NCBI RefSeq assembly: GCF_020905335.1
Contig: NZ_JAJJMN010000001.1
Coordinates: forward strand, 1,364,001 to 1,428,000
Length of the DNA stretch: 64,000 nucleotides
Direction: 5' to 3'
Origin: Flavobacterium lipolyticum
GTDB lineage: Bacteria; Bacteroidota; Bacteroidia; Flavobacteriales; Flavobacteriaceae
The translations under genes and the position numbers were made by a program. The number at the start of each line of letters is the position of its first letter. Position 1 is the first letter of the stretch. Positions 1-64,000 of the stretch are shown here, piece after piece. The notes below the pieces were generated by a model. It worked only from the letters and a program-made list of their open reading frames with translations, had not been told where the DNA came from and made no database searches.

Positions 1-1349
1 AATGAAATAGAAGCCAGATTACAAACTGCAATTTCATCTTTAGAAGTGTACTCCATAATCTCCGTACACAAGTTAGACGAACGAATGGTTCCTAAATTCT
101 TGTGATTTGATTTACGGTTTGCTGCATCTTTGTACAACATATATGGTGTTCCTGTTTCGATTTGTGATTCGAGGATTTTCTCCCATAACTCACGTGCACG
201 AATCGTTTTTCTACCTTTTCCTCTAAATTCATAATCGGTATACAACGCTTCGAATTCTTCTCCATAAACATCGTACAGACCAGGACACTCGTTAGGACAC
301 ATTAAAGTCCAGGTAGTATCTTCCTGTACACGTTTCATGAATAAATCTGAAGTCCACATTGCGAAGAATAAATCTCTCGCACGCATTTCTTCTTTTCCTG
401 TGTTTTTCTTTAAATCTAAGAAATCAAAGATATCAGCATGCCAGGTTTCGATGTAAATAGCAAAACTTCCTTTACGTTTTCCACCGCCTTGGTCTACATA
501 ACGTGCGGTATCGTTGAAAACTCTCAACATCGGAACAATTCCGTTTGAAGTTCCGTTTGTACCACGAATGTACGATCCCGTCGCACGAACGTTATGAATA
601 GAAAGTCCAATTCCTCCCGCCGATTGTGAGATTTTAGCAGTTTGTTTTAAAGTATCATAAATACCATCAATACTATCGTCCTGCATGGCCAATAGGAAAC
701 AAGAAGACATTTGTGGTTTTGGAGTTCCCGCATTGAACAACGTTGGTGTTGCATGCGTAAAGAACTTTTTAGACATTAAGTCGTAGGTTTCAATTACTGC
801 TTTTAAATCGTCAAGGTGAATACCCACCGAAACACGCATTAACATATGCTGCGGTCTTTCGACGATTTTACCGTTTATTTTTAACAGATAAGAACGCTCT
901 AAGGTTTTAAAACCAAAGTAATCGTAATTAAAGTCTCTTGTGTAAATGATATGAGAATCTAAGAAAGCAGAGTTTTCCTGAATTACTTTAAATACTTCAT
1001 CCGAAAGTAACGGAGCCTCTTGTCCGTTTCTTGGATTTACGTAATTGTACATATCCTTCATCGTTTCGGAGAACGATTTCTTGGTATTGGAATGTAGATT
1101 TGAAATTGCCACACGTGCCGCCAATTGTGCATAATCAGGATGCGCAATAGTCATAGAAGCCGCTGTTTCTGCCGCAAGATTATCCAATTCAGAAGTCGAA
1201 ACCCCATCATACAATCCTTCAATAACCCTCATCGCTACCTTAACAGGATCTACAAGTTCATTTAAACCGTAACACAATTTTTTGATTCTTTCTGTAATCT
1301 TATCAAACATTACCGGCTCTTTATGGCCATCTCTTTTTACTACATACAT
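1..1349 (-). CDS. nrdA: Ribonucleoside-diphosphate reductase alpha subunit (class I), 3' part outside the window
   Basis: Large subunit of class I ribonucleotide reductase, which reduces ribonucleotides to deoxyribonucleotides in the cytoplasm with NrdB. The first 449 codons are visible and the gene runs off the left edge. The start ATG at 1349 begins [18 protein letters not shown], an ATP-cone-type N-terminus used for allosteric control. Expected catalytic cysteines are present: C217 (in MSSCFLL), C428 in NLCTE (thiyl radical position, with N426 and E430 beside it) and C443 in VCNLAS. SAGGIG also fits the family. It lies 253 bp downstream of nrdB on the same strand, so the two are probably co-expressed. 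The residue assignments rest on family alignment from memory. The truncation is the window edge, not a break in the gene. Confidence 0.97.
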
Positions 1350-1602
1350 AAGCTTACTTTTTTAGTTATTGAAAAAATGAAAGTCTCGGGAATAACGATT
1401 TCCAAGGCTTAAACATTGTGTGTTTTTAAATTATTTTTTGAGAATTGCAGGATTCTCAATAGTTGTCTGTTTCCAGTTTGAAAAAACAAACTGAAAGGCA
1501 TTAAAAATTGTACTTGAATCAACGATTTGGGATGAAGATTCAATCTTATAAAATGATTTACTTTTTTAGCGTCTTGGAATACACTAAATTTATTGCTGTT
1601 GG

Positions 1603-2580
1603 CTAAAAATCTGCATCAAATGAAATTTTCTGAGCATCACTGTCTGTGTTCATCACACCTGATTTTTGATACTCCGCAACACGTTTTTCAAAGAAATTAG
1701 TTTTTCCCTGAAGAGAAATCATGTCCATGAAGTCAAACGGATTCGCTGATCCATACACACGCTCGCAACCTAATTCTACTAATAATCTATCCGCAACAAA
1801 CTCTAAATATTGCGTCATTAAAGTTGCATTCATTCCTATTAAACTTACCGGAAGAGATTCTGTTACAAACTCTCTTTCGATATTTAAAGCATCAACGATG
1901 ATTTCTTTAATTCTGTCTTTTGGCACTTTATTAACCAGGTGATGATTGTGTAAGTGCACTGCAAAATCACAGTGTACACCTTCGTCACGTGAAATCAGTT
2001 CATTCGAAAAAGTTAAACCTGGCATTAAACCACGTTTTTTCAACCAATAAATAGAACAGAAAGCGCCTGAGAAAAAGATCCCCTCCACCGCTGCAAAAGC
2101 AATTAGTCTTTCAGCAAACGAATCCGATTCGATCCATTTTAAAGCCCATTCTGCTTTTTTACCAATTGCAGGAAAAACTTCTAAAGCATTAAACAATTCT
2201 GCTTTCTCTGCTTCATCTTTCACATAGGTATCAATTAATAAAGAATAAGTCTCACTATGAATATTCTCCATCATAATTTGAAAACCATAGAAAAATTTAG
2301 CTTCGGCATATTGAACTTCATTTACAAAGTTCTCTGCAAGGTTTTCATTTACAATTCCGTCAGAAGCTGCAAAAAAAGCTAAAATGTGTTTGATGAAGTA
2401 TCTTTCGTCGTCACTTAATTTATTATTCCAGTCAGTCAAGTCTTGGTGCAAATCGATTTCTTCGGCAGTCCAGAAACTAGCCTCCATCTTCTTGTACCAT
2501 TCCCAAATATCATGGTGTTTTATTGGGAAAATAACGAAACGATTTTTGTTTTCTTGTAATATTGGCTCGACTTGTAACAT
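1603..2580 (-). CDS. nrdB: Ribonucleoside-diphosphate reductase beta subunit (diiron-tyrosyl radical)
   Basis: Small R2 subunit of class Ia ribonucleotide reductase, 325 residues. It houses the diiron centre and the tyrosyl radical. The metal ligands and radical tyrosine can be placed by the spacing known from the eukaryotic-type R2: D74, E105 and H108 (in MENIHSE), Y112 as the radical tyrosine, E166, E200 and H203 (in RDEGVH). The C-terminus SFDADF resembles the tail that docks into the alpha subunit. It is upstream of nrdA on the same strand. A near-consensus -7 element (AATCTTTG on the minus strand, 2631-2638) lies about 50 bp upstream. No NrdR box was recognised by eye. Confidence 0.97.
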
Positions 2581-2915
2581 GAAATTTTTCTTTAATTTTT
2601 ATACTAAATTTTAACTCATTCAGTAGACTACAAAGATTGTCATTTGTTGCCTAAAATAAAAGCCAAACTTATTCACAATCGGACGTAGTTTTTAACAACA
2701 CGTCGAAAATGAGATATTTTTCATACAATAACTAAAATACTGAAAACAAGCAAATTAATATTAAATTTCATCTCATTTTTGGAAGTAAAATATAGAATTT
2801 TTGAAACAAAAAGCAAGAAAATTTCAAATGTTTTTAAAAGTTTTTACCTGACTTCTCAAATGCCTTTTAATCAAAATCTGAGCACTTCCCAGCAACAGTA
2901 ATGGCTGCCGATTTT
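2581..2915. other. Non-coding spacer upstream of nrdB
   Basis: This 335 bp spacer is AT-rich and holds no credible reading frame. On the minus strand AATCTTTG at 2631-2638 is one mismatch from the Bacteroidota -7 element TAnnTTTG and could drive nrdB. The rest, up to the stop of the DUF3109 gene at 2916, shows no hairpin or repeat that I can support. Confidence 0.5.
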
Positions 2916-3485
2916 TTACGATTTTTTGAGTTCTTCCGCAACTTTTTCAAGCTCCAAATACCAGTCCTGTCCAAAGCGGCGAATTAATGCTTCTTTAACA
3001 AATTTATACACTGGAACTTCCAACTCCTTACCTAACGAACAGGCATCGTCGCAAATGTCCCACTTGTCATAGTTTACAGCAGCAAACTCTGTAAAGTCTT
3101 TCACCCGGATTGGATATAAATGACAGGAAACAGGTTTTTTCCAGTCTACGATTCCCTGATTGTACGCCTGCTCGATTCCGCAAAGTGCGGTCTTGCCATC
3201 AAAAATAACATAGGCACAGTCTTTATTATCAATCAGAGTCGTTTCAAGATCACCATCCGTTCCTTTTACCCAGGTACCCTGAGCTTCGATGGCAGCAATC
3301 CCCTCTTTTCGCAAGAAAGGTTTTACTTTAGGATAGATTTCTTCCAGAATTTTAGTCTCAGCTTCACTCAAAGGCGCACCGGCATCTCCATCAACACAGC
3401 AAGCTCCTTTACAAGCTGACAAGTTGCACACAAATTCTTTTTCAAGAATATCTTCTGAAATAATGGTTTTCCCTAATTGAAACAT
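2916..3485 (-). CDS. DUF3109 family protein (cysteine-cluster protein)
   Basis: A 189-residue cytosolic protein of the DUF3109 family, whose function is unknown. It has a dense N-terminal cysteine cluster ([11 protein letters not shown]) and further cysteines at C-A-Y, C-G-I-E, C-H-L-Y and D-I-C-D-D-A-C, which suggests binding of zinc or an iron-sulfur cluster; that is inference. The open frame extends upstream to 3527, but I chose ATG 3485 because a perfect -7 promoter element lies at 3515-3522, inside the longer version. The protein from 3485 begins [18 protein letters not shown]. It is transcribed alone, toward nrdB. Confidence 0.85.
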
Positions 3486-3514
3486 GATATTGAAATACTG
3501 TAATTTATAAAGTG

Positions 3515-3522
3515 CAAAGATA
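3515..3522 (-). promoter_or_regulatory. -7 promoter element of the DUF3109 gene
   Basis: On the minus strand this reads TATCTTTG, an exact match to the Bacteroidota -7 consensus TAnnTTTG. It ends 30 bp before ATG 3485 and lies inside the longer open frame that would start at 3527, so it decides the start in favour of 3485. Confidence 0.65.
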
Positions 3523-3765
3523 CGCAAAGAAAGCAGATATTCTGCCTATTCTTTTCTCATGCTTACCCAACAGATTGTCATGCAAAACACTTTATGCCGG
3601 TCTTGCACAAAAAACCGCCGCAACATTTTTCGGCAAACGCCTTGCAAATATGCAAAACAACGCAGTAATTGTTATAAAAATCATTTTTTTAAGCAACAAC
3701 ACGTGTTTTTATAACAAAAATACAGTGCTTTGACTATATCACAAAAAAGCATTAACTTTATTATC

Positions 3766-3773
3766 TACTTTTG
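3766..3773 (+). promoter_or_regulatory. -7 promoter element of marC
   Basis: TACTTTTG matches TAnnTTTG exactly and lies 29 bp before the marC ATG. No clear -33 TTTG lies at the usual spacing; the nearest, at 3729-3732, is too far upstream. Confidence 0.55.
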
Positions 3774-3802
3774 CACATCTCTAAACAGTAAATAAAAAAA
3801 TT

Positions 3803-4381
3803 ATGTTAGAAATTGATTTTAAGGAAATTATCACCGTTGGAATGGTACTTTTTGCCGTAATCGATATTGTCGGATCGATTCCGATTATATTAAATTTAAG
3901 AGCGAAAGTCGGCCATATAGAATCAGAGAAAGCTTCGATTGTAGCCGGTCTGATTATGATTACTTTTCTTTTTGTCGGAGAAGGTTTTCTGCATCTTATT
4001 GGAATTGACGTACATTCTTTTGCTGTTGCAGGTTCATTTGTATTATTCTTTCTGGCTTTAGAAATGATTTTAGGAATCCGAATTTATCGTGATGAAGAAC
4101 CAGGATCAGCTTCGATTGTCCCTTTGGCCTTCCCCTTAATTGCAGGTGCCGGTACTATGACAACTTTATTATCATTACGCTCTCAGTTTCACACAATTAA
4201 CATCATTATTGCCATTTTACTGAATATTATTTTGGTTTACGTTGTTTTGAAATCATCTAAAAAAATAGAAAATTTATTAGGAGAAAACGGACTTGGCGTA
4301 GTTCGCAAGACCTTTGGAGTAATCCTTTTAGCAATTGCTGTTAAATTATTTGCTGCTAATGTTAAAGGTTTGTTTGTCTAA
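3803..4381 (+). CDS. marC: MarC family integral membrane protein
   Basis: Inner-membrane protein of the MarC (UPF0056) family, 192 residues with about six hydrophobic segments. The name comes from the E. coli multiple-antibiotic-resistance locus, but a role in resistance is not established for the family; a transport function is only presumed. The pattern FAVIDIVGSIPI near residues 17-28 and PLAFPLIAGAGTM near 107-119 are the two symmetrical helix-break motifs typical of the family. It is 107 bp upstream of a small membrane protein on the same strand, so co-transcription is possible. Confidence 0.88.
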   Translation: MLEIDFKEIITVGMVLFAVIDIVGSIPIILNLRAKVGHIESEKASIVAGLIMITFLFVGEGFLHLIGIDVHSFAVAGSFVLFFLALEMILGIRIYRDEEPGSASIVPLAFPLIAGAGTMTTLLSLRSQFHTINIIIAILLNIILVYVVLKSSKKIENLLGENGLGVVRKTFGVILLAIAVKLFAANVKGLFV

Positions 4382-4488
4382 CATTTATTTTTATAAATTT
4401 ACCCCATAAAATTTCTAAAATATAACTTTAAGATACTTTTCACATCTGACGGTTCTACTTTATTATTTTAGACAAACAAACAACCATT

Positions 4489-4689
4489 ATGAAAATTTTC
4501 ACTTCCATTTTAGTGCTTTTAGCCCTGGCATTAATCGTTTTTAATATTACGCTACTGGACTTCAAAAATCCTTTTCAAGGAGACAGTGTAGTTGCTTTTA
4601 TTGGAATCGCTGCTTCATTTTGCGCCGTTTTAATTCTTTTGATTTTCAGAATCTCTAAAAGAATTGAAGAAAAAACAAACGGACGATAA
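4489..4689 (+). CDS. Small two-helix membrane protein, unknown function
   Basis: A 66-residue protein with two hydrophobic segments (about residues 3-23 and 34-54) joined by a short loop, ending in a charged tail RISKRIEEKTNGR. I do not recognise a named domain. Its stop codon is four bases before the ATG I chose for the following FAD oxidoreductase, so the two are very likely translated as a pair. The small protein could tether or assist the oxidoreductase at the membrane, which is inference from position only. Confidence 0.75.
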   Translation: MKIFTSILVLLALALIVFNITLLDFKNPFQGDSVVAFIGIAASFCAVLILLIFRISKRIEEKTNGR

Positions 4690-4693
4690 TCCT

Positions 4694-5299
4694 ATGTTTG
4701 ATGTTTTAATTATTGGAGGAGGTGTTTCAGGCATGTCCTGCGCTCTTGTATTGGGATCGGCCAAAAACAAAGCTTTTGTAACCGATAAGAAAATTGGAAT
4801 TTTTACACATCAAAAAAACTCTTCTCTACAGGAAGCCATTTTTTTCAATGCTTATGGCATTACTCCTGGCAAACTGGGATCTGATTTGTTAGTAGAAAGT
4901 ACTCAGGATTTAGCCAAAACTTATCCTCATATCACTCAGATAGAAAACGAAAAAGTAGTTAAAGTTGAAGGTTCATATCCGGACTTCCTTGTAACTACCA
5001 ACAAAAGCTCCTATAAAACAAAAAGTATCGTGATCGGTATTGGTTCAGCAAATACTTTTGACATAGAAGGCCTGATGCACTATACCGAGCCACACAAAAA
5101 AGCACTTCCAGAAAAACAACGCATCCAGCTTAAAAACGACGACCACAAGGTTGCTGACGGCATTTACGTTACAGGAACTCTGGCAGGCTGGAGAAGTCAA
5201 TTAGCGATTGCAGCCGGAAGTGGTGCTGCCGTAGCGACTGACATCTTAACTTTATGGAACAATGGCGTGCAGACTCATGCACACGACAGTATTCGATAA
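4694..5299 (+). CDS. Short FAD-dependent NAD(P)/FAD oxidoreductase, thioredoxin-reductase-like
   Basis: A 201-residue flavoprotein. MFDVLIIGGGVSGMSCAL at the start is the Rossmann GxGxxG FAD-binding fold, and the C-terminal GIYVTGTLAGWRSQLAIAAG matches the FAD-contacting end of thioredoxin-reductase-like proteins. The family is usually about 300 residues with a middle NAD(P)H domain carrying CxxC. Here that domain and the CxxC are missing, so electrons may come from another partner. ATG 4694 is preferred over the in-frame upstream ATG at 4664 because it starts exactly at the FAD fold and does not overlap the previous gene. Substrate unknown. Confidence 0.8.
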   Translation: MFDVLIIGGGVSGMSCALVLGSAKNKAFVTDKKIGIFTHQKNSSLQEAIFFNAYGITPGKLGSDLLVESTQDLAKTYPHITQIENEKVVKVEGSYPDFLVTTNKSSYKTKSIVIGIGSANTFDIEGLMHYTEPHKKALPEKQRIQLKNDDHKVADGIYVTGTLAGWRSQLAIAAGSGAAVATDILTLWNNGVQTHAHDSIR

Positions 5300-5358
5300 A
5301 ACCCCGGAAAAGTTAGCACAAAAGCACTCAGATTAACAAAATCCAGCTTAGATCTTTT

Positions 5359-5724
5359 TTACTGCAATTGAATACAGCTGCCGGCAATTACTTTCAGATT
5401 TTCATCAAACTGTTTCCAAACCCTGATATACCTGAAAGTTCCATTAAAGGGATTATGATTAAAGCTTCCCTTTAACAAAATCGTCACTGCAACCACAGCC
5501 GAGTCACCAATTACGTTTATAGTCTGATCTGAAGCTTCTAATGCATCTATTTGCATCTTACCTAAACGATACGAATTTAAATCAAACTCTTTCGTAATAG
5601 TTTGTCCGTCCGGTAAATTAAAAAGTAGATCGTCGTGCAGCATCTTTTCCAAAGTTGGAACATCTGCACTTTTCATGGCCGTTAATAGTTCAATCTCAGC
5701 ATTTACAATAGTTTCTATTTTCAT
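5359..5724 (-). CDS. NTF2-like / DUF4440 family protein
   Basis: A 121-residue cytosolic protein of the SnoaL/NTF2-like superfamily (DUF4440 type). The order of helix (ETIVNAEIELLTAMKSAD), short acidic strand (LHDDLLFNLPDG) and C-terminal sheet (GTFRYIRVWKQFDENLKVIAGS) is that of the cone-shaped fold. Members act as small-molecule enzymes or binding proteins, and the ligand cannot be told from sequence. It follows the ctpA-like gene by 17 bp on the same strand, so it is probably the last gene of that operon. Confidence 0.78.
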   Translation of the reverse strand: MKIETIVNAEIELLTAMKSADVPTLEKMLHDDLLFNLPDGQTITKEFDLNSYRLGKMQIDALEASDQTINVIGDSAVVAVTILLKGSFNHNPFNGTFRYIRVWKQFDENLKVIAGSCIQLQ

Positions 5725-5741
5725 CTGATGAAGATTAGGGA

Positions 5742-7319
5742 TTACTTGTTTGGTTTCAAAACAGCCTTGATCATGGCATCTTCTTTTAAAATAACATCGT
5801 AATAATACAATTCGCCATACAATTGTCTGGCAAACTCAGCAGTGATATATCGATTTACCAATGCTTTGGTTTTGTCAAATTTTAAATCTAAACCAGCTGA
5901 CAGCACATAGGTTTTGAACTTTTTAAAATACAGATCAGAACTCTTCATCTTTGCTAAAAACTCATTAAAATGAAGTCCGGCAAATACAGCTCTATTTTTA
6001 TCCAATTCTTCAAAAACGAAATGCCCTACAATTCCGGTTTGCATCAGGTAGGCCACATTTTCATTTCCATGCTCCGCCTCCATTGGCACGAAAACATCAG
6101 GAACAATTCCACCACCGCCATATACAATTTTACCTTTTGGTGTTTTAAACTTTAAAGAATCAGCTACTTTTATACTGTCTTTTGCATAAAGTTCACCTGA
6201 TTTTATACGGGCCTCAGATTCCTTAAAATAGTCTTCATTTCCTTTTTTATAAGGCTTCTGAATCGATCTTCCGGTTGGGGTGTAATAACGAGCCACGGTC
6301 AGTCTCACTGCCGATCCGTCGTTGAAATCCATTTCACGCTGCACCAGACCTTTTCCGAAAGAACGTCGACCTACAATGATCGCACGGTCATTATCCTGTA
6401 ATGCTCCTGCCAGAATTTCACTGGCCGATGCACTATTTTCATTAATCAGCACATACACTTTACCGGTTTCAAAACTGCCTGCTTTGGTAGCATAAGTTTT
6501 CTCGGTAGTACCGTTTTTATTTTTAGTAAAAACGATCAGCTGTTTGTCTTTTAAAAATTCATCTGCAATTGCGCTGGCTTCTTCCATATAACCACCGCCA
6601 TTGTCACGAAGATCAATCACCAGCGACTCGATTCCTTTTTGCTTCAATCTCTCCAGACCACTCTTAAACTCATTAAAAGTAGTTTCGGCAAAACGATTGA
6701 TTTTGATATATCCGGCATTATTCCCCAGCAGCAATGACGCATCAACGCTTTTGATTGGAATAATATCTCTTTTTACTTTAAACTTAAGTTTCTTTTGTTC
6801 TGATCTTCTAAAAACAGTCAGTTCAATCTCAGATCCTTTTAATCCTTTTAACTTAGAAAACAAAATATCAGAAGACAGTCTGCGTCCGAACAATTTGGTT
6901 TTTCCGGCAAATAGAATACGGTCACCAGACTTTATTCCGGCTTTTGCTGAAGGCCCATTTTCAATTGGTTTTATAATGGCAACAGAATCTTTATACATGT
7001 AAAAATTAATCCCAATCCCTACAAAATCCCCTTTCATACTTTCGGCTACTTCGGCCTGTTCTGTTGGCGGAATATAAACGGAATGCGGATCTAATTTTGA
7101 TAAGATATTATCGACTGTAAGATTTACAATTGAATCGGTGTTGATACTGTCAACATATTCATTATTGATAAAATCGATCAGCTTGTTCAGTTTGGTTTTT
7201 GAGTAATTTTTAGCCAAAAGCTGATCATCTGCGGGAGCATTCATAAGGCTTCCGAGAACGATACCCAGAGCTAAAGTTGCTCCGATAACAAGTGGTAAAT
7301 ATTTTGAATTAAATTTCAT
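5742..7319 (-). CDS. S41 family C-terminal processing protease (CtpA/Prc type)
   Basis: A 525-residue envelope protease that cleaves proteins at their C-terminal ends. An N-terminal hydrophobic segment (about 9-27) acts as a signal or anchor. A PDZ domain spans about 90-185 (GIGINFYMYKDSVAIIKPI, AGIKSGDRI) and the S41 domain follows. The Ser-Lys dyad can be placed at S298 (in NSASASEI) and K323 (in FGKGLVQ), 25 residues apart as in known Prc proteases. The start codon directly abuts the stop of the dCMP deaminase gene, so the two are translationally coupled in a HupE-like, deaminase, protease operon. Confidence 0.93.
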   Translation of the reverse strand: MKFNSKYLPLVIGATLALGIVLGSLMNAPADDQLLAKNYSKTKLNKLIDFINNEYVDSINTDSIVNLTVDNILSKLDPHSVYIPPTEQAEVAESMKGDFVGIGINFYMYKDSVAIIKPIENGPSAKAGIKSGDRILFAGKTKLFGRRLSSDILFSKLKGLKGSEIELTVFRRSEQKKLKFKVKRDIIPIKSVDASLLLGNNAGYIKINRFAETTFNEFKSGLERLKQKGIESLVIDLRDNGGGYMEEASAIADEFLKDKQLIVFTKNKNGTTEKTYATKAGSFETGKVYVLINENSASASEILAGALQDNDRAIIVGRRSFGKGLVQREMDFNDGSAVRLTVARYYTPTGRSIQKPYKKGNEDYFKESEARIKSGELYAKDSIKVADSLKFKTPKGKIVYGGGGIVPDVFVPMEAEHGNENVAYLMQTGIVGHFVFEELDKNRAVFAGLHFNEFLAKMKSSDLYFKKFKTYVLSAGLDLKFDKTKALVNRYITAEFARQLYGELYYYDVILKEDAMIKAVLKPNK

Positions 7320-7751
7320 TTACTCTTCTAAAACAGGAATATGTTCGACTTCGACACCTGCTTTTATTAAAAACTGTATTCCGGAATCGTCACGATATCC
7401 GTCATGATACACCACTCTTTTTATACCCGACTGATGTATTAATTTACTGCATTCTTTGCAAGGTGAAAGTGTAATATACAGAGTCGCTCCTTCACAGGAT
7501 TGCGTTGATCTTGCTACTTTCAAAATGGCATTTGCCTCGGCATGAAGAACGTCCCAACGGGTCAATCCTTCCTCATCTTCACAGCAATTTTCGAAACCAG
7601 ACGGGGTACCATTGTATCCATCCGAAATGATCATCCGGTCTTTTACAATAATAGCACCTACCTGCTTTCGTTTGCAATACGACAATAAACTCCATTCTTT
7701 GGCAATCCTCAGATAAGCTTTGTCGTATTTATTTAATTTTTTTTTCTTCAT
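7320..7751 (-). CDS. dCMP deaminase family protein
   Basis: A 143-residue zinc-dependent cytidine/deoxycytidylate deaminase, making dUMP from dCMP for dTMP synthesis. Zinc ligands and the catalytic glutamate are visible: H70 and E72 in HAE, C98 and C101 in PCKEC. The N-terminal half has the typical RKQVGAIIVKD and GYNGTPSGFENC segments of dCMP deaminases. Its stop abuts the start of the protease gene, and only 5 bp separate it from the HupE-like gene upstream, so all three form one transcript. Confidence 0.92.
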   Translation of the reverse strand: MKKKKLNKYDKAYLRIAKEWSLLSYCKRKQVGAIIVKDRMIISDGYNGTPSGFENCCEDEEGLTRWDVLHAEANAILKVARSTQSCEGATLYITLSPCKECSKLIHQSGIKRVVYHDGYRDDSGIQFLIKAGVEVEHIPVLEE

Positions 7752-7756
7752 TTATT

Positions 7757-8350
7757 TTATCTGTTCCAAATTGGGCTTTCAATAATCATGGGAATAACCA
7801 CTCCGATAACAAAAGCCGACATTACAAGTGCCCAATCGCGTTTTGAAAAACGAAATATGGTCTGCACAATATAAGATAGTATCAAAACTACAAAAACCAC
7901 TACCAGTTGTGCTGCTTCAATTCCTAAAGCAAATTCTCCTAAAGGTAGTAATTTTGAACCAGGTGACCCTCCTAAAATAGTTTTGAAATAATTCGAGAAT
8001 CCAAGTCCGTGTATAATTCCAAAAAATAAGGTCACAAAAAACACTACATTCAAACCATCATTTTTAGAGTTCTTTCCGGCTGTAAAGAGATTAAAAACTG
8101 CAGTAATTAAAATCGTTATGGGAATTAAAAACTCAACAGTATTCACTTTTATTGCAATAATTCCGTAAACAGAAAGCAATAAAGCCAGTGTATGACCAAT
8201 TGTAAAAACAGAAACGAGAAGCAAAATACGTTTCCAGTCTTTAAACAAATAAGGGGTTGTTAATGCAATTAAAAAAAGAACGTGATCATAAGCGTTAATA
8301 TCTAAAACATGCTTTAATCCTATTTGAAAATAAATCCAAAATTCTGACAT
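7757..8350 (-). CDS. HupE/UreJ-like integral membrane protein
   Basis: A 197-residue inner-membrane protein with about six or seven transmembrane segments. The motifs GLKHVLDINAYDHVLFL near the N-terminus and FGIIHGLGFSN in the middle match the HupE/UreJ_2 family, known for metal (nickel/cobalt) permease-like members. Conserved histidines and the aspartate in D-x-H-x-L-F-L lie within helices. No hydrogenase or urease genes are nearby, so a general metal transport role is only inferred. It is first in the operon with the deaminase and the protease. Confidence 0.85.
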   Translation of the reverse strand: MSEFWIYFQIGLKHVLDINAYDHVLFLIALTTPYLFKDWKRILLLVSVFTIGHTLALLLSVYGIIAIKVNTVEFLIPITILITAVFNLFTAGKNSKNDGLNVVFFVTLFFGIIHGLGFSNYFKTILGGSPGSKLLPLGEFALGIEAAQLVVVFVVLILSYIVQTIFRFSKRDWALVMSAFVIGVVIPMIIESPIWNR

Positions 8351-8491
8351 AAGGGTACTCTATTATAATGATTAGGGGTTGTAAACTTACGATTTATTTT
8401 GAACAATTACAGCTGTCCCAAAGTAAAACAACCGATAAAAATTAAGTTAAATTTTATGAGAACTTTAAAATTAATAATTTAAAATAAAAAT

Positions 8492-8499
8492 TATCTTTG
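8492..8499 (+). promoter_or_regulatory. -7 promoter element of the TerB-like gene
   Basis: TATCTTTG is an exact TAnnTTTG match, 22 bp before the start codon at 8522. The flanking sequence is almost pure A/T. Confidence 0.6.
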
Positions 8500-8521
8500 T
8501 AGGATAAAAAAAACCATAATT

Positions 8522-8953
8522 ATGTCATTTTCAGATTTATTTGATAGCGAATTCAAACAAAGAAACAAAGGTCACTTTTCTGCTATTGTTCGTGTAGCAC
8601 TAGCTGATGGAATTGTACATCCTGAAGAAAAAAATTTCTTGGACAAATTGGCTGCACGTTTAGAAATTTCAGAAACTGAATACGAAGAAATTCTTAACGA
8701 CCCATTAAAATACCCTATCAATCCTCCTTATTTGCACGTACAGCGTTTAGAGCGTTTGTATGACTTAACAAGAATGGTACACGTAGATCACCATCTTGAA
8801 GACCAACAAGAAGTGATGTTACGAAAATTAGGTATCGCTTTAGGTTTTACACCAAGCAACGTAAACTATATTATTTCTAAAGCATTATCATTAGTCGACA
8901 AAAAAGTAGACGGTGATACTTTTGTTTACGAAATGCAACACATGCATAAATAG
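8522..8953 (+). CDS. TerB-like (tellurite-resistance-type fold) protein
   Basis: A 143-residue all-helical cytosolic protein. The segment VALADGIVHPEEKNFLDKLAARLEIS and the later VHVDHHLEDQQEVMLRKLGIALGF are the two acidic half-repeats of the TerB fold. TerB proteins bind metal and are linked to tellurite resistance and stress complexes. Single-gene versions like this one, away from other ter genes, are of unknown role. It is monocistronic, with its own promoter, and converges on fbp across a strong shared terminator. Confidence 0.82.
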   Translation: MSFSDLFDSEFKQRNKGHFSAIVRVALADGIVHPEEKNFLDKLAARLEISETEYEEILNDPLKYPINPPYLHVQRLERLYDLTRMVHVDHHLEDQQEVMLRKLGIALGFTPSNVNYIISKALSLVDKKVDGDTFVYEMQHMHK

Positions 8954-9006
8954 TATTCAGTCGCAGTTTTCAGTTTTCAGACTATAGCTAAAACTAAATA
9001 AAAAAT

Positions 9007-9048
9007 AAACCCGACAGTTTTAGAGTGCACTCTAAAACTGTCGGGTTT
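9007..9048. terminator. Perfect 42-bp palindromic bidirectional terminator
   Basis: Both halves are exact reverse complements (21 bp each, no loop spacer), starting AAACCCGACAG and ending CTGTCGGGTTT. It sits between the convergent terB-like and fbp genes and can fold on either strand. The T-rich ends are short. The same CCCGAC...GTCGGG stem recurs at 48835-48869. Confidence 0.85.
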
Positions 9049-9102
9049 GCTGTTTCTAGTCCTAACTTAAACTGCGACTAAAACTGTGACTGTGACTAAA
9101 AA

Positions 9103-10110
9103 CTAAAGCGCTTCCGCCATAAATTCTTCTGCTTTTTCGACCATGTTGTAACTTCCGCAGAAAAATGGAACTCTTTGGTGCAATTCAGTTGGCTTTATTT
9201 CCATAATTCTTCCAAAACCATCTGTTGCTTTTCCTCCTGCCTGTTCTGCAATAAAAGCCATAGGATTACATTCGTACAACAAACGCAGCTTCCCTTTTGG
9301 TGCTTTTGAACTGGTTGGATAAATATAAATTCCTCCTTTGATCATATTTCGGTGAAAATCAGAAACTAAACTTCCAATATATCTTGAAGTGTAAGGTCTG
9401 TCTTCTTCTTCTCTCTGACAATATTTGATATAATTTTTTACTCCTTGTGGAAAGTGAACATAATTTCCTTCATTGACTGAATAAATATTTCCATTTTGTG
9501 GAAATTTCATATTAGGATGTGAAAGATAGAATGTTCCAATAGCAGGGTTTAAGGTAAATCCGTTTACACCATGACCTGTTGTGTATACCAACATGGTCGA
9601 TGTTCCGTAAATAACATATCCTGCTGCTACCTGATTGACTCCCGGTTGTAAAAAATCCTCGCTTGTAACCGGAGTTCCGATAGGTGTAATTCTTCTGAAA
9701 ACCGAAAAAATGGTTCCCACTGATACATTCACATCGATATTCGAAGATCCGTCTAGCGGATCCATTAAGATCACGTACTTATTATTATGACTGTTGTCGC
9801 TCCCCTGAACAGTAATAAAATCGTCGTTTTCTTCTGAAGCAATACCACAGACAATCTCACGGTTAATTAACGTCTGAATAAATACTTCGTTTGCATATAC
9901 ATCTAATTTTTGCTGGTCTTCACCCTGGATATTCTGCTCGCCTGCAGCGCCAATGATATCCACCAATCCAGCTTTGTTTACTTTATAGTTTACGACCTTG
10001 GCCGCCAAACGTATAGAATTGATAATTCGGGAAAGCTCCCCCGACGAATATTGAAATGCTTTTTGGTTCTCAATAATAAACTCTCCCAGTGTTTTATTGC
10101 GTTCTTCCAT
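9103..10110 (-). CDS. fbp: Class I fructose-1,6-bisphosphatase
   Basis: A 335-residue gluconeogenic enzyme that hydrolyses fructose-1,6-bisphosphate to fructose-6-phosphate. The metal-binding signature DPLDGSSN lies at 117-124 and the glutamates of ASEEND at 93-94 complete the site. [21 protein letters not shown] near the C-terminus is the substrate-binding end. Length agrees with the family. It is alone on its strand. GATATTTG on the minus strand near 10143-10150 is a near match to the -7 element upstream. Confidence 0.97.
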
Positions 10111-10202
10111 TACTAAATCGTTGTAATTTTGTTTTTAAGTCACAAATATCGTTTTTTTTGTGAGAATGGTTTAAAAATTATTTCGTTAGTTTGCCACTAT
10201 TG

Positions 10203-10210
10203 TATATTTG
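10203..10210 (+). promoter_or_regulatory. -7 promoter element of the GNAT gene
   Basis: TATATTTG matches TAnnTTTG exactly, 71 bp upstream of the ATG at 10282, giving a leader of roughly 65 bases. Confidence 0.55.
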
Positions 10211-10281
10211 CTAAATAAAGCCCTAAAGTACTGAGCAAAAGAATACTTTTTTAGCCAATAAACGCTTAATAATAAGAATAT

Positions 10282-10770
10282 ATGAATATTAGAAAAGGGA
10301 ATCCTGAAGACATGAAATCGGTTCTGGGATTAATACAGGAGTTGGCAATATTCGAAAAAGAACCAAATGCTGTAGTCATTACAGAAGCAGATTTAATACG
10401 TGACGGTTTTGGTGAAAAACCACTGTTTCATGTGTTTGTTGCTGAAATTGATACTGACGAAAATCATAAAGAAATTGTTGGAATCGCGTTCTACTATTAC
10501 CGATACTCCACCTGGAAAGGAAAAACAATACATCTTGAAGATTTGGTCGTTAAAGAGAAGATGAGAGGTACAGGTCTAGGATCTGCACTTTATGCCGAAA
10601 TCATAAAACAGGGAAAGCGGGATAATGTTCTCCGAATCGATTGGAATGTTTTGGACTGGAATACTCCTGCTGTAAAATTCTACGAGAATTCGGGTGCAAA
10701 AATCCTTGAAGACTGGAGAGTTGTTCAAATGGACGAAACGGGAATTAATTCGTTTTTAGAAAAATTATAA
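10282..10770 (+). CDS. GNAT family N-acetyltransferase, diamine-acetyltransferase-like
   Basis: A 162-residue acetyl-CoA-dependent N-acetyltransferase. The acetyl-CoA loop is VVKEKMRGTGLGSALYAEI (about 94-112), matching R/Q-x-x-G-x-G/A. The N-terminus IRKGNPEDMKSVLGLIQELAIFEKEP and the segment WNVLDWNTPAVKFYENSGA resemble the SSAT (spermidine/thialysine) subgroup, so an amine or lysine-analogue substrate is likely but unproven. It precedes aspartate kinase by 117 bp on the same strand, and they may share a transcript. Confidence 0.85.
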   Translation: MNIRKGNPEDMKSVLGLIQELAIFEKEPNAVVITEADLIRDGFGEKPLFHVFVAEIDTDENHKEIVGIAFYYYRYSTWKGKTIHLEDLVVKEKMRGTGLGSALYAEIIKQGKRDNVLRIDWNVLDWNTPAVKFYENSGAKILEDWRVVQMDETGINSFLEKL

Positions 10771-10887
10771 AAAACAATATTTTGCCACGAATTTTACCAA
10801 TTAGTATAGATTCATGGCAGAAAAAATAATAACATGTACAAGATTTCATCCGGTCTGAAATCTGAAATAAAAAATCTAAAATTAAAA

Positions 10888-12147
10888 ATGAGAGTATTTA
10901 AATTTGGTGGAGCATCGGTTAAAGATGCCGAAGGAATTAAAAACGTATACGACGTTTTACAAAAAGTAGGTTATGAAGATGTGATTTTAGTAGTTTCCGC
11001 AATGGGAAAAACGACAAATGCTCTTGAAGTAGTAATCAAAAATTATTTTGATAAATCATCCGAACTGAGTTCATCAGTACAGGAAATAAAGAAATACCAC
11101 AATCAAATTCTACTGGATTTGTTTGAGAACGAAGAACATGCTGTTTTTACTGCTGTAAAAGCATTATTCTCTGAATTGGAATATTTCCTGGCGCACAATA
11201 AATCTCCAAACTATAATTTTGTTTACGATCAGATTGTGAGCTTCGGAGAATTGATATCAACGACTATCTTAAGTCATTTTATGAATTTTATGGGCATTCA
11301 AACACAATGGCTTGATGTTCGAAATTTCATCAAAACCAATGCCAACTACCGCGATGCAGAAGTAGATTGGGAGGTTACCCAACAAAATATCAGTAAAAAT
11401 GTTCCTCGTAAGGTTTTAAACATTACTCAGGGATTCTTAGGCGCCGATGAGAATAACTTTACTACTACTTTAGGCCGTGAGGGTTCTGACTATACTGCCG
11501 GAATTTTTGCCTACTGCCTGAATGCAGAAAGTGTTACAATTTGGAAAGACGTTCCGGGAGTTATGAATGCCGATCCGCGTTATTTTGAAAATGCGAGTTT
11601 ATTAAACCAGATTTCTTATCGTGAAGCGATCGAGCTGGCTTTCTACGGAGCTACTGTAATTCACCCAAAAACATTGCAGCCTTTACAGAAAAAGGAAATT
11701 CCGCTGTACGTAAAATCTTTTGTTAATCCGCTTTTAAAAGGAACCTGTGTTTCTAAAGGTGTCGATTTGGAGCCGCAATATCCTTGCTTTATCGTAAAAA
11801 GAGAGCAGCTTTTAATTTCTCTATCTTCGATTGATTTTTCTTTTATTATGGAAGAGAACATCAGCGAGATTTTTGCTTTGTTTCACCAATTCAAAATAAA
11901 AGTAAATCTGATTCAGAATTCTGCCATTAGTTTTTCGGTTTGTGTAGAAGATAAATTTGGGAATTTTAATGAGTTGAATGCCATTCTTTCGAAAAAGTTC
12001 AAAGTAGAATTTAGCGAGAATGTGACTTTATACACGATTCGCCATTTTACAGAACAAGCGGCACAAACGGTAGAGGAAAACAAAACCGTTTTACTGAAAC
12101 AAGTGAGCCGCGAGACCATGCAAATTGTTACTAAAGAGATCAACTAA
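10888..12147 (+). CDS. Aspartate kinase (monofunctional)
   Basis: A 419-residue enzyme making beta-aspartyl phosphate, the first step to lysine, threonine and methionine. The N-terminal MRVFKFGGASVKDAEG carries the K-F-G-G ATP-binding motif, and TTLGREGSDYTAG (about 194-206) is the substrate-binding signature. A regulatory C-terminal region of ACT type follows from about 300. An in-frame ATG at 10834 would add 18 residues (MYKISSGLKSEIKNLKLK) encoded by a CTGAAAT/CTAAAAT word repeat. I prefer 10888, where the conserved kinase fold begins. Confidence 0.93.
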   Translation: MRVFKFGGASVKDAEGIKNVYDVLQKVGYEDVILVVSAMGKTTNALEVVIKNYFDKSSELSSSVQEIKKYHNQILLDLFENEEHAVFTAVKALFSELEYFLAHNKSPNYNFVYDQIVSFGELISTTILSHFMNFMGIQTQWLDVRNFIKTNANYRDAEVDWEVTQQNISKNVPRKVLNITQGFLGADENNFTTTLGREGSDYTAGIFAYCLNAESVTIWKDVPGVMNADPRYFENASLLNQISYREAIELAFYGATVIHPKTLQPLQKKEIPLYVKSFVNPLLKGTCVSKGVDLEPQYPCFIVKREQLLISLSSIDFSFIMEENISEIFALFHQFKIKVNLIQNSAISFSVCVEDKFGNFNELNAILSKKFKVEFSENVTLYTIRHFTEQAAQTVEENKTVLLKQVSRETMQIVTKEIN

Positions 12148-12183
12148 ATCTGTATTACACGTTAATTATATAATTCCTATACT

Positions 12184-12216
12184 AAAAAAGCTTCACCCCT
12201 AAAGTGAAGCTTTTTT
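12184..12216. terminator. Bidirectional intrinsic terminator
   Basis: The 13-bp arms AAAAAAGCTTCAC and GTGAAGCTTTTTT flank a 7-base loop and end in T runs on both strands. It serves the aspartate kinase gene and the convergent XRE regulator, whose stop codon overlaps its end. Confidence 0.85.
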
Positions 12217-12573
12217 TTAGTCCTGTCCTTTATTCAAATGCTCAATTATACTTTTAAGATCTTCAATCTCTAATTCGTATTTCCTAATAATCTTTCGATA
12301 AATACCAAGCATAGAATAATCTATCAATTGATCAATATTCAACAAACTCTCATAAGTTTTAACCCCTATCTCTTCTCTAACCAATTCTTCCGGTGCTATT
12401 TCAAAAACCTCGCAAATCCTTTTAAAATGAACTGCCCAGGAAGTACTTTCTCCACGTTCCATTCTTGCATAAGCCGATGGTGATATATGAAGACTGTCTG
12501 CTACTTCTTCTTGTGACATATTTTTCGCTTTACGCAGCATCTTTAATTTTTCCCCTACAGTCTTATTCATCAT
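12217..12573 (-). CDS. XRE-family transcriptional regulator (first of two paralogues)
   Basis: A 118-residue DNA-binding protein. The N-terminal HTH (about 6-62) reads KMLRKAKNMSQEEVADSLHISPSAYARMERGES, a canonical XRE/Cro fold. A C-terminal helix, about 85-116 with heptad-like leucines and isoleucines, probably dimerises. It is closely similar to the regulator at 21423-21755, and the two bracket the accessory island. The divergent neighbour is a decayed lipoprotein gene at 12723, so it may once have controlled that gene or may still control the island. Targets are unknown. Confidence 0.9.
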   Translation of the reverse strand: MMNKTVGEKLKMLRKAKNMSQEEVADSLHISPSAYARMERGESTSWAVHFKRICEVFEIAPEELVREEIGVKTYESLLNIDQLIDYSMLGIYRKIIRKYELEIEDLKSIIEHLNKGQD

Positions 12574-12722
12574 TAATACTTTTCTTGCGTATAAATATAA
12601 GAATTACTTTACAATTATTTAAAAACAGATTTTAAATAACCGATTTTCGGCTGACAATTTCCCCGAAAGCAGTTTAACTTTAATATAAAGAAAAAAACAC
12701 ATTAAAATATAACTACTTCACT

Positions 12723-12935
12723 ATGAGAAACGAAATCCATATCAAATCATTTGCAAAGCCGTTCTTGATCTCATCTCTCCTTTTTTTATCCTGTACAAAA
12801 GATGAAATAATTAACTAGGACGGAGAAATTTCACAAGAATTTAAAAAAATCACTAAAAACAAAGACAGCGTGTCTAAACAAGTCTTGAAATTCTAGACAG
12901 CCAAAAACGTCAAGTACGAAATAAAAGGACGTTAA
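12723..12935 (+). pseudogene. Decayed lipoprotein gene with in-frame stop codons
   Basis: ATG 12723 opens a frame coding a complete lipoprotein signal peptide, ending in ISSLLFLSC with a lipobox-type cysteine, followed by TKDEIIN and then TAG (12816-12818). The same frame continues as sensible hydrophilic protein (DGEISQEFKKITKNKDSVSK), meets a second TAG at 12894-12896, and ends at TAA 12933-12935. Further in-frame stops follow at about 12973. An intact signal peptide with clustered nonsense codons is best read as a recently decaying gene. The family of the original protein is not recognised. Readthrough is unlikely, because the peptide gene at 13295 also ends with TAG. Confidence 0.6.
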
Positions 12936-13294
12936 AAAATTTGACTATAATAGTACAAAGTAATGACATATAATTAAGAGAAAACAAAAGAACAGTACAC
13001 AAACCTTTAGAAAAAAATGAGTCTTAAAAAGTTTTGCATAAATAGCCCATAATAGAAGACGACATATGAACTATCAGTCATCAAAACATCAAAAACAATG
13101 GTAAAATTACCTGTTGCAAAATAGTATTCAATAGAATTTAAATAAGCACTTATAATTTTCAGGTCTTTTTTTCTGAATCAACATATTTGGCAGCTACAAA
13201 TTGAGGTTTTTTCTTTTATCAAAAAATTAAAAAAGGAAATAGGATTTTTTTTGTGTGCCGAAATAGACAAAAATTAACAACTAAAACTTTAATT
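12936..13294 (+). other. Degenerate stretch between the decayed lipoprotein gene and the peptide gene
   Basis: This 359 bp holds no open frame of note. The frame of the decayed lipoprotein gene continues with stop codons at intervals of 13 to 25 codons, which suggests that the old gene once extended into it. Just upstream of 13295 the sequence is very A/T-rich. A T-rich block near 13240-13252 is the likely promoter zone for the peptide gene, but no exact TAnnTTTG is present. Confidence 0.4.
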
Positions 13295-13516
13295 ATGAAT
13301 TTTTTAAAAGCAGGATTATTAACGGTTGTATTTGCAACAGTTAGTTCAATAGGTCACAGATCTTCAATTGGAGACGGTATAGAATCTCAGATTTCTGGAA
13401 CGAGAGTATACGAATTAAACTCTTCAAGTAGAAATAAAACAACTAAAACTACCAAAACCACCAAAACTACTAAAACCACTAAAACCACTGGAAAATCCTC
13501 CACAATAGACGAGTAG
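13295..13516 (+). CDS. Small secreted peptide precursor with K-T-T repeats (candidate substrate of the HTTM system)
   Basis: A 73-residue predicted precursor. MNFLKAGLLTVVFATVSS is a signal-peptide-like start (one Lys, then a hydrophobic core at 6-18). A linker (HRSSIGDGIESQISG, RVYELNSSSRN) leads to six K-T-T units at residues 48-65 (13436-13489) and a short tail GKSSTIDE. The 9-base DNA units differ only at third codon positions of Thr, so the protein repeat looks maintained. ATG 13295 was chosen over the in-frame ATG at 13253 because the signal peptide starts there. It heads an operon of DUF5819, HTTM, outer-membrane and membrane genes. That it is their substrate is inference. It has no homologue that I can name. 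Confidence 0.72.
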   Translation: MNFLKAGLLTVVFATVSSIGHRSSIGDGIESQISGTRVYELNSSSRNKTTKTTKTTKTTKTTKTTGKSSTIDE

Positions 13517-13525
13517 TTAAATTCA

Positions 13526-13557
13526 TTTATGAAGCTGGTTTAAATCAGCTTCATAAA
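13526..13557 (+). promoter_or_regulatory. Stem-loop between peptide gene and downstream operon
   Basis: A perfect 12-bp stem (TTTATGAAGCTG and CAGCTTCATAAA) closes an 8-base loop, starting 9 bp after the peptide stop codon. No T run follows, so it is more likely a partial terminator, attenuator or mRNA 3'-protecting hairpin than a full terminator. It could let the peptide mRNA accumulate above that of the processing genes. Confidence 0.65.
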
Positions 13558-13604
13558 TTTAAATAAGTTTAGGAGGTTTGACTTATTCATTTAAACACAT
13601 AATT

Positions 13605-14234
13605 ATGTTAAAGCACACGAAAATATATAGATTGATTATAATATCATTTTTATCATTTCATTTCCTGCTGATTATTTCAACACAATGTTACAATCAGGGT
13701 TGGAGTTTTTTCAATTATGAAATATTAGAGAAAATTGATGATAATTATATTAACCCTTACTTTGAACAAAACTGGTGCATGTTTGCCCCAGAACCTCCAC
13801 AAGGAAACGAATATATTATTCTAAAATTTCATTCTAAAAGTATAAACTCTCCTCTTATAGATATTCATGAACAAATAAAGAATAACAGTTTTAGAAATCC
13901 ATTTTCTTTAGATCAGAGGATCATCAAATACATGAGTGAATGTTATAATGATATTATGATTAATCATACTAGAGGATATACTACCGAAAAACTTCTTCAG
14001 AAATCCAATGGCTTATTGTCAATTTTGAATTATTCAAAAATTGTATTAACAAAGCAAGAAAAATTTTTACATCAAATAGCTCCACATGATAGCATAAAAC
14101 TAAACGTATACCTGATTAATGAACCTTTGAGCCCATTCAGAAAACCGAGTTGTAAAAAAAAACAATATTACTTTGAAATCAAAAATATTAATCTAACTAA
14201 AAATATGATTAACAATGAACGAGCATCTTTTTAA
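13605..14234 (+). CDS. DUF5819-like membrane-anchored protein (SdpA-type partner)
   Basis: A 209-residue protein with one N-terminal membrane segment (about 8-26) and an exported domain. The motif YINPYFEQNWCMFAPEPP at 48-65 matches the N-P-x-F-x-Q-x-W-x-x-F-A-P-x-P signature that I associate with DUF5819. In other bacteria such proteins are encoded beside HTTM proteins, and the pair parallels SdpA-SdpB of Bacillus subtilis, needed to mature the SdpC toxin. ATG 13605 is preferred over a TTG at 13578, which is only one base from an AGGAGG at 13571-13576. The gene overlaps the HTTM gene by 20 bp. It contains four cysteines in total. The family assignment is from memory. Confidence 0.7.
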   Translation: MLKHTKIYRLIIISFLSFHFLLIISTQCYNQGWSFFNYEILEKIDDNYINPYFEQNWCMFAPEPPQGNEYIILKFHSKSINSPLIDIHEQIKNNSFRNPFSLDQRIIKYMSECYNDIMINHTRGYTTEKLLQKSNGLLSILNYSKIVLTKQEKFLHQIAPHDSIKLNVYLINEPLSPFRKPSCKKKQYYFEIKNINLTKNMINNERASF

Positions 14235-15102
14235 TAGAAAAATCGGTATAACAATTTTTAGAACCGTAATGGGTGTTCTTATTTTAAAAGACTTTATGAG
14301 CTTTTACTTTAATAGACGTTTTTTGTTTTCTGACGAAGGAATTGTTTCTTACGAACTTTACTTGGATATTATTAACTACTATAATATAGATTGGCTATAT
14401 ATAGATTTTAATAAATCCGTGATTATCAAAGTGTTTTGTTTTTCCGGTATTATATTAAGCACAAGCTTTATGCTTGGAATTTTAACTCGTATTTCTGCAA
14501 TTTTACTCTTTTTTCTATTATTTATATTTAAAATAAGGGCAATTTATCTACTTGATGGATCAGACAATGTGATTTCAGTAATGATCCCATTCTTTATATT
14601 TATAGATTCTTATAGTTTGATCGATTCCTATGAACGATTCTCACTAAATATAAAAAACAAAGTGCAGCCATATTTGAATATTGCTTCGCACTATTTTGTG
14701 ATCGCTATGATGCTACAAGTATGCATAATCTATTTTTTTGCTTCTATGCATAAATTACAGGGCGAATATTGGAGAGAAGGTTCTGCACTATATTATATTT
14801 TAAACAATGATGATTTTTCGGCTAGTTTCTTAAATAAAATACTGACTGAATCTACACTCCTCATTAAATTTATGACATGGTTTGCCATTGCATTTCAGTT
14901 CTCATTTTCATTCCTGGTTTTATTTAAAAAAACAAAAATGAAAATCTTACTGCTTGGTGTTTTATTCCATACCGGAATATTTATTTTGATGCGTATTGAT
15001 AATTTTTCAATCATGATGTTAGCCTGTTATTCAATATTTTTAACAGACAACGAATATGCCAAATTATTTAAAAAAGTAATACCCATTAAACATGCAAACT
15101 AA
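14215..15102 (+). CDS. HTTM-domain integral membrane protein (SdpB / vitamin-K-carboxylase-like)
   Basis: A 295-residue polytopic membrane protein with about seven to eight helices. The segment FFASMHKLQGEYWREGSALY (about 174-193) is the HTTM hallmark, with K180, W186 and G189 as conserved positions; the domain is related to vitamin-K-dependent gamma-carboxylase and occurs in SdpB. HTTM proteins act on small secreted peptides in the Sdp system, so a peptide-processing role here is plausible. It overlaps both neighbours (20 bp with the DUF5819 gene, 11 bp with the outer-membrane gene), indicating tight translational coupling. Whether it is enzymatic is unknown. Confidence 0.82.
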   Translation: MNEHLFNRKIGITIFRTVMGVLILKDFMSFYFNRRFLFSDEGIVSYELYLDIINYYNIDWLYIDFNKSVIIKVFCFSGIILSTSFMLGILTRISAILLFFLLFIFKIRAIYLLDGSDNVISVMIPFFIFIDSYSLIDSYERFSLNIKNKVQPYLNIASHYFVIAMMLQVCIIYFFASMHKLQGEYWREGSALYYILNNDDFSASFLNKILTESTLLIKFMTWFAIAFQFSFSFLVLFKKTKMKILLLGVLFHTGIFILMRIDNFSIMMLACYSIFLTDNEYAKLFKKVIPIKHAN

Positions 15103-17467
15103 ATTTATACTGCTTTTATCTTTTATGAGTATCTCTTTTATTAGTGCGCAAAATATTTCTTACAATGGTATTATTGTCGAAATAAATAAAGAGAAAAGTA
15201 CTGAATTCACAATCTCACTTATTAACACAAAAAATTCTGCGGTTAAATTTTCTGAAGTAGCTCTAAATAATTCTTTTCATTTTACGAATATACCTATTGG
15301 CAAGTATTATAGATGTCTATCATACGAAAACATAAATCAATGTGACAGTATTTACCTTACAGAAAATATTTTTAACGATACTATAAAAATTTTAAAAGAC
15401 GAGAAGTTAGCTGAAGTAGTAGTTACTTCCAAGAAAAAACTTATCGAAAACAAACAAGGCATATTAACAATAAATGTTCAAAATAGCCCCGTAATGTCAA
15501 GTGGCAATGCATTTGAAATGTTAGCAAAATTACCTGGGATAAGTTTTAATATGTCTTCTGATACATTTCGACTAAAAGGGAAAAGTGGTGTACAAATTCA
15601 GATTGATGACAATACTCTATATCTGACAGAGAGTGAATTGATTCAATATCTTAAAACCATCTCGGCCCAAGATGTAAGCCTGTTAGAAATCAACTCTTTA
15701 CCTTCATCTAAATATGACGCATCTGGTCACGGCGGAATAGTAAATATAAAAACTAAAAAAAACAAAAGAGAAGGTTTTTTTGTTGGAGCTACTATGACAT
15801 CTACTCAAGGACAATATTATAAGCAAGAACAGAATATTAAGTTTCAATTTAACACAAAAAAAAACAAATATTTTGTACAGTATAGTAAAAACAATATAAC
15901 AGATTTTGAGAAAGCAGATACAAAGAGACTATTCGCAAGTAATGAAACCCGACAATATACTTTTGCAAAAATCATATCTAAAACCAATGCGATAAATTCT
16001 CAATTTGAACATCAATTTAAGAAATCAAATTTATTACTGAACTCAACCTTTTCATTTTATGACGAGAATATAATACAAAACACTCATCTAGATTTTTATT
16101 CCAGAAATTCCTATATCGATTCAACATTAATCTCAAAACAAATAAGCCATAATAAATTAAAAGATTACAGTATTGGGGTTAATTATACTTTAAATTACGA
16201 TAAATCTACATTTATTATAAAATCAAATTATTCAAGTTATAAAATACGTAATATATCGGATCTTTCTTCCTATTCTCTTCCATCAAATTTTAATCATGGT
16301 AATCTTTTAAATAAATCGCCTAACAACATTAATTTTATTGTAAATCAATTGGATTATGAACATAAAATAGACTCAAACTCTGTAATTCAGTCTGGAGCGA
16401 AAGCGATATTTCAAAATATTGATAATGAAAATTTATTTTTTGATATAAAAGACACCATTGAAAAAGAGCAATTGAATAAAGAAAAGTCTAATGATTATAG
16501 ATATAAAGAATGGATCTTGGGAGGATATGCTCAATATAAGAAAACAATTAAAAAGATTGATTTTATCCTAGGTTCTAGAGTAGAGTCTAATTTTTCCGAA
16601 GGAATCAATAGTAAAAACAGCTATACGTTAAGTCATAATAAAACTAATTTCTTTCCTTTTTTTAGTATCTCATATAATCATTCGCAAACTAATAATTTTA
16701 ATGTGTCCTATAGCAAAAGAATAACCAGACCTACTTTTAATAATCTAATGCCATTTAATTATTATGTGGATCCAAATACAATACTAGTTGGAAATCCTAA
16801 TTTAAAACCCTCCATTTCACACCAGTTTGAGCTACAATACATACTAAAGCAGAATTATGTTTTTGCAATTGACTATTCCATTAATAAAAATGAAATTTTC
16901 CAAACGCCTCTTCAAAACAATGAGATCTTATCTACAATTTTAACACCACTCAATATTAAAAACGGCAATTCTTTATCTTTTAGCAATAACTCGACATTTG
17001 ATTTATTTAAATGGTGGAATCTAAATTTTAACATTGTTATGTTCTATGATACCATTAAATCTTCAGACGATTTTTTAAGCATTAATTCTTACAACTGGTC
17101 AAACCAATTTACCACTACTAATTTATTTACTTTTCCTAACAACTTTAATCTAGAAATAGTAAACGAATACATTTCTCCTTTTATTCAAGGCCCCTACAAA
17201 ACAAATTATCTGTTTTCTTTAAATTCAAGTATAAGTAAAACCTTTTTAAGTAAAAGACTTAAGGCCTCTATTACTGCAAATGATATTTTAGGAACATATA
17301 AACTTAAAAGTACTTCAATAATTCTGGATCAATACTCATTTATTTTTCAAAAATTTGACACGAAATGGATTAGGTTCAGTATAACGTATAAACTTACAAA
17401 GGGAATAAAAAAACAGATAATTGAGGCAGATAGCATCAATGAAGAAATCAAATCCAGGACAAAATAA
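15092..17467 (+). CDS. Plug-barrel outer-membrane protein of the peptide operon
   Basis: A 791-residue outer-membrane protein. A signal peptide ends at ISAQ (about 20), an N-terminal beta-sandwich-like region follows, then a TonB-plug-like domain (about 115-225: LAEVVVTSKKK, PGISFNMSSDTF, LPSSKYDASGHGGIVNIKTKK), then a beta-barrel of the outer-membrane beta-barrel family type. The SSKYDA-G-G-x-V-N-I-x-T signature is shared with the barrel at 17994-20165. It overlaps the HTTM gene by 11 bp. Given its operon, an outer-membrane route for the peptide is a reasonable guess. The gene is very A/T-rich compared with flanking housekeeping genes, consistent with transfer. Confidence 0.85.
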   Translation: MQTKFILLLSFMSISFISAQNISYNGIIVEINKEKSTEFTISLINTKNSAVKFSEVALNNSFHFTNIPIGKYYRCLSYENINQCDSIYLTENIFNDTIKILKDEKLAEVVVTSKKKLIENKQGILTINVQNSPVMSSGNAFEMLAKLPGISFNMSSDTFRLKGKSGVQIQIDDNTLYLTESELIQYLKTISAQDVSLLEINSLPSSKYDASGHGGIVNIKTKKNKREGFFVGATMTSTQGQYYKQEQNIKFQFNTKKNKYFVQYSKNNITDFEKADTKRLFASNETRQYTFAKIISKTNAINSQFEHQFKKSNLLLNSTFSFYDENIIQNTHLDFYSRNSYIDSTLISKQISHNKLKDYSIGVNYTLNYDKSTFIIKSNYSSYKIRNISDLSSYSLPSNFNHGNLLNKSPNNINFIVNQLDYEHKIDSNSVIQSGAKAIFQNIDNENLFFDIKDTIEKEQLNKEKSNDYRYKEWILGGYAQYKKTIKKIDFILGSRVESNFSEGINSKNSYTLSHNKTNFFPFFSISYNHSQTNNFNVSYSKRITRPTFNNLMPFNYYVDPNTILVGNPNLKPSISHQFELQYILKQNYVFAIDYSINKNEIFQTPLQNNEILSTILTPLNIKNGNSLSFSNNSTFDLFKWWNLNFNIVMFYDTIKSSDDFLSINSYNWSNQFTTTNLFTFPNNFNLEIVNEYISPFIQGPYKTNYLFSLNSSISKTFLSKRLKASITANDILGTYKLKSTSIILDQYSFIFQKFDTKWIRFSITYKLTKGIKKQIIEADSINEEIKSRTK

Positions 17468-17482
17468 AATTAATCGTATTTT

Positions 17483-17953
17483 ATGACAATTGGTGTGCAA
17501 ACTGCAATAGAACTTGGAGTACCAATTCTGGTTTTGTTACTTTTTACAGTTAAAAAAATATTCGACCCTTATCAATCATTAAGCACCAAAACCTTCAATC
17601 CAAAATACTACTTTCTTTTAATCACTTTTGCATTATGCATACTCACAAATCCTTTCAGAGCCATCGAAAGCCAGATTACAATAATAATGGTCTCATTATA
17701 CTTCATTATCCTAAACAAGGAAAAGATTAAATACGCTTATAAAATCGATAGAAACATACTCTTATTTATAATTCTTATTATTATTTCAACAACTGTTAAG
17801 AAACAATACTATCTGGTAAGATGGAAAGAACTTAGCGAAAAAACTAAACATACCACTCACCCGACTGTTTTCTATAGAGATAAGCCAATTACTTATACTA
17901 CAGCTCTGCTGACTTGCAAAAAAAAACGATTATATCAAAATACAAAGTCATGA
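17483..17953 (+). CDS. Small four-helix membrane protein at the end of the peptide operon
   Basis: A 156-residue protein with about four hydrophobic segments (roughly 8-25, 43-56, 62-80, 92-106) and a basic C-terminal tail with many Lys, Thr and Tyr. No named domain is recognised. It starts 15 bp after the plug-barrel gene and is the last gene of the operon. By analogy with bacteriocin and Sdp operons it could be an immunity protein or an extra maturation subunit; this is inference from size, topology and position only. Confidence 0.65.
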   Translation: MTIGVQTAIELGVPILVLLLFTVKKIFDPYQSLSTKTFNPKYYFLLITFALCILTNPFRAIESQITIIMVSLYFIILNKEKIKYAYKIDRNILLFIILIIISTTVKKQYYLVRWKELSEKTKHTTHPTVFYRDKPITYTTALLTCKKKRLYQNTKS

Positions 17954-17993
17954 AAATTATTATTCTTGATTAAGTGAGCCATTTTTCTTTCAA

Positions 17994-20165
17994 TTATCTT
18001 GCTCTGTTATTCTCCACTTCTTCTGTTTTTAATTTCTTAAACGCTTGTTTTTTTGAATTTCCAAAAGTATAGGTCGCAACCAGTCTGAAATAGTTTGTTG
18101 TATAGGTTCTGTGATAATAGATTTCGGTTTGTCCTACATTATAATTTCCGGAAGTTCTAAATTTGTGAAAGATGTCATTGGCTGTAAAATTTAGTTTTAA
18201 AGCATCATCAAAAAAGTTTCTTTCAATTCCAATAGTTACTGTCGACCGATCATCATCATGACCCAATCCGTAACTTCTGTCTCCCAAATACCAGGCAAGC
18301 AGCTGTATTTTGAACAGATTGGGGATTGTAAACGTATTGTTCGAATACAAATACAACTGTGGTTTTACAGCACCAAATTCATATGAATATTTATGATCAA
18401 CCGCTTTGCTATAACTGACACTTACCGTATTTACAGAACTCCAAATTTTATTTTTGAACGATCTTGAAAGAGAGGTAAAAAAAGTATTTTCTCTATCAAA
18501 ATTTATCGATCTTAAGATATAACTGTTCGGCTTCTCTCCTCGCAAAGCAGCTCCGGATATAGGATCTATTCTATGTGTATATCCTATTTTAAAATCGAAT
18601 TTTCTGTAGAATGCACCAATTTCAAAAGCATGAATTTTTTCCGGCAACAAATTAGGATTTCCTTCTATGGTCGTAAAAGGATCCTGGTAAATGACAAATG
18701 GATTTAAAGACTGATATCGTGGTCTTGTTATTCTGGAAACATAAGACGCATGCACCTTTAATTCATCCAAAACATTCACATTCAACAGAACGTTTGGAAA
18801 AAAATTCGCATAACTTTTTTTAAATTCCTGATTTCCGTTAGCATTGGTACGCAAATCGTAATTGGTCCACTCGCCTCGGGCACCAAGCGAATAACTAAAC
18901 TTTTCACTTAATGATGACAGGTAACTAAAATAAGCTGCACCAATTTCTTCGTCGTATTTAAAATCACTTGAAAGCCCCGTGTCCACTTCAAAATCACTTT
19001 CTTTTACTTTCGATACCAAAAAATTCGTTTTAGAATTGATCGCAGCGCGGCTAAATTTAGCCCCCATTTCTAATGTTGTATCTTCATCTATCTTTTTAGT
19101 AAAATCTGACTGTAGGCTTGTAATATTTGTAGTGTTTTCTACAATGTTCTTTAAATATTTTTCAGTCAGAAAGCTATCGACCAGACCATTTTCATCAATG
19201 AAATCATCAACATTCCCATTATAATTAGAATATTGGGTAGCCACAAATAATGATGAACCCTGATCATCTGTTACCACATTATAATTTAAATTAATGAACT
19301 GATTTAACAACACATCATTTTTAGAAATGTTGGTACTGTAAAGGCTATTGCTACTGTTATTTGTTATGGCATTACGACTTTTAACCGCTCCTCCTAAATC
19401 TGCGACATTTCCGCTATACCCCAACGTAATGTACTGTTTGTCCGAGATGGTATATTGCAATCCAAATCCAAAATTCGAGTAATTATTAAATTGTCTTTGC
19501 CAATCTGTAGTCAATTTTGATTGCAGATACTCGTCGGTATTGGATCTTGTTCTTGTGGTATATAATAATTCCCTTCCTTTTCCTAATTGCAATCCGTAAT
19601 TGGTTATAAAAGAGAACTTGCCTTTTGTATAATTAAAATCGAGCAGTGTATTGGTGCTGGTTCCGGCAAATTCAGAAACGGTAATCTGCTGACTTGCTGT
19701 TCCCATTATTCCGTTTTCAATATTCTTTTTGGTAATAATATTGATCACTGCTTTTCCTTCGGCATCGTATTTTGAGGAAGGATTGGAAACAACTTCAATC
19801 TTCAGAATTTGCGAAACCGGAATTGCAGCAAATCGTTCGTAGTTAATCAAAATTCCATTGAGATAAATAATTGCTTCACCTTTTCCAAGCACGCTAATTT
19901 GTCCATCAGCTGCAATAACATTTGGAACTCTGCCTAATAATTCAGTAACAGAACTACTGGTGGAAAGTAATGTATTTGCAACCAAAACCTCAACACTTCC
20001 GTTTGCTCCATGTTTTAACAATGACGGCTGACTTTTTATAACCACTTCCTTTAACTCATCACTCTGATTTAAAACCTTATCCTGATTTGTTGGTTTAGAT
20101 TGTGCTTTTGAGGTTATAGAACAGAAAAATAAAAAACAGGAAGAAAGGGTAACAAGGGATCTCAT
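17994..20165 (-). CDS. Plug-barrel outer-membrane protein (paralogous family to 15092-17467)
   Basis: A 723-residue outer-membrane receptor-like protein. The signal peptide ends near SKAQ (about 22). The plug-like domain spans about 38-150 (ELKEVVIKSQ, LLGRVPNVIAADG, NPSSKYDAEGKAVINIITKKN), and the rest is a beta-barrel. It belongs to the outer-membrane beta-barrel family often annotated TonB-dependent receptor. It lies 102 bp downstream of an AraC-type membrane regulator on the same strand, which probably controls it. It converges with the peptide operon, 40 bp apart, with no clear terminator hairpin between them. Ligand unknown. Confidence 0.85.
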   Translation of the reverse strand: MRSLVTLSSCFLFFCSITSKAQSKPTNQDKVLNQSDELKEVVIKSQPSLLKHGANGSVEVLVANTLLSTSSSVTELLGRVPNVIAADGQISVLGKGEAIIYLNGILINYERFAAIPVSQILKIEVVSNPSSKYDAEGKAVINIITKKNIENGIMGTASQQITVSEFAGTSTNTLLDFNYTKGKFSFITNYGLQLGKGRELLYTTRTRSNTDEYLQSKLTTDWQRQFNNYSNFGFGLQYTISDKQYITLGYSGNVADLGGAVKSRNAITNNSSNSLYSTNISKNDVLLNQFINLNYNVVTDDQGSSLFVATQYSNYNGNVDDFIDENGLVDSFLTEKYLKNIVENTTNITSLQSDFTKKIDEDTTLEMGAKFSRAAINSKTNFLVSKVKESDFEVDTGLSSDFKYDEEIGAAYFSYLSSLSEKFSYSLGARGEWTNYDLRTNANGNQEFKKSYANFFPNVLLNVNVLDELKVHASYVSRITRPRYQSLNPFVIYQDPFTTIEGNPNLLPEKIHAFEIGAFYRKFDFKIGYTHRIDPISGAALRGEKPNSYILRSINFDRENTFFTSLSRSFKNKIWSSVNTVSVSYSKAVDHKYSYEFGAVKPQLYLYSNNTFTIPNLFKIQLLAWYLGDRSYGLGHDDDRSTVTIGIERNFFDDALKLNFTANDIFHKFRTSGNYNVGQTEIYYHRTYTTNYFRLVATYTFGNSKKQAFKKLKTEEVENNRAR

Positions 20166-20267
20166 AGTTTGTTGTAATTAAAATTTGACTTTTATTGGAA
20201 CAAAAGTCAGCAGTAAATCACGTCATGAGATCTTCAAAATAGAAATCAGGAGTACCATTTTATAAAT

Positions 20268-21341
20268 TCACACTTGGTTTGAGCTTCTAAAATCTGCGCT
20301 TTGGTAATAAGAAGGCGTTTTTCCGGTATACTTTTTAAACGTTGCAAAAAATGTCGATTTAGAATTAAAACCCACATCGTAACCAATAGCTTCTAAAGTA
20401 AGCTTGTCATTTGAAATTATAATTTCGCGGGCCTCTCTAATTCTGAATTCATTTACAAAACTGGTAAAGTTTTTACCTAAATTATTGTTTAAAAACTGTG
20501 ATAATTGATGGCTTGTAATATTGACCTCTTTAGCCAGATCCTGCAGTGAAAGATTTGGATTTTTATACAATGTTTTTTCATTCATTATAGTTTCTAACTT
20601 TTGAGATAAAGCTTCTGCCTCTTCAGTATCTATTTTTTTTACAGCACCTTTTGTGACATTTAACAGAAATAGATCATCCGTTCTCTTTCGATACAAAAGG
20701 ATTGATACCACTAAGTATAGAATAAAAGAAAAAACAACTGCACCGCTGATATAAATTGCGGCCGGTGCTCCAATTAAAGCAAGAAAATAAAAAACGAAAA
20801 GTAAAAAGATCCCTAAAAAGAGCATCCCAAACCACGTTTCAGATGGAGAGGTTTTCTCTTTTCTGCTCAAGATTTTTTTCAGAATTGCTTTAATAGTAAA
20901 CCCTGAAGCAACAATATAAATAAACCATTGCAGATAAATAATTCTGATAAAACGAAAACTCCAGAGTTTCGGATAATATTCATAAGGAAAAATAACACCA
21001 ACCAAAATACTGAGGATCGCCCAAAATAGAAGTATGAGTTTCCATGATTTTGGCATTACATTTATTTCATCTACAGCCGATTTTAAAAAAAAGTACAAAC
21101 AAGGACCTATGAAAAAGCAAGCTGTCAGCCCAATCTGCAAATACATTTTGGGTAAAGTTGGATTAAAATAAACAAATACTGATTTTGCGATTCGTATACT
21201 TAAAGCAAACAAAAGGCCTCCCAAAAAATAGTTTGTAAGAAATCTTTTTTTAGTAAAAAAGAAGAAATAGATGCTTAAGATAATTCCGTTAAAAGCTCCT
21301 AATGCACTAAAAAAGAATAAAAGTTCTTTACTGGAATCCAT
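20268..21341 (-). CDS. Membrane-bound AraC-family transcriptional regulator
   Basis: A 357-residue regulator with about seven transmembrane helices in the first 225 residues, then a cytosolic linker and a C-terminal AraC/XylS DNA-binding domain (about 245-350: LSLQDLAKEVNITSHQLSQFLN, LEAIGYDVGFNSKSTFFATFKKYTG). The family is common in Bacteroidota and is thought to sense envelope or lipid signals directly. The outer-membrane gene 17994-20165 follows it on the same strand and is the likely target. The start at 21341 gives a first helix directly after MDSSKE. Confidence 0.9.
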   Translation of the reverse strand: MDSSKELLFFFSALGAFNGIILSIYFFFFTKKRFLTNYFLGGLLFALSIRIAKSVFVYFNPTLPKMYLQIGLTACFFIGPCLYFFLKSAVDEINVMPKSWKLILLFWAILSILVGVIFPYEYYPKLWSFRFIRIIYLQWFIYIVASGFTIKAILKKILSRKEKTSPSETWFGMLFLGIFLLFVFYFLALIGAPAAIYISGAVVFSFILYLVVSILLYRKRTDDLFLLNVTKGAVKKIDTEEAEALSQKLETIMNEKTLYKNPNLSLQDLAKEVNITSHQLSQFLNNNLGKNFTSFVNEFRIREAREIIISNDKLTLEAIGYDVGFNSKSTFFATFKKYTGKTPSYYQSADFRSSNQV

Positions 21342-21422
21342 TGTTTAAGATTGTTACATTCCATACAAAGCTAAAAAAAAATACTATTTTAACTACTTTT
21401 ATTCTCTTTCTTAAAATAAAAA

Positions 21423-21755
21423 CTACACCTTCTTCAGATCGCGAATGGTTTGTTTTAACTCTTTTATACGTTCTTCATATTCCTCAATTATTTTACCCGA
21501 TAAATGAGCGGTGGTAGTGGAGAAACCCTCCCCATTCAGATCCTGTTTTTTATGTTCCACTTTCAATAAATCCTCGGGAATTATCTCAAAAATTTCGCAG
21601 ATTCTTAAAATATGATTCGCCCATGAACTGCTTTCACCACTTTCCATTCTGGCATATGCTGATTGTGAGATGTGAAGAAAATCTGCCACTTCTTCCTGTG
21701 ACATTCTCTTATTTTTCCGAAGTATTTTAAGCTTGTTTCCTACAATTACATTCAT
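21423..21755 (-). CDS. XRE-family transcriptional regulator (second of two paralogues)
   Basis: A 110-residue protein with an N-terminal XRE HTH (about 5-61: ILRKNKRMSQEEVADFLHISQSAYARMESGES) and a C-terminal coiled helix (EEYEERIKELKQTIRDLKK) for dimerisation. The HTH and the following RICEIFEIIPEDLL are nearly the same as in the protein at 12217-12573, so the two are paralogues by duplication or by shared transfer. Together they bracket 12.6-21.4 kb. It is monocistronic. Target genes are unknown. Confidence 0.9.
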   Translation of the reverse strand: MNVIVGNKLKILRKNKRMSQEEVADFLHISQSAYARMESGESSSWANHILRICEIFEIIPEDLLKVEHKKQDLNGEGFSTTTAHLSGKIIEEYEERIKELKQTIRDLKKV

Positions 21756-22002
21756 GGTTTAGCAAATTTTTCCGTCCAAAAGAATAGAGGACACTTTTAC
21801 ACATATATACTCACAAAAAACAAATTATTTTTAAAATAAAAAAACATATGTTAATTTCTTATTAAAAATACCCGATAATCACATAATAGAGAACCTTACA
21901 AAATGCTAAATTAGCGCCACCGAAAAATAAATAAACAATTTCTTGTGCTTAACCAGGCTCAGGAATTGGATTAACCCCAAAAAACACTAAACCCAAAAAA
22001 CC

Positions 22003-22083
22003 ATGACCCGACCAGTCTTATTTCTCTGCCTTTTGATCATTATTATAGCATTAGGATATCGCTTTAGTAGAAAAAACAGTTAA
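22003..22083 (+). CDS. Candidate 26-residue single-helix membrane peptide
   Basis: ATG 22003 opens MTRPVLFLCLLIIIIALGYR, followed by FSRKNS and stop. It has one hydrophobic helix and a basic C-terminal tail. It precedes the DUF5808 gene by 51 bp, and another small membrane protein follows that gene. No homology can be judged at this size, and it could be chance. Confidence 0.35.
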   Translation: MTRPVLFLCLLIIIIALGYRFSRKNS

Positions 22084-22134
22084 ATCATTTTATCAAAATC
22101 CCCTCCTCTGATAAAAACTTAACCCTCTAAAATA

Positions 22135-22359
22135 ATGGATTTCAACACTAAACCTACAAAAGAAACCCAAAACAACTGGAACCGCGATCCAAACAATTGG
22201 ATTTGGGGAGTTTTCTATTATAACCCTCAGGATAAAAGATTGTTCCCTCCAAAAAAAATTAAGCAACTTGGGTGGACTATAAATTTTGCAAACCCCAATT
22301 CAATATGCACCGCCATAGCAATAATCGCTGTACTACTAATTTTTACAAGAAACTCTTAG
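22135..22359 (+). CDS. DUF5808-domain small membrane protein
   Basis: A 74-residue protein. The N-terminal RDPNNWIWGVFYYNPQDKR, then LFPPKK and GWTINFANP, is the DUF5808 pattern (W-x-x-G-x-x-Y-Y-N-x-x-D, G-W-T-x-N-F). A single C-terminal transmembrane helix follows (about 56-70). Elsewhere the domain is found alone or on the end of membrane proteins, and its function is unknown. It lies between two other short membrane-protein frames, at 22003 and 22409. Confidence 0.75.
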   Translation: MDFNTKPTKETQNNWNRDPNNWIWGVFYYNPQDKRLFPPKKIKQLGWTINFANPNSICTAIAIIAVLLIFTRNS

Positions 22360-22408
22360 TACCTGAACTCAAAACAGCTGATTATTATTTTAAATCACCC
22401 TTAAAAAC

Positions 22409-22579
22409 ATGAAACTTTTTATACTCAAATACAGCATTGCCGTTATAAGCTGTCTTTATCTGGCCTATTTCTTTTACAATTCAGAACGTGCCGGCAGCAT
22501 GATTAAAACGGGAACCGCTCTTGTTTTAGCACTTTCTATTTTTATGACGATGTGCTGTCAGATCAGAAGCGGGAGATAG
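22409..22579 (+). CDS. Candidate 56-residue two-helix membrane protein
   Basis: The frame MKLFILKYSIAVISCLYLAY ... SMIKTGTALVLALSIFMTMCC has two hydrophobic segments with a short polar turn (NSERAGS) and ends QIRSGR. It begins 49 bp after the DUF5808 stop codon on the same strand. No family is recognised. Codon use looks like that of the neighbours and the two-helix pattern is coherent, so I keep it as a probable gene. Confidence 0.5.
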   Translation: MKLFILKYSIAVISCLYLAYFFYNSERAGSMIKTGTALVLALSIFMTMCCQIRSGR

Positions 22580-22649
22580 GACAATTTGCGCTTAAACGGA
22601 TCCCCAATCTGTCTGAATCGCGGACTCTTTATTTCCCAATTATAAATAC

Positions 22650-22657
22650 TACTTTTG
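22650..22657 (+). promoter_or_regulatory. -7 promoter element of the large outer-membrane gene
   Basis: TACTTTTG matches TAnnTTTG exactly, 22 bp before ATG 22680. An upstream in-frame TTG at 22662 would leave almost no leader, which favours ATG 22680. Confidence 0.6.
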
Positions 22658-22679
22658 ATTTTTGAGAGTTAAAGTATTT

Positions 22680-25600
22680 ATGTTGAAAAAATTACTGGTT
22701 CTTACTATTTTCATCTGGTTTTCCGGGCTTCAGGCACAGGAAACGGTATCATCGTACAAAACCAGGAAAATAATTGCCAGCCGGGATACTATTCATCTTG
22801 AAGAAGTAAGTATCAATTCGGCATTTTTTCAACTTTTTACAACTAAAAATGAAGCTGTCGATTCTACTTTTTATAAAATTGATTTTAAAAAGGGAACTTT
22901 AGTTCTAAATGAAAAGTTAGGCTCAACTGCCGATACTTTAATTGTAAATTATCTGAAATATCCTGATTTCTTAACTAAAGAATATACCTTATACAAATCA
23001 AATCAGGTCGTATCCAACGACATTGGTACTGAAAAACTGTATAAAATTGATAATGCTGTCACCAAAAAAGTCACTCCGTTTGATGGTTTAAATACCTCCG
23101 GAAGTATTACAAGAGGAGTAACCGTTGGAAACAACCAAAATACAGTTCTAAATTCCAATCTGGATTTGCAGATTACAGGAAAAATATCTGACAAAATTAG
23201 TTTACGAGCTTCCTTACAAGACAGCAATATCCCGCTTCAGGATGGCGGTTATTCTCAAAAACTGGATCAGTTTGACAATATCTTCATGGAACTTTTCACA
23301 GACGACTGGAATATTCGGGCCGGAGATGTTTTTTTAGAGAACAGAAAAACCCAGTTTTTAAATTTCAATAAAAAAGTCCAGGGGCTTTCGGCCAGTTTTA
23401 ATTTTGGTACAGACGAAAACAAAACCAACATATTTGCTTCAGTAGCTTTTGTAAAGGGACAATACGCCAAAAGTACTTTTACAGGCCAGGAAGGAAATCA
23501 GGGACCTTATAAATTAAAAGGACAAAATGGTGAATTGTATGTTCTGGTAATTTCAGGCTCTGAGCGTGTTTATGTAAATGGTGTTTTGCTGAAACGCGGA
23601 GAAAATAACGATTATGTGATCGACTACAATGCGGGTGAAATTACTTTCACTTCTCTTTTTACGATTACTTCCGAAATGCGAATTAATGTAGAGTACCAAT
23701 ATTCTGAACGAAATTACAACAGACTCGTGACCTATGCAGGCGGAACTCATGAAAGCAAAAACTGGAGTTTTGGCGGTTATCTCTATTCTGAAAACGACAT
23801 GAAGAATCAGCCTTTACAACAAAATCTTTCAAAAGAACAGGTTCAGATTCTAAGTCAGGCCGGAGATGATCCGAATTTAATGAAAGTCCCTTCGGCCTAT
23901 GAAGATACCTATGCCGATACTAAAATACTTTACAGAAAAAAAATAGTCAATTCTGTCGAAATTTATGAATATTCAAAAGATGCGAGCACTGTTTTATACA
24001 ACGTAAAATTTAGTCTTGTTGGAAACAATGCCGGTAATTACATCATTCAAAACAATAACTCTGTAGAACGCATTTATGAATATAAAGCTCCTATTAACGG
24101 AATTTTACAAGGAAATTATGAACCACTTGTCAATCTGGTCGCACCTATAAAATTACAGGTAGCTACTTTTTTAGGCAAATACAATCCGGACGAAAAAACG
24201 CTGGTTGACTTTGAAATTGCAGTAAGCAACAACGACAAAAACCTGTTCTCTAGAATAGATGATGCCAATAATGACGGTATTGCTATTAAAACCAATATTA
24301 AAAAACGTCTTTTTACACGAAGCTGGTCTTTGGATGCCTTTGCAAACTATCAATTCGTTCAGGAAGATTTCAGGTCTGTTGAGCGTTTGTACAATATTGA
24401 ATTCAACCGCGACTGGAATTTAAACGAGACACTATTTGGGAACCAAAACATGTTGATCACAGGACTAAATTTTGATTTATTTGCCAAAAAAGAGACTTCC
24501 AATATTGGATTGTTTACCTATCAATTTGAGAAATTAGATTACTCCAAAAGTTATTCCGGATCGCGTCACACCTCAACAGCACTTTTCAAATTGCAGCAAT
24601 GGACGATCGAAAATAGGGGCAGCTTCCTGAATTCAGATGCGACAAATTCTACTTCAAAATTTATTCGGAATCAAACCAGAACTAAATATCATTTTGGTAA
24701 AAACTGGGTCGGCGCCAGTATGCAGCTCGAAGACAATCAGCAGAAGAATAAAATCACTAATCAGTTCTCGGCCTTAAGCCAAAGATTTTCAGAGTATGGT
24801 GTTTTTATTGGCCGTGGTGACAGCACTAAAGTTTTTGTCGAAATTGGTTATTTGCAACGTCGAAATGACAGTTTACAAAACGGATCTCTACAGCATGTAA
24901 ACAATTCTCAAACTTACTTTTTAAAATCAAAATTAATTCAGAATAAGAAAACCGATCTGGCGGTATATGCCAGCTATCGCAAACTGGATTTTACCGATAC
25001 TACCCGAAAAAATGAACCTTCGTTAAACTCCCGAATACTTTATAACGATCGTTTTTTTAATCAGCTCCTGCAAATTGGAACCACCTATGAAACCAGTTCA
25101 GGAACTATTGCCCAACAGGAGTTTACCTATATTGAAGTTCCGACGGGTCAGGGGGTTTATACCTGGAACGATTACAACGGAAACGGAATTCAGGAACTGG
25201 AAGAATTTGAAATTGCAGCCTTTCCCGATCAGGCCCGCTACATCCGAATCTTTTTACCAAATCGGGTTTACATCAAAACCAATCAAAATAGGTTCTCCCA
25301 ATCTGTGGCATTAAATCCATTGCAGTGGCAGAACGAGACCGGTTTCAAAAAACTCCTGTCTTATTTTTACAATCAGACATCCTTTATTATGGATCGCAAA
25401 GTAAAAAGTCAGGGAGAGCGTCTGGAATTGAATCCGTTTAATTCTTCAGAAGAAAATATTCTGGGACTTAATTCGAGTTTCAGAAATAGTTTGTACTACA
25501 ATCGCGGCAAACAAAAACATTCCGTTACCTATACTTATTTGGTCAATAAAGGCAAAAACCTACTTTCGATTGGGTCGCAAAATGTTCAAAACAATTCACA

Positions 25601-26111
25601 TCAATTGCAATACACCCATTTGTATCAAAAAAGCTGGCTGTTTAACTTCTTTACCAAAACGATTAAAACCGACCTGGTTTCTGAAGATTTTGTCGAAAAA
25701 AACTATGCTATCACGGGCTACCAAATGGCTCCCAAAGTGAGTTATTTGTTTTCGAAAAACACCAGTCTGGATTTCTTTTTTGAGTTTCAGAACAAAGAAA
25801 ATCAAATAGGAAATTTTGAAACTCTGGTTCAAAATCGATTGGGAACTTCATTTTCATTTGCGGGAGAAAAAAAAATAACGGTAAACGGAGAATTTTCTTT
25901 TTATCAAAATAAATTTACAGGAAATGAATTTTCGTCAGTAGGGTTTCAAATTCTGGAAGGGCTACAAGCCGGACAAAACCTGGTGTGGAAGTTTCTTTTA
26001 CAAAAAAACATCACACAGTTTTTAGATGTGAATTTAAATTATCAGGGGCGAAAAAGTGAGACAGGCTCGGTGGTTCATACCGGAAATATACAACTCCGTG
26101 CTTATTTTTAA
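22680..26111 (+). CDS. Large outer-membrane beta-barrel protein, unknown function
   Basis: A 1143-residue secreted protein. The signal peptide MLKKLLVLTIFIWFSGLQAQ is followed by about 130 residues of beta-rich domain. Then comes a long series of amphipathic strands with frequent Asn, Phe and Tyr, ending in LRAYF, the aromatic C-terminus typical of outer-membrane barrels. Repeated phrases such as SDKISLRASLQDSNIPLQ and WNIRAGDVFLEN look like barrel strands. I know the protein as a conserved hypothetical of Flavobacteria but not its function. ATG 22680 was chosen over TTG 22662 because the signal peptide starts there and a promoter lies at 22650. Confidence 0.8.
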   Translation: MLKKLLVLTIFIWFSGLQAQETVSSYKTRKIIASRDTIHLEEVSINSAFFQLFTTKNEAVDSTFYKIDFKKGTLVLNEKLGSTADTLIVNYLKYPDFLTKEYTLYKSNQVVSNDIGTEKLYKIDNAVTKKVTPFDGLNTSGSITRGVTVGNNQNTVLNSNLDLQITGKISDKISLRASLQDSNIPLQDGGYSQKLDQFDNIFMELFTDDWNIRAGDVFLENRKTQFLNFNKKVQGLSASFNFGTDENKTNIFASVAFVKGQYAKSTFTGQEGNQGPYKLKGQNGELYVLVISGSERVYVNGVLLKRGENNDYVIDYNAGEITFTSLFTITSEMRINVEYQYSERNYNRLVTYAGGTHESKNWSFGGYLYSENDMKNQPLQQNLSKEQVQILSQAGDDPNLMKVPSAYEDTYADTKILYRKKIVNSVEIYEYSKDASTVLYNVKFSLVGNNAGNYIIQNNNSVERIYEYKAPINGILQGNYEPLVNLVAPIKLQVATFLGKYNPDEKTLVDFEIAVSNNDKNLFSRIDDANNDGIAIKTNIKKRLFTRSWSLDAFANYQFVQEDFRSVERLYNIEFNRDWNLNETLFGNQNMLITGLNFDLFAKKETSNIGLFTYQFEKLDYSKSYSGSRHTSTALFKLQQWTIENRGSFLNSDATNSTSKFIRNQTRTKYHFGKNWVGASMQLEDNQQKNKITNQFSALSQRFSEYGVFIGRGDSTKVFVEIGYLQRRNDSLQNGSLQHVNNSQTYFLKSKLIQNKKTDLAVYASYRKLDFTDTTRKNEPSLNSRILYNDRFFNQLLQIGTTYETSSGTIAQQEFTYIEVPTGQGVYTWNDYNGNGIQELEEFEIAAFPDQARYIRIFLPNRVYIKTNQNRFSQSVALNPLQWQNETGFKKLLSYFYNQTSFIMDRKVKSQGERLELNPFNSSEENILGLNSSFRNSLYYNRGKQKHSVTYTYLVNKGKNLLSIGSQNVQNNSHQLQYTHLYQKSWLFNFFTKTIKTDLVSEDFVEKNYAITGYQMAPKVSYLFSKNTSLDFFFEFQNKENQIGNFETLVQNRLGTSFSFAGEKKITVNGEFSFYQNKFTGNEFSSVGFQILEGLQAGQNLVWKFLLQKNITQFLDVNLNYQGRKSETGSVVHTGNIQLRAYF

Positions 26112-26174
26112 CACTTTACAAAAAACATAATCAGAAATTGTTTAATTTTAAATGAAATTTAAACTTGTAACATT

Positions 26175-26765
26175 ATGAAAAAATTATTAGTACTTTGTTT
26201 TGTAGTTCTTCTGTCTTCTAATTTCTATGGGCAAGATGTAACTACAAAAGCAGTAAAAAGCAAAACCGAAGCTGCTGCGAAAAAGAAAAAAGCAGAAGCA
26301 GATAAAGCGAAAGCCGACGCTAAAAAAGAAACTGCAAAATCCAAAAAGGCAGCTGATGATGCCAGCAAAGCGGCAGCAAAAGCGACAAAAGAGTCTGCAA
26401 GCACAGCAAAAAAAGCTGCCGACAAACAGGCAACCAAAGCTAAAAACGAGGCTACAAAAGCAAAAACTGATGCTGTAAAAGCCACAAAGACCGCTGACAA
26501 AGCAGCAAGCACAAAAGCCGCCAGTGCAAAAGCTGACGTAACAAAAACAGCAGCAAAAGCAACTGAAGCTTCAAAAGCAGCACAAAAAGACGCCGCTGCT
26601 GCAAAAAAAACAGCTTCGAAAACAATAAAAGAAACGAATGAAAAAGCTCCAAAAGTAGCCGACAAAGTAACCGGCGAGTACAATGGAAAAAAAGTATATA
26701 CCGGACCAAAAGGCGGTAAATACTACATTAATAAAAATGGAAACAAAACCTATATTCAGGATTAA
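26175..26765 (+). CDS. Secreted Lys/Ala-rich protein with C-terminal PBCV-type basic adaptor domain
   Basis: A 196-residue protein. A signal peptide (MKKLLVLCFVVLLSSNFYGQ) is followed by about 130 residues almost entirely of Ala, Lys, Thr, Asp and Glu in irregular KAA/KAD repeats (about 25-160), which will form a long charged helix like histone H1 tails or TolA. The C-terminal GKKVYTGPKGGKYYINKNG matches the PBCV basic adaptor domain first seen in Chlorella viruses. It follows the outer-membrane gene by 63 bp. A periplasmic or surface spacer is possible. The long antisense frames opposite it are composition artefacts. Confidence 0.8.
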   Translation: MKKLLVLCFVVLLSSNFYGQDVTTKAVKSKTEAAAKKKKAEADKAKADAKKETAKSKKAADDASKAAAKATKESASTAKKAADKQATKAKNEATKAKTDAVKATKTADKAASTKAASAKADVTKTAAKATEASKAAQKDAAAAKKTASKTIKETNEKAPKVADKVTGEYNGKKVYTGPKGGKYYINKNGNKTYIQD

Positions 26766-26786
26766 AGTTCCTTTTACCAATATCTG

Positions 26787-26813
26787 AAAGGGGTTACTTA
26801 CAGTAACTCCTTT
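26787..26813 (+). terminator. Intrinsic terminator after the Lys/Ala-rich gene
   Basis: Arms AAAGGGGTTACT and AGTAACTCCTTT form a 12-bp stem with one G-T pair and a 3-base loop, followed by a run of eight T in total. It closes the transcript of the 26175 gene. Confidence 0.8.
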
Positions 26814-27004
26814 TTTTTGTCTATTGAGAAACCAAATATTCGTTAACATACAAATAACTTTTCCTTCCAAACACTACTAATTCCACAACCTAAACAACGA
26901 ATTATATGGGCTGAAGCCCCTTATAGAGTTAATAATTTAGTAATACGTACGAAATAACATAAAAAGCATATTTCTTTATCTTCGTTTTTAAAAAGTGTTA
27001 CACT

Positions 27005-28081
27005 ATGAGCATTGACTATTCTGCGAACAAAACAATTTTAGTTGCTCCATTAAACTGGGGATTAGGTCATGCGACAAGATGCATCCCTATTATAAAAGCG
27101 CTTCAGGAAAACAATTACATCCCGATAATTGCTTCTGACGGTGTTGCGTTAGCATTGTTACGAAAAGAGTTTCCATACATTCAAACCCTTGAATTACCAT
27201 CTTATCATATCGAATACGCCAAGAATGCTAAAAACTTCAAATGGAAGCTGATTAAAAACCTGCCAAAAATGATTGTCGCCATCCTTGACGAAAAAAAAAT
27301 CGTAAAAAGCTGGATTAAAAAACACGGAATAGACGGTATTATTTCGGATAACCGACTAGGGGTTTTCAGTAAAAAAGTCCCTTCCGTTTTTATGACCCAT
27401 CAATTGAATGTCATGACCGGAAACACCACCTGGTTCACCAGTAAATGCCATCAGCATATTATAAAAAAATACACGGAATGCTGGGTTCCGGACACTAATG
27501 ACACGATAAATCTCACCGGAGAATTGGGTCATCTTAAAACGGATGATCTAAAACTAAAGTATATTGGTCCATTAAGCAGAATGCGTAAAAAAGACACTCC
27601 GAAAGTATATGATCTGATGATTATCCTCTCAGGACCTGAACCTCAGCGTACTTTTTTGGACGAAAAATTACAGAAAGAAATTGTCAATTATAAAGGAAAA
27701 GTAGTGTTTGTTCAGGGTATTGTGGAAAAAACACAAACCAAATGGCAAGCCGGAAATGTTACGTATTATAATTTCATGAACTCTAAACAGTTGGAACAGA
27801 CTTTTAACGAAAGTGAATTTGTCTTATGCCGCTCCGGTTACACGACCGTTATGGATTTGGCAAAATTAGGCAAGAAAGCCTTTTTTATTCCAACTCCGGG
27901 GCAATACGAGCAGGAATATCTGGCCATAAAGCTTCAGAACGAAAATTTAGTACCTTATGCAATGCAAGACGACTTTACGATTGAAGATCTTTCAAAAGTA
28001 AAGTCGTTTAAAGGTCTGACTCAATTTAACGATACGATAGACTGGGATACTCTGTTTACCGTTTTTGAGGATGAAAACTAA
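27005..28081 (+). CDS. Glycosyltransferase family protein (MurG/GT28-like fold)
   Basis: A 358-residue cytosolic glycosyltransferase-like protein. The start ILVAPLNWGLGHATRCIPII has the G-x-G-H loop of GT-B enzymes, and the second half (CRSGYTTVMDLAKLGKKAFFIPTPGQYEQEYLA) is the nucleotide-sugar end seen in MurG/GT28 proteins. The sugar donor and acceptor are unknown. It is transcribed alone. Its stop overlaps the stop of the convergent porin gene by 4 bp. A weak hairpin with GGGCTGAAGCCCC lies upstream near 26908-26923. Confidence 0.85.
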   Translation: MSIDYSANKTILVAPLNWGLGHATRCIPIIKALQENNYIPIIASDGVALALLRKEFPYIQTLELPSYHIEYAKNAKNFKWKLIKNLPKMIVAILDEKKIVKSWIKKHGIDGIISDNRLGVFSKKVPSVFMTHQLNVMTGNTTWFTSKCHQHIIKKYTECWVPDTNDTINLTGELGHLKTDDLKLKYIGPLSRMRKKDTPKVYDLMIILSGPEPQRTFLDEKLQKEIVNYKGKVVFVQGIVEKTQTKWQAGNVTYYNFMNSKQLEQTFNESEFVLCRSGYTTVMDLAKLGKKAFFIPTPGQYEQEYLAIKLQNENLVPYAMQDDFTIEDLSKVKSFKGLTQFNDTIDWDTLFTVFEDEN

Positions 28082-29382
28082 AAGTTAAACTGTGCCTGCA
28101 AACGCAATAAGTTTCCTTGCTGTCTGTTCACAGGAAGTGCACTGTCCTGGAAAGTTCTGTCGGCAATCACATATTCCGCAGTAAGTTCAAAGGCTTTTAG
28201 AGGCTGCCATTCTATACCAAATTCATAATCTCTAACGACATAACTTCTGGCATCTTTCTCATATTTCTTCCCTCCGTCGTAATATTGAAATTTGGCGAAA
28301 GGATAAATAACTTGTTTTTTAATATCTAATTTGTAGTTCAGTAAAACATAACCACCGTCCAGATCTGTTTCATCGACTGCATTAGTTACTGAATTGTATC
28401 TTGGTCCTTTTCCGATATTGTACTCTGTCTGAATTCCAAAAGGTCTTGGATATAATACAAAGGTTGCTCCTACCCTTTGATCTTTTACGTGCTGTGAATT
28501 GTTCACTTTAACTCCTGATGAAATTTCACCTGAAAAAGCCCATTTTCCGGCATAAGCCTGAATTCCGGGTTCGATAATCTGGCTTCCAATTACAAATGGG
28601 TACGTTACTCTTGCCACCACATTCAAATCTCTGTTTCCATCTAATCTATTCGCGATCTGCCCATTGTACACTCCAAAAGCGAATACACCATAATCACCTG
28701 ATCCTTTATAACCGTCTTTTACCAACATTTCAAAACGCTCTCTGATTTTAGCCGGTGCCCAGTAAAAAAACATTCCTAAATCACGTTCGTTTAATATGGC
28801 ACTGTTCAATGCATCGTTTCGATCTAAAGTTAAACGCTGTCCACTTGACTGCATATTCTCGAAACCGTATGGTATTTTACTCTGCCCGACACGTAATCTG
28901 TACTCTCTCTTCTTATCAAAAGAAAGGTCAAAATATAAATCCCGAACCTGAACAAAATTCTGAACTCCTGTAACCGGAGAACTCGCAAAATCAGGTTGAA
29001 AATAAAAAAATACATTTGGATGAACCTGACCAGAAAACACTAAACGTGCACGTCTGATAAATAAACCATTGTTTGCTTTTGCATCCGGGGCCGTAGAAGT
29101 TGTCCCCCATGATCTGTCGCACTGATCACATGATACTTTATCATTTGTAGAAAACAAACCATTGTATCGTATTTGTGCATAACCTCTTAAAGAAATCTTA
29201 TCATACCAGCGATCTTTATCCGTTTCATCATCATTCTTTTCGGATTGAGTGTCTGGCAGTTTTGCTTTGTTGATTGAATCAAGAAGACGTACTACTTCTT
29301 TTTTTACCTCTTCTTTACTTAGATCCTGTGCGTTTGATACACAAGTAATTAGCAACAGAATTGCTATTAGTTTTATTTTCAT
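28078..29382 (-). CDS. Phosphate-selective porin (OprO/OprP family)
   Basis: A 434-residue outer-membrane porin. Signal peptide to about 18, then a short helical linker (EVKKEVVRLLDSINKAK) and a 16-strand-type barrel ending LRLQAQFNF. LRGYAQIRYNG and NNGLFIRRARLVFSGQVHPNVFFYFQPDF match the OprO/OprP family. Position directly downstream of a PhoR-like kinase and PhoB-like regulator on the same strand supports a phosphate role, but substrate specificity is inference. A GATCTTTG box (minus strand, 29417-29424) and a TGTTAA inverted repeat (29435-29453) lie upstream. Confidence 0.87.
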   Translation of the reverse strand: MKIKLIAILLLITCVSNAQDLSKEEVKKEVVRLLDSINKAKLPDTQSEKNDDETDKDRWYDKISLRGYAQIRYNGLFSTNDKVSCDQCDRSWGTTSTAPDAKANNGLFIRRARLVFSGQVHPNVFFYFQPDFASSPVTGVQNFVQVRDLYFDLSFDKKREYRLRVGQSKIPYGFENMQSSGQRLTLDRNDALNSAILNERDLGMFFYWAPAKIRERFEMLVKDGYKGSGDYGVFAFGVYNGQIANRLDGNRDLNVVARVTYPFVIGSQIIEPGIQAYAGKWAFSGEISSGVKVNNSQHVKDQRVGATFVLYPRPFGIQTEYNIGKGPRYNSVTNAVDETDLDGGYVLLNYKLDIKKQVIYPFAKFQYYDGGKKYEKDARSYVVRDYEFGIEWQPLKAFELTAEYVIADRTFQDSALPVNRQQGNLLRLQAQFNF

Positions 29383-29434
29383 TCTTTTTGTTTTCTGATC
29401 CCTTAATTTTTCGAATGCAAAGATCTGCCACCTA

Positions 29435-29453
29435 TGTTAAGATATCATTAACA
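29435..29453. promoter_or_regulatory. Candidate operator upstream of the porin gene
   Basis: TGTTAA and TTAACA form an inverted repeat around a 7-base spacer (GATATCA). It lies 11 bp upstream of the near-consensus -7 box GATCTTTG on the minus strand, where a regulator such as the neighbouring PhoB-like protein could bind. No experiment or motif model supports this yet. Confidence 0.3.
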
Positions 29454-29556
29454 AGGTGTTACTATAACAAAAAGGAATTGTTTCGAAATGGTTACGTAAA
29501 TTTCATTAGTGTTAAAACATTAGATTTCACGGTACTTCACTCCAACAAGCTTACAA

Positions 29557-30636
29557 TTATTTAACTTCGGCTTTTACTGTTTTATTTGCTTTTTCAAGCG
29601 TAAAAGAGAATTCAGAACCAATTCCGAACTCACTTTCTACATATACTTTCTCTTTATGTGCTTCAATAATGTGCTTTACAATAGCCAATCCTAATCCGGA
29701 ACCACCCTCTGAACGGGTTCCACTTTTATCCACTCTGTAAAAACGTTCGAAAAGTCTCGGAATGTTTTGTTTTTCAACACCTTCACCATTATCACTAATA
29801 CGAATCAGTACTTTTTTCTTGGTTAGGTTAACAACTCCCACCTCAGTCAAACCACCTTCTTTACCATACTTAATAGAGTTCACGATCAGGTTTTCCAGAA
29901 CTTGCTGAATTCTGTCCTTATCTCCGCGAATGATTACTGACTTAATGTTCTTGCTTTCAAAAGCCAGTTTAATTTTCTTTTTGTCGGCTTTCATCTCCAA
30001 TAAATCGAAAACGTTTTGAATCAGTTCTACAATATCAAAATCGCTCATGATTAAATCCAGATCTCCTGATTCTAATTTGGTGATCATGTCCAGATCTTCA
30101 ACGATATAAATCAATCGCTCAACCCCTTTCTCAGCTCGCTTTAAATATTTTTTTCGAATGTTCTTATCTTCCATAGCGCCATCCAGCAAAGTCGAAACAT
30201 ACCCCTGAACCGTAAACAAAGGCGTTTTCAGCTCGTGCGAAACATTTCCAAGAAACTCACGTCGGTACTGCTCCCGGATCTCCAGCATTTCAATTTCCAG
30301 CTTTTTATCGGTGGCAAACTTTTTTACCTCGCGCGAAAGCGTTTCCATGTCTGTAGTTATAGGCTGATTGATCAATGTTGTTGTCTCTAATAACGAAACC
30401 TCATCGTATATCTTCTTGACTCTTCTATAAATAAAACGCTCCACACGGTATTGCAAGACCAAAAATGAAAAAGCATAAATAGATATTATAAAGATTATTC
30501 CGAATGCAAATTGATACTTCAATTGGTTTTTATAAAACAAAGACATCAATATCATCACAAATCCTGTTGCAAAAAGACTTATGTATAATGCTGACTTTAC
30601 AGCAAATTTGTATGTTTTTTTAAAATTAATTTTCAT
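29557..30636 (-). CDS. Sensor histidine kinase, PhoR-like
   Basis: A 359-residue membrane kinase with two transmembrane segments (about 14-33 and 43-62) and almost no periplasmic loop. The dimerisation domain carries H134 in FLGNVSHELKTPL. The ATPase domain follows, with ISDNGEG, the F box RLFERFYRVDK and the G2 box GGSGLGLAIVKHI. The layout matches PhoR-type kinases of Bacteroidota. The response regulator is 240 bp upstream on the same strand and the porin 174 bp downstream. With no sensing domain, it likely responds through a membrane partner. Confidence 0.9.
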   Translation of the reverse strand: MKINFKKTYKFAVKSALYISLFATGFVMILMSLFYKNQLKYQFAFGIIFIISIYAFSFLVLQYRVERFIYRRVKKIYDEVSLLETTTLINQPITTDMETLSREVKKFATDKKLEIEMLEIREQYRREFLGNVSHELKTPLFTVQGYVSTLLDGAMEDKNIRKKYLKRAEKGVERLIYIVEDLDMITKLESGDLDLIMSDFDIVELIQNVFDLLEMKADKKKIKLAFESKNIKSVIIRGDKDRIQQVLENLIVNSIKYGKEGGLTEVGVVNLTKKKVLIRISDNGEGVEKQNIPRLFERFYRVDKSGTRSEGGSGLGLAIVKHIIEAHKEKVYVESEFGIGSEFSFTLEKANKTVKAEVK

Positions 30637-30730
30637 TGAAATTATTGAGTCATTAAGAGATTAAGAAAATTAAGTTCTGTATTTGAGTTCTATTCTTTCG
30701 GGCAAAAGAAAAAAAGGAACAACTCAAAAA

Positions 30731-30781
30731 CCATATAAGAAAATGAAGATTACACAAACTTCAATTCTTATATGGTTTAAA
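30731..30781. repeat. Hairpin between regulator and kinase genes
   Basis: Outer arms AACCATATAAGAA (30732-30744) and TTCTTATATGGTT (30768-30780) are perfect 13-bp complements. Inner arms TGAAG and CTTCA add a second stem. It lies in the 240 bp between the phoB-like and phoR-like genes and could lower or stabilise the kinase mRNA. Confidence 0.7.
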
Positions 30782-30875
30782 TGTATTGAATATTTTAAAA
30801 CAATTTGAATGAATTTAAATCCTGATAAAGTTTTCTTAGTAACTTAACTCACAAGAACCTCAGGACCTTAAAAAT

Positions 30876-31559
30876 CTAAACTTCAAATTTATACCCCACT
30901 CCTTTTATGGTTTTAAAAAGGTCTTCTCCAATTTTTTCGCGAAGCTTTCGAATATGAACATCAATCGTTCTTCCTCCTACTACCACTTCATTCCCCCAGA
31001 CTTTATCGAGAATTTCGTCTCTTTTAAAAACTTTCCCTGGTTTTGAAGCTAACAAGTAAAACAATTCAAATTCTTTTCTTGGTAAGGCAATCTCAATGTT
31101 ACCTTTAATGATCTTGTATTCTTCACGGTTAATCTCTATTCCGCCTACATTTAAGGTATCACTTACGACTTCTTGTTCTTTTAACCTTCTTAACAGCGCC
31201 TTTACTTTGGAGACCAATAATTTCGGTTTTATTGGCTTGGTAATATAATCATCTGCACCTGCATCAAAACCAGCTACTTGTGAATAATCTTCACTTCTTG
31301 CGGTAAGGAATGTTATGATAACATTATTTAATTCGGGAATTTTTCTAATGTGTTCGCAAGCTTCCATTCCATCCATTTCTGCCATCATTACATCCATAAT
31401 AATCAATTCCGGCAATTCTTTCTGAGCCTTTGCAATTGCTTCTTTTCCGTTAGAGGCAGTTACAATCTGGTAGCCTTCCTGAGCAAGGTTATAGCCAACG
31501 ATTTCTAAGATATCTGGTTCATCGTCAACTAGTAAAATCTTGGTTTGTGTTTTTTTCAT
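30876..31559 (-). CDS. Response regulator, PhoB/OmpR type
   Basis: A 227-residue two-component regulator. The receiver domain has the acidic pair in LLVDDEPD (D12, D13), phosphorylation site D56 (in IIMDVMMAEMDG) and the conserved K near 105. The C-terminal winged helix (about 125-226: LPRKEFELFYLLASKPGKVF, DVHIRKLREKIG, IKGVGYKF) is of OmpR/PhoB type. ATG 31559 is chosen over an upstream ATG because the MKKTQTKILLVDDEP start fits the family. It is probably first in an operon with the kinase and acts on the porin and TonB receptor genes, an inference from position. Confidence 0.93.
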   Translation of the reverse strand: MKKTQTKILLVDDEPDILEIVGYNLAQEGYQIVTASNGKEAIAKAQKELPELIIMDVMMAEMDGMEACEHIRKIPELNNVIITFLTARSEDYSQVAGFDAGADDYITKPIKPKLLVSKVKALLRRLKEQEVVSDTLNVGGIEINREEYKIIKGNIEIALPRKEFELFYLLASKPGKVFKRDEILDKVWGNEVVVGGRTIDVHIRKLREKIGEDLFKTIKGVGYKFEV

Positions 31560-31789
31560 AAATAGCAAAAATTGAGATTTTTACATCAAATTTTCTTTAT
31601 TATACATTCGATGATTTTCATTTGAGATGGTAAATATACTAATAAAACGACCGTTAAAAATTGCGGTTAACGGTAATTTAATCTGGTAACAATTTGATAA
31701 TCTAAGCAACACGAAAACATAACAAGTGGCTAACATGAACTTTACACAGCGTCTTTTTCTTTGCACAAAAATTTAAACACAACACTGAA

Positions 31790-34591
31790 ATGAAATTCAA
31801 TTTAAAATTTCTATTTATCACATTATTCATCTGTACGATTTCGATCGCACAAAACAAAGGTACGATTTCTGGTGTATTAACCGACAAAGAAACCAACAAT
31901 GAAGCCCTACCTTTTGCAAATGTTTTATTAAAGGGAACAAACATTAGCGCAAACACTGACATTGAGGGAAAATATTCCTTAAATGTAAATCCGGGAAATT
32001 ATATCATTATTTTTAGTTTCGTTGGATATGAATCTGTAGAAAAGCCAGTTACTGTAAAAGCAAATGAAACAATCACTGTAAATCAGGTACTTTCGTCAGG
32101 AAGTTTTACACTTAAAGATGTTGTTGTAAAATCGTCTGCCGTAAACAAAGAAAAAGAAACCGCCTTATTACTCGATCAAAAAAATGCTGTTGTTATCAAA
32201 CAAAGTATTGGAGCACAGGAAATGTCAAGAAAAGGTGTTAGTGATGTTGAAGAAGGTTTGACAAAAATCACCGGAATTACAAAAGTAGGATCAAGAGGTT
32301 TATTTGTTCGTGGATTAGAAGACCGATACAACAATTTATTAATCAACGATCTTGCCGCTCCAACAAACAATCCTTTTTTAAAGATTATCCCATTGGACTT
32401 ATTTTCAACTGATATTGTTGGTGTTATAGAAGTATACAAGACTTTCAACCCTAATATATATGGTGACTTCGCTGGAGGAACATTTAATATTCAGACTTCG
32501 AAAAACACAAAAAGCATTACAAAAATTAATATCGGAACTAGTTATATTGCCAATAGTAATTTTAAAAGATTCTCTCTTTCTAAAGATGCAGACTCAGCAG
32601 AAGGTTTCTTTGGAATGACAGGAGACAATAGAAAACTGCCTTCATTATTAGGAGGTACTCCTTCCGGACATGTTTTTACTCCTCAAGAATCGTTAAATTC
32701 ATTTCAAAGTGGTTTTGATGTTTCACCGATTAGAAGTCCGCTAAACACAAGTATTGGATTTTTACATTCAGAAAAATTCGACTTAGGTAAGGACAGAAAC
32801 TTTTCTTATATCTTTTCGATAAATGCTGAAAACAGCTATGGGATTCAAGAAGGAGTAGACAGAACTTTTGCCTATCAAAGTACCGGAATCGCTTACAAAA
32901 CTGACTTTGTTACGACAGACAACCATTATAAAACTTCTTTAACGGGTTTATTAGGTTTAAATTATAGTGCCAAAAGATTCAAATTAGCTTACAATAGTCT
33001 TTTTATAAGAACTACTGACAATTTAATCAAAGATCAATTTGGTGTTGCAAATGCTGAAACAGGAACCGGAACAAACAAAACTCTTATCCGAACGAATCAA
33101 TTAGACCAGTCAAATTATTGGAATAATCAACTGTTAGGAGAATACGCATTAACTGAAGACAAAAGTCAGACTGTAAAAGCTGGTATCTCTTATGCAAAAA
33201 CAAAATACGACCAACCTGACAGAAAAGCATTCTCAGGTGTAAAAACTGAAAATGACGGAGTTATAGCTTCAATTGCCGGAAATAACTTTATCAAACAATA
33301 TCTGGAAATTACCGGAAATTCATACTTCTCTGGCTTAGCAGAATACAACTTAAAGTTTGGATCAGACAAAAACCATAAACTTACAGTTGGATATAACGGA
33401 AATAAATCTGATATGGAATCTTCTTATCGTTTTATTTCACCAACTACAGGTCCAAATGTTGATGCTCCTTTGAATAGCATTGACAATCAATTGAACGGCT
33501 ACGTAGCCGGAGGTGCTTTTAACTACAGAGAAAGCTCTAACTCGACTTATAAAGCAATCCTAAAAGAAGGAACCAATGCCGGGTATGCAAATTTACTTTA
33601 TAAGTTCAATGAAAAACTTGAAGTGAATGGTGGAGTAAGAGTAGAAAATGCAAATAGAACTACTAAGTACAGACAACAAGGTTCATTTGACGAACCATTC
33701 ATAACTTTAAATTACGATAAAGTTTATTTTCTACCTTCGGTAAATACTAAATACAGTATTAATGAAAAATCAAATATCCGTTTAGCCGGTGGTATAACTT
33801 ATACAAAACCTGTAATAATGGAAGCTTATCCAATTGAATACATCAATGCCGATGGAACTTCTATGAAAGGAAACCCATATTTAGTAAATAGCGACAATTA
33901 CAATGTTGATTTAAAGTATGAGCTTTTCCCAACAGCGAAAGAAATGTTTGCAGTTGGTCTTTTTGGAAAGAAAATGAAAAATCCAATTGAAAGAACATTA
34001 ACCGCTAATGCTGCAGGTTCTACAATCATTACCTATTTGAATTCAGACAATGCCGTTCTATACGGTGCAGAAATTGAATTCATATATGATTTAGGAAGAC
34101 TTACTAATACTTTTAAAGATTTCTCACTAGGATTCAATACTTCATTAATGAGTACAAAAGCAGAAGTAAAACCTTTCATCATAAACCCTGACGGAAGTAC
34201 TTCACAATCAATAGAAACTCATAGATCAAGAGATTTACAAGGTGCTTCAAAATGGTTGATTAATTCCGATTTAAAATATCAATTTGACATTAATAAGAAT
34301 TGGAGCAATACTCTTTCATTAGTTTATTCCGTATTTGGAAAGAGAATCTATGCAGTAGGGACAAATGGTTTAGATCATATTTACGAACTGCCAGTACAAC
34401 AATTAGACTTTGTATGGAGCAGTAAAATAAATGATCATTTTGATATAAAATTCTCAGCAGACAACTTAATTGACCCTGCTCGTAAATTTGAAATTGGAGA
34501 TAACAGCGTAACTCCTGTTATAGGAGATCCGATCACAAGAAGTTACAAAAAAAGCCGTGGGTTTTCTTTAAGCCTGGGATACACATTCTAA
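31790..34591 (+). CDS. TonB-dependent receptor with carboxypeptidase-regulatory-like domain
   Basis: A 933-residue outer-membrane receptor. Signal peptide to about 20 (ICTISIAQ), then a CarboxypepD_reg-like domain (about 24-105: GTISGVLTDKETNNEALPFANV), a plug domain (about 115-235: EVEEGLTKITGIT-like, SRGLFVRGLEDRYNN) and a barrel ending LGYTF. No SusD partner is encoded beside it, so uptake of a small ligand rather than glycan is more likely. It is divergent from the phoB-like gene across a 230 bp spacer and followed by a beta-helix lipoprotein, so these genes may form one regulon. Confidence 0.93.
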   Translation: MKFNLKFLFITLFICTISIAQNKGTISGVLTDKETNNEALPFANVLLKGTNISANTDIEGKYSLNVNPGNYIIIFSFVGYESVEKPVTVKANETITVNQVLSSGSFTLKDVVVKSSAVNKEKETALLLDQKNAVVIKQSIGAQEMSRKGVSDVEEGLTKITGITKVGSRGLFVRGLEDRYNNLLINDLAAPTNNPFLKIIPLDLFSTDIVGVIEVYKTFNPNIYGDFAGGTFNIQTSKNTKSITKINIGTSYIANSNFKRFSLSKDADSAEGFFGMTGDNRKLPSLLGGTPSGHVFTPQESLNSFQSGFDVSPIRSPLNTSIGFLHSEKFDLGKDRNFSYIFSINAENSYGIQEGVDRTFAYQSTGIAYKTDFVTTDNHYKTSLTGLLGLNYSAKRFKLAYNSLFIRTTDNLIKDQFGVANAETGTGTNKTLIRTNQLDQSNYWNNQLLGEYALTEDKSQTVKAGISYAKTKYDQPDRKAFSGVKTENDGVIASIAGNNFIKQYLEITGNSYFSGLAEYNLKFGSDKNHKLTVGYNGNKSDMESSYRFISPTTGPNVDAPLNSIDNQLNGYVAGGAFNYRESSNSTYKAILKEGTNAGYANLLYKFNEKLEVNGGVRVENANRTTKYRQQGSFDEPFITLNYDKVYFLPSVNTKYSINEKSNIRLAGGITYTKPVIMEAYPIEYINADGTSMKGNPYLVNSDNYNVDLKYELFPTAKEMFAVGLFGKKMKNPIERTLTANAAGSTIITYLNSDNAVLYGAEIEFIYDLGRLTNTFKDFSLGFNTSLMSTKAEVKPFIINPDGSTSQSIETHRSRDLQGASKWLINSDLKYQFDINKNWSNTLSLVYSVFGKRIYAVGTNGLDHIYELPVQQLDFVWSSKINDHFDIKFSADNLIDPARKFEIGDNSVTPVIGDPITRSYKKSRGFSLSLGYTF

Positions 34592-34613
34592 TACTATTTG
34601 CTTTTATAAATAC

Positions 34614-34637
34614 AAAGCCCTATTTCGATAGGGCTTT
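34614..34637 (+). terminator. Intrinsic terminator of the TonB receptor gene
   Basis: Arms AAAGCCCTA and TAGGGCTTT flank a 6-base loop and are followed by four more T. The stem starts 22 bp after the stop codon. Confidence 0.85.
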
Positions 34638-34742
34638 TTTTATAGTCCATTATAAATCAACTTAACATTAAATTCATATTTAAGAGATTTTATAATAACA
34701 GTATTGTAATACTTAGCTAACACATATGAAGTATTCCCATCC

Positions 34743-34750
34743 TAATTTTG
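34743..34750 (+). promoter_or_regulatory. -7 promoter element of the beta-helix lipoprotein gene
   Basis: TAATTTTG matches TAnnTTTG exactly and lies 32 bp before the ATG. The 34642-34742 stretch upstream contains a CTTAACATTAAA block that might carry a regulator site. Confidence 0.55.
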
Positions 34751-34782
34751 TCAGCAAAGAAATAAACTATTAAAACACAACT

Positions 34783-36195
34783 ATGAAAACTAAATTTTTC
34801 GCTTTAGCCCTTTCTATTGGCTTATTATTTTCATCATGTAGTAGCGACAACGATCCGGCTCCATTTACTATAGCTCCTTTAACAGGAACTGAAAGTATTG
34901 TTGTAGGAGCGACTACCACTTTTAGCAGTACAACTACTGGCGGTACTTACACAAGTGCTACACCTGCTGTTGCAACTGTTGCGGCTTCAACTGGGGTTAT
35001 CACAGGAGTTTCTGTTGGTACTTCAGTAATTACTTATACAGTACAATCTGTTTCTGTTACAAAAACTGTAACTGTAACGGCTGTACCTGTAGCAACTGGA
35101 GAAATTACAGGTCCAATTACAGCTGATAAAACTTATGCTTTAGGAAACTATACCATGAAAGGTATGGTGAAAGTTAATTCAGGTGTAACATTAACTTTTG
35201 AAGCTGGTTCAACTATTACAGTTGATAAAACTACCGGAGATAATGCATTAGTAGTCTTAAATGGAGGTAAACTAATTATCAATGGTACAGCTGACAAACC
35301 AGTTGTATTTACTGAAAAATCTAAAATAGCAGGTTCTTGGGGAGGTATCATCATGTATGGTGACGCACCAATCAATGCTATCAACGGTGTAAAAACTTCT
35401 ACTTCAGAAGATGGAAATGCTTTACCATATGGAGGAACAAATGCTGCTCATAACGGTGGTTCATTAAAATATGTAAGAGTAGAATATGCTGGTTCTAAAT
35501 TAGCTGACGGAACTAAAGAATTAAACGGATTCTCTTTCTACTCTGTAGGATCAGGAACAACTTTAGACCACTTAGTATCTTACAGAGGTGCTGATGACGG
35601 ATTCGAATTTTACGGAGGAACTGCAAGTTTAACAAATGCGATCTCTTACGAAAATACAGATGATTCTTTTGACTGGCAAGATGGATGGCAAGGTCAAGCC
35701 AATTCAAATTGGTATGCACGTCAAAATGTAAAAGGAAACTTCGGAATTGAAATCGAATCTTCTAAAAACAATAACGCTTACTTCCCTAAAGTTACAAATA
35801 TCACTTTAAGAAGAATTGCTGGTACAACTCCTGAAGCAGTTGGAGATGTTCAAGTAGATGCTTTCCAATTCAAAAATGAAGGAAATGGTGATTTCAGTAA
35901 CATTATCATCGATGGTTACGGTGACTATACTGAAGCTGGTAAAGTTTACACTGGTGCAGCTGTAAAAATACAAGATGCTTCAACAAACACAAACCAAGTA
36001 AACGGTGGTAAAATTAAAATTACTAAAGTTAAAATCACTAATACTTCTAAAAACATCTTAGGTGTAGTAGTAGCTCCTTGGGACGGTACTGTTGCATTCC
36101 CAGCTGGAAATTTTGTAACAGATGATACTGCTACCGGAGCTTCAATAACTGGAGGTGCTTGGGCAACAGTTAATGGTGTTGATTTGACTAAATAA
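34783..36195 (+). CDS. Surface lipoprotein with Ig-like (Big) and right-handed beta-helix domains
   Basis: A 470-residue lipoprotein. The signal peptide ends in the lipobox LFSSC with C19 as lipidation site, followed by SSDNDPAP, an acidic stretch that often marks surface export in Flavobacteria. Residues about 30-105 form a bacterial Ig-like domain (TPAVATVAASTGVITGVSVG). The rest, with many Gly-Asn strands such as LVVLNGGKLIINGTADKPVVF, looks like a parallel beta-helix. It sits between the TonB receptor and a type IX C-terminal-domain protein and has its own promoter and terminator. Homologues are sometimes mislabelled as multidrug transporter. Function unknown; scavenging with the receptor is a guess. 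Confidence 0.82.
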   Translation: MKTKFFALALSIGLLFSSCSSDNDPAPFTIAPLTGTESIVVGATTTFSSTTTGGTYTSATPAVATVAASTGVITGVSVGTSVITYTVQSVSVTKTVTVTAVPVATGEITGPITADKTYALGNYTMKGMVKVNSGVTLTFEAGSTITVDKTTGDNALVVLNGGKLIINGTADKPVVFTEKSKIAGSWGGIIMYGDAPINAINGVKTSTSEDGNALPYGGTNAAHNGGSLKYVRVEYAGSKLADGTKELNGFSFYSVGSGTTLDHLVSYRGADDGFEFYGGTASLTNAISYENTDDSFDWQDGWQGQANSNWYARQNVKGNFGIEIESSKNNNAYFPKVTNITLRRIAGTTPEAVGDVQVDAFQFKNEGNGDFSNIIIDGYGDYTEAGKVYTGAAVKIQDASTNTNQVNGGKIKITKVKITNTSKNILGVVVAPWDGTVAFPAGNFVTDDTATGASITGGAWATVNGVDLTK

Positions 36196-36217
36196 AAGTT
36201 TAAAAAAAAATATTGTT

Positions 36218-36247
36218 AAAAACATCCTAAAATTTTAGGATGTTTTT
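36218..36247. terminator. Intrinsic terminator of the beta-helix lipoprotein gene
   Basis: A perfect 30-bp palindrome (arms AAAAACATCCTAAAA and TTTTAGGATGTTTTT) followed by further T residues. It begins 22 bp after the stop codon. Confidence 0.88.
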
Positions 36248-36303
36248 TTTTGGTGTAATTTTTGTACTTTTTTTTGTATATTTACAGTAACCAAAATAAC
36301 GCG

Positions 36304-36642
36304 ATGGCAAAAAATTACTTTTATATTACTTTCTTATTGGCTTTTTTCTTTACTGTAAGTGTTTCGGCACAAGACAGTAAGCAATTACCAAAACCTCAAC
36401 AGGTAGCAACCATTGAGGGATTAAGCTTGTACCCTAACCCCGTGACCGGTGGAAAAGTAACCATCTCTTCTAAAAATGATTTAGAAAAAGAGATTATCAT
36501 CTTTGATGTTCTGGGTAAAAAGGTACTTCAAACACATTTAAGTTCTCGAGAATTAAACGTTTCTGATCTGGTTCCAGGCGTTTACATCATCAAAATAAGC
36601 GAAGAAAATGCTTCGGCAACACGAAAGCTCATTATTCGATAA
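36304..36642 (+). CDS. Stand-alone type IX secretion sorting-domain protein
   Basis: A 112-residue protein made of a signal peptide (MAKNYFYITFLLAFFFTVSVSAQ), a short linker and a complete type A C-terminal sorting domain (about 38-112: SLYPNPVTGGKVTISS, IIIFDVLGKKVL, LVPGVYIIKIS, TRKLIIR). In known cargo proteins this domain sits at the end of a large enzyme or adhesin. Here the cargo part is absent. ATG 36304 was chosen over 36262 because the signal peptide begins there. It has its own terminator and may be a peptide competitor, a regulator of the secretion system or a remnant. Confidence 0.85.
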   Translation: MAKNYFYITFLLAFFFTVSVSAQDSKQLPKPQQVATIEGLSLYPNPVTGGKVTISSKNDLEKEIIIFDVLGKKVLQTHLSSRELNVSDLVPGVYIIKISEENASATRKLIIR

Positions 36643-36647
36643 AACAC

Positions 36648-36675
36648 AAAAGCTCTAATGAAAATTAGAGCTTTT
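36648..36675 (+). terminator. Intrinsic terminator of the sorting-domain gene
   Basis: Arms AAAAGCTCTAAT and ATTAGAGCTTTT form a 12-bp stem with a 4-base loop and a T tail, 5 bp after the stop codon. Confidence 0.88.
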
Positions 36676-36681
36676 TTAGTT

Positions 36682-36770
36682 TTCAGTCACAGTCACAGTT
36701 TTCAGTTTCTGCGAAACCCTAAAATGACAACTGAAAACTGCGACTGAATACTGTGACTAAAAACTAAAAA
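36682..36770. repeat. CAGT-word inverted repeat
   Basis: The left half iterates CAGTCACAGTCACAGTTTTCAG and the right half its near reverse complement (CTGAAAACTGCGACTGAA, ACTGTGACT). The two halves flank a short unmatched core around 36711-36728. The same words occur at 8957-8980, 9068-9105 and 63041-63105. It lies between the terminator of the previous gene and the promoter of the next. Confidence 0.65.
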
Positions 36771-36773
36771 CAA

Positions 36774-36781
36774 TATCTTTG
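36774..36781 (+). promoter_or_regulatory. -7 promoter element of the LuxE/PaaK-like gene
   Basis: TATCTTTG matches TAnnTTTG exactly, only 13 bp before the TTG start codon at 36795, so the leader is very short. Confidence 0.6.
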
Positions 36782-36794
36782 CACAAAAAAAGTT

Positions 36795-37775
36795 TTGATC
36801 ACAGCCAACGATATCTTTACCATTTCAAGTCAGAAACAATTTGAGAAAATAGCACTAAAAGTGTTTCGTTTTCAACATGAGAATAACGTTGTCTATCGTG
36901 ATTTTTGCGATTTTTTAAAAGTAAATCCACAACAGGTAAAATCATTGGAACAAATTCCTTTTTTACCCATTCAGTTTTTCAAAAGTCATAATGTAGTTTC
37001 CAACAATGATCCGGCTCAGGTAACTTTTACCAGCAGCGGAACCACAGGCGCAATTACCAGCAGACATATCGTTACCGATGTAAGTCTTTACGAAGAAAGT
37101 TACCGCAATGGATTTTCACAATTCTACGGCAATATCGAAGATTACGTTGTTTTAGCACTTTTACCGTCTTATCTCGAGCGCGATGGATCTTCGTTAATCT
37201 ATATGGTCGAAGATTTAATAAAGCGCTCCAATCAGCCTGACAGTGGGTTTTACCTGCACAATCACGACGATCTTATTAAAAAACTAACCGCTTTAGACGA
37301 ATCCGGTCAAAATGTAATCTTAATTGGTGTTACTTACGCCTTACTCGATTTGATTGAGAAACACCAGTTCAATCTTCAGAATACTATTATTATGGAGACT
37401 GGCGGCATGAAAGGCAAGCGAAAAGAAATGATTCGCGAGGAATTACACGAACAACTTTGTGCAGGATTTGGCGTTTCGGCTATTCACTCAGAATACGGCA
37501 TGACCGAACTTCTGGGACAAGCTTATTCTCTGGGTGAAGGTGTATTTGAATGCCCTTCGTGGATGCACATTTTGGTTCGCGATCCTGAAGATGCCTTAAC
37601 ATATCTAAAAGACGGAAAAACTGGCGGAATCAATGTGATTGATTTGGCCAATATCAATTCCTGTTCCTTTATCGCCACTCAGGATTTAGGTAAAAAAAAT
37701 CCCAACAACTCTTTCGAGGTATTGGGACGTTTTGATAATTCTGATATTCGTGGCTGTAACCTAATGGTTTTGTAA
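36795..37775 (+). CDS. LuxE/PaaK-like acyl-activating protein
   Basis: A 326-residue protein of the acyl-protein synthetase (LuxE) / PaaK branch of adenylate-forming enzymes. The nucleotide loop TFTSSGTTG lies at about 77-85 and the A5-type motif HSEYGMTELLGQ near 245. The start codon is TTG 36795, since no ATG or GTG fits and a -7 box lies 13 bp upstream. In Bacteroidota such genes lie near cell-surface or lipid genes, and the acyl acceptor is unknown. The last 25 codons and stop are repeated, degenerate, three more times downstream (37701-38174). The gene itself looks intact. Confidence 0.85.
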   Translation: MITANDIFTISSQKQFEKIALKVFRFQHENNVVYRDFCDFLKVNPQQVKSLEQIPFLPIQFFKSHNVVSNNDPAQVTFTSSGTTGAITSRHIVTDVSLYEESYRNGFSQFYGNIEDYVVLALLPSYLERDGSSLIYMVEDLIKRSNQPDSGFYLHNHDDLIKKLTALDESGQNVILIGVTYALLDLIEKHQFNLQNTIIMETGGMKGKRKEMIREELHEQLCAGFGVSAIHSEYGMTELLGQAYSLGEGVFECPSWMHILVRDPEDALTYLKDGKTGGINVIDLANINSCSFIATQDLGKKNPNNSFEVLGRFDNSDIRGCNLMVL

Positions 37776-38174
37776 AAGTTGAACCGTTAATTTGGTTAAT
37801 CGTTTAATCGCGAAAAAATAGATTAAAAAATATCCCAACAACTCTTTCGAGGTATTTAGGACGCGTTGATAATTCTGATATTCGTGGCTGTAACCTAATG
37901 GTTTTGTAAATGTTGAACCGTTAATTTGATTAATCGTTTAATCGTGAAAAAATCGATTAAAAAAAAAACCAACAACTCTTTCAAGCTATTGGGACGTTTT
38001 GATAATTCTGATATTCGTGGGTGTAACTTAATGGTTTTGTAAATGTTGAACCGTTAATTTGGTTAATCGTTTAATCGCGAAAAAATAGATTAAAAAATAT
38101 CCCAACAACTCTTTTGAAGTATTGGGACGTTTTGATGATTCTGATATTCGTGGCTGTAACCTAATGGTTTTGTA
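37701..38174 (+). repeat. Four tandem copies (133-134 bp) of the 3' end of the LuxE/PaaK-like gene
   Basis: Unit 1 (from 37701) is the true gene end plus about 55 bp of downstream spacer. Units start again near 37834, 37968 and 38101. Each begins (C)CCAACAACTCTTT and includes codons for the tail GRFDNSDIRGCNLMVL, the stop and the AACCGTTAATTTGGTTAATCG spacer. Units 3 and 4 keep the reading frame and stop; unit 2 is frame-shifted by an inserted A. Unit 4 differs from unit 1 mostly at synonymous sites. The spacing is regular, but the copies are full-length unit duplicates without spacers, so it is not CRISPR. Confidence 0.92.
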
Positions 38175-38321
38175 AACAAAATTTGCCATAATACTACTGC
38201 TATTTTATCATTAAGTTCAATGTAAAAAAATACCTAATTTAATAACCTATTGTTAATGTAGAAAAAATACTACACAAATATTTAAAAATTACTTTCACTG
38301 TAACTTTTTAAATATTAAATT

Positions 38322-40049
38322 ATGAAAAAAATTACCCTATTAGTTTTTATCCTTTTTAGCTTTACAAGCAGGTCACAGAATCCAAATTATAGATACCACG
38401 AACTCCAAGATTTAGGCACTACTATAGAATGGGCTATTGCTGTTGAATGCACCCAGCATTATCCTCCCGTAGGAATTAGAGAAGTAAATTTAAGACAAAA
38501 TTTTAAATTGGAAGTTGGTAAAATTTACAAAGCAGATTTAGGCCTAAACTACGGCAACTTCGGCACAAGGTATTACAAAGTTACTTATGCAGGAGATTCT
38601 GGTGCTGACATGGGAGATGAAGTTGACACCCCACCTGATTTTGGCGCTCCAATTACTGACTTATGCTCTTCATTGTCTAAAAAGTATATAAGACCAATTT
38701 TATTAGGATCAACATTACAAGAAGCTCAAAATAACTTTTGCTCAAAGTTAACAGTTAATAGTACCAGAGAAATGGTAAATATTAAAATAGAAAAACCGTT
38801 ATCTTCTGGTGACATTTGTTTTATGGATTTTGGAAAAGGCCCTAATTTTTATTTAATTGATGGAGCTAGTGTAGAAAGCGGAGATGCAGATTACGAAGTA
38901 GATTCAACAGATAGCAATTCTCAATTTTCCCTTGTTTTATTCAATTGTCAAAAACCCGATCTGCAAGCTGTACATGTTACTCCATATCAGGACGATGGTA
39001 ATTATTACCGTGGAACAAGCAACAAAATTGCTTATTTCGGAGTACGAAATATTGGCACAAAAATTCAAAACGCAACTACTGCATATACATTATACCTCAC
39101 GACATCAAGAAACTTTCTCAGTGGCAACGACATTAAACTATATGCTGTTGGTCAGAATCCTACAGATGCACCTGCACCTTCAGATCCAAAAACATCCCAT
39201 AACTTCCCAATGGTCTACAGCATTCCCTACAATGCTATTGCCGGTAAGTACTATTTAACCGCTGTAACTACAAACAGTGAAGATTTCAACGAATATAATA
39301 ACATCGCCTCATCAACATACAGAATAACTATAAAAGAAGGAACAGCCCCTACAACGCCAACTCCGACCCCAACGCCAACACCAACTCCAACTCCGATAGG
39401 AAAACCTGATTTAATTATCGATTCAAATAATACACTAGTTTATAGTGATTGTTTTGATTGCACTTCTACTTTAAGTGAATTAAAAAAAAGACATAGGGTC
39501 GACAATCAATCCGGGTCAATTAGGCCATCACTAATATCCATCAAAAACGCAGGAAATGCCGCATCAACAGCAACAAATATAAGATTCTACCTGTCCTCCG
39601 ATACGACACTCGATACATCAGATTTAAAATCAAACGGAAGTGCTATAACCGTAAATGCCATTAACGCAGGAGAATTGCTTGTAGTACCAGGCGGGACTAT
39701 CTTCCCCTCAGATTTTGGCAATATTAGTACTGTATTTAACAATAACTGGAACATTCTTATGGTTGTTGACGATTCTAAAACAAATACCGAATCAAATGAA
39801 AATAACAACGTAACAGTTATACCTGTAACCTTCTATAATCCTTCTGGAAAAAAATCGATAGCAACAAAATTAGAAACTGACGATATACCAGAAAACTATA
39901 CTATAACAGTCTATAATTTCCAAGGAGAAAAAATCTTAACGAAAGAAGTACACTCAAAACAAGAAGAAAACGAATTAGTGCAATCCTTAAAAAATGATTT
40001 CTATATCATTAAATCTAATGATACAACACGAAAGATCTACAAAAAATAA
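38322..40049 (+). CDS. Secreted CARDB-domain protein with type IX sorting domain
   Basis: A 575-residue secreted protein. Signal peptide to about 18 (FSFTSRSQ), an N-terminal region of unknown fold (about 20-210), a first CARDB adhesion-type domain (about 215-338: KPDLQAVHVTP, YNAIAGKYYLTA, FNEYNNIA), a Thr-Pro linker of about eight TP repeats (about 345-362), a second CARDB domain (about 364-500) and a C-terminal sorting domain (YTITVYNFQGEKILTKEV, YIIKSNDTTRKIYKK). It should be exported through type IX secretion to the surface. The target is unknown. A hairpin terminator follows at 40067. Confidence 0.83.
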   Translation: MKKITLLVFILFSFTSRSQNPNYRYHELQDLGTTIEWAIAVECTQHYPPVGIREVNLRQNFKLEVGKIYKADLGLNYGNFGTRYYKVTYAGDSGADMGDEVDTPPDFGAPITDLCSSLSKKYIRPILLGSTLQEAQNNFCSKLTVNSTREMVNIKIEKPLSSGDICFMDFGKGPNFYLIDGASVESGDADYEVDSTDSNSQFSLVLFNCQKPDLQAVHVTPYQDDGNYYRGTSNKIAYFGVRNIGTKIQNATTAYTLYLTTSRNFLSGNDIKLYAVGQNPTDAPAPSDPKTSHNFPMVYSIPYNAIAGKYYLTAVTTNSEDFNEYNNIASSTYRITIKEGTAPTTPTPTPTPTPTPTPIGKPDLIIDSNNTLVYSDCFDCTSTLSELKKRHRVDNQSGSIRPSLISIKNAGNAASTATNIRFYLSSDTTLDTSDLKSNGSAITVNAINAGELLVVPGGTIFPSDFGNISTVFNNNWNILMVVDDSKTNTESNENNNVTVIPVTFYNPSGKKSIATKLETDDIPENYTITVYNFQGEKILTKEVHSKQEENELVQSLKNDFYIIKSNDTTRKIYKK

Positions 40050-40066
40050 AAAAGCCCATTCATACA

Positions 40067-40093
40067 AAAAGCATCCTGATACAGGATGCTTTT
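40067..40093. terminator. Bidirectional terminator between convergent genes
   Basis: Arms AAAAGCATCCTG and CAGGATGCTTTT form a perfect 12-bp stem with a 3-base loop, between the CARDB gene and tyrS. Confidence 0.88.
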
Positions 40094-40119
40094 AACTTAT
40101 CTTTTCGTTAGTTTAAAAA

Positions 40120-41415
40120 CTAAACCACTCGAATCACAAAATAATTCTTCTTTCCGCTTTGTAATAACACAAACTGATTATTAATTAAATCATTTGCAGT
40201 TAACACAAAATCTTCTTTTATTTTTTCTCTGTTCACCGAGATCGAATTTGCGGTTAAGGCACGTCTCGCTTCTCCGTTTGATTTAAAGAAACCTGTTTTT
40301 TCGTTTAAAACTGTAATAATCTCCAAACCATTTTCTAAATCAGCTTTTGCGATTTCAGCCTGAGGAACACCGTCAAAAACTTCTAAAAAAGTAGCTTCAT
40401 CCAATTTTTTCAAATCTTCGGCTGTAGAATTTCCAAACAAAATATTCGACGCCTGAATTGCTTTTTCCAATTCTTCTTCAGAGTGAACAAAAATGGTAAT
40501 TTCTTCTGCCAGTTTCTTTTGTAAAACTCTTAAATGCGGAGCAGTTCTGTGCTCTTCGATTAAAGCTTCAATCGTTTCTTTATCTAAAAACGTAAAGATT
40601 TTGATGTATTTCTCTGCATCAACGTCAGTTGAATTCACCCAAAACTGGTAAAATTTATACACTGAGGTTTTATCAGTATCCAACCAAACATTTCCACCTT
40701 CAGATTTTCCAAATTTAGATCCGTCTGCTTTTGTAATCAATGGCGTTGTCAATGCAAAAGCTTTTGCACTTTCTCCTCCCATTCTGCGTACCAATTCCGT
40801 TCCGGTGGTGATATTTCCCCATTGGTCCGAACCTCCCATTTGAAGCACGCAATTGTTATTTTTATATAAATGATAAAAATCGTAACCCTGAATTAACTGA
40901 TAGGTAAACTCTGTAAAAGACATTCCTACACCGTCTCCGGCAAATCTCTTTTTAACAGAATCCTTCGCCATCATATAATTTACCGTGATACGTTTTCCAA
41001 CTTCACGTGCAAAATCAATAAATGAGAATTCCTTCATCCAGTCATAGTTGTTTACCATAACAGGAGCATTTGCTTCTTTTGAATTAAAGTCAAGAAAACG
41101 TGACAAAACACTTTTGATACCGGCAACGTTCTTAGCTAAAGTTTCTTCATTCAACAGATTTCTTTCATCAGATTTCCCCGATGGGTCACCAATCATACCG
41201 GTTGCACCTCCCACCAAAGCGATAGGCTGATGTCCAAAATTCTTTAAGTGAACCAATAAAATAATCTGAACCATGCTGCCAATGTGCAGCGAATCTGCTG
41301 TTGGGTCAAAACCTATATAAGCAGCAGTTACCTCTTTTAGCAATTGTTCTTCCGTTCCTGGCATGCTATCATGATATAACCCGCGCCACTTTAATTCTTC
41401 AACTAGATTCTTCAT
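40120..41415 (-). CDS. tyrS: Tyrosyl-tRNA synthetase
   Basis: A 431-residue class I aminoacyl-tRNA synthetase charging tRNA-Tyr. The HIGH box is HIGS at 44-47 and the KMSKS box is KFGKS at 234-238. A C-terminal S4-like domain lies at about 365-431 ([20 protein letters not shown]). Length is normal. An exact -7 element (TATATTTG, minus strand, 41433-41440) lies 17 bp upstream of the ATG. No T-box-like leader fits in so short a leader. Confidence 0.97.
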
Positions 41416-41432
41416 TTTTTAAATAATTTGTG

Positions 41433-41440
41433 CAAATATA
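41433..41440 (-). promoter_or_regulatory. -7 promoter element of tyrS
   Basis: TATATTTG on the minus strand is an exact TAnnTTTG match, 17 bp before the tyrS ATG. Confidence 0.65.
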
Positions 41441-41653
41441 ATCAATGGTAATGGCAATGACAAAAAGCAGTTTCAATATCAATGCTAAAAAGCAATTTCA
41501 ACATCAAAATTCTTAACTACAAAGAGAACCATACTTAGAACTTTAGCTGTTCAAAAAAAAAACTCCAATTATAATTTTTTACTTTTCATTCATTACTTTT
41601 TACCTATTTTTACCTCAACTAATCCATTAATAACCAACCAAAAAATTACCTTT

Positions 41654-42883
41654 ATGAAAAAACTTTTGCTTCTTGCAATCTTACTCTCCTACTCCTTTAC
41701 GAACGCCCAGATCTCTTTTGAAAAAGGATATTTCATTACCAATAATGGAATCCGAACTGAATGTTATATCAAAAACATAGACTGGAACTACAACCCAACA
41801 GATTTTAAGTACAAAACAACTAACGAAGACACCGAAACGAAAACAGAAACCATTACGAATGTTCAAGAGTTTGGAATTGGAAACAGCACTACATACAAAA
41901 GAGCAAAAGTTAACATTGACCTTTCAAGTGACGTATTAGAAAGTTTTTCCACCGATAAAAATCCCATTTGGAAAGAACAGCTCGTTTTCTTAAAAGTCCT
42001 TGTTACAGGAGACGCTTCTTTATATTACTATACCAATAATGACATTACAAGGTTCTTTTATGAAACAAAAGAAAGATCCGTAGAACAACTTGTACGTAAA
42101 GAATACATTGCTGAACTGAATAACTCCCGCACAACAGTTGAAAACAATTACTTCAGACAGCAATTATTCAACAATGTCAAAACCAAAAACACAACTGAAA
42201 ATGATGTTAAGAACCTGCCTTATAAAAAAGAGGCTTTGATGAAATATTTCCTGAAATACAATAATATCTCATCTGACGAAATCGAAAAAACAATTACCTC
42301 AGTAAATAAAAGTATTTACCTTTTAAAAGTAACTCCAGGTATTGGCTTTTCTTCTATTTCAATTGATGGCATCAATAGGGATGGATATAATAGCGTAGAC
42401 TACTCTCAGAAAGCAACTTTTAAAATAGGATTGGAAGGCGAACTTATACTCCCTTTCAACAAAAACAAATGGAGTCTTTTTATAAACCCAACCTTTCAAC
42501 AGTACGAAAACAAGAGCGAAACCGGAGTTATAAATTACATGAATAATGGTATGAGAGTCGAATTTCCTTCAGAGGTTAAATACACAGCCATACAGGTTCC
42601 CTTTGGAGTACGTTATTATTTTTTCCTAAACAGCAAATCTAAAATATTTATTAATGCCGGTTATGCCATTGATGTAAGTGGTAAATTCAAACTTACAAGC
42701 AAACCAACCAACTTAGACAGCTCCACAAGCGGTAATTTTCTAACCGGACTTGGTTACAATTTCAAGAACAAAGTGAGTGCAGAAATTAGGGTAAATGGCC
42801 GCAAAGAGGTCCTTAGCGGATACACCTCTTATAGCGGAGCTTACAGATCATTAGATTTTATACTAGGGTATACGATTTTCTAA
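41654..42883 (+). CDS. Secreted outer-membrane beta-barrel protein (PorT-like fold)
   Basis: A 409-residue protein. The signal peptide MKKLLLLAILLSYSFTNAQ is followed by an N-terminal soluble domain (about 20-215) and a C-terminal eight-strand-type barrel (about 220-409: VTPGIGFSSISIDG, FKIGLEGELILPFNKNKWSLF, LDFILGYTIF). Function unknown; similar proteins are common in Flavobacteria as lineage-specific families. It is transcribed alone, and its promoter zone holds AATGGCAATG-like word repeats at 41440-41510. Confidence 0.75.
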   Translation: MKKLLLLAILLSYSFTNAQISFEKGYFITNNGIRTECYIKNIDWNYNPTDFKYKTTNEDTETKTETITNVQEFGIGNSTTYKRAKVNIDLSSDVLESFSTDKNPIWKEQLVFLKVLVTGDASLYYYTNNDITRFFYETKERSVEQLVRKEYIAELNNSRTTVENNYFRQQLFNNVKTKNTTENDVKNLPYKKEALMKYFLKYNNISSDEIEKTITSVNKSIYLLKVTPGIGFSSISIDGINRDGYNSVDYSQKATFKIGLEGELILPFNKNKWSLFINPTFQQYENKSETGVINYMNNGMRVEFPSEVKYTAIQVPFGVRYYFFLNSKSKIFINAGYAIDVSGKFKLTSKPTNLDSSTSGNFLTGLGYNFKNKVSAEIRVNGRKEVLSGYTSYSGAYRSLDFILGYTIF

Positions 42884-42964
42884 AAAAACAAAATTGAATA
42901 AAAACTTGCGCCTTTAAACCTGTCCCTTTTTTGCAACTTTAGACCAAAGTACTATCTTTACGAA

Positions 42965-43969
42965 ATGGTATTAATAACAGGAGGTACAGGTTTAGTTGGC
43001 GCACATTTATTACTTCATCTGATTGAGAATGGAGAAAACGTTCGGGCTATTTACAGAACTCAAAATAACATTCAAAAAACCAAATCGGTTTTTGAGTTGT
43101 ACAAAAAAGTGGATCTGTTTGAAAAAATAGAATGGCTTGAAGCCGATATTCTGGATGTTCCCTCTTTAGAAACTGCGTTCTCAGGTATTGATTACGTTTA
43201 CCATTGCGCTGCTTTAATTTCATTTGATCCAAAAGACGAAGAGTTACTTCGAAAAACCAATATCGAAGGAACCGCCAATATGGTTAATTTTTCTATTGCC
43301 AAAAACATAAAAAAGTTTTGTTTTATCAGCTCTATCGCTGCTTTAGGTGATTTAGCAGCTCATGAAACTTATATCACTGAAGAAACAGACTGGAATCCCG
43401 AAAAGCCTCATAGTGATTACGCGATTTCTAAATACGGAGCCGAAATGGAAGTCTGGCGTGGTTTACAGGAAGGTTTAGATGTAATCATCTTAAATCCGGG
43501 TGTTATTTTAGGGCCAATTCCAAAAAACAAAACCCACATACAAGGAAGCGCAGAGCTTTATGCCAAAGTTGCAAACGGCCTTTCTTTTTACACTCTTGGA
43601 AGTACCGGTTTTGTTACCATAACGGATGTCATAAAAATAGCTGACACCTTAATGAAGAGTGACATTAAAAACGAACGCTTTACTTTAATTGCCGACAATA
43701 TTGTTTTTAAGGACATCCTGGATACTATTGCCGACGCTTTAAAAGTAAAAAGACCAACCGTTCATGCCACACCTTTATTCATGAATTTCCTTTGGGTTGT
43801 CGACGGAATTTTTTCGACCTTATTTTTTCAGAAAAGACGCCTGACAAAAGCAACTGCAAAGGCTTCCTATTCTAGTAATTTATATTCTAATGAAAAAATA
43901 AAAACCGCTCTGGGAGGAACGGTTTTTCAGGATGTACATGCGTACATAAAAGATGTTTCGAGACTTTAA
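42965..43969 (+). CDS. NAD-dependent epimerase/dehydratase (extended SDR)
   Basis: A 334-residue extended short-chain dehydrogenase. The N-terminal VLITGGTGLVGAHL is the NAD(P)-binding Rossmann loop. The catalytic residues are S122/S123 (FISSIAALGD), Y152 and K156 (YAISKYGAE). It resembles the dihydroflavonol-reductase or sugar-epimerase branch, and the substrate cannot be told. A TATCTTTA box (about 42952-42959) lies just upstream, one base off the -7 consensus. Its stop directly abuts the stop of the convergent DUF4296 gene. Confidence 0.87.
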   Translation: MVLITGGTGLVGAHLLLHLIENGENVRAIYRTQNNIQKTKSVFELYKKVDLFEKIEWLEADILDVPSLETAFSGIDYVYHCAALISFDPKDEELLRKTNIEGTANMVNFSIAKNIKKFCFISSIAALGDLAAHETYITEETDWNPEKPHSDYAISKYGAEMEVWRGLQEGLDVIILNPGVILGPIPKNKTHIQGSAELYAKVANGLSFYTLGSTGFVTITDVIKIADTLMKSDIKNERFTLIADNIVFKDILDTIADALKVKRPTVHATPLFMNFLWVVDGIFSTLFFQKRRLTKATAKASYSSNLYSNEKIKTALGGTVFQDVHAYIKDVSRL

Positions 43970-44431
43970 CTATCTCTTTAATCGTGTTGTTTTTCGGATA
44001 GAATCCAAGCTCGTCTTACTCAGCTTGTTCTTGATCGTATCTTTAACTATAGGTTTCTTCTTTTCTTTTGCTGCTTTCTTTTCTTCAATTTTCACAATTG
44101 AATCTGTAGCTCTTTGGTTGACAGCCAAACGCTTTCCTACTTCGTCGAAAATACTTTTATAATTCTCATAATCGGCGGCGTAATAACGGTTGTTTTGTGA
44201 AAATTGCACACTATCCACTTTATATTTTTTCAAAATAAAGGCAGTAGGACTGGTTTCAACTGAATCTGCCGAAACCGGGTGCTGGTATTTCATCGCTTCA
44301 AGGATAGACAAATCATACATAATATCAATCATTTTATCTTTCCCGATAAGCTTTGCAGGCTGCTTTACCAGCTCTTTTTTACAACTTACAGAAAGAAACA
44401 ACACCAATATTATTACTATAAAATTTTTCAT
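43970..44431 (-). CDS. DUF4296 lipoprotein
   Basis: A 153-residue lipoprotein with lipobox cysteine C17 (LFLSVSC) after a short signal peptide. The KMIDIMYDLSILEAMKY and FSQNNRYYAADYENYKSIFDEV segments are typical of DUF4296, a Bacteroidota-specific family of unknown function. The C-terminus is Lys-rich. It follows dihydroorotase by 9 bp, so it is the last gene of the glycosyltransferase, pyrC-type, DUF4296 operon. This order is common in Flavobacteria. Confidence 0.85.
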   Translation of the reverse strand: MKNFIVIILVLFLSVSCKKELVKQPAKLIGKDKMIDIMYDLSILEAMKYQHPVSADSVETSPTAFILKKYKVDSVQFSQNNRYYAADYENYKSIFDEVGKRLAVNQRATDSIVKIEEKKAAKEKKKPIVKDTIKNKLSKTSLDSIRKTTRLKR

Positions 44432-44440
44432 ATCAGCTTT

Positions 44441-45787
44441 TTATCTGTCAAACAATAGGCGTTTTCCTGCGCGAATGTCTTTTACTTTAAAGTTATTGTA
44501 AACCATTTCACCGTTTACAAAAGTATGTGTAATTCTCGACTTAAAAGTAAAATTCTCAAAAGGCGACCAGCCGCATTTCGCCAGAATATTTTCAGGTTTC
44601 ACACTCCATGGCAAACTTGGGTTTACAATCACTAAATCGGCAAAATAACCTTCTTTGATAAAACCTCTTTTTTCTATTTTAAAAAGTTTAGCCGGATTGT
44701 GGCACATTTTCTCGACAATTTTCTCCACACTGATTTTCCCCTGATGATGCGCTTCAAACATCGCTACGACCGCATGCTGCACAAGCGGCCCCCCAGATGG
44801 AGCATTCACATAAGGCTGCATTTTTTCTTCTTTAGTATGTGGCGCATGATCGGTTGCAATTACATCAATACGTCCGTCATTTAAAGCTTCCCATAATGCT
44901 TTTCTGTCGTCTGCTGTTTTTACCGCAGGGTTCCATTTAATAAAATTTCCTTTGGTTTTATAATCTTCGTCTGTAAACCACAAGTGATGCACACAAACTT
45001 CGGCAGTAATTTTCTTTTCTTCAAGTGGAATTTTATTGGTAAACAATTCCATTTCTTTCGCAGTCGAAAGATGAAAAATATGCAAACGAGCTCCCGTTTT
45101 CTTCGCCAGAGCTACCGCTTTTGAAGAAGAAATATAACAAGCTTCTTCACTGCGTATTAAATGATGCGCCGTTACCGGAATATCATCACCATATTGTTCT
45201 TTGTACAGCTGTAAATTATTTTTAATCGTCGTTTCGTCTTCACAATGTACCGCGATTAAAAGCGGAGTACTTGAAAAAATCTTTTCTAAAACTGCCTCAT
45301 TATCTACCAGCATATTTCCTGTTGACGATCCTAAAAAGATCTTTATTCCGGCAACATTCTTCGGATTTGTTTTTAGAACTTCCTCCAGATTATCATTAGT
45401 TGCACCCATCATAAACGAATAATTCGCAAATGATTTCACTGCCGCAACCTGATATTTATCTTCTAGTATTTCCTGAGTTACCGCATTTGGAACTGTATTC
45501 GGTTGCTCTATGAAAGATGTAATTCCTCCTGCCACCGCAGCTCTTGACTCTGACTCGATATCTCCTTTGTGTGTTAGTCCCGGTTCTCTAAAATGAACCT
45601 GATCATCAATTGCCCCCGGAATTAAATAACTCCCTTCAGCATCGATTACTTTACAATCGGATGTTTTTAAACTGATGCTGTCTGCCACTTCAACAATCAG
45701 ATCATTTTCGATTAAAACATCTCCTTCAAAAATAGATCCTTCGTTTACAATTTTGGCATTTTTTATTAGAACCCTATTCATTTTCAT
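44441..45787 (-). CDS. pyrC: Dihydroorotase
   Basis: A 448-residue amidohydrolase closing carbamoyl-aspartate to dihydroorotate in pyrimidine synthesis. FREPGLTHKGDIESESRAAVAGG and the late DVIATDHAPHTKEEK are signatures. The first metal motif, usually D-x-H-x-H, reads D61-D-Q63-V-H65, so the first histidine is Gln; I recall this as usual in Bacteroidota dihydroorotases, so it is not a sign of loss. It lies between a glycosyltransferase gene (4 bp) and the DUF4296 gene (9 bp) in one operon. Allantoinase-like function is an alternative, less likely without purine genes nearby. Confidence 0.92.
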   Translation of the reverse strand: MKMNRVLIKNAKIVNEGSIFEGDVLIENDLIVEVADSISLKTSDCKVIDAEGSYLIPGAIDDQVHFREPGLTHKGDIESESRAAVAGGITSFIEQPNTVPNAVTQEILEDKYQVAAVKSFANYSFMMGATNDNLEEVLKTNPKNVAGIKIFLGSSTGNMLVDNEAVLEKIFSSTPLLIAVHCEDETTIKNNLQLYKEQYGDDIPVTAHHLIRSEEACYISSSKAVALAKKTGARLHIFHLSTAKEMELFTNKIPLEEKKITAEVCVHHLWFTDEDYKTKGNFIKWNPAVKTADDRKALWEALNDGRIDVIATDHAPHTKEEKMQPYVNAPSGGPLVQHAVVAMFEAHHQGKISVEKIVEKMCHNPAKLFKIEKRGFIKEGYFADLVIVNPSLPWSVKPENILAKCGWSPFENFTFKSRITHTFVNGEMVYNNFKVKDIRAGKRLLFDR

Positions 45788-45791
45788 AGCT

Positions 45792-46517
45792 TTATAAAGT
45801 ATTGACTAGTTTTTTCAATCGAAGCGAAATTACTCCCAGTATGGCTTCTTTGATAATGGCATTGCTCATTTTAGAAACTCCTTTTGTTCTGTCAGTAAAA
45901 ATAATCGGAACCTCTTTAATTTCAAATTTAGCACAGTATGTTCTGTACTTCATTTCAATCTGAAACGCATAACCCACGAATTTAATTTTGTTGAGATTGA
46001 TTTTTTCCAGCACTTCTCGTTTGTAACAAACGAAACCTGCTGTTGCGTCGTGAATTTTCATTCCCGTAATAAACTTCACATACACCGAAGCGAAATACGA
46101 CATTAGAACACGGCTTAAGGGCCAGTTCACCACATTTACTCCTGTTACATATCGGGAACCAATCGCTAGATCTGCTCCACCAAAATGGCAGGCATCAAAC
46201 AATTTCTCAAGATCATTTGGATTATGCGAGAAATCAGCATCCATTTCAAAAATGAAATCATACTGACGTTCTAATGCCCATTTAAAACCATGAACATAGG
46301 CCGTTCCCAAACCAGATTTTTTAGCTCTTTTTTCTAAAAACAACCGTCCCGGAAATTCTTCCTGTAAAGCGACTACTTTATTGGCAGTATGGTCAGGCGA
46401 ATTATCATCAATAATTAAAAGATGAAAAGGTTTGTGTTGCGAAAGTACAGCTCTAACTATGCTTTCAATATTTTCGATTTCGTTGTAGGTGGGGATTATG
46501 ACAATACAATCATTCAT
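45792..46517 (-). CDS. Polyprenol-phosphate mannosyltransferase-like GT2 glycosyltransferase
   Basis: A 241-residue GT2 enzyme of the dolichol-phosphate-mannose synthase type. MNDCIVIIPTYNEIENIESIV and LIIDDNSPDHT bind the nucleotide sugar, and FEMDADFSHNPNDL carries the DxD motif. It would load a lipid-phosphate carrier for cell-surface glycosylation. The open frame reaches ATG 46535, but a -7 element at 46538-46545 is only 2 bp before that ATG, so 46517 is preferred. It heads the operon with dihydroorotase and the DUF4296 lipoprotein. Confidence 0.9.
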   Translation of the reverse strand: MNDCIVIIPTYNEIENIESIVRAVLSQHKPFHLLIIDDNSPDHTANKVVALQEEFPGRLFLEKRAKKSGLGTAYVHGFKWALERQYDFIFEMDADFSHNPNDLEKLFDACHFGGADLAIGSRYVTGVNVVNWPLSRVLMSYFASVYVKFITGMKIHDATAGFVCYKREVLEKINLNKIKFVGYAFQIEMKYRTYCAKFEIKEVPIIFTDRTKGVSKMSNAIIKEAILGVISLRLKKLVNTL

Positions 46518-46537
46518 TTTTCTGAGTAATTTCACCG

Positions 46538-46545
46538 CAAAAGTA
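46538..46545 (-). promoter_or_regulatory. -7 promoter element of the GT2-pyrC operon
   Basis: TACTTTTG on the minus strand is an exact match, 20 bp before ATG 46517. It supports that start over the upstream ATG 46535. Confidence 0.65.
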
Positions 46546-46607
46546 AACTTTTTATAGCATTTGATTCATAATAAATATATAATAAAACTATTGATACAAA
46601 AAATTAC

Positions 46608-46615
46608 TAATTTTG
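46608..46615 (+). promoter_or_regulatory. -7 promoter element of the DUF4271-hemD operon
   Basis: TAATTTTG is an exact TAnnTTTG match, 7 bp before the ATG at 46623, so the leader is almost absent. Confidence 0.6.
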
Positions 46616-46622
46616 CATCGCT

Positions 46623-47291
46623 ATGATTGAACAACTTCACCCCCGAATTCTGGAAAACAAAGACTGGGCAACACTTTTATTCGTGTTGACTTTTGCTGTT
46701 GTTGCCATGACTAAATCAGCTTACGAAACCCGATTTAGCGAATTCAGTAAGCTTATTTTTTCTGACAAGTATGCTAAAATCTATCGCGACAACAATCATT
46801 TAAGAAGCAGTTTTACGGTTGGTTTATTTTTTGTACAAGTTGTTTCGTATGCTTTTTTCATCCAGCTTACCATGCACATTTTTGGATATGCGTCGAAAAC
46901 GGACTGGATTTTATTCATTCAGCTTGCTACCTTTTTACTTTACTTTATTCTGGGAAAATTTTTAATTGAAAAAATTGTAGCCACTTCATTTAACATTGAC
47001 GAATTTGCAGAACTTTTTAACTTACAAAAAGTAACTTACAGGACTTATATAGGCGTTTTAATCCTTCCTGTTAATGCTGTTTTGTTTTATTATGACAATA
47101 TTCCTAAGATTGTACCCCTGGCAATAATAGCCATTTCGCTGTGTATTAGCCTCTACTCTTATTTTATTTCAATAAAAACGTATCAAAATGCAATAATCAG
47201 CAAGTTATTTTATTTTATTTTATATCTTTGCGCTCTTGAAATAGCCCCTTATTATTTCCTGTATTATTGGATTACAAAAGAGGCGGCTTAG
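46623..47291 (+). CDS. DUF4271 integral membrane protein
   Basis: A 222-residue inner-membrane protein with about seven hydrophobic segments. The start RILENKDWATLLFVLTFAVVA and the segment SEFSKLIFSDKYAKIYRDNNHLRS are typical of DUF4271. It sits beside uroporphyrinogen-III synthase, an order conserved in Flavobacteria. Its function is not known; a role at the membrane near tetrapyrrole synthesis is guesswork. The next gene starts 14 bp after its stop. Confidence 0.87.
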   Translation: MIEQLHPRILENKDWATLLFVLTFAVVAMTKSAYETRFSEFSKLIFSDKYAKIYRDNNHLRSSFTVGLFFVQVVSYAFFIQLTMHIFGYASKTDWILFIQLATFLLYFILGKFLIEKIVATSFNIDEFAELFNLQKVTYRTYIGVLILPVNAVLFYYDNIPKIVPLAIIAISLCISLYSYFISIKTYQNAIISKLFYFILYLCALEIAPYYFLYYWITKEAA

Positions 47292-47305
47292 TAAATGTTT
47301 ATAAT

Positions 47306-48055
47306 ATGAAAGTGAAAACAATTTTGGTGTCACAGCCTGAACCTAAAGTGGAAAATTCTCCTTACTTTGAGCTCCAACAAAAACACAAAATAAAAATTGA
47401 TTTCAGACCATTTATTCATGTGGAAGGGGTTAATGCAAAAGAGATCCGATTACAGAAAATCGATCTTAATCATTATACTGCAATCATTTTGACGAGCCGT
47501 AATGCGGTAGATCATTTTTTCAGAGTAGCAGATGAGATGCGTTATAAAGTTCCTGAAGGATTGAAATATTTCTGCCAATCTGAAGCTGTTGCATTTTACC
47601 TGCAAAAGTATGTTGTGTATAGAAAGCGTAAAATTTACGTGGGAGCAAAAGACTTTGCAGATTTATCGCCGCTTATCAAAAAATACAAAGACGAAAAATT
47701 CCTTTTACCGGCGTCTGATCAGTTAAACGCTGATGCACCTGTAACATTAAACAATCTGAAAGTAGATTGGGCACAAGCTGTTTTCTACAAAACAGTAATG
47801 AGCGATCTATCTGATCTGGCTGATGTTTACTATGATGTTTTGGCTTTTTTCAGTCCAACCGGAATCAAATCATTGTTTAAAAACTTTCCTGATTTTAAAC
47901 AAAACGACACCAGAATTGCTGTTTTTGGAAGCACAACTCAAAAAGAAGCGCTTGATCATGGCTTAAGAATTGATATTCTTGCTCCAACTCCTGAAACACC
48001 TTCAATGACGATGGCTTTAGAGAAATATATTGCAGAAGCAAACAAAGGAAAATAA
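47306..48055 (+). CDS. hemD: Uroporphyrinogen-III synthase
   Basis: A 249-residue enzyme that closes hydroxymethylbilane to uroporphyrinogen III, the ring of haem and sirohaem. The two-domain HemD pattern is visible (AIILTSRNAVDHFF at about 56-69, DVLAFFSPTGIKSLF near 176-190, RIAVFGSTTQKEALDHG near 203-219). HemD proteins are poorly conserved, so the call rests on these segments. ATG 47306 was chosen over 47267, which would overlap the DUF4271 gene. No other haem gene is nearby. Confidence 0.85.
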   Translation: MKVKTILVSQPEPKVENSPYFELQQKHKIKIDFRPFIHVEGVNAKEIRLQKIDLNHYTAIILTSRNAVDHFFRVADEMRYKVPEGLKYFCQSEAVAFYLQKYVVYRKRKIYVGAKDFADLSPLIKKYKDEKFLLPASDQLNADAPVTLNNLKVDWAQAVFYKTVMSDLSDLADVYYDVLAFFSPTGIKSLFKNFPDFKQNDTRIAVFGSTTQKEALDHGLRIDILAPTPETPSMTMALEKYIAEANKGK

Positions 48056-48070
48056 TCCTTTTAGAAAATA

Positions 48071-48123
48071 ACAATATTTAAATTCCAAATTCCAACTTTA
48101 GGGTTGAAATTTGGAATTTTTCT
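48071..48123 (+). terminator. Word-type inverted repeat acting as terminator of hemD
   Basis: AAATTCCAAATTCCAACTTT pairs with TTGAAATTTGGAATTT across a short AGGG core, followed by TTCTTTTT. A related GGAATTTCAAAGATTGGAATTTT lies at 48209-48232. It is both a terminator-like hairpin and a member of the AATTCC word family seen at 52497-52532. Confidence 0.6.
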
Positions 48124-48279
48124 TTTTAAAAATATTGCTCTCCCCAATCTTTGTCAAATTCTTAAAACTCTAACAAAGAAAAACAAGCAACATTTTCAGT
48201 TTCCATTTGGAATTTCAAAGATTGGAATTTTATTTTTCAAATCATTATGAGTACATTTGATTTACAACTACAACCAAAT

Positions 48280-48293
48280 AACTAAATTTAGTT
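48280..48293. promoter_or_regulatory. Palindromic candidate operator upstream of the Lrp-type gene
   Basis: AACTAAATTTAGTT is a perfect 14-bp palindrome ending 16 bp before the start codon. Lrp/AsnC regulators often bind palindromes of this kind and control themselves; that use here is inference. Confidence 0.4.
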
Positions 48294-48309
48294 TCAAATC
48301 ACAACTCCA

Positions 48310-48780
48310 ATGAAAATCAACTCCCTTATTATTGAAATTGACGGCATCGACAAAGAAATCCTGCGCTATTTGATGGACGATGCCCGAAAACCCATTTTGC
48401 AAATCGCCAATAAAATAGGTATTTCCGGAGCTGCCATTCATCAGCGATTGAAAAAACTGGAACAATCGGGTGTTATTTCAGGTTCTAAATTTACCGTTAA
48501 TCCAAAAGTATTGGGATACAACACCATGGCCTTTGTTGGTGTTTATCTGGACAAAGCCTCCAGAAACTCCGAAGCCGTGAAAGATTTAAAAAAAATCCCC
48601 GAAGTCTTAGAATGCCACTACACCACAGGAAACTGGTCGGTATTGATCAAAATCATCTGTCGCGATAACGAACACTTAATGCAGCTTTTAAACACCAAAA
48701 TTCAGGCAATAGAAGGCGTTTCCAGAACAGAAACATTTATCTCCCTGGATCAGCAGATTGACAGGCAGATTCAATTATAG
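48310..48780 (+). CDS. Lrp/AsnC family transcriptional regulator
   Basis: A 156-residue regulator. The N-terminal HTH (about 10-60: DGIDKEILRYLMDDARKPILQIANKIGISGAAIHQRLKKLEQSG) and the C-terminal ligand-binding RAM domain (about 75-150: GVYLDKAS, VLECHYTTGNWSVLIKI) are complete. It will form octamer-type rings and sense an amino acid or related ligand. No metabolic gene lies beside it, so the target is open. A palindrome at 48280 may be its own operator. Confidence 0.92.
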   Translation: MKINSLIIEIDGIDKEILRYLMDDARKPILQIANKIGISGAAIHQRLKKLEQSGVISGSKFTVNPKVLGYNTMAFVGVYLDKASRNSEAVKDLKKIPEVLECHYTTGNWSVLIKIICRDNEHLMQLLNTKIQAIEGVSRTETFISLDQQIDRQIQL

Positions 48781-48788
48781 AATTAGAG

Positions 48789-48927
48789 AATGAGATAATT
48801 AGTCAATGAGATCACGAAATATTTCTACACGAAAAAACCCGACGGATTTCAAAAAAATCTGTCGGGTTTCATTTTAACTATCTAATTGGCTAATTATCTA
48901 ATAATCTCATTGACCAATTATCTCATT
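48789..48927. repeat. Word-type inverted repeat enclosing a terminator
   Basis: Outer arms AATGAGATAATTAGTCAATG and onward (48789-48812) and ATCTCATTGACCAATTATCT and onward (48904-48927) are 24-bp complements with one mismatch. The enclosed hairpin (48835-48869) has a 15-bp stem with one mismatch, beginning AAACCCGAC and ending GTCGGGTTT, the same stem as the terminator at 9007-9048. It lies between the convergent Lrp and zinc-peptidase genes. Confidence 0.8.
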
Positions 48928-48933
48928 GACCAA

Positions 48934-49620
48934 TTAATTCCTTCTGCTTCCGGAATAGACCGAGATATAGTACAACAAGGTCGCGATTGATCCGATAGCG
49001 GCAACAACATAAGTTCTCGCAGCCCATTTCAACGCATCCTTAGCTCCGGCCTGCTCTTGCTGCGTCAGCATATTTTTATTTTCCAACCAAGCCAATGCTC
49101 TCTTACTTGCATCATACTCTACCGGCAGTGTAATAATTGTAAATAAAGTTGTTGCAGCAAAAATAATAATTCCGATCAGCAATAGCCCCGGAAAGATTTT
49201 GATCATTAAAATTCCGGCTAACAAAATCCATTGTACATAATTGGATGCGACACTTACAATCGGTACCAATTTGGAACGCATTGTCAACCACTCATAACCA
49301 ACAGCGTGCTGTACCGCATGACCACACTCGTGTGCAGCCACCGCAGCCGCAGCCGCATTGCGTTCGTTGTAAACCACCTCGCTTAAATTTACAGTTTTAT
49401 CTGCAGGATTGTAGTGATCTGTTAACTGACCAGGTGTCGAAATAACACGAACATCTCTAATACCATGATCAGCCAGCATCTTTTCGGCGATTTCAGCACC
49501 ACTCATTCCATTTCTTAATTGCAGTTTAGAATACTGCTCAAATTTACTCTTGAGTCTTGAACTCACTATCCAGCTGAACAACATAATTGCTCCGGCAAGA
49601 ATTAAATGTCCACTTCCCAT
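48934..49620 (-). CDS. Membrane zinc metallopeptidase (YugP-like)
   Basis: A 228-residue inner-membrane protease of the Zn_peptidase_2 (YugP) family. The zinc motif is AAHECGHAVQHA (HECGH, about residues 96-100), with the Glu base between the two His. About three or four hydrophobic segments flank it. Its start MGSGHLILAGAIMLFSWIVSS is a membrane anchor. Members of the family are thought to degrade membrane proteins, and the substrate is unknown. It is transcribed alone. Confidence 0.87.
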   Translation of the reverse strand: MGSGHLILAGAIMLFSWIVSSRLKSKFEQYSKLQLRNGMSGAEIAEKMLADHGIRDVRVISTPGQLTDHYNPADKTVNLSEVVYNERNAAAAAVAAHECGHAVQHAVGYEWLTMRSKLVPIVSVASNYVQWILLAGILMIKIFPGLLLIGIIIFAATTLFTIITLPVEYDASKRALAWLENKNMLTQQEQAGAKDALKWAARTYVVAAIGSIATLLYYISVYSGSRRN

Positions 49621-49755
49621 ATCTTTGTTTTTTTTGATTGATTACTAAATTTACAGAATAAACCGCAAATTCTGAACCAAATTCAAAAAATGTCATTTTG
49701 ACATTTTAGCGTCAGGGTACTTCTTAAGCAACTTTACAAAAACTAAAAAACTCCA

Positions 49756-50352
49756 TTACAACTCCAACTGCTTATTGACTTCTTCAAATTTCCCGATCAG
49801 ATCGTTGATTTTTGCCTGTTGTTTTTTAATTTGTTTCGGACGAATGTAAAACCAGTTCACCCCAATCCAAAGCAATACCACCCCATAAACGAGCAACGCA
49901 TAAACAAGCGTCATTCTCGAAGTGTATTCGTACATATACAGACCTATTCCGATACTCAATAAAATGAAGTACAAATTCAGAATCGTAGACTGCATAAACT
50001 GCTGTTTTTTTCGAATTAGAATCAATCGCTGCAGGTACTCCTGATTGGATTGTGTGGTATCGATATTTTTATAACCGACCAATAATCCATTATAAACACC
50101 AACATACATGATCATGGCCATAATCACCAGCACAATTCCTATTTTAGTAGAAATAAATTCCGGCTGATAATAGTACCAGACAAAAACAATAAACGCAGTA
50201 GTTGCCAAAAGCAAAATATTAGTAATCCACAGATGGCGAAGGCCGGCTGCTTTAAATTCCTTCAATCTCCCCAATAAATCTTTCATATCAGGCTGACTTA
50301 CGGATTGTTTTTTCCACAAATCTTTGAAATCTATATTGTTATTTTGGTCCAT
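49756..50352 (-). CDS. Membrane protein co-encoded with ECF sigma factor (candidate anti-sigma factor)
   Basis: A 198-residue membrane protein with a cytosolic N-terminus (MDQNNNIDFKDLWKKQSVSQPDMKDLLGRLKEFKAAG), about four hydrophobic helices and a C-terminal coiled coil (QIKKQQAKINDLIGKFEEVNKQLEL). It overlaps the sigma factor gene by 14 bp and so is translationally coupled to it. That arrangement, with a cytosolic N-terminal helix region before the first membrane helix, is typical of anti-sigma factors, but there is no zinc HxxxCxxC motif. The role is inferred. Confidence 0.65.
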   Translation of the reverse strand: MDQNNNIDFKDLWKKQSVSQPDMKDLLGRLKEFKAAGLRHLWITNILLLATTAFIVFVWYYYQPEFISTKIGIVLVIMAMIMYVGVYNGLLVGYKNIDTTQSNQEYLQRLILIRKKQQFMQSTILNLYFILLSIGIGLYMYEYTSRMTLVYALLVYGVVLLWIGVNWFYIRPKQIKKQQAKINDLIGKFEEVNKQLEL

Positions 50353-50812
50353 TTTCTTTAAATTTTTGAGTCAGTTTTTCCTTTATCCTGTGAATTTTCA
50401 CTCTTGTATTTGCTTCCGAAAGCCCCACAATTTTAGCAATTTCAGCCTGCTTTACTTCCTCAAGTTCGAGCGAAATAATAATACGTTCCGTTTCAGGCAA
50501 TTCAGCGATACACTGGTACAAAAACTGGATTTGCGGTTCTAACGATTGTTGTTTCTCTTCCTGCAAATTCACCGGAAGGTCTGATTTAAGAAAACGCTTT
50601 TCTTTTTCTATTTGCCGCAAACAGTTATTAGAAGCTATCCTAAAAATCCAGGTTCCTATGCCCGACTCGTTTCTAAAAGTGTCCAGTTTTTGCCAGACAA
50701 TAACAAAAGTCTCCTGAGCCAAATCCTGAGCAATATCATAATCGTTAACAAAACCCATACAAAGCCTGAAAATTCTATCCCAATACGTTTTATAGATAAC
50801 TTCAAATTCCAT
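50339..50812 (-). CDS. ECF-family RNA polymerase sigma factor
   Basis: A 157-residue ECF sigma factor. Region 2 (about 1-70) reads VIYKTYWDRIFRLCMGFVNDYDIAQDLAQETFVIVWQKL, and region 4 (about 105-155) reads LPETERIIISLELEEVKQAEIAKIVGLSEANTRVKIHRIKEKL, the HTH that reads the -35 element. It overlaps the membrane-protein gene downstream by 14 bp and lies 5 bp after the hydrolase gene, so all three form an operon. Its own target promoter is unknown. Confidence 0.93.
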   Translation of the reverse strand: MEFEVIYKTYWDRIFRLCMGFVNDYDIAQDLAQETFVIVWQKLDTFRNESGIGTWIFRIASNNCLRQIEKEKRFLKSDLPVNLQEEKQQSLEPQIQFLYQCIAELPETERIIISLELEEVKQAEIAKIVGLSEANTRVKIHRIKEKLTQKFKENGPK

Positions 50813-50817
50813 CAGTA

Positions 50818-51663
50818 CTATTTTACGAAATTATTCACCTGATTTAAATACCACGCTGCATCATCATACATAATAAAGTGTAACCCTTTACCGGCATATT
50901 GAAAATTAGCATTTTTTAAATTTTGATACTGTCCTTCAATAGCAGGTTTTAAATTTACAAAATAAGATTCCAGTAAAATTAATGATGGACATTTTACTTG
51001 TGCGATTTTTTCTCTTAAATCAGTATTAGAAAAATCACAATACATTTCAGCAAATGTTTTTCGGTCTGATTTTACACTCCAGTCTACAATCATATCGATT
51101 TTTGAGGCATCCTGAACCAGTCTTGGCATTGTTTTTTTCTGCATGTCCAAAAACTGAGTCTCCGTCATAGCCGTCATCTGATTCACCATTGACGAACAGT
51201 CGTTATTTTCTTTTGATTTAAAATTAGGATCCATCAGAGCAGCCATACACGGAAGCGCGTCTACTACAACAATTTTACCAACCAATTCCGGATAATCTGC
51301 CGCCAAAGCCAATGCAAATCCTCCACCCATACTGTGACCAATTACAATTGGCTTTTCAATTTTATTTGTTTTGATGAAGTCTGCAATTTCAGTTTCCCAA
51401 TTTTTGAAGCTTGCATTCGACTGTGGTTTCACTCCGGCAAAACCTGCCATGGTAAGTGTATAACAAGTGTGATCTTTTTCTAAATTGGCTCTGGTTTCCT
51501 TCCACACATCTCCCGAAGATGCAAATCCGGGAATAAACACTACAGCTTGTTTTCCTTTTCCGGTTTTAAGAACTTCAAACGGATATGATTTTGTTTGTGC
51601 AAATACATTTAAACATACTGCTGAAAATAATAAGGCGATAACTAAGATGATATACTTTTTCAT
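50818..51663 (-). CDS. Secreted alpha/beta hydrolase
   Basis: A 281-residue hydrolase. The signal peptide ends near VFAQ (about 23). The oxyanion-hole region VFIPGFASSG and the nucleophile elbow IVIGHSMGGGFAL (S near 110) are clear. The catalytic acid and the final His (GLHFIMYDDAAW) fit too. The substrate is unknown, possibly an ester or acyl compound in the envelope. It heads the hydrolase, sigma factor, membrane protein operon; coupling an envelope enzyme to an ECF sigma factor suggests an envelope signal, but this is inference. Confidence 0.87.
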   Translation of the reverse strand: MKKYIILVIALLFSAVCLNVFAQTKSYPFEVLKTGKGKQAVVFIPGFASSGDVWKETRANLEKDHTCYTLTMAGFAGVKPQSNASFKNWETEIADFIKTNKIEKPIVIGHSMGGGFALALAADYPELVGKIVVVDALPCMAALMDPNFKSKENNDCSSMVNQMTAMTETQFLDMQKKTMPRLVQDASKIDMIVDWSVKSDRKTFAEMYCDFSNTDLREKIAQVKCPSLILLESYFVNLKPAIEGQYQNLKNANFQYAGKGLHFIMYDDAAWYLNQVNNFVK

Positions 51664-52016
51664 TTTTAATAGATTTAAGTTGTTAAATGGTTTATTAGTT
51701 AAATTCGCCTTTTGGATACGAGATGTTTTAAAATGTTACAAATTATTTTAAAAAAAAATAAAATTCAATCTCCAAAATCCAAATTCCAACCTTCACACAT
51801 AAGCCTAAATCTCAACACCTACAAGGGATGAAGCACACAGAAACGTGGATTGTTTTTTGATAAAAAAAATCTTTTCATACGTCAATATCAATTCCGGTCC
51901 ATACAAAAAACTATAAAACGGGACTGCCTCCAATATTAATCTTCCGCTCCGCCGGAGCTTCTTGATACCGGAAAATTACATTTGCTATAAATATTTTGCT
52001 CCGGCGAAGCTGTTTC

Positions 52017-52038
52017 AAAAAAAAAAAAAAAAAAAAAA
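52017..52038 (+). repeat. 22-base poly-A homopolymer
   Basis: An uninterrupted run of A (T on the other strand) directly after the GCTCCGGCGAAGC repeat. Runs of this length tend to change length between cells and are difficult for sequencing, so the exact count is uncertain. Confidence 0.85.
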
Positions 52039-52100
52039 CACTCACCCCTAGCTTTTTCATCCTTTCGATCGAAGGAGACTTGATAGCGACTGCCAAAGTA

Positions 52101-52482
52101 AATCACGCAAGAAACTCCGCAAACTAAGTCGACAATCTTTGTCGATTAACTGGTGTGATTTCTCCCTTCGGTCGAAATGATAAACTAAACGCAAAAAAAT
52201 CCCAAATCCCAACAAAAAAACTACACAATCTTGTCATTTCGAGGAACGAGAAATCACACAAGGAACTCCGCAAACTAGATCGATAATCTTTGTCGATTAG
52301 CTAGTGTGATTTCTCCCTTCGCTCGAAATGACAAAAAAAATCCCAAATCCCAACAAAAAAACTACACAATCTTGTCATTTCGAGGAACGAGAAATCACAC
52401 AAGGAACTCCGCAAACTAGATCGATAATCTTTGTCGATTAGCTAGTGTGATTTCTCCCTTCGCTCGAAATGACAAAAAAAAA
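52101..52482. repeat. Three related foldback repeat units
   Basis: Two nearly identical units with a 141 bp period start at 52231 and 52372. A more diverged unit with a different 5' end lies at about 52101-52230. Each complete unit begins GTCATTTCGAGGAACGAG and ends CCCTTCGCTCGAAATGAC, so the arms (27-29 bp) pair. An inner stem (CTAGATCGAT and CGATTAGCTAG) makes the whole about 100 nt fold back. The left part contains AAATCACAC and the right GTGTGATTT. They look like members of an intergenic foldback family. Confidence 0.88.
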
Positions 52483-52552
52483 TCCCAAACCCCAATCGTA
52501 AAATTGGAATTTGGAATTTGGAATTTGGAATTTATAGTATTGAAAAATTTAT

Positions 52553-55468
52553 TTACCCTACAAGATTGATAATCTTACCAGGAACAATAATCACTTTATT
52601 AGGTGTTCGACCATCTAACTGACGTAAAGTTCTTTCGTCTTTCATGACAATTTCTTCGATCTGCTCCTTGGTTAAATCCAAAGGCAATTCGATGGTGAAA
52701 CGCATTTTTCCATTGAAAGAAACCGGGTATTCTTTGCTCGTTTCTACCAGATGTTTTGCTTCAAAAACCGGGAAGGAAACTTCTGAAATCGAAGTTGTAT
52801 TTCCTAACTGCAACCATAATTCCTCAGCAATATGCGGTGCATAAGGCGAAACTAAAATGGCTAATGGTTCTAAAATGGCTCTTGAATGACAATTTTGAGC
52901 AGACAATTCGTTTACACAAATCATAAACTGAGAAACAGAGGTGTTGAAAGAAAAACTCTCGATGTCTTCTGCTGCTTTTTTGATGGTTTTATGCAATGAT
53001 TTTAAGTTGTCTTTTGTTGGTTCGTCGTTGTTTACGATTGAACCATTATCATCAAAGTACAATCTCCATAACTTTTTAAGGAAACCAAATACTCCCGAAA
53101 TACCAGCCGTATTCCAAGGTTTTGCCTGCTCTAACGGCCCTAAGAACATTTCGTACAAACGCAAAGTATCGGCTCCGTATTCGTTACAAATATCATCCGG
53201 AGTTACTACATTGTAATACGATTTCGACATCTTCTCGACTTCACGTCCAACGATATATTTTCCGTTTTCGTCAAAAATAAATTCTGCCGAATTAAAATCT
53301 TCTCTCCAGTTTTTAAATCTTTCTACATCCAATTCATCTGAAGAATTTACAAAATTAACATCCACACGAAGCGGCTGTACATTCTGATCTCCGATTTTAT
53401 TTTTAGAAACAAAAGTGTTCGTTCCTTCTAATCTATACACATAGGCAGTAGTCCCCAAAATCATTCCCTGATTGATCAGTTTTTTGAATGGTTCTTCGGT
53501 TGGAGCAAAACCTTTGTCTTTTAAGAATTTGTTCCAGAAACGCGAATACAATAAGTGTCCGGTGGCGTGCTCACTTCCTCCAATATACAAATCAACACTT
53601 TCCCAGTACGCTAATGCTTCTTTGCTTGCAAACTCGGTTTCGTTGTGTGCATCCATATAACGCATCCAGTACCATGAACTTCCTGCCCAACCTGGCATGG
53701 TATTCAATTCTAAAGGAAATATCGTTGCATGATCCACTAAGTCGGTATTAACGACTTTATTATTTGTGGTGTCCCAAGCCCAAACAGCTGCATTTCCTAA
53801 TGGAGGCAAACCGTCTTCGGTTGGTAAATATTTCTCTACCTCAGGCAAAATAATTGGTAAATGCTGCGCCTCGATCATTTTTGGCAAACCATTCACATAA
53901 TAAACCGGAAATGGCTCACCCCAATAACGCTGACGGGAGAAAACCGCATCACGCAAACGGTAATTGGTTTTTCCAATTCCCTGTCCTAATTTTTCTAAGG
54001 CAGTAATAGCGGCCTGAGTAGCTTTTTTATAATTTAATCCGTTTAGGAAATCAGAATTTGCGATCTCCACATTGTCTTTCGAACCGTAAGCCGCCTCAGA
54101 AATATCAACGTTGGCAAAAATATTTTTGATTTCCTGCATTCCGTTCTGACCTTTAAAGAAATTTGCAAAAGCATAATCTCTCTCATCTCCGCAAGGAACC
54201 GCCATTACAGCACCTGTTCCGTATCCGGCCAAAACATAGTCCCCAATCCAAACCGGAATTAGTTCTTTTGTAAACGGATGCTCCGCATAAGCTCCTGTAA
54301 ATACTCCCGAAATGGTTTTTACATCAGCCATACGCTCACGCTCGGAACGTTTTGCTGTTTTTTCGATGTACGCTTCAACCGCCTCTTTTTGTTCCGGAGT
54401 TGTAATTTTAGCTACCAAATCATGTTCTGGTGCCAAAGTCATAAAAGTTACTCCAAAGATGGTATCGGGGCGGGTGGTAAATACCTCAATAAAATTGGTT
54501 TCAGGTTTCACGTTTAAAGTTTCATCACTTTGCGCATCAACCTGAGACTTGAAACCTAAAACTTGAAACTTTACTAACGCTCCTACCGATTTTCCGATCC
54601 AGTTTCTTTGTGATTCTTTGATAGACTCGCTCCAGTCGATTTCATTTAAACCTTGAAGCAAGCGCTCTGCATAAGCTGAAATACGCATACTCCATTGGGT
54701 CATTTTTTTTCGAATTACCGGAAATCCTCCACGTTCTGAAACACCGTTTACAATTTCGTCATTGGCCAAAACCGTTCCTAAACCAGGACACCAGTTTACT
54801 TCTGTTTCTGCCAGATAAGTCAATCTGTATTGTAAAAGAATTTCCTCCTGTTCGTCAGACGATAAAGCATTCCACTCCTCAGCCGAGAAAGTTCCAATGT
54901 TATCATCAGAAACTGCATTTACATTTGCATTTCCTTCTTTTTCAAAAAGAGCAATTAAAGTTGTTATATCTTCTGCTTGGTCAACACTCTTGTTATACCA
55001 TGAATTAAACAACTGAATAAAAATCCATTGTGTATGTTTATAATAGTCCGGATTTGACGTTCGCACTTCACGCTCCCAGTCAAATGAAAATCCAATTTTA
55101 TCCAACTGTTTTCTATATCCTGCTATTTGTTTTCCTTCTTTATCTACTCCACCATCAATATTAACACGTGTGGTATCTTCCGGACGCTGTCCGGTTTGAA
55201 TCGCATACTGTTCTGCCGGCAATCCAAAACTGTCGTACCCCATTGGATGCAAAACATTGAAACCCTGATGCCTTTTGAAACGAGAATAAACATCCGAAGC
55301 GATATATCCCAGTGGATGCCCTACGTGTAATCCCGCCCCGGATGGGTAAGGAAACATGTCCAACACATAATGTTTGGGTTTTTCAGAATTATTTTTTGCG
55401 GCAAAAGTTTGGTTCTCGGCCCAATATTTTTGCCATTTGGCTTCTATTTCGTTTGGATTGTATTTCAT
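52553..55468 (-). CDS. leuS: Leucyl-tRNA synthetase
   Basis: A 971-residue class I synthetase charging tRNA-Leu. The HIGH box is HVGH at 48-51, and KMSKS is exact at 746-750. The editing-domain region (about 230-430) includes EVFTTRPDTIFGVTFM. The catalytic cores look intact. Residues about 302-325 (QVLGFKSQVDAQSDE, TLNVKPETN) look like an insertion before the TTRPDTIFG motif, encoded by an inverted word repeat like those of the spacers. An exact -7 element (TAAATTTG, minus strand, 55532-55539) lies 63 bp upstream, and the leader is made of CTTAG words. Confidence 0.95.
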   Translation of the reverse strand: MKYNPNEIEAKWQKYWAENQTFAAKNNSEKPKHYVLDMFPYPSGAGLHVGHPLGYIASDVYSRFKRHQGFNVLHPMGYDSFGLPAEQYAIQTGQRPEDTTRVNIDGGVDKEGKQIAGYRKQLDKIGFSFDWEREVRTSNPDYYKHTQWIFIQLFNSWYNKSVDQAEDITTLIALFEKEGNANVNAVSDDNIGTFSAEEWNALSSDEQEEILLQYRLTYLAETEVNWCPGLGTVLANDEIVNGVSERGGFPVIRKKMTQWSMRISAYAERLLQGLNEIDWSESIKESQRNWIGKSVGALVKFQVLGFKSQVDAQSDETLNVKPETNFIEVFTTRPDTIFGVTFMTLAPEHDLVAKITTPEQKEAVEAYIEKTAKRSERERMADVKTISGVFTGAYAEHPFTKELIPVWIGDYVLAGYGTGAVMAVPCGDERDYAFANFFKGQNGMQEIKNIFANVDISEAAYGSKDNVEIANSDFLNGLNYKKATQAAITALEKLGQGIGKTNYRLRDAVFSRQRYWGEPFPVYYVNGLPKMIEAQHLPIILPEVEKYLPTEDGLPPLGNAAVWAWDTTNNKVVNTDLVDHATIFPLELNTMPGWAGSSWYWMRYMDAHNETEFASKEALAYWESVDLYIGGSEHATGHLLYSRFWNKFLKDKGFAPTEEPFKKLINQGMILGTTAYVYRLEGTNTFVSKNKIGDQNVQPLRVDVNFVNSSDELDVERFKNWREDFNSAEFIFDENGKYIVGREVEKMSKSYYNVVTPDDICNEYGADTLRLYEMFLGPLEQAKPWNTAGISGVFGFLKKLWRLYFDDNGSIVNNDEPTKDNLKSLHKTIKKAAEDIESFSFNTSVSQFMICVNELSAQNCHSRAILEPLAILVSPYAPHIAEELWLQLGNTTSISEVSFPVFEAKHLVETSKEYPVSFNGKMRFTIELPLDLTKEQIEEIVMKDERTLRQLDGRTPNKVIIVPGKIINLVG

Positions 55469-55531
55469 TTCTAAGTGACTAAGATTCTAAGTTACTAAGG
55501 TTCTAAGCTTTTCACTAAATTAATTAAGCCG

Positions 55532-55539
55532 CAAATTTA
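55532..55539 (-). promoter_or_regulatory. -7 promoter element of leuS
   Basis: TAAATTTG on the minus strand matches TAnnTTTG. The leader between it and the ATG (55469-55531) is largely an iteration of CTTAGAA/CTTAGTAA words. Confidence 0.6.
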
Positions 55540-55725
55540 CATTTATTACAGATTGTAACAAAAAGTATTTTAATTCCTAAAAAGTAAATTATAATTTCTT
55601 CATTTTTATTGAGATAAAATACAAGTCTAAAATTGCTTATATTGTACGAAAGTTAAAACTTTGGCCGTTATTAACTTCATATAAAGAAATTCTTTATTAT
55701 TTTTACCCCATAATTTAAGCAAACT

Positions 55726-56601
55726 ATGAGTTCTAACTTTGATAAATTTCAAAAGCGCAGGTTAATTTCCTCTTATTTTTCGGTTGTATTAAGTGTATTT
55801 CTGGTTTTATTCCTGCTAGGAGTACTGGGATTATTCATTATCAATTCTAAAAAACTGGCTAATGATTTTAAAGAAAAAATTGCCATGACGGTTTTCTTTA
55901 AAAACGAGGCTAATGACAGCGTGATAAAAGCTTTCAATACTGAACTAAAAAGAGCGCCTTTTGCAAGGTCTTTCGTTTATGTAACAAAAGAAAAAGCGGC
56001 AAAAGAACACACTGACATTATCGGAGAAGATTTCCTGACTTTCTTAGGTGAAAACCCGTTATTGAACTCTTACGACATTCACTTAAAAGCGGAGTATGTT
56101 GAAAGAGACAGTATCCTTAAAATAGAAAGCAAACTACGTCAAAATACCATGATTGAAGATATTGTTTACGACAAACAATTGGTGAATCTGGTAAATGATA
56201 ATATCAAAAAAGTAAGTATGTGGATTTTAATTATCAGTGGTTTCCTTGCGATTATTGCTGTTCTACTAATCAACAGTTCGTTACGTTTATCTATTCATTC
56301 GAATCGTTTTATCATCAAAACGATGCAAATGGTTGGTGCAACAAAATCGTTTATCCGTAAGCCATTTGTAATGCGCAGTGTAAAATTAGGAATGTTAGGC
56401 GCCGGTCTGGCTATTATTGCCCTTATAGGACTTTTGTTCTATGTAGAAACTAATTTCCCGGGCTTGGGAATTTTAGAAGATAAAGCCTTAATTGGATTGG
56501 TGTTATTAGCCGTATTCGGATTAGGAGTTTTGATTACCTGGGTAAGTACTCACTTTGCCACACAACGTTTCCTAAATTTAAGAACGGACGATTTGTATTA
56601 A
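55726..56601 (+). CDS. ftsX: Cell division protein FtsX
   Basis: A 291-residue ABC-permease-type membrane protein. With FtsE it couples cell division to peptidoglycan hydrolysis. One N-terminal helix (about 22-45), a periplasmic domain (about 46-165) and three C-terminal helices match FtsX; ESKLRQNTMIEDIVYDKQLV and FIIKTMQMVGATKSFIRKPF are family features. FtsE is not in this window. It starts the ftsX, DUF3098, uppP, truB cluster, an order well known in Flavobacteria. Confidence 0.92.
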   Translation: MSSNFDKFQKRRLISSYFSVVLSVFLVLFLLGVLGLFIINSKKLANDFKEKIAMTVFFKNEANDSVIKAFNTELKRAPFARSFVYVTKEKAAKEHTDIIGEDFLTFLGENPLLNSYDIHLKAEYVERDSILKIESKLRQNTMIEDIVYDKQLVNLVNDNIKKVSMWILIISGFLAIIAVLLINSSLRLSIHSNRFIIKTMQMVGATKSFIRKPFVMRSVKLGMLGAGLAIIALIGLLFYVETNFPGLGILEDKALIGLVLLAVFGLGVLITWVSTHFATQRFLNLRTDDLY

Positions 56602-56603
56602 TT

Positions 56604-56646
56604 TTAGATCGCAGATTTTAGATTGCAGATTTTAGATTGCAGATTT
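56604..56646 (+). repeat. AGATTTTAGATTGC tandem repeat
   Basis: Three copies of the 14-bp unit (TTAGATCGCAGATT and two TTAGATTGCAGATT) lie in tandem just after ftsX. A GCCTTTCG-CTACG-CTCGAAGGC hairpin (56655-56676) follows, directly before the DUF3098 gene. Confidence 0.75.
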
Positions 56647-56689
56647 TTAAAAAGCCTTTCGCTACGCTCGAAGGCACAAAAGAAATAAA

Positions 56690-56941
56690 ATGAAAAACAA
56701 CAATAAAGAAGAACAGACATCAAAGCAAGAATTCCTTTTTGACGGAATTAATTACAAAATTCTATTAATCGGAATTGGAGTTATTGCCTTAGGCTTTATC
56801 TTAATGTCTGGCGGAGGAAGCAACGATCCGAATGTGTTCAATGAAGATGTGTTTAATTTCAGACGTATTCGTTTGGCTCCAACTACAGTTTTAATCGGTT
56901 TTGGAATCACGATTTATTCTATTTTCAAAAAATCCAAATAG
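56690..56941 (+). CDS. DUF3098 membrane protein
   Basis: An 83-residue membrane protein with two hydrophobic segments (about 29-41 and 63-77). The segments FDGINYKILLIGIGVIALGFILMSGGGSNDP and FNEDVFNFRRIRLAPTTVLIGFG are the DUF3098 signature. Function unknown; it is nearly always found between ftsX and uppP in Flavobacteria, which suggests a role in the cell envelope or division. Confidence 0.85.
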   Translation: MKNNNKEEQTSKQEFLFDGINYKILLIGIGVIALGFILMSGGGSNDPNVFNEDVFNFRRIRLAPTTVLIGFGITIYSIFKKSK

Positions 56942-56951
56942 ACTTTATTAA

Positions 56952-57023
56952 GACTCCTTAGACTTCTTAGATCTTTAGATTATTTAGATAATCTTTTATA
57001 AAATCTAAGAAGTCTAAGGAGTC
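56952..57023. repeat. Word-type perfect inverted repeat (TCTAAG words)
   Basis: Arms GACTCCTTAGACTTCTTAGA T (56952-56972) and ATCTAAGAAGTCTAAGGAGT C (57003-57023) are perfect 21-bp complements around a 30-bp core made of TTTAGATT-type words. It fills the DUF3098-uppP spacer. It could act as a terminator-like fold or mRNA stabiliser. Confidence 0.85.
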
Positions 57024-57046
57024 TAAAAATCTAACAATCTTAATAA

Positions 57047-57844
57047 ATGAATACATTACAAGCTATCGTTCTAGCTATTATTGAAGGCATCACGGAATTT
57101 TTGCCTGTTTCTTCAACCGGTCACATGATTATCGCCTCTTCCTTTTTCGGAATTGCTCATGAAGATTTCACTAAACTTTTCACCATTGTCATTCAACTTG
57201 GCGCGATACTTTCGGTAGTGGTTTTGTATTTCAAACGATTCTTTCAAACACTTGATTTTTATTTTAAACTTTTGGTTGCCTTTATTCCGGCTGTCGTATT
57301 AGGTTTATTGCTAAGTGATTTTATCGATGGTTTATTAGAAAACCCTGTTACAGTTGCTGTTTCTCTTTTGATAGGAGGTTTAATTTTACTAAAAGTTGAC
57401 GAGTGGTTCAACCATCCAAATACAACTGAAAGCTCTTCTGAAATCACCTATTTACAAGCTTTTAAAATTGGTTTATTCCAGTGCATTGCTATGATTCCGG
57501 GAGTTTCAAGAAGCGGAGCCAGTATTGTAGGCGGAATGTCTCAAAAATTATCCCGTACTACAGCAGCAGAATTCTCTTTCTTTTTGGCTGTTCCAACCAT
57601 GTTAGGAGCGACGGTAAAAAAATGTTACGATTATTACAAAGCCGGATTTGAACTGTCTCACGATCAGATTAACATACTGGTAATTGGAAATGTCGTTGCT
57701 TTTATTGTGGCGCTCTTAGCTATTAAATCCTTTATTGGATTTTTGACTAAAAACGGTTTTAAAGTTTTTGGTTATTACCGAATTATTGCAGGAATCGTTC
57801 TGTTACTGATTCACTTTTTCATTCATCCTCTTACGATTATATAA
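57047..57844 (+). CDS. uppP: Undecaprenyl-diphosphate phosphatase
   Basis: A 265-residue membrane enzyme that recycles the carrier lipid for peptidoglycan synthesis and gives bacitracin resistance when overexpressed. The signatures [15 protein letters not shown] near the N-terminus and [13 protein letters not shown] in the middle hold the catalytic residues. It has about seven or eight helices. Its stop overlaps the truB start by one base (TAATG), so the two are coupled. Confidence 0.96.
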
Positions 57845-58539
57845 TGACTCCTGAAGAATATCTAAACGGACAGGTTTTATTGATTGACAAACCTTTAAAA
57901 TGGAGTTCGTTTCAAGCTGTCAACAAATTAAAATATCTTTTAATCAATAAAGTCGGACTTCCTAAAAAGTTCAAAATTGGCCATGCCGGAACTTTAGATC
58001 CTTTGGCAACCGGCCTATTGCTAATCTGTACCGGAAAGTTTACCAAAAGAATTTCTGAACTACAGGGTCAGGCAAAAGAATATACCGGAACTTTTTATAT
58101 TGGAGCTACTACTCCATCTTACGATCTAGAAACCGAAATCGATCAGACTTTTCCAACCGATCATATTGACGAAACACTAATTCATGAAACGGTGAAACAA
58201 TTTTTGGGTGAAATAGACCAGAAACCACCTATTTTTTCTGCCATCAAAAAAGACGGTGTTCGCTTGTACGAGCATGCGCGTGCAGGAGAAACAGTAGAAA
58301 TTGCCAGCAGAAAAACAACCATTCATGAATTCGAAATTACCCGAATCGCTTTACCTGAGGTAGATTTTAGAGTGGTCTGCAGTAAAGGAACTTATATTCG
58401 TTCTCTGGCTTTTGATTTTGGAAAAGCGATGAATTCCGGATCGCATTTAACTGTTTTACGCCGAACTAAAATTGGCGATTACGATGTAAAAAATGCTATT
58501 GACATTACACTTTTTGAAGAAAGTCTGCAGCAGGAATAA
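57844..58539 (+). CDS. truB: tRNA pseudouridine-55 synthase
   Basis: A 231-residue enzyme that isomerises U55 in the T-loop of tRNA. The catalytic aspartate is D52 in GHAGTLDPLATGLL. KPPIFSAIKKDGVRLYEHAR and KGTYIRSLAFDFG are further signatures. The usual C-terminal PUA domain is absent, so it is the short form common in Bacteroidota. Its start overlaps the uppP stop. Confidence 0.96.
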   Translation: MTPEEYLNGQVLLIDKPLKWSSFQAVNKLKYLLINKVGLPKKFKIGHAGTLDPLATGLLLICTGKFTKRISELQGQAKEYTGTFYIGATTPSYDLETEIDQTFPTDHIDETLIHETVKQFLGEIDQKPPIFSAIKKDGVRLYEHARAGETVEIASRKTTIHEFEITRIALPEVDFRVVCSKGTYIRSLAFDFGKAMNSGSHLTVLRRTKIGDYDVKNAIDITLFEESLQQE

Positions 58540-58624
58540 AGCATAATATATTTTTCAAGCCCCTTTAAGCAAGGTTGTGTCTTTTTCTTTTTTGTACTTT
58601 AGTCACAAGATTAAAAACCAAAAC

Positions 58625-59923
58625 ATGAAAAACCACTTTCTACTACTCTTGTTTGTCTTCACAATCTCATCAAACAGTCAAACCATTAATCAAAAAATGG
58701 TTTCCACTGATATTGATAATTTCTGGAAGGCTTACGATAAAATTGTCGCCGAAAAAGACAGCATCAAACAATATTCTTTTCTAAAAGAACTATACTTAGA
58801 CCAAGCTACTCCGGGCCTAAAAAGCTTGCTTGAGGTTCGAAATTATACTGCCAAAGACTACATCAATGCCATAAATAAATATCCTAAATTCTGGAATTCA
58901 TTAAAACCAAACACTTTAAATTCCGCCGAACTTTATCCGGAAATTGATGCCGACATCAGTAAACTAAAACAAGCTTATCCCGATTTAAAACCATCTACTA
59001 TTTATTTTTCTATTGGTGCATTTCGAACAAATGGAACCATTCAGGAAGATCGGGTTTTAATTGGAAGCGAACTGAGTCTCGCAGATGAAACTACTATTAT
59101 TGATGAACTCCCAGCCTGGAGACAACCCTTTTACAAAGAATACGAGCCTAGAAAAAACATTGCATTGCTCTGCACGCATGAATATGTGCATACTCAGCAA
59201 AAAGAACTGGTCGAAGATTTGCTTTTGATGTGCCTTTACGAAGGTGTCGCCGAATTTATTTCCTGTAAAGTAACCCATAAAAAATCAAGCTCTCCTGCCA
59301 TTGAATTCGGGAAAAGCAATCAGCCAAGAGTAATCGATCAGTTCATCGCAGATTTGTACATCAAAAGCAACAATTACAACTGGATCTGGGGAGAAAACAG
59401 AAATCTTTTAAAAGTTAGAGATTTGGGATATTATATAGGTTATGAAATCTGCGAACGTTACTACAATTCATCCAAAGACAAGACGAAAGCGATAAAGACC
59501 TTAATTGAACTAGATTATCATAATGAAAAAGAAGTGGCACGCATAGTCGATGGCACCAAATTGTTTCCGCAAAATCTAAAAAAATTACGTCAGAATTATG
59601 AAAAACAAAGGCCTAGCGTTGTATCTATCTCTGCATTTAAAAATGGAAGTCAAAAAGTAAAATCGGGAGAAACTGAAATCACGATTACTTTTTCGGAACC
59701 GTTAAACGGGCGCAGTACAGGTATTGATTTTGGCCCTCTTGGAGAAAGCTTTTTCCCAAAAATAGACACCAACAGAATCTGGTCTGCCGATATGAAATCT
59801 TGGACTATTAAAGCAGATTTAAAACCCGGCCAACATTACCAAATTTTAATTTCGGATAATTTCAGAAAACAAAACGGGGTGAGACTAAAACCTTTTTTAA
59901 TCGATTTTAAAACTGCGGAGTAA
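58625..59923 (+). CDS. Secreted HExxH-type zinc metalloprotein
   Basis: A 432-residue exported protein. The signal peptide MKNHFLLLLFVFTISSNSQ is followed by an alpha-helical region and a catalytic-like motif HEYVH at 185-189, with EGVAEF (206-211) supplying a third Glu in the manner of gluzincin peptidases. A C-terminal Ig-like domain (about 335-432: VVSISAFKNGSQKVKSGETEITITFSEPLNG) follows. It may be a DUF2268-type or aminopeptidase-like peptidase; no exact family is certain. ATG 58625 is chosen over 58577, where the signal peptide would be disturbed. Confidence 0.75.
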   Translation: MKNHFLLLLFVFTISSNSQTINQKMVSTDIDNFWKAYDKIVAEKDSIKQYSFLKELYLDQATPGLKSLLEVRNYTAKDYINAINKYPKFWNSLKPNTLNSAELYPEIDADISKLKQAYPDLKPSTIYFSIGAFRTNGTIQEDRVLIGSELSLADETTIIDELPAWRQPFYKEYEPRKNIALLCTHEYVHTQQKELVEDLLLMCLYEGVAEFISCKVTHKKSSSPAIEFGKSNQPRVIDQFIADLYIKSNNYNWIWGENRNLLKVRDLGYYIGYEICERYYNSSKDKTKAIKTLIELDYHNEKEVARIVDGTKLFPQNLKKLRQNYEKQRPSVVSISAFKNGSQKVKSGETEITITFSEPLNGRSTGIDFGPLGESFFPKIDTNRIWSADMKSWTIKADLKPGQHYQILISDNFRKQNGVRLKPFLIDFKTAE

Positions 59924-60786
59924 AATTTTAAACTATTTTATAAAAAAGGCTGAAAGCCTAAAAGCATCAGTATGGTGCAACGCACTATAAAAAATAGATT
60001 TAACAATAAGTAACGCCCTGAAAGGGCAAAAGCAAACAAAAGAACCTGTAGATCAATTAATTTTCTCAGAAAACATAATGTGAGTACTTTTCTTTGTCTG
60101 TAGTCTTTTACCCTTACAGGGCACAAATAATCATTATCTTCATTCATAATGCAAAGCACTATGCTATGTCTGGAGCTCTTTCAGAGCAACCTGTTTGAGC
60201 AACCTTACATGGTGAAGATTCTAAGCTATATTCTAAATCTCTTGTCAGATGCTATTTTTCATTATTTTTTACAGGACAGATTACATATTGATCAATAAAT
60301 TCAACATATACAAAAAGAGTCTTGATTATTTTCTTGGTCTCAAAGTCCAAATCTGCTGAATTCAAAAACAAAAAGCACATTACTTCAGGAATCCCCATAG
60401 CAATGTGCCGACTTCTTACAAAGTAGTTCTATTTCATAAGCTCTGTTTTTTGAAGTTAGTAATGAGATATACTCTTTCCTCCAAACAACAAGCCCGAAAC
60501 AAAATCGTAAAATCTTTCGAATAACTTTTTCATGATAGTGTAATTTTTAGTTGTTAAACATTAAATAAACACCAATAAAAAGAGTAAATAAGAAAATGAA
60601 TAATAGAAGTGGGATGACTCCTGCAAGTTACAAAAAATTGAAGCAATACAAATATTTTTAGCATATTATTTATTACTAAAATTCTTATTTACAACAGAAT
60701 ACCTGAAAAATAAGGCTGTTTAACGATTTATTTCTTAAAAACTTAAGGAATCTATCTCAACAGTCTTACTCACCATTATCGACGTA
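59924..60786. other. Long spacer with diverged GGGC-type repeats
   Basis: This 863 bp has no certain gene. From 59940 to 60205 it contains several short palindromes (GGCTGAAAGCC, GCCCTGAAAGGGC, GCTCTTTCAGAGC) joined by TGCAACGCACTAT and TGCAAAGCACTATGC words, which look like old copies of one repeat element. A possible 25-residue minus-strand peptide lies at 60456-60533. The rest, up to the dioxygenase gene, is plain AT-rich sequence. The frame at 59938-60159 on the minus strand only traverses repeats. Confidence 0.6.
60456..60533 (-). CDS. Candidate 25-residue peptide
   Basis: The frame MKKLFERFYDFVSGLLFGGK SISHY has a basic N-terminus, then alternating aromatic and small residues that would make an amphipathic helix. 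It lies alone in a long spacer with an A-rich leader (TTAACAACTAAAAATTACAC). No Shine-Dalgarno sequence is seen, but these are often absent in this phylum. It could be a small membrane peptide or chance. Confidence 0.3.
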   Translation of the reverse strand: MKKLFERFYDFVSGLLFGGKSISHY

Positions 60787-61524
60787 CTAAATATCAAAAA
60801 GCTGCTTGTTTATAAGCTTCTCCAATATTTTTGCTGATGGCAAATTATCCTTATCAATAAAAGTTTTCATTACAGGAATATTATCGCAAAAAATGATATC
60901 CAGAGAAAATCTATCCTTTCCATAAATACCACGATGAATCATATTGGCAGAAAAAATCAGTAAATCTCCCCGATTCAATCTTACAATTTCTCCGCGTTTT
61001 AAATCGTCACTTTGAAGACGGCCGTTCAAAGAATTTCTAACCTCAAACTCTTCCGGCAAATCCCATTCGCGATGTGTTTTTGGAATCAATTCAATTCCTC
61101 GTTCACTTTTCAGGGGAATCCTGAAGTGAACTACATTTTGAGTTTTGATGGCCTTCTTTTGATCTTCAACGGACATTCCTGTATATTGTATGTCACGATG
61201 CCAATAATTCTTCTGGACTTTATCTTTTGGATCAAAAAAAAGCTGGGTATTCAAAAAAACAGGAGGTTTAGGAAAGATAACACTTCGTATTTCTTCAAAT
61301 TTGGCTTGAGTCATAAATTCAAAAAGACGTATTTTTTCTTCCTCCTTTAAGCAATCTCCCTTGGTCAGACTATGACTGTTTAAAGCCCCTTTTTCATAAC
61401 TTATCTCATGATCACGCAACCAGATTTCGTGGAATTTAACCAGTACTTTTTCAATAGCTGCCAGTTCATTTTCCGAAAAGAAATTCTCCAAAAACACATA
61501 TCCGTTTTGCTCAAAATCATTCAT
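60787..61524 (-). CDS. Phytanoyl-CoA dioxygenase family protein (PhyH)
   Basis: A 245-residue Fe(II)/2-oxoglutarate-dependent oxygenase. The metal site is H109-R-D111 (WHRD) with distal H197 (NMIHRG). R205 is the likely 2-oxoglutarate anchor. GYVFLENFFSENELAAIEKV is the usual N-terminal strand-helix. The substrate is unknown. ATG 61524 is chosen over 61569, which would overlap the upstream gene; the gap is then one base after the thioredoxin-like stop at 61526. The two are coupled. Confidence 0.85.
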   Translation of the reverse strand: MNDFEQNGYVFLENFFSENELAAIEKVLVKFHEIWLRDHEISYEKGALNSHSLTKGDCLKEEEKIRLFEFMTQAKFEEIRSVIFPKPPVFLNTQLFFDPKDKVQKNYWHRDIQYTGMSVEDQKKAIKTQNVVHFRIPLKSERGIELIPKTHREWDLPEEFEVRNSLNGRLQSDDLKRGEIVRLNRGDLLIFSANMIHRGIYGKDRFSLDIIFCDNIPVMKTFIDKDNLPSAKILEKLINKQLFDI

Positions 61525-61525
61525 A

Positions 61526-62140
61526 TTACTCCCTAATTTCCAGCACATGCATGATATCCATAAGTTCATTTTGAGTACTCAACCCTTTGTCGGCCAAATA
61601 CCATAATTGCAAATCAGTTTTGATTTTTTCATCAATTACGCCAAACTCTTTTTTATAGTTTGCCATTAATTCAGTAGCTCCTTTTGGTCTAGGTCCCCAG
61701 TCAGCGCGGGCTATTCCGGTTTCTTTACAAATCACAATCACTTTAGGAATCGCCCTCCCGCCATTGGTCAGGTATTGATTCATCAGAGGCTCATTCTCAT
61801 CACGAAAAACGATTCGGAGATCTATCTTTTTATGCGAAGCCAAAGCCATCTTATTAATAATCGGAAGTATTTGTGCTGCATCACCACACCAGCCTTCAGA
61901 AATCACCAGCCAGATATAATTGTGCTTTAAGCTTTCTAATTCGGAAACTACCTCATCCGAAACTTTCATGGTTTTCTCCAGTCGGTTCATCCTGGCCTCA
62001 TTCAGCTTACTGTAATTGGTTAAGCTTTCGGATTGTTCATTGCCTGTTGATTTCCCTTCCAGTAATAAATCGGTAACTATTTTTCGATATTCTGTATACG
62101 AATGACTATTGAATAATGATTTAGCTATGGTACTTTTCAT
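61526..62140 (-). CDS. Thioredoxin-like protein with single active-site cysteine
   Basis: A 204-residue cytosolic thioredoxin-fold protein. The active site is W84-C85-G-D-A88, where the second cysteine of CxxC is Ala; this occurs in a known subfamily (thioredoxin_9) and is not damage. NGGRAIPKVIVI is the cis-Pro loop. It could bind a substrate covalently by one Cys or act as a redox-inactive chaperone. It shares a transcript with the PhyH oxygenase downstream. No -7 element was seen upstream. Confidence 0.82.
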   Translation of the reverse strand: MKSTIAKSLFNSHSYTEYRKIVTDLLLEGKSTGNEQSESLTNYSKLNEARMNRLEKTMKVSDEVVSELESLKHNYIWLVISEGWCGDAAQILPIINKMALASHKKIDLRIVFRDENEPLMNQYLTNGGRAIPKVIVICKETGIARADWGPRPKGATELMANYKKEFGVIDEKIKTDLQLWYLADKGLSTQNELMDIMHVLEIRE

Positions 62141-62298
62141 ATTTAGGATTTTTTGAATTCTATAAAATTACAACTTTTAAAAGGACTTAAAGAATGACTT
62201 TTGTCACATTCGGAGAAATCCGAAAAAACGGTAAAAATTTAAAACGAGAAGAACTATTATTTTTTTTAAAACATTATTTCTAAAAATCAGAATATGTC

Positions 62299-62306
62299 TA
62301 TATTTG
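62299..62306 (+). promoter_or_regulatory. -7 promoter element of pyrH
   Basis: TATATTTG is an exact TAnnTTTG match, 22 bp before the pyrH start. Confidence 0.65.
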
Positions 62307-62328
62307 CACAAATTAACGCAACACAGAA

Positions 62329-63036
62329 ATGAAATATAAAAGAATTCTTCTAAAACTTAGCGGCGAAGCCTTAATGGGTGATTTACAATACGGTATTGAC
62401 CCTAAAAGATTAGCCGAATATGCTGAAGAGATTAAGCAAATTCACAGTAAAGGAGTAGAAATTGCTATTGTAATTGGAGGAGGAAATATTTTTAGAGGCG
62501 TTGCAGGTGCAAGTGCCGGTATGGATAGAGTACAAGGCGATTATATGGGTATGCTTGCTACCGTAATTAATGGAATGGCTTTGCAGGGGGCACTTGAAGA
62601 CAAAGGAATGAAAACGCGTTTACAGACTGCTTTGAAAATGGAGTCTATTGCAGAACCTTACATTAAAAGAAGAGCAGACCGTCATCTTGAAAAAGGAAGA
62701 ATTGTAATTTTTGGTGCCGGAACCGGAAATCCTTATTTTACAACGGATACAGCGGCCGTTTTAAGAGGAATTGAAATCAATGCAGATGTGATCTTAAAAG
62801 GAACTCGTGTAGATGGTGTCTATGATTCTGATCCGGAAAAAAATGCATCGGCAGTAAAATTTGATTTTATTTCGTTTGATGATGTTCTTAAAAAAGGACT
62901 AAACGTAATGGATACTACCGCTTTTACTTTAAGTCAGGAGAACAAATTGCCAATCGTTGTTTTTGACATGAACAAAATTGGTAATCTTTTGAAAATCTGT
63001 GAAGGTGAAAACGTTGGAACAGTAGTTAATATATAA
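62329..63036 (+). CDS. pyrH: UMP kinase
   Basis: A 235-residue hexameric amino-acid-kinase-fold enzyme phosphorylating UMP to [17 protein letters not shown] is the phosphate-binding start, [10 protein letters not shown] follows, and [17 protein letters not shown] is the UMP-binding stretch. It is followed 75 bp later by frr, the order usual in bacteria. The spacer between them is filled with CAGT-type words. It is probably an operon. Confidence 0.97.
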
Positions 63037-63111
63037 GTCAACAGTTACAGTTTACAGTTATCAATACTGACTGAGACTGAAAACTGAGACTGAAAACTAA
63101 AAACAAAAAAA
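63037..63111. repeat. CAGT-type word repeat in the pyrH-frr spacer
   Basis: The spacer iterates CAGTTACAGTTTACAGTTAT and then ACTGACTGAGACTGAAAACT with GAGACTGAAAACTAAAAAC. The left half and right half are rough reverse complements. The same words fill 8957-9105 and 36682-36770. Confidence 0.65.
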
Positions 63112-63675
63112 ATGACGGAAGAAATAGAATTTATATTAGACAGTACGGAAGAATCTATGAACGGTTCGATTGCGCACTTAGAGAAAGAATTTCTTAACAT
63201 TCGTGCAGGAAAAGCTTCTCCGGCAATGTTGGGAAGTGTTTTTGTAGATTACTACGGAGCTGCAACACCCCTTTCTCAAGTGTCAAAAATCAGTGTTCCT
63301 GATGCCAGAACAATTACACTACAGCCTTTTGAAAAAAACATGCTGTCTGTAATTGAAAAAGCAATCATGGTTGCCAACATTGGTTTCAACCCAATGAACA
63401 ACGGAGACGTTATTATCATTAGCGTTCCGCCTTTGACAGAGGAACGTCGTAAAGAACTGGCTAAACAAGCGAAAGCTGAAGCAGAAGATGCTAAAATTGG
63501 TGTTCGTAACGTACGTAAAGATGCCAATACGGATATCAAAAAACTAGAAAAAGAAGGAACTTCTGAAGACATTTGCAAATCAGCTGAGGAGCAAGTTCAG
63601 AATTTAACCAATACTTACATCAAAAAAATCGATGAATTACTGGCTGCTAAAGAAGCCGAAATCATGAAGGTGTAA
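63112..63675 (+). CDS. frr: Ribosome recycling factor
   Basis: A 187-residue factor that, with EF-G, splits the ribosome after termination. The whole sequence, from HLEKEFLNIRAGKASPAMLG through SVPPLTEERRKELAKQAKAEAEDAKIGVRNVRKDAN to the C-terminal helix, is canonical. It has its own strong terminator. Confidence 0.97.
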   Translation: MTEEIEFILDSTEESMNGSIAHLEKEFLNIRAGKASPAMLGSVFVDYYGAATPLSQVSKISVPDARTITLQPFEKNMLSVIEKAIMVANIGFNPMNNGDVIIISVPPLTEERRKELAKQAKAEAEDAKIGVRNVRKDANTDIKKLEKEGTSEDICKSAEEQVQNLTNTYIKKIDELLAAKEAEIMKV

Positions 63676-63693
63676 TCCTATTCAACACAAAAT

Positions 63694-63733
63694 AAAAATC
63701 CGTTTAGTTAAATTATACTGAACGGATTTTTTT
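63694..63733 (+). terminator. Intrinsic terminator of frr
   Basis: AAAAATCCGTTTAGT pairs with ACTGAACGGATTTTT across a short loop (one G-T pair) and ends in T residues, 19 bp after the stop codon. Confidence 0.85.
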
Positions 63734-63792
63734 ATTGTTATTTTTGCATACCAAAAGTACAAGTTGTCCGTTTTGAAACTATAACATTCTCT

Positions 63793-64000
63793 ATGAAGCT
63801 ATTCTGTTTGTTGACTTTGTTTTTCACGCTTACCATTCAGGCACAATTTCAAATAAACGGAATTGTAACGGACTCTAATAACAAACCGCTTCCTTTTGCT
63901 ACCATTACAACTTCTGACAGTACTAATACAATTACGGATGTTGACGGGAAGTTTATTCTAAAAGCCCTTTCAAGACCGGAGACTTTTACCGTTTCGTACA
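63793..64000 (+). CDS. Secreted protein with carboxypeptidase-regulatory-like domain, 3' part outside the window
   Basis: The first 69 codons are visible. A signal peptide (MKLFCLLTLFFTLTIQAQ) precedes a CarboxypepD_reg-like domain (INGIVTDSNNKPLPFATITT and DVDGKFILKA). It is probably the DUF5686-type surface/outer-membrane protein that I recall next to frr in Flavobacteria, but the rest is beyond the window. The TonB receptor at 31790 has the same N-terminal domain but a different continuation, so this is not evidence of a receptor. Confidence 0.75.
   Translation, partial: MKLFCLLTLFFTLTIQAQFQINGIVTDSNNKPLPFATITTSDSTNTITDVDGKFILKALSRPETFTVSY

Follow-up and report, generated by a model that had tools for sequence, protein, structure and literature searches.

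In Bacillus, SdpA and SdpB are needed for the processing of SdpC, according to PMC6818787; proteins resembling SdpAB have been described from Streptomyces, and one resembling SdpC from Myxococcus (PMC3924187). An HTTM protein is likewise encoded with the peptide corynaridin, in which all Thr and Ser residues are dehydrated, and is one of the genes suspected in this dehydration (PMC9927463). Searches of the open literature yielded no paper mentioning DUF5819 by name, none treating SdpB together with a gamma-glutamyl carboxylase, and no experimental study of any member of the DUF5819-HTTM family considered below.

The window (the whole 64,000-nucleotide stretch of Flavobacterium lipolyticum DNA that was analysed) contains an operon that probably forms an SDP-like unit for maturing a secreted peptide, equipped with an outer-membrane protein of its own (Table 1). 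Within a large DUF5819-HTTM family related to SdpA-SdpB of Bacillus, it would represent a branch that is Gram-negative and Thr-rich, and the observed basis for this comprises the gene order, families, homology, conserved K180, W186 and F264, the conserved precursor and the predicted GGCX fold. The ORF listing returned the five reading frames, the overlaps of 20 and 11 bp and the 15-bp gap as the preliminary description gave them, and both of its motifs were found as written (NPYFEQNWCMFAP and FFASMHKLQGEYWREG). Its family assignments also stood, with scores of 35.2 bits for DUF5819 (PF19136; gathering cut-off 27.1), 48.3 for HTTM (27.7) and 265.1 for OMP_b-brl_3 (27), while the inclusion of a “four-helix membrane protein” in the operon did not. 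Families are assigned, the precursor is kept and the outer-membrane gene is not found without the pair in the genomes searched, so that none of the three outcomes named at the outset as counting against the proposal occurred. The DCC1-like remnant, the hairpin after the precursor, the GGCX fold and the insertion are observations beyond that description.

Table 1. Features of the operon and its surroundings, in window positions.
Feature	Coordinates	Strand	Length, evidence or remark
XRE-type regulator	12217..12573	-	Pfam; sits within inserted block
Precursor peptide gene	13295..13516	+	73 aa; ORF listing opens the frame at upstream GTG 13253
Hairpin between precursor and processing genes	13525..13558	+	inverted repeat I4; folding z-scores
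DUF5819 protein	13605..14234	+	PF19136; AF2 model; profile match to SdpA
HTTM membrane protein	14215..15102	+	295 aa; diverged SdpB; GGCX membrane-domain fold
Plug-barrel outer-membrane protein	15092..17467	+	791 aa; OMP_b-brl_3 / TonB-dependent receptor type
DCC1-like thiol-disulfide oxidoreductase remnant	17464..17550	+	home-made DCC HMM and translation
ORF5	17483..17953	+	156 aa, hydrophobic; probably outside system

The two processing proteins resemble SdpA and SdpB, as had been proposed. By hhalign, the HTTM protein matches a profile of four SdpB proteins at 99.3% (E 2e-20), and by sequence it is a diverged SdpB, scoring 58 bits with the SdpB model TIGR04033, far under the cut-off of 178.4. 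The DUF5819 protein is by the same kind of family-level profile comparison a diverged SdpA-like protein (86%, E about 5e-6), with zero matches to the SdpA model TIGR04034 across the whole genome. It comprises 218 aa if read from TTG 13578; the alignments used ATG 13605 instead, which gives 209 aa. Its PF19136 match is confined to residues 55–84. The AF2 model (pLDDT 89.3) has a long N-terminal helix, likely a membrane anchor, and a mixed alpha/beta domain; no recognised solved fold matched this predicted structure.

The predicted fold of the HTTM protein is that of the GGCX membrane domain, with K180 aligned to the GGCX base Lys218 (K218). K180, W186 and F264 are identical in all 51 rows of alignment A1, and the K218 column holds Lys in 62 of the 72 DUF5819-HTTM pair loci and in 4/4 SdpB, the other ten pair loci having Gln. 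The Glu-pocket residues N159/H160 of GGCX are replaced by V119/I120, and Asn in the first or His in the second of these columns occurs in 0/72 pair loci and 0/27 others; Glu carboxylation is therefore unlikely as the product chemistry.

Pairing of the two families is more frequent than chance: 72 of 99 HTTM ORFs (excluding six duplicate loci and L020, for which no HTTM ORF was called) have a DUF5819-type motif ORF ending no more than 700 bp upstream, with the partner called by regular expression and related species counted separately. The view that Bacteroidota otherwise lack such systems did not hold, as Hymenobacter, Pedobacter, Belliella and others also carry pairs, with at least one precursor-like gene ahead of them. 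Retention of a short signal-peptide gene upstream was borne out across the family, a signal-peptide-like ORF preceding the DUF5819-type partner in 55 of the 69 pair loci whose upstream DNA was long enough, compared with 149/899 control ORFs of the same loci.

The precursor in the window consists of a Sec-like signal peptide, a conserved linker ending in SRN and a 27-residue tail (NKTTKTT...STIDE). It matches no NCBIfam model, that of SdpC included, and none of the ten short peptide genes scanned lies above the cut-off of any Pfam or NCBIfam model. Homologous precursors occupy the same position in loci L010 (Chryseobacterium), L011, L012, L023, L101 and L102, as does a similar one in L032 (Rhodohalobacter). 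A precursor profile search recovered 14 relatives; nine of the 12 inspected are of the Myroides type, and among those 12 the Thr tails of P0089 and P0090 are much shorter and the RN motif is absent from P0088. A second Polaribacter copy has a precursor with few Thr residues. No hydrophobic segment follows the signal peptide of the Thr-tail precursor, unlike in SDP, and the aligned precursors contain no conserved Cys or His for metal binding, which speaks against a metallophore. DNA repeat slippage is unlikely as the sole origin of the Thr tract because the tracts mix Thr codons. The product had been called cationic, a label that was dropped since tail charge is +5 in the window, -2 in Chryseobacterium, +3 in Polaribacter and +1 in Rhodohalobacter. 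The hairpin behind the precursor gene folds with z = -5.72, and the same place gives -3.40 in L010, -5.20 in L102, -2.88 in L012, -2.68 in L101 and a non-significant -1.18 in L032; it is perhaps a partial terminator or attenuator.

The outer-membrane protein exceeds the cut-offs of two plug-barrel models, the second at 53.5 against 27 bits. Its matches at E<=1e-90 are limited to 2/395 genomes of the host’s order, the same two that carry a Flavobacteriia-type HTTM, in keeping with the proposal of a dedicated outer-membrane gene. Its tree places it in a clade with the Chryseobacterium and Polaribacter operon copies (support 100/100), and in the loci compared a window-type gene follows HTTM only where a Thr-tail precursor adjoins. 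In the genomes searched, the protein is thus dedicated to the Thr-tail operon class; outward transport through it is possible, at somewhat less than even odds.

Downstream, an open frame at 17443–17550 matches DCC (E 2.5e-5) but retains only the N-terminal part, with no in-frame ATG and a stop codon at its end. An intact DCC1-like gene occupies this position in Polaribacter, while L010 and L032 keep the rest of the operon with no DCC1-like gene within 4.5 kb. In 33/72 pair loci a DCC1-like domain is either part of a fusion or encoded close by, a count made without a control set. The ORF5 start codon falls inside the DCC1-like frame (N-terminus IKLIVFYDNWCANCNRTW...). ORF5 has a single relative in the protein search, the 94% identical P0076, and is present in 1/249 genus genomes, its own, and absent from the other 248. 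P0076 starts at the ORF5 start position with a changed residue; by codon-table reasoning, the DCC1-like frame thereby loses its first Cys and is not kept there. A weak indication also suggests that the P0076 source has ORF5 but no DUF5819-HTTM pair. On these grounds ORF5 is unlikely to be an operon member or the immunity gene it had been suggested to be, and probably lies outside the system. No SdpI-type NCBIfam match was found among the operon proteins scanned.

The operon sits in an insertion whose site is unoccupied in relatives: aspartokinase and OMP2 adjoin directly, the inserted block missing, in 4/5. A close HTTM occurs in 2/249 genus genomes (this one and one Myroides-type), the region has low GC, and the preferred reading includes horizontal acquisition. 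The XRE-type regulator has no match at E<=1e-3 in any of the related loci listed above, L032 included.

In the SDP-like maturation unit that we favour, the precursor would be made in excess, with the hairpin limiting read-through into downstream genes, exported via Sec and then cut by signal peptidase. On the periplasmic side, DUF5819 may hold the peptide against HTTM, which would bind menaquinol and, through K180 and O2, generate a strong base, as GGCX does with vitamin K. This chemistry could alter the peptide, possibly in the Thr-rich tail after [SH]RN, or prime its cleavage, with a DCC1-like protein, broken in the window, recycling a redox partner in relatives. The mature peptide would cross the outer membrane through the dedicated barrel and, by analogy with SDP, most likely serve as a toxin against competitors. 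Within this scheme quinol-linked chemistry is the more tentative element, possible but doubtful.

A rather unlikely alternative dispenses with chemistry, DUF5819 and HTTM forming nothing more than a chaperone or processing pair through which some protease can release the peptide, the GGCX fold being kept with its activity lost and the outer-membrane protein exporting a plain Thr-rich peptide. It accords with the description of SdpA and SdpB as required for processing (PMC6818787), the loss of the Glu-pocket residues and the Gln in ten pair loci; the invariance of K180, W186 and F264 argues the other way, as does the recurrence of DCC1-like domains noted above, for which a pure chaperone has no obvious need. 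The fate of the operon itself has also been considered. As its DCC1-like gene is broken, the operon may be partly decayed, and at the extreme it would be a transferred import that has lost this part and no longer makes its product, so that conservation in relatives would not apply to it. The remnant, the rarity of close HTTM genes in the genus and the low GC are consistent with this, but all four reading frames are uninterrupted and complete, their overlaps being short, and L010 and L032 keep the remaining genes while lacking a DCC1-like gene, leaving it very unlikely.

TonB-dependent receptors are best known for import and serve peptide metallophores such as methanobactin. The peptide could accordingly be a re-imported signal or metal-binding peptide rather than a weapon, with the plug-barrel protein as its receptor. 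Its receptor type, its restriction to Thr-tail precursors among the loci and genomes searched and the lack of a recognised immunity gene would fit; set against these, the precursors share no metal-binding Cys or His, and a sister class has Gly/Ala-rich, bacteriocin-like precursors and, in 11/72 loci, a 4-helix candidate immunity protein. Re-uptake is judged improbable.

The boldest version of the favoured maturation unit, itself unlikely, is a new ribosomal peptide class in which a GGCX-fold enzyme using menaquinol and O2 acts outside the cytoplasm on a peptide exported by Sec and converts its Thr-rich tail (e.g. by dehydration or epimerisation), DUF5819 holding the substrate before passage through the dedicated barrel. 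If true, the pair and its FD-tagged precursors would also serve Bacillota, Actinomycetota and other Bacteroidota, and vitamin-K-type chemistry would therefore be an old and widespread means by which bacteria mature the peptide toxins they secrete, SDP among them. As SdpB/HTTM is tied to GGCX by predicted fold and base residue, and to a short-peptide partner conserved in several phyla (bearing an FD tag at its C-terminus or, in the window, a Thr tail), quinol-dependent toxin maturation becomes directly testable. The family also points to a reservoir of short peptide genes, and its Flavobacteriia branch, by adding an outer-membrane component, offers a route to study peptide passage across the outer membrane.

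Among known systems, SdpABC and YitPOM of Bacillus subtilis share a secreted signal-peptide precursor and a small Q-x-W-x-F/L-F partner directly before the SdpB/HTTM membrane protein, both partners being related by profile to the window pair. They differ in that the window partner belongs, by model, to DUF5819 rather than SdpA, and the window precursor is Thr-rich, lies upstream rather than downstream and has neither SdpC similarity nor a hydrophobic domain after the signal peptide; the window also adds an outer-membrane protein and has no recognised SdpI-like gene. The FD-ending-precursor class, found in several phyla, has the same pair in the same order with the precursor directly upstream, but its precursors are of 91–146 aa, often Gly/Ala-rich and end in FD, whereas that of the window is shorter and Thr-tailed. 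Behind its HTTM there is no window-like outer-membrane gene, and the 4-helix family found downstream in some of its loci is absent from the window. Compared with GGCX, the window HTTM is a 295-aa protein with a separate DUF5819 partner and a replaced Glu pocket, and since the alignment spans GGCX residues 52–321 only, it has no propeptide-binding domain. As to the linaridins (corynaridin, cypemycin), corynaridin shares an HTTM protein encoded with the peptide, and the linaridin partner, an alpha/beta hydrolase of CrdE type, is absent by Pfam from the five operon proteins; the window precursor differs in its Sec-like signal peptide, and any modification would therefore take place outside the cytoplasm.

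The operon comprises four genes on the + strand across window positions 13295-17467 (table), of which the HTTM gene is probably a diverged relative of sdpB and the DUF5819 gene, with less certainty, of sdpA. These assignments follow from profile comparisons: an HTTM profile built from 51 relatives matched four SdpB sequences at 99.3% (E 2e-20, 264 columns), and a DUF5819 profile of 42 sequences matched four SdpA sequences at 86% (E 4.8e-6) in an alignment that takes in the Q-x-W motif region. Against NCBIfam, the sole match of the window HTTM protein was SdpB, below threshold (58 vs 178.4). Ten Bacillota HTTM proteins (L041, L043, L046, L048, L049, L055, L057, L059, L062 and L065; L-numbers denote HTTM loci gathered from other genomes) carry Gln, rather than the otherwise conserved Lys, at the column of K218 in the vitamin K-dependent gamma-glutamyl carboxylase (GGCX).

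Features of the operon and its surroundings (window positions)
Feature	Position	Strand	Basis or remark
XRE regulator	12217-12573	-	inside inserted block
Precursor, 73 aa	13295-13516	+	reading frame
Strong hairpin, 3' of precursor gene	13525-13558		z -5.72
DUF5819 protein	13605-14234 (TTG start 13578 possible)	+	Pfam 35.2, cut-off 27.1
HTTM protein	14215-15102	+	Pfam 48.3, cut-off 27.7
Plug-barrel outer-membrane protein (OMP)	15092-17467	+	Pfam OMP_b-brl_3 265.1, cut-off 27
DCC1-like thiol-disulfide oxidoreductase gene remnant	17464-17550		profile match
Second OMP_b-brl_3 barrel	17994-20165	-	flanks operon; part of old backbone
Second XRE regulator, related to the first	21423-21755	-	other side of operon; in 2/5 relatives

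Directly 5' of the DUF5819-HTTM pair, homologous precursors are encoded in Chryseobacterium lathyri (L010), Polaribacter cellanae (L102; species taken from P0059/P0087) and four Myroides-type loci (L011, L012, L023 and L101), and a precursor of weak similarity occupies this place in Rhodohalobacter (L032). All eight, including that of the window, carry [S/H]RN ahead of a variable tail. From the N onwards, the tails of the window, L010, L102 and L032 span 27, 29, 28 and 27 aa, with 13, 17, 15 and 18 Thr and net charges of +5, -2, +3 and +1, respectively; their Thr codons are a mixture of three or four kinds, suggesting that selection acts on the protein. Myroides tails are rich in Ser, Thr and Asn, lack any extended run of Thr and terminate in PRR. 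A precursor profile search returned 14 relatives, and the 12 inspected included nine of Myroides type (one, P0088, without RN), one with a long Thr tail (P0087) and two with short Thr tails (P0089 and P0090). The window, C. lathyri and Rhodohalobacter precursors were not returned by this search, possibly because small genes are often omitted from protein sets. The hairpin behind the precursor gene recurs at the equivalent spot in all five related loci folded, namely L010 (z -3.40), L102 (z -5.20), the near-identical Myroides-type loci L012 (z -2.88) and L101 (z -2.68), and L032, where it is not significant (z -1.18). It may act as a partial terminator keeping the precursor in excess.

Among 72 loci with both pair genes, 69 of them with at least 2 kb downstream, a window-like OMP gene overlaps the HTTM end in three: L010 (-11 bp), L102 (-4 bp) and L032 (-38 bp). 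The same three loci alone have at least 15 Thr in the final 35 residues of the precursor (3 of 75 candidates from 69 pair loci), and the window is a fourth case of a Thr-tail precursor with an OMP gene behind HTTM. The OMP tree groups the three operon OMPs of Flavobacteriia in a single clade (100/100), separate from 22 other OMPs of the same genomes, and the HTTM tree likewise unites the Flavobacteriia class (98/99); the Rhodohalobacter position is unresolved in both, with a long branch in the latter. The association of Thr tail and OMP is thus supported by one clade and one distant lineage. Across 395 genomes of the order, an OMP orthologue (E<=1e-90) occurs in two, the window genome and Polaribacter, and HTTM (E<=1e-35) in four, these two and two of a distant type with no OMP gene behind HTTM.

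The operon has a GC content of 27.4%, against 34.6% for the window, a value equally low in 4 of 240 overlapping sliding windows. The block is flanked by aspartokinase and the second barrel gene, whose orthologues in five relatives share ~26-27% identity with the operon OMP. These flanking genes adjoin, with 82-213 bp between them, in four of the five relatives; the stretch examined in the remaining relative yielded no aspartokinase. HTTM was detected (E<=1e-20) in 8 of 249 genus genomes, and a close HTTM in two, the window genome and a Myroides-type genome. Three genus loci (L105, L106 and L107) have distant HTTM proteins with no DUF5819 partner detected, and these likely serve an unrelated use.

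The preliminary description had counted a four-helix membrane protein behind the OMP gene, here ORF5 (156 aa, start 17483), as an operon member. The frame is real, yet its start codon lies within a second frame (IKLIVFYDNWCANCNRTW...) that matches a DCC1-like profile (E 2.5e-5, model positions 4-24 only). The protein search returned one relative of ORF5, and of the 249 genus genomes none of the other 248 gave a match; for these reasons ORF5 is left out of the system. At the equivalent position, Polaribacter (L102) has an intact 125-aa DCC1-like gene overlapping the OMP gene end (PF04134, 40.2 vs 27.8); intact copies also occur in the relative L122 and beside real SdpABC (L108). The DCC1-like domain is fused to HTTM in 11 of the 72 pair loci and lies within 4.5 kb in 22 more, counts that have no control set, include 4 of 33 with an opposite-strand match only, and derive from a profile with 7 of 10 seeds drawn from the same loci.

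A sister class of precursors extends into other phyla. Of the 69 pair loci that offer 700 bp or more of upstream sequence, 55 have a secreted short ORF ahead of the pair, compared with 149 of 899 control ORFs (at least 150 aa, same loci, at least 4 kb distant), and a candidate has FD among its last ten residues in 44 of 69 loci, compared with 2 of 157 control candidates. These precursors, frequently Gly/Ala-rich and with endings such as VVFDQ, RAFDN, VIFDK, AYFDR and DFSxFDN, come from Bacillota, Actinomycetota, Bacteroidota and one Armatimonadota MAG (L013-L019, L021, L022, L024-L029, L031, L033, L034, L036, L038, L041-L047, L049, L051, L052, L054, L055, L057-L059, L062, L065, L067, L068, L071, L073-L075 and L085). 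A scan of ten precursors, eight from the FD class, gave no match to a Pfam or NCBIfam family over cut-off. FD is absent from the Flavobacteriia class; near the C-terminus, most of its tails combine a hydrophobic residue with Asp/Glu (STIDE, SSLDPSL, SKLEAAL, PVIE), a feature that may correspond to FD. A 4-helix-type hydrophobic protein of ~175 aa, searched with five seeds from L122 and four of the loci, lies downstream of HTTM in 11 of 72 pair loci, all Bacteroidota and none of the Thr class (L014, L015, L016, L017, L018, L019, L021, L022, L025, L103 and L104), and is a candidate immunity protein of the sister class.

Beyond the established gene content, homology, predicted fold, conservation and insertion, a pathway can be proposed in which the precursor would be exported by Sec and held by the DUF5819 protein, with quinol-driven chemistry taking place at K180 of the HTTM protein, which aligns with the GGCX base K218. 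The peptide would be cleaved at [SH]RN and transported by the OMP, and may be toxic. Alternatively, DUF5819 and HTTM could be a pure processing pair, the product could be a signal or metal peptide that is re-imported, or the operon could have decayed. The boldest chemistry that fits would be dehydration or epimerisation of the tail Thr, as suggested by the corynaridin (linaridin) cluster, which encodes an HTTM protein among the genes suspected of Thr/Ser dehydration, every Thr and Ser of the peptide being dehydrated (PMC9927463). Against this, linaridins have partner enzymes not seen in the window operon, and a 2023 review describes kinase-and-lyase type enzymes as involved in cypemycin dehydration (PMC10880069), which would leave HTTM another role.

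The open papers searched contained nothing on DUF5819 and nothing linking SdpB with gamma-glutamyl carboxylase. SdpAB-like proteins outside Bacillus have already been published (PMC3924187), and processing of SdpC to SDP is reported to require SdpA and SdpB (PMC6818787). Plasmid NZ_CP137637 of Niallia has a DCC1-like gene, SdpA, SdpB and an SdpC toxin gene in succession. Set beside these systems, the operon is a genuine and conserved Gram-negative branch of SDP-type maturation, one for which the searches gave no earlier description.
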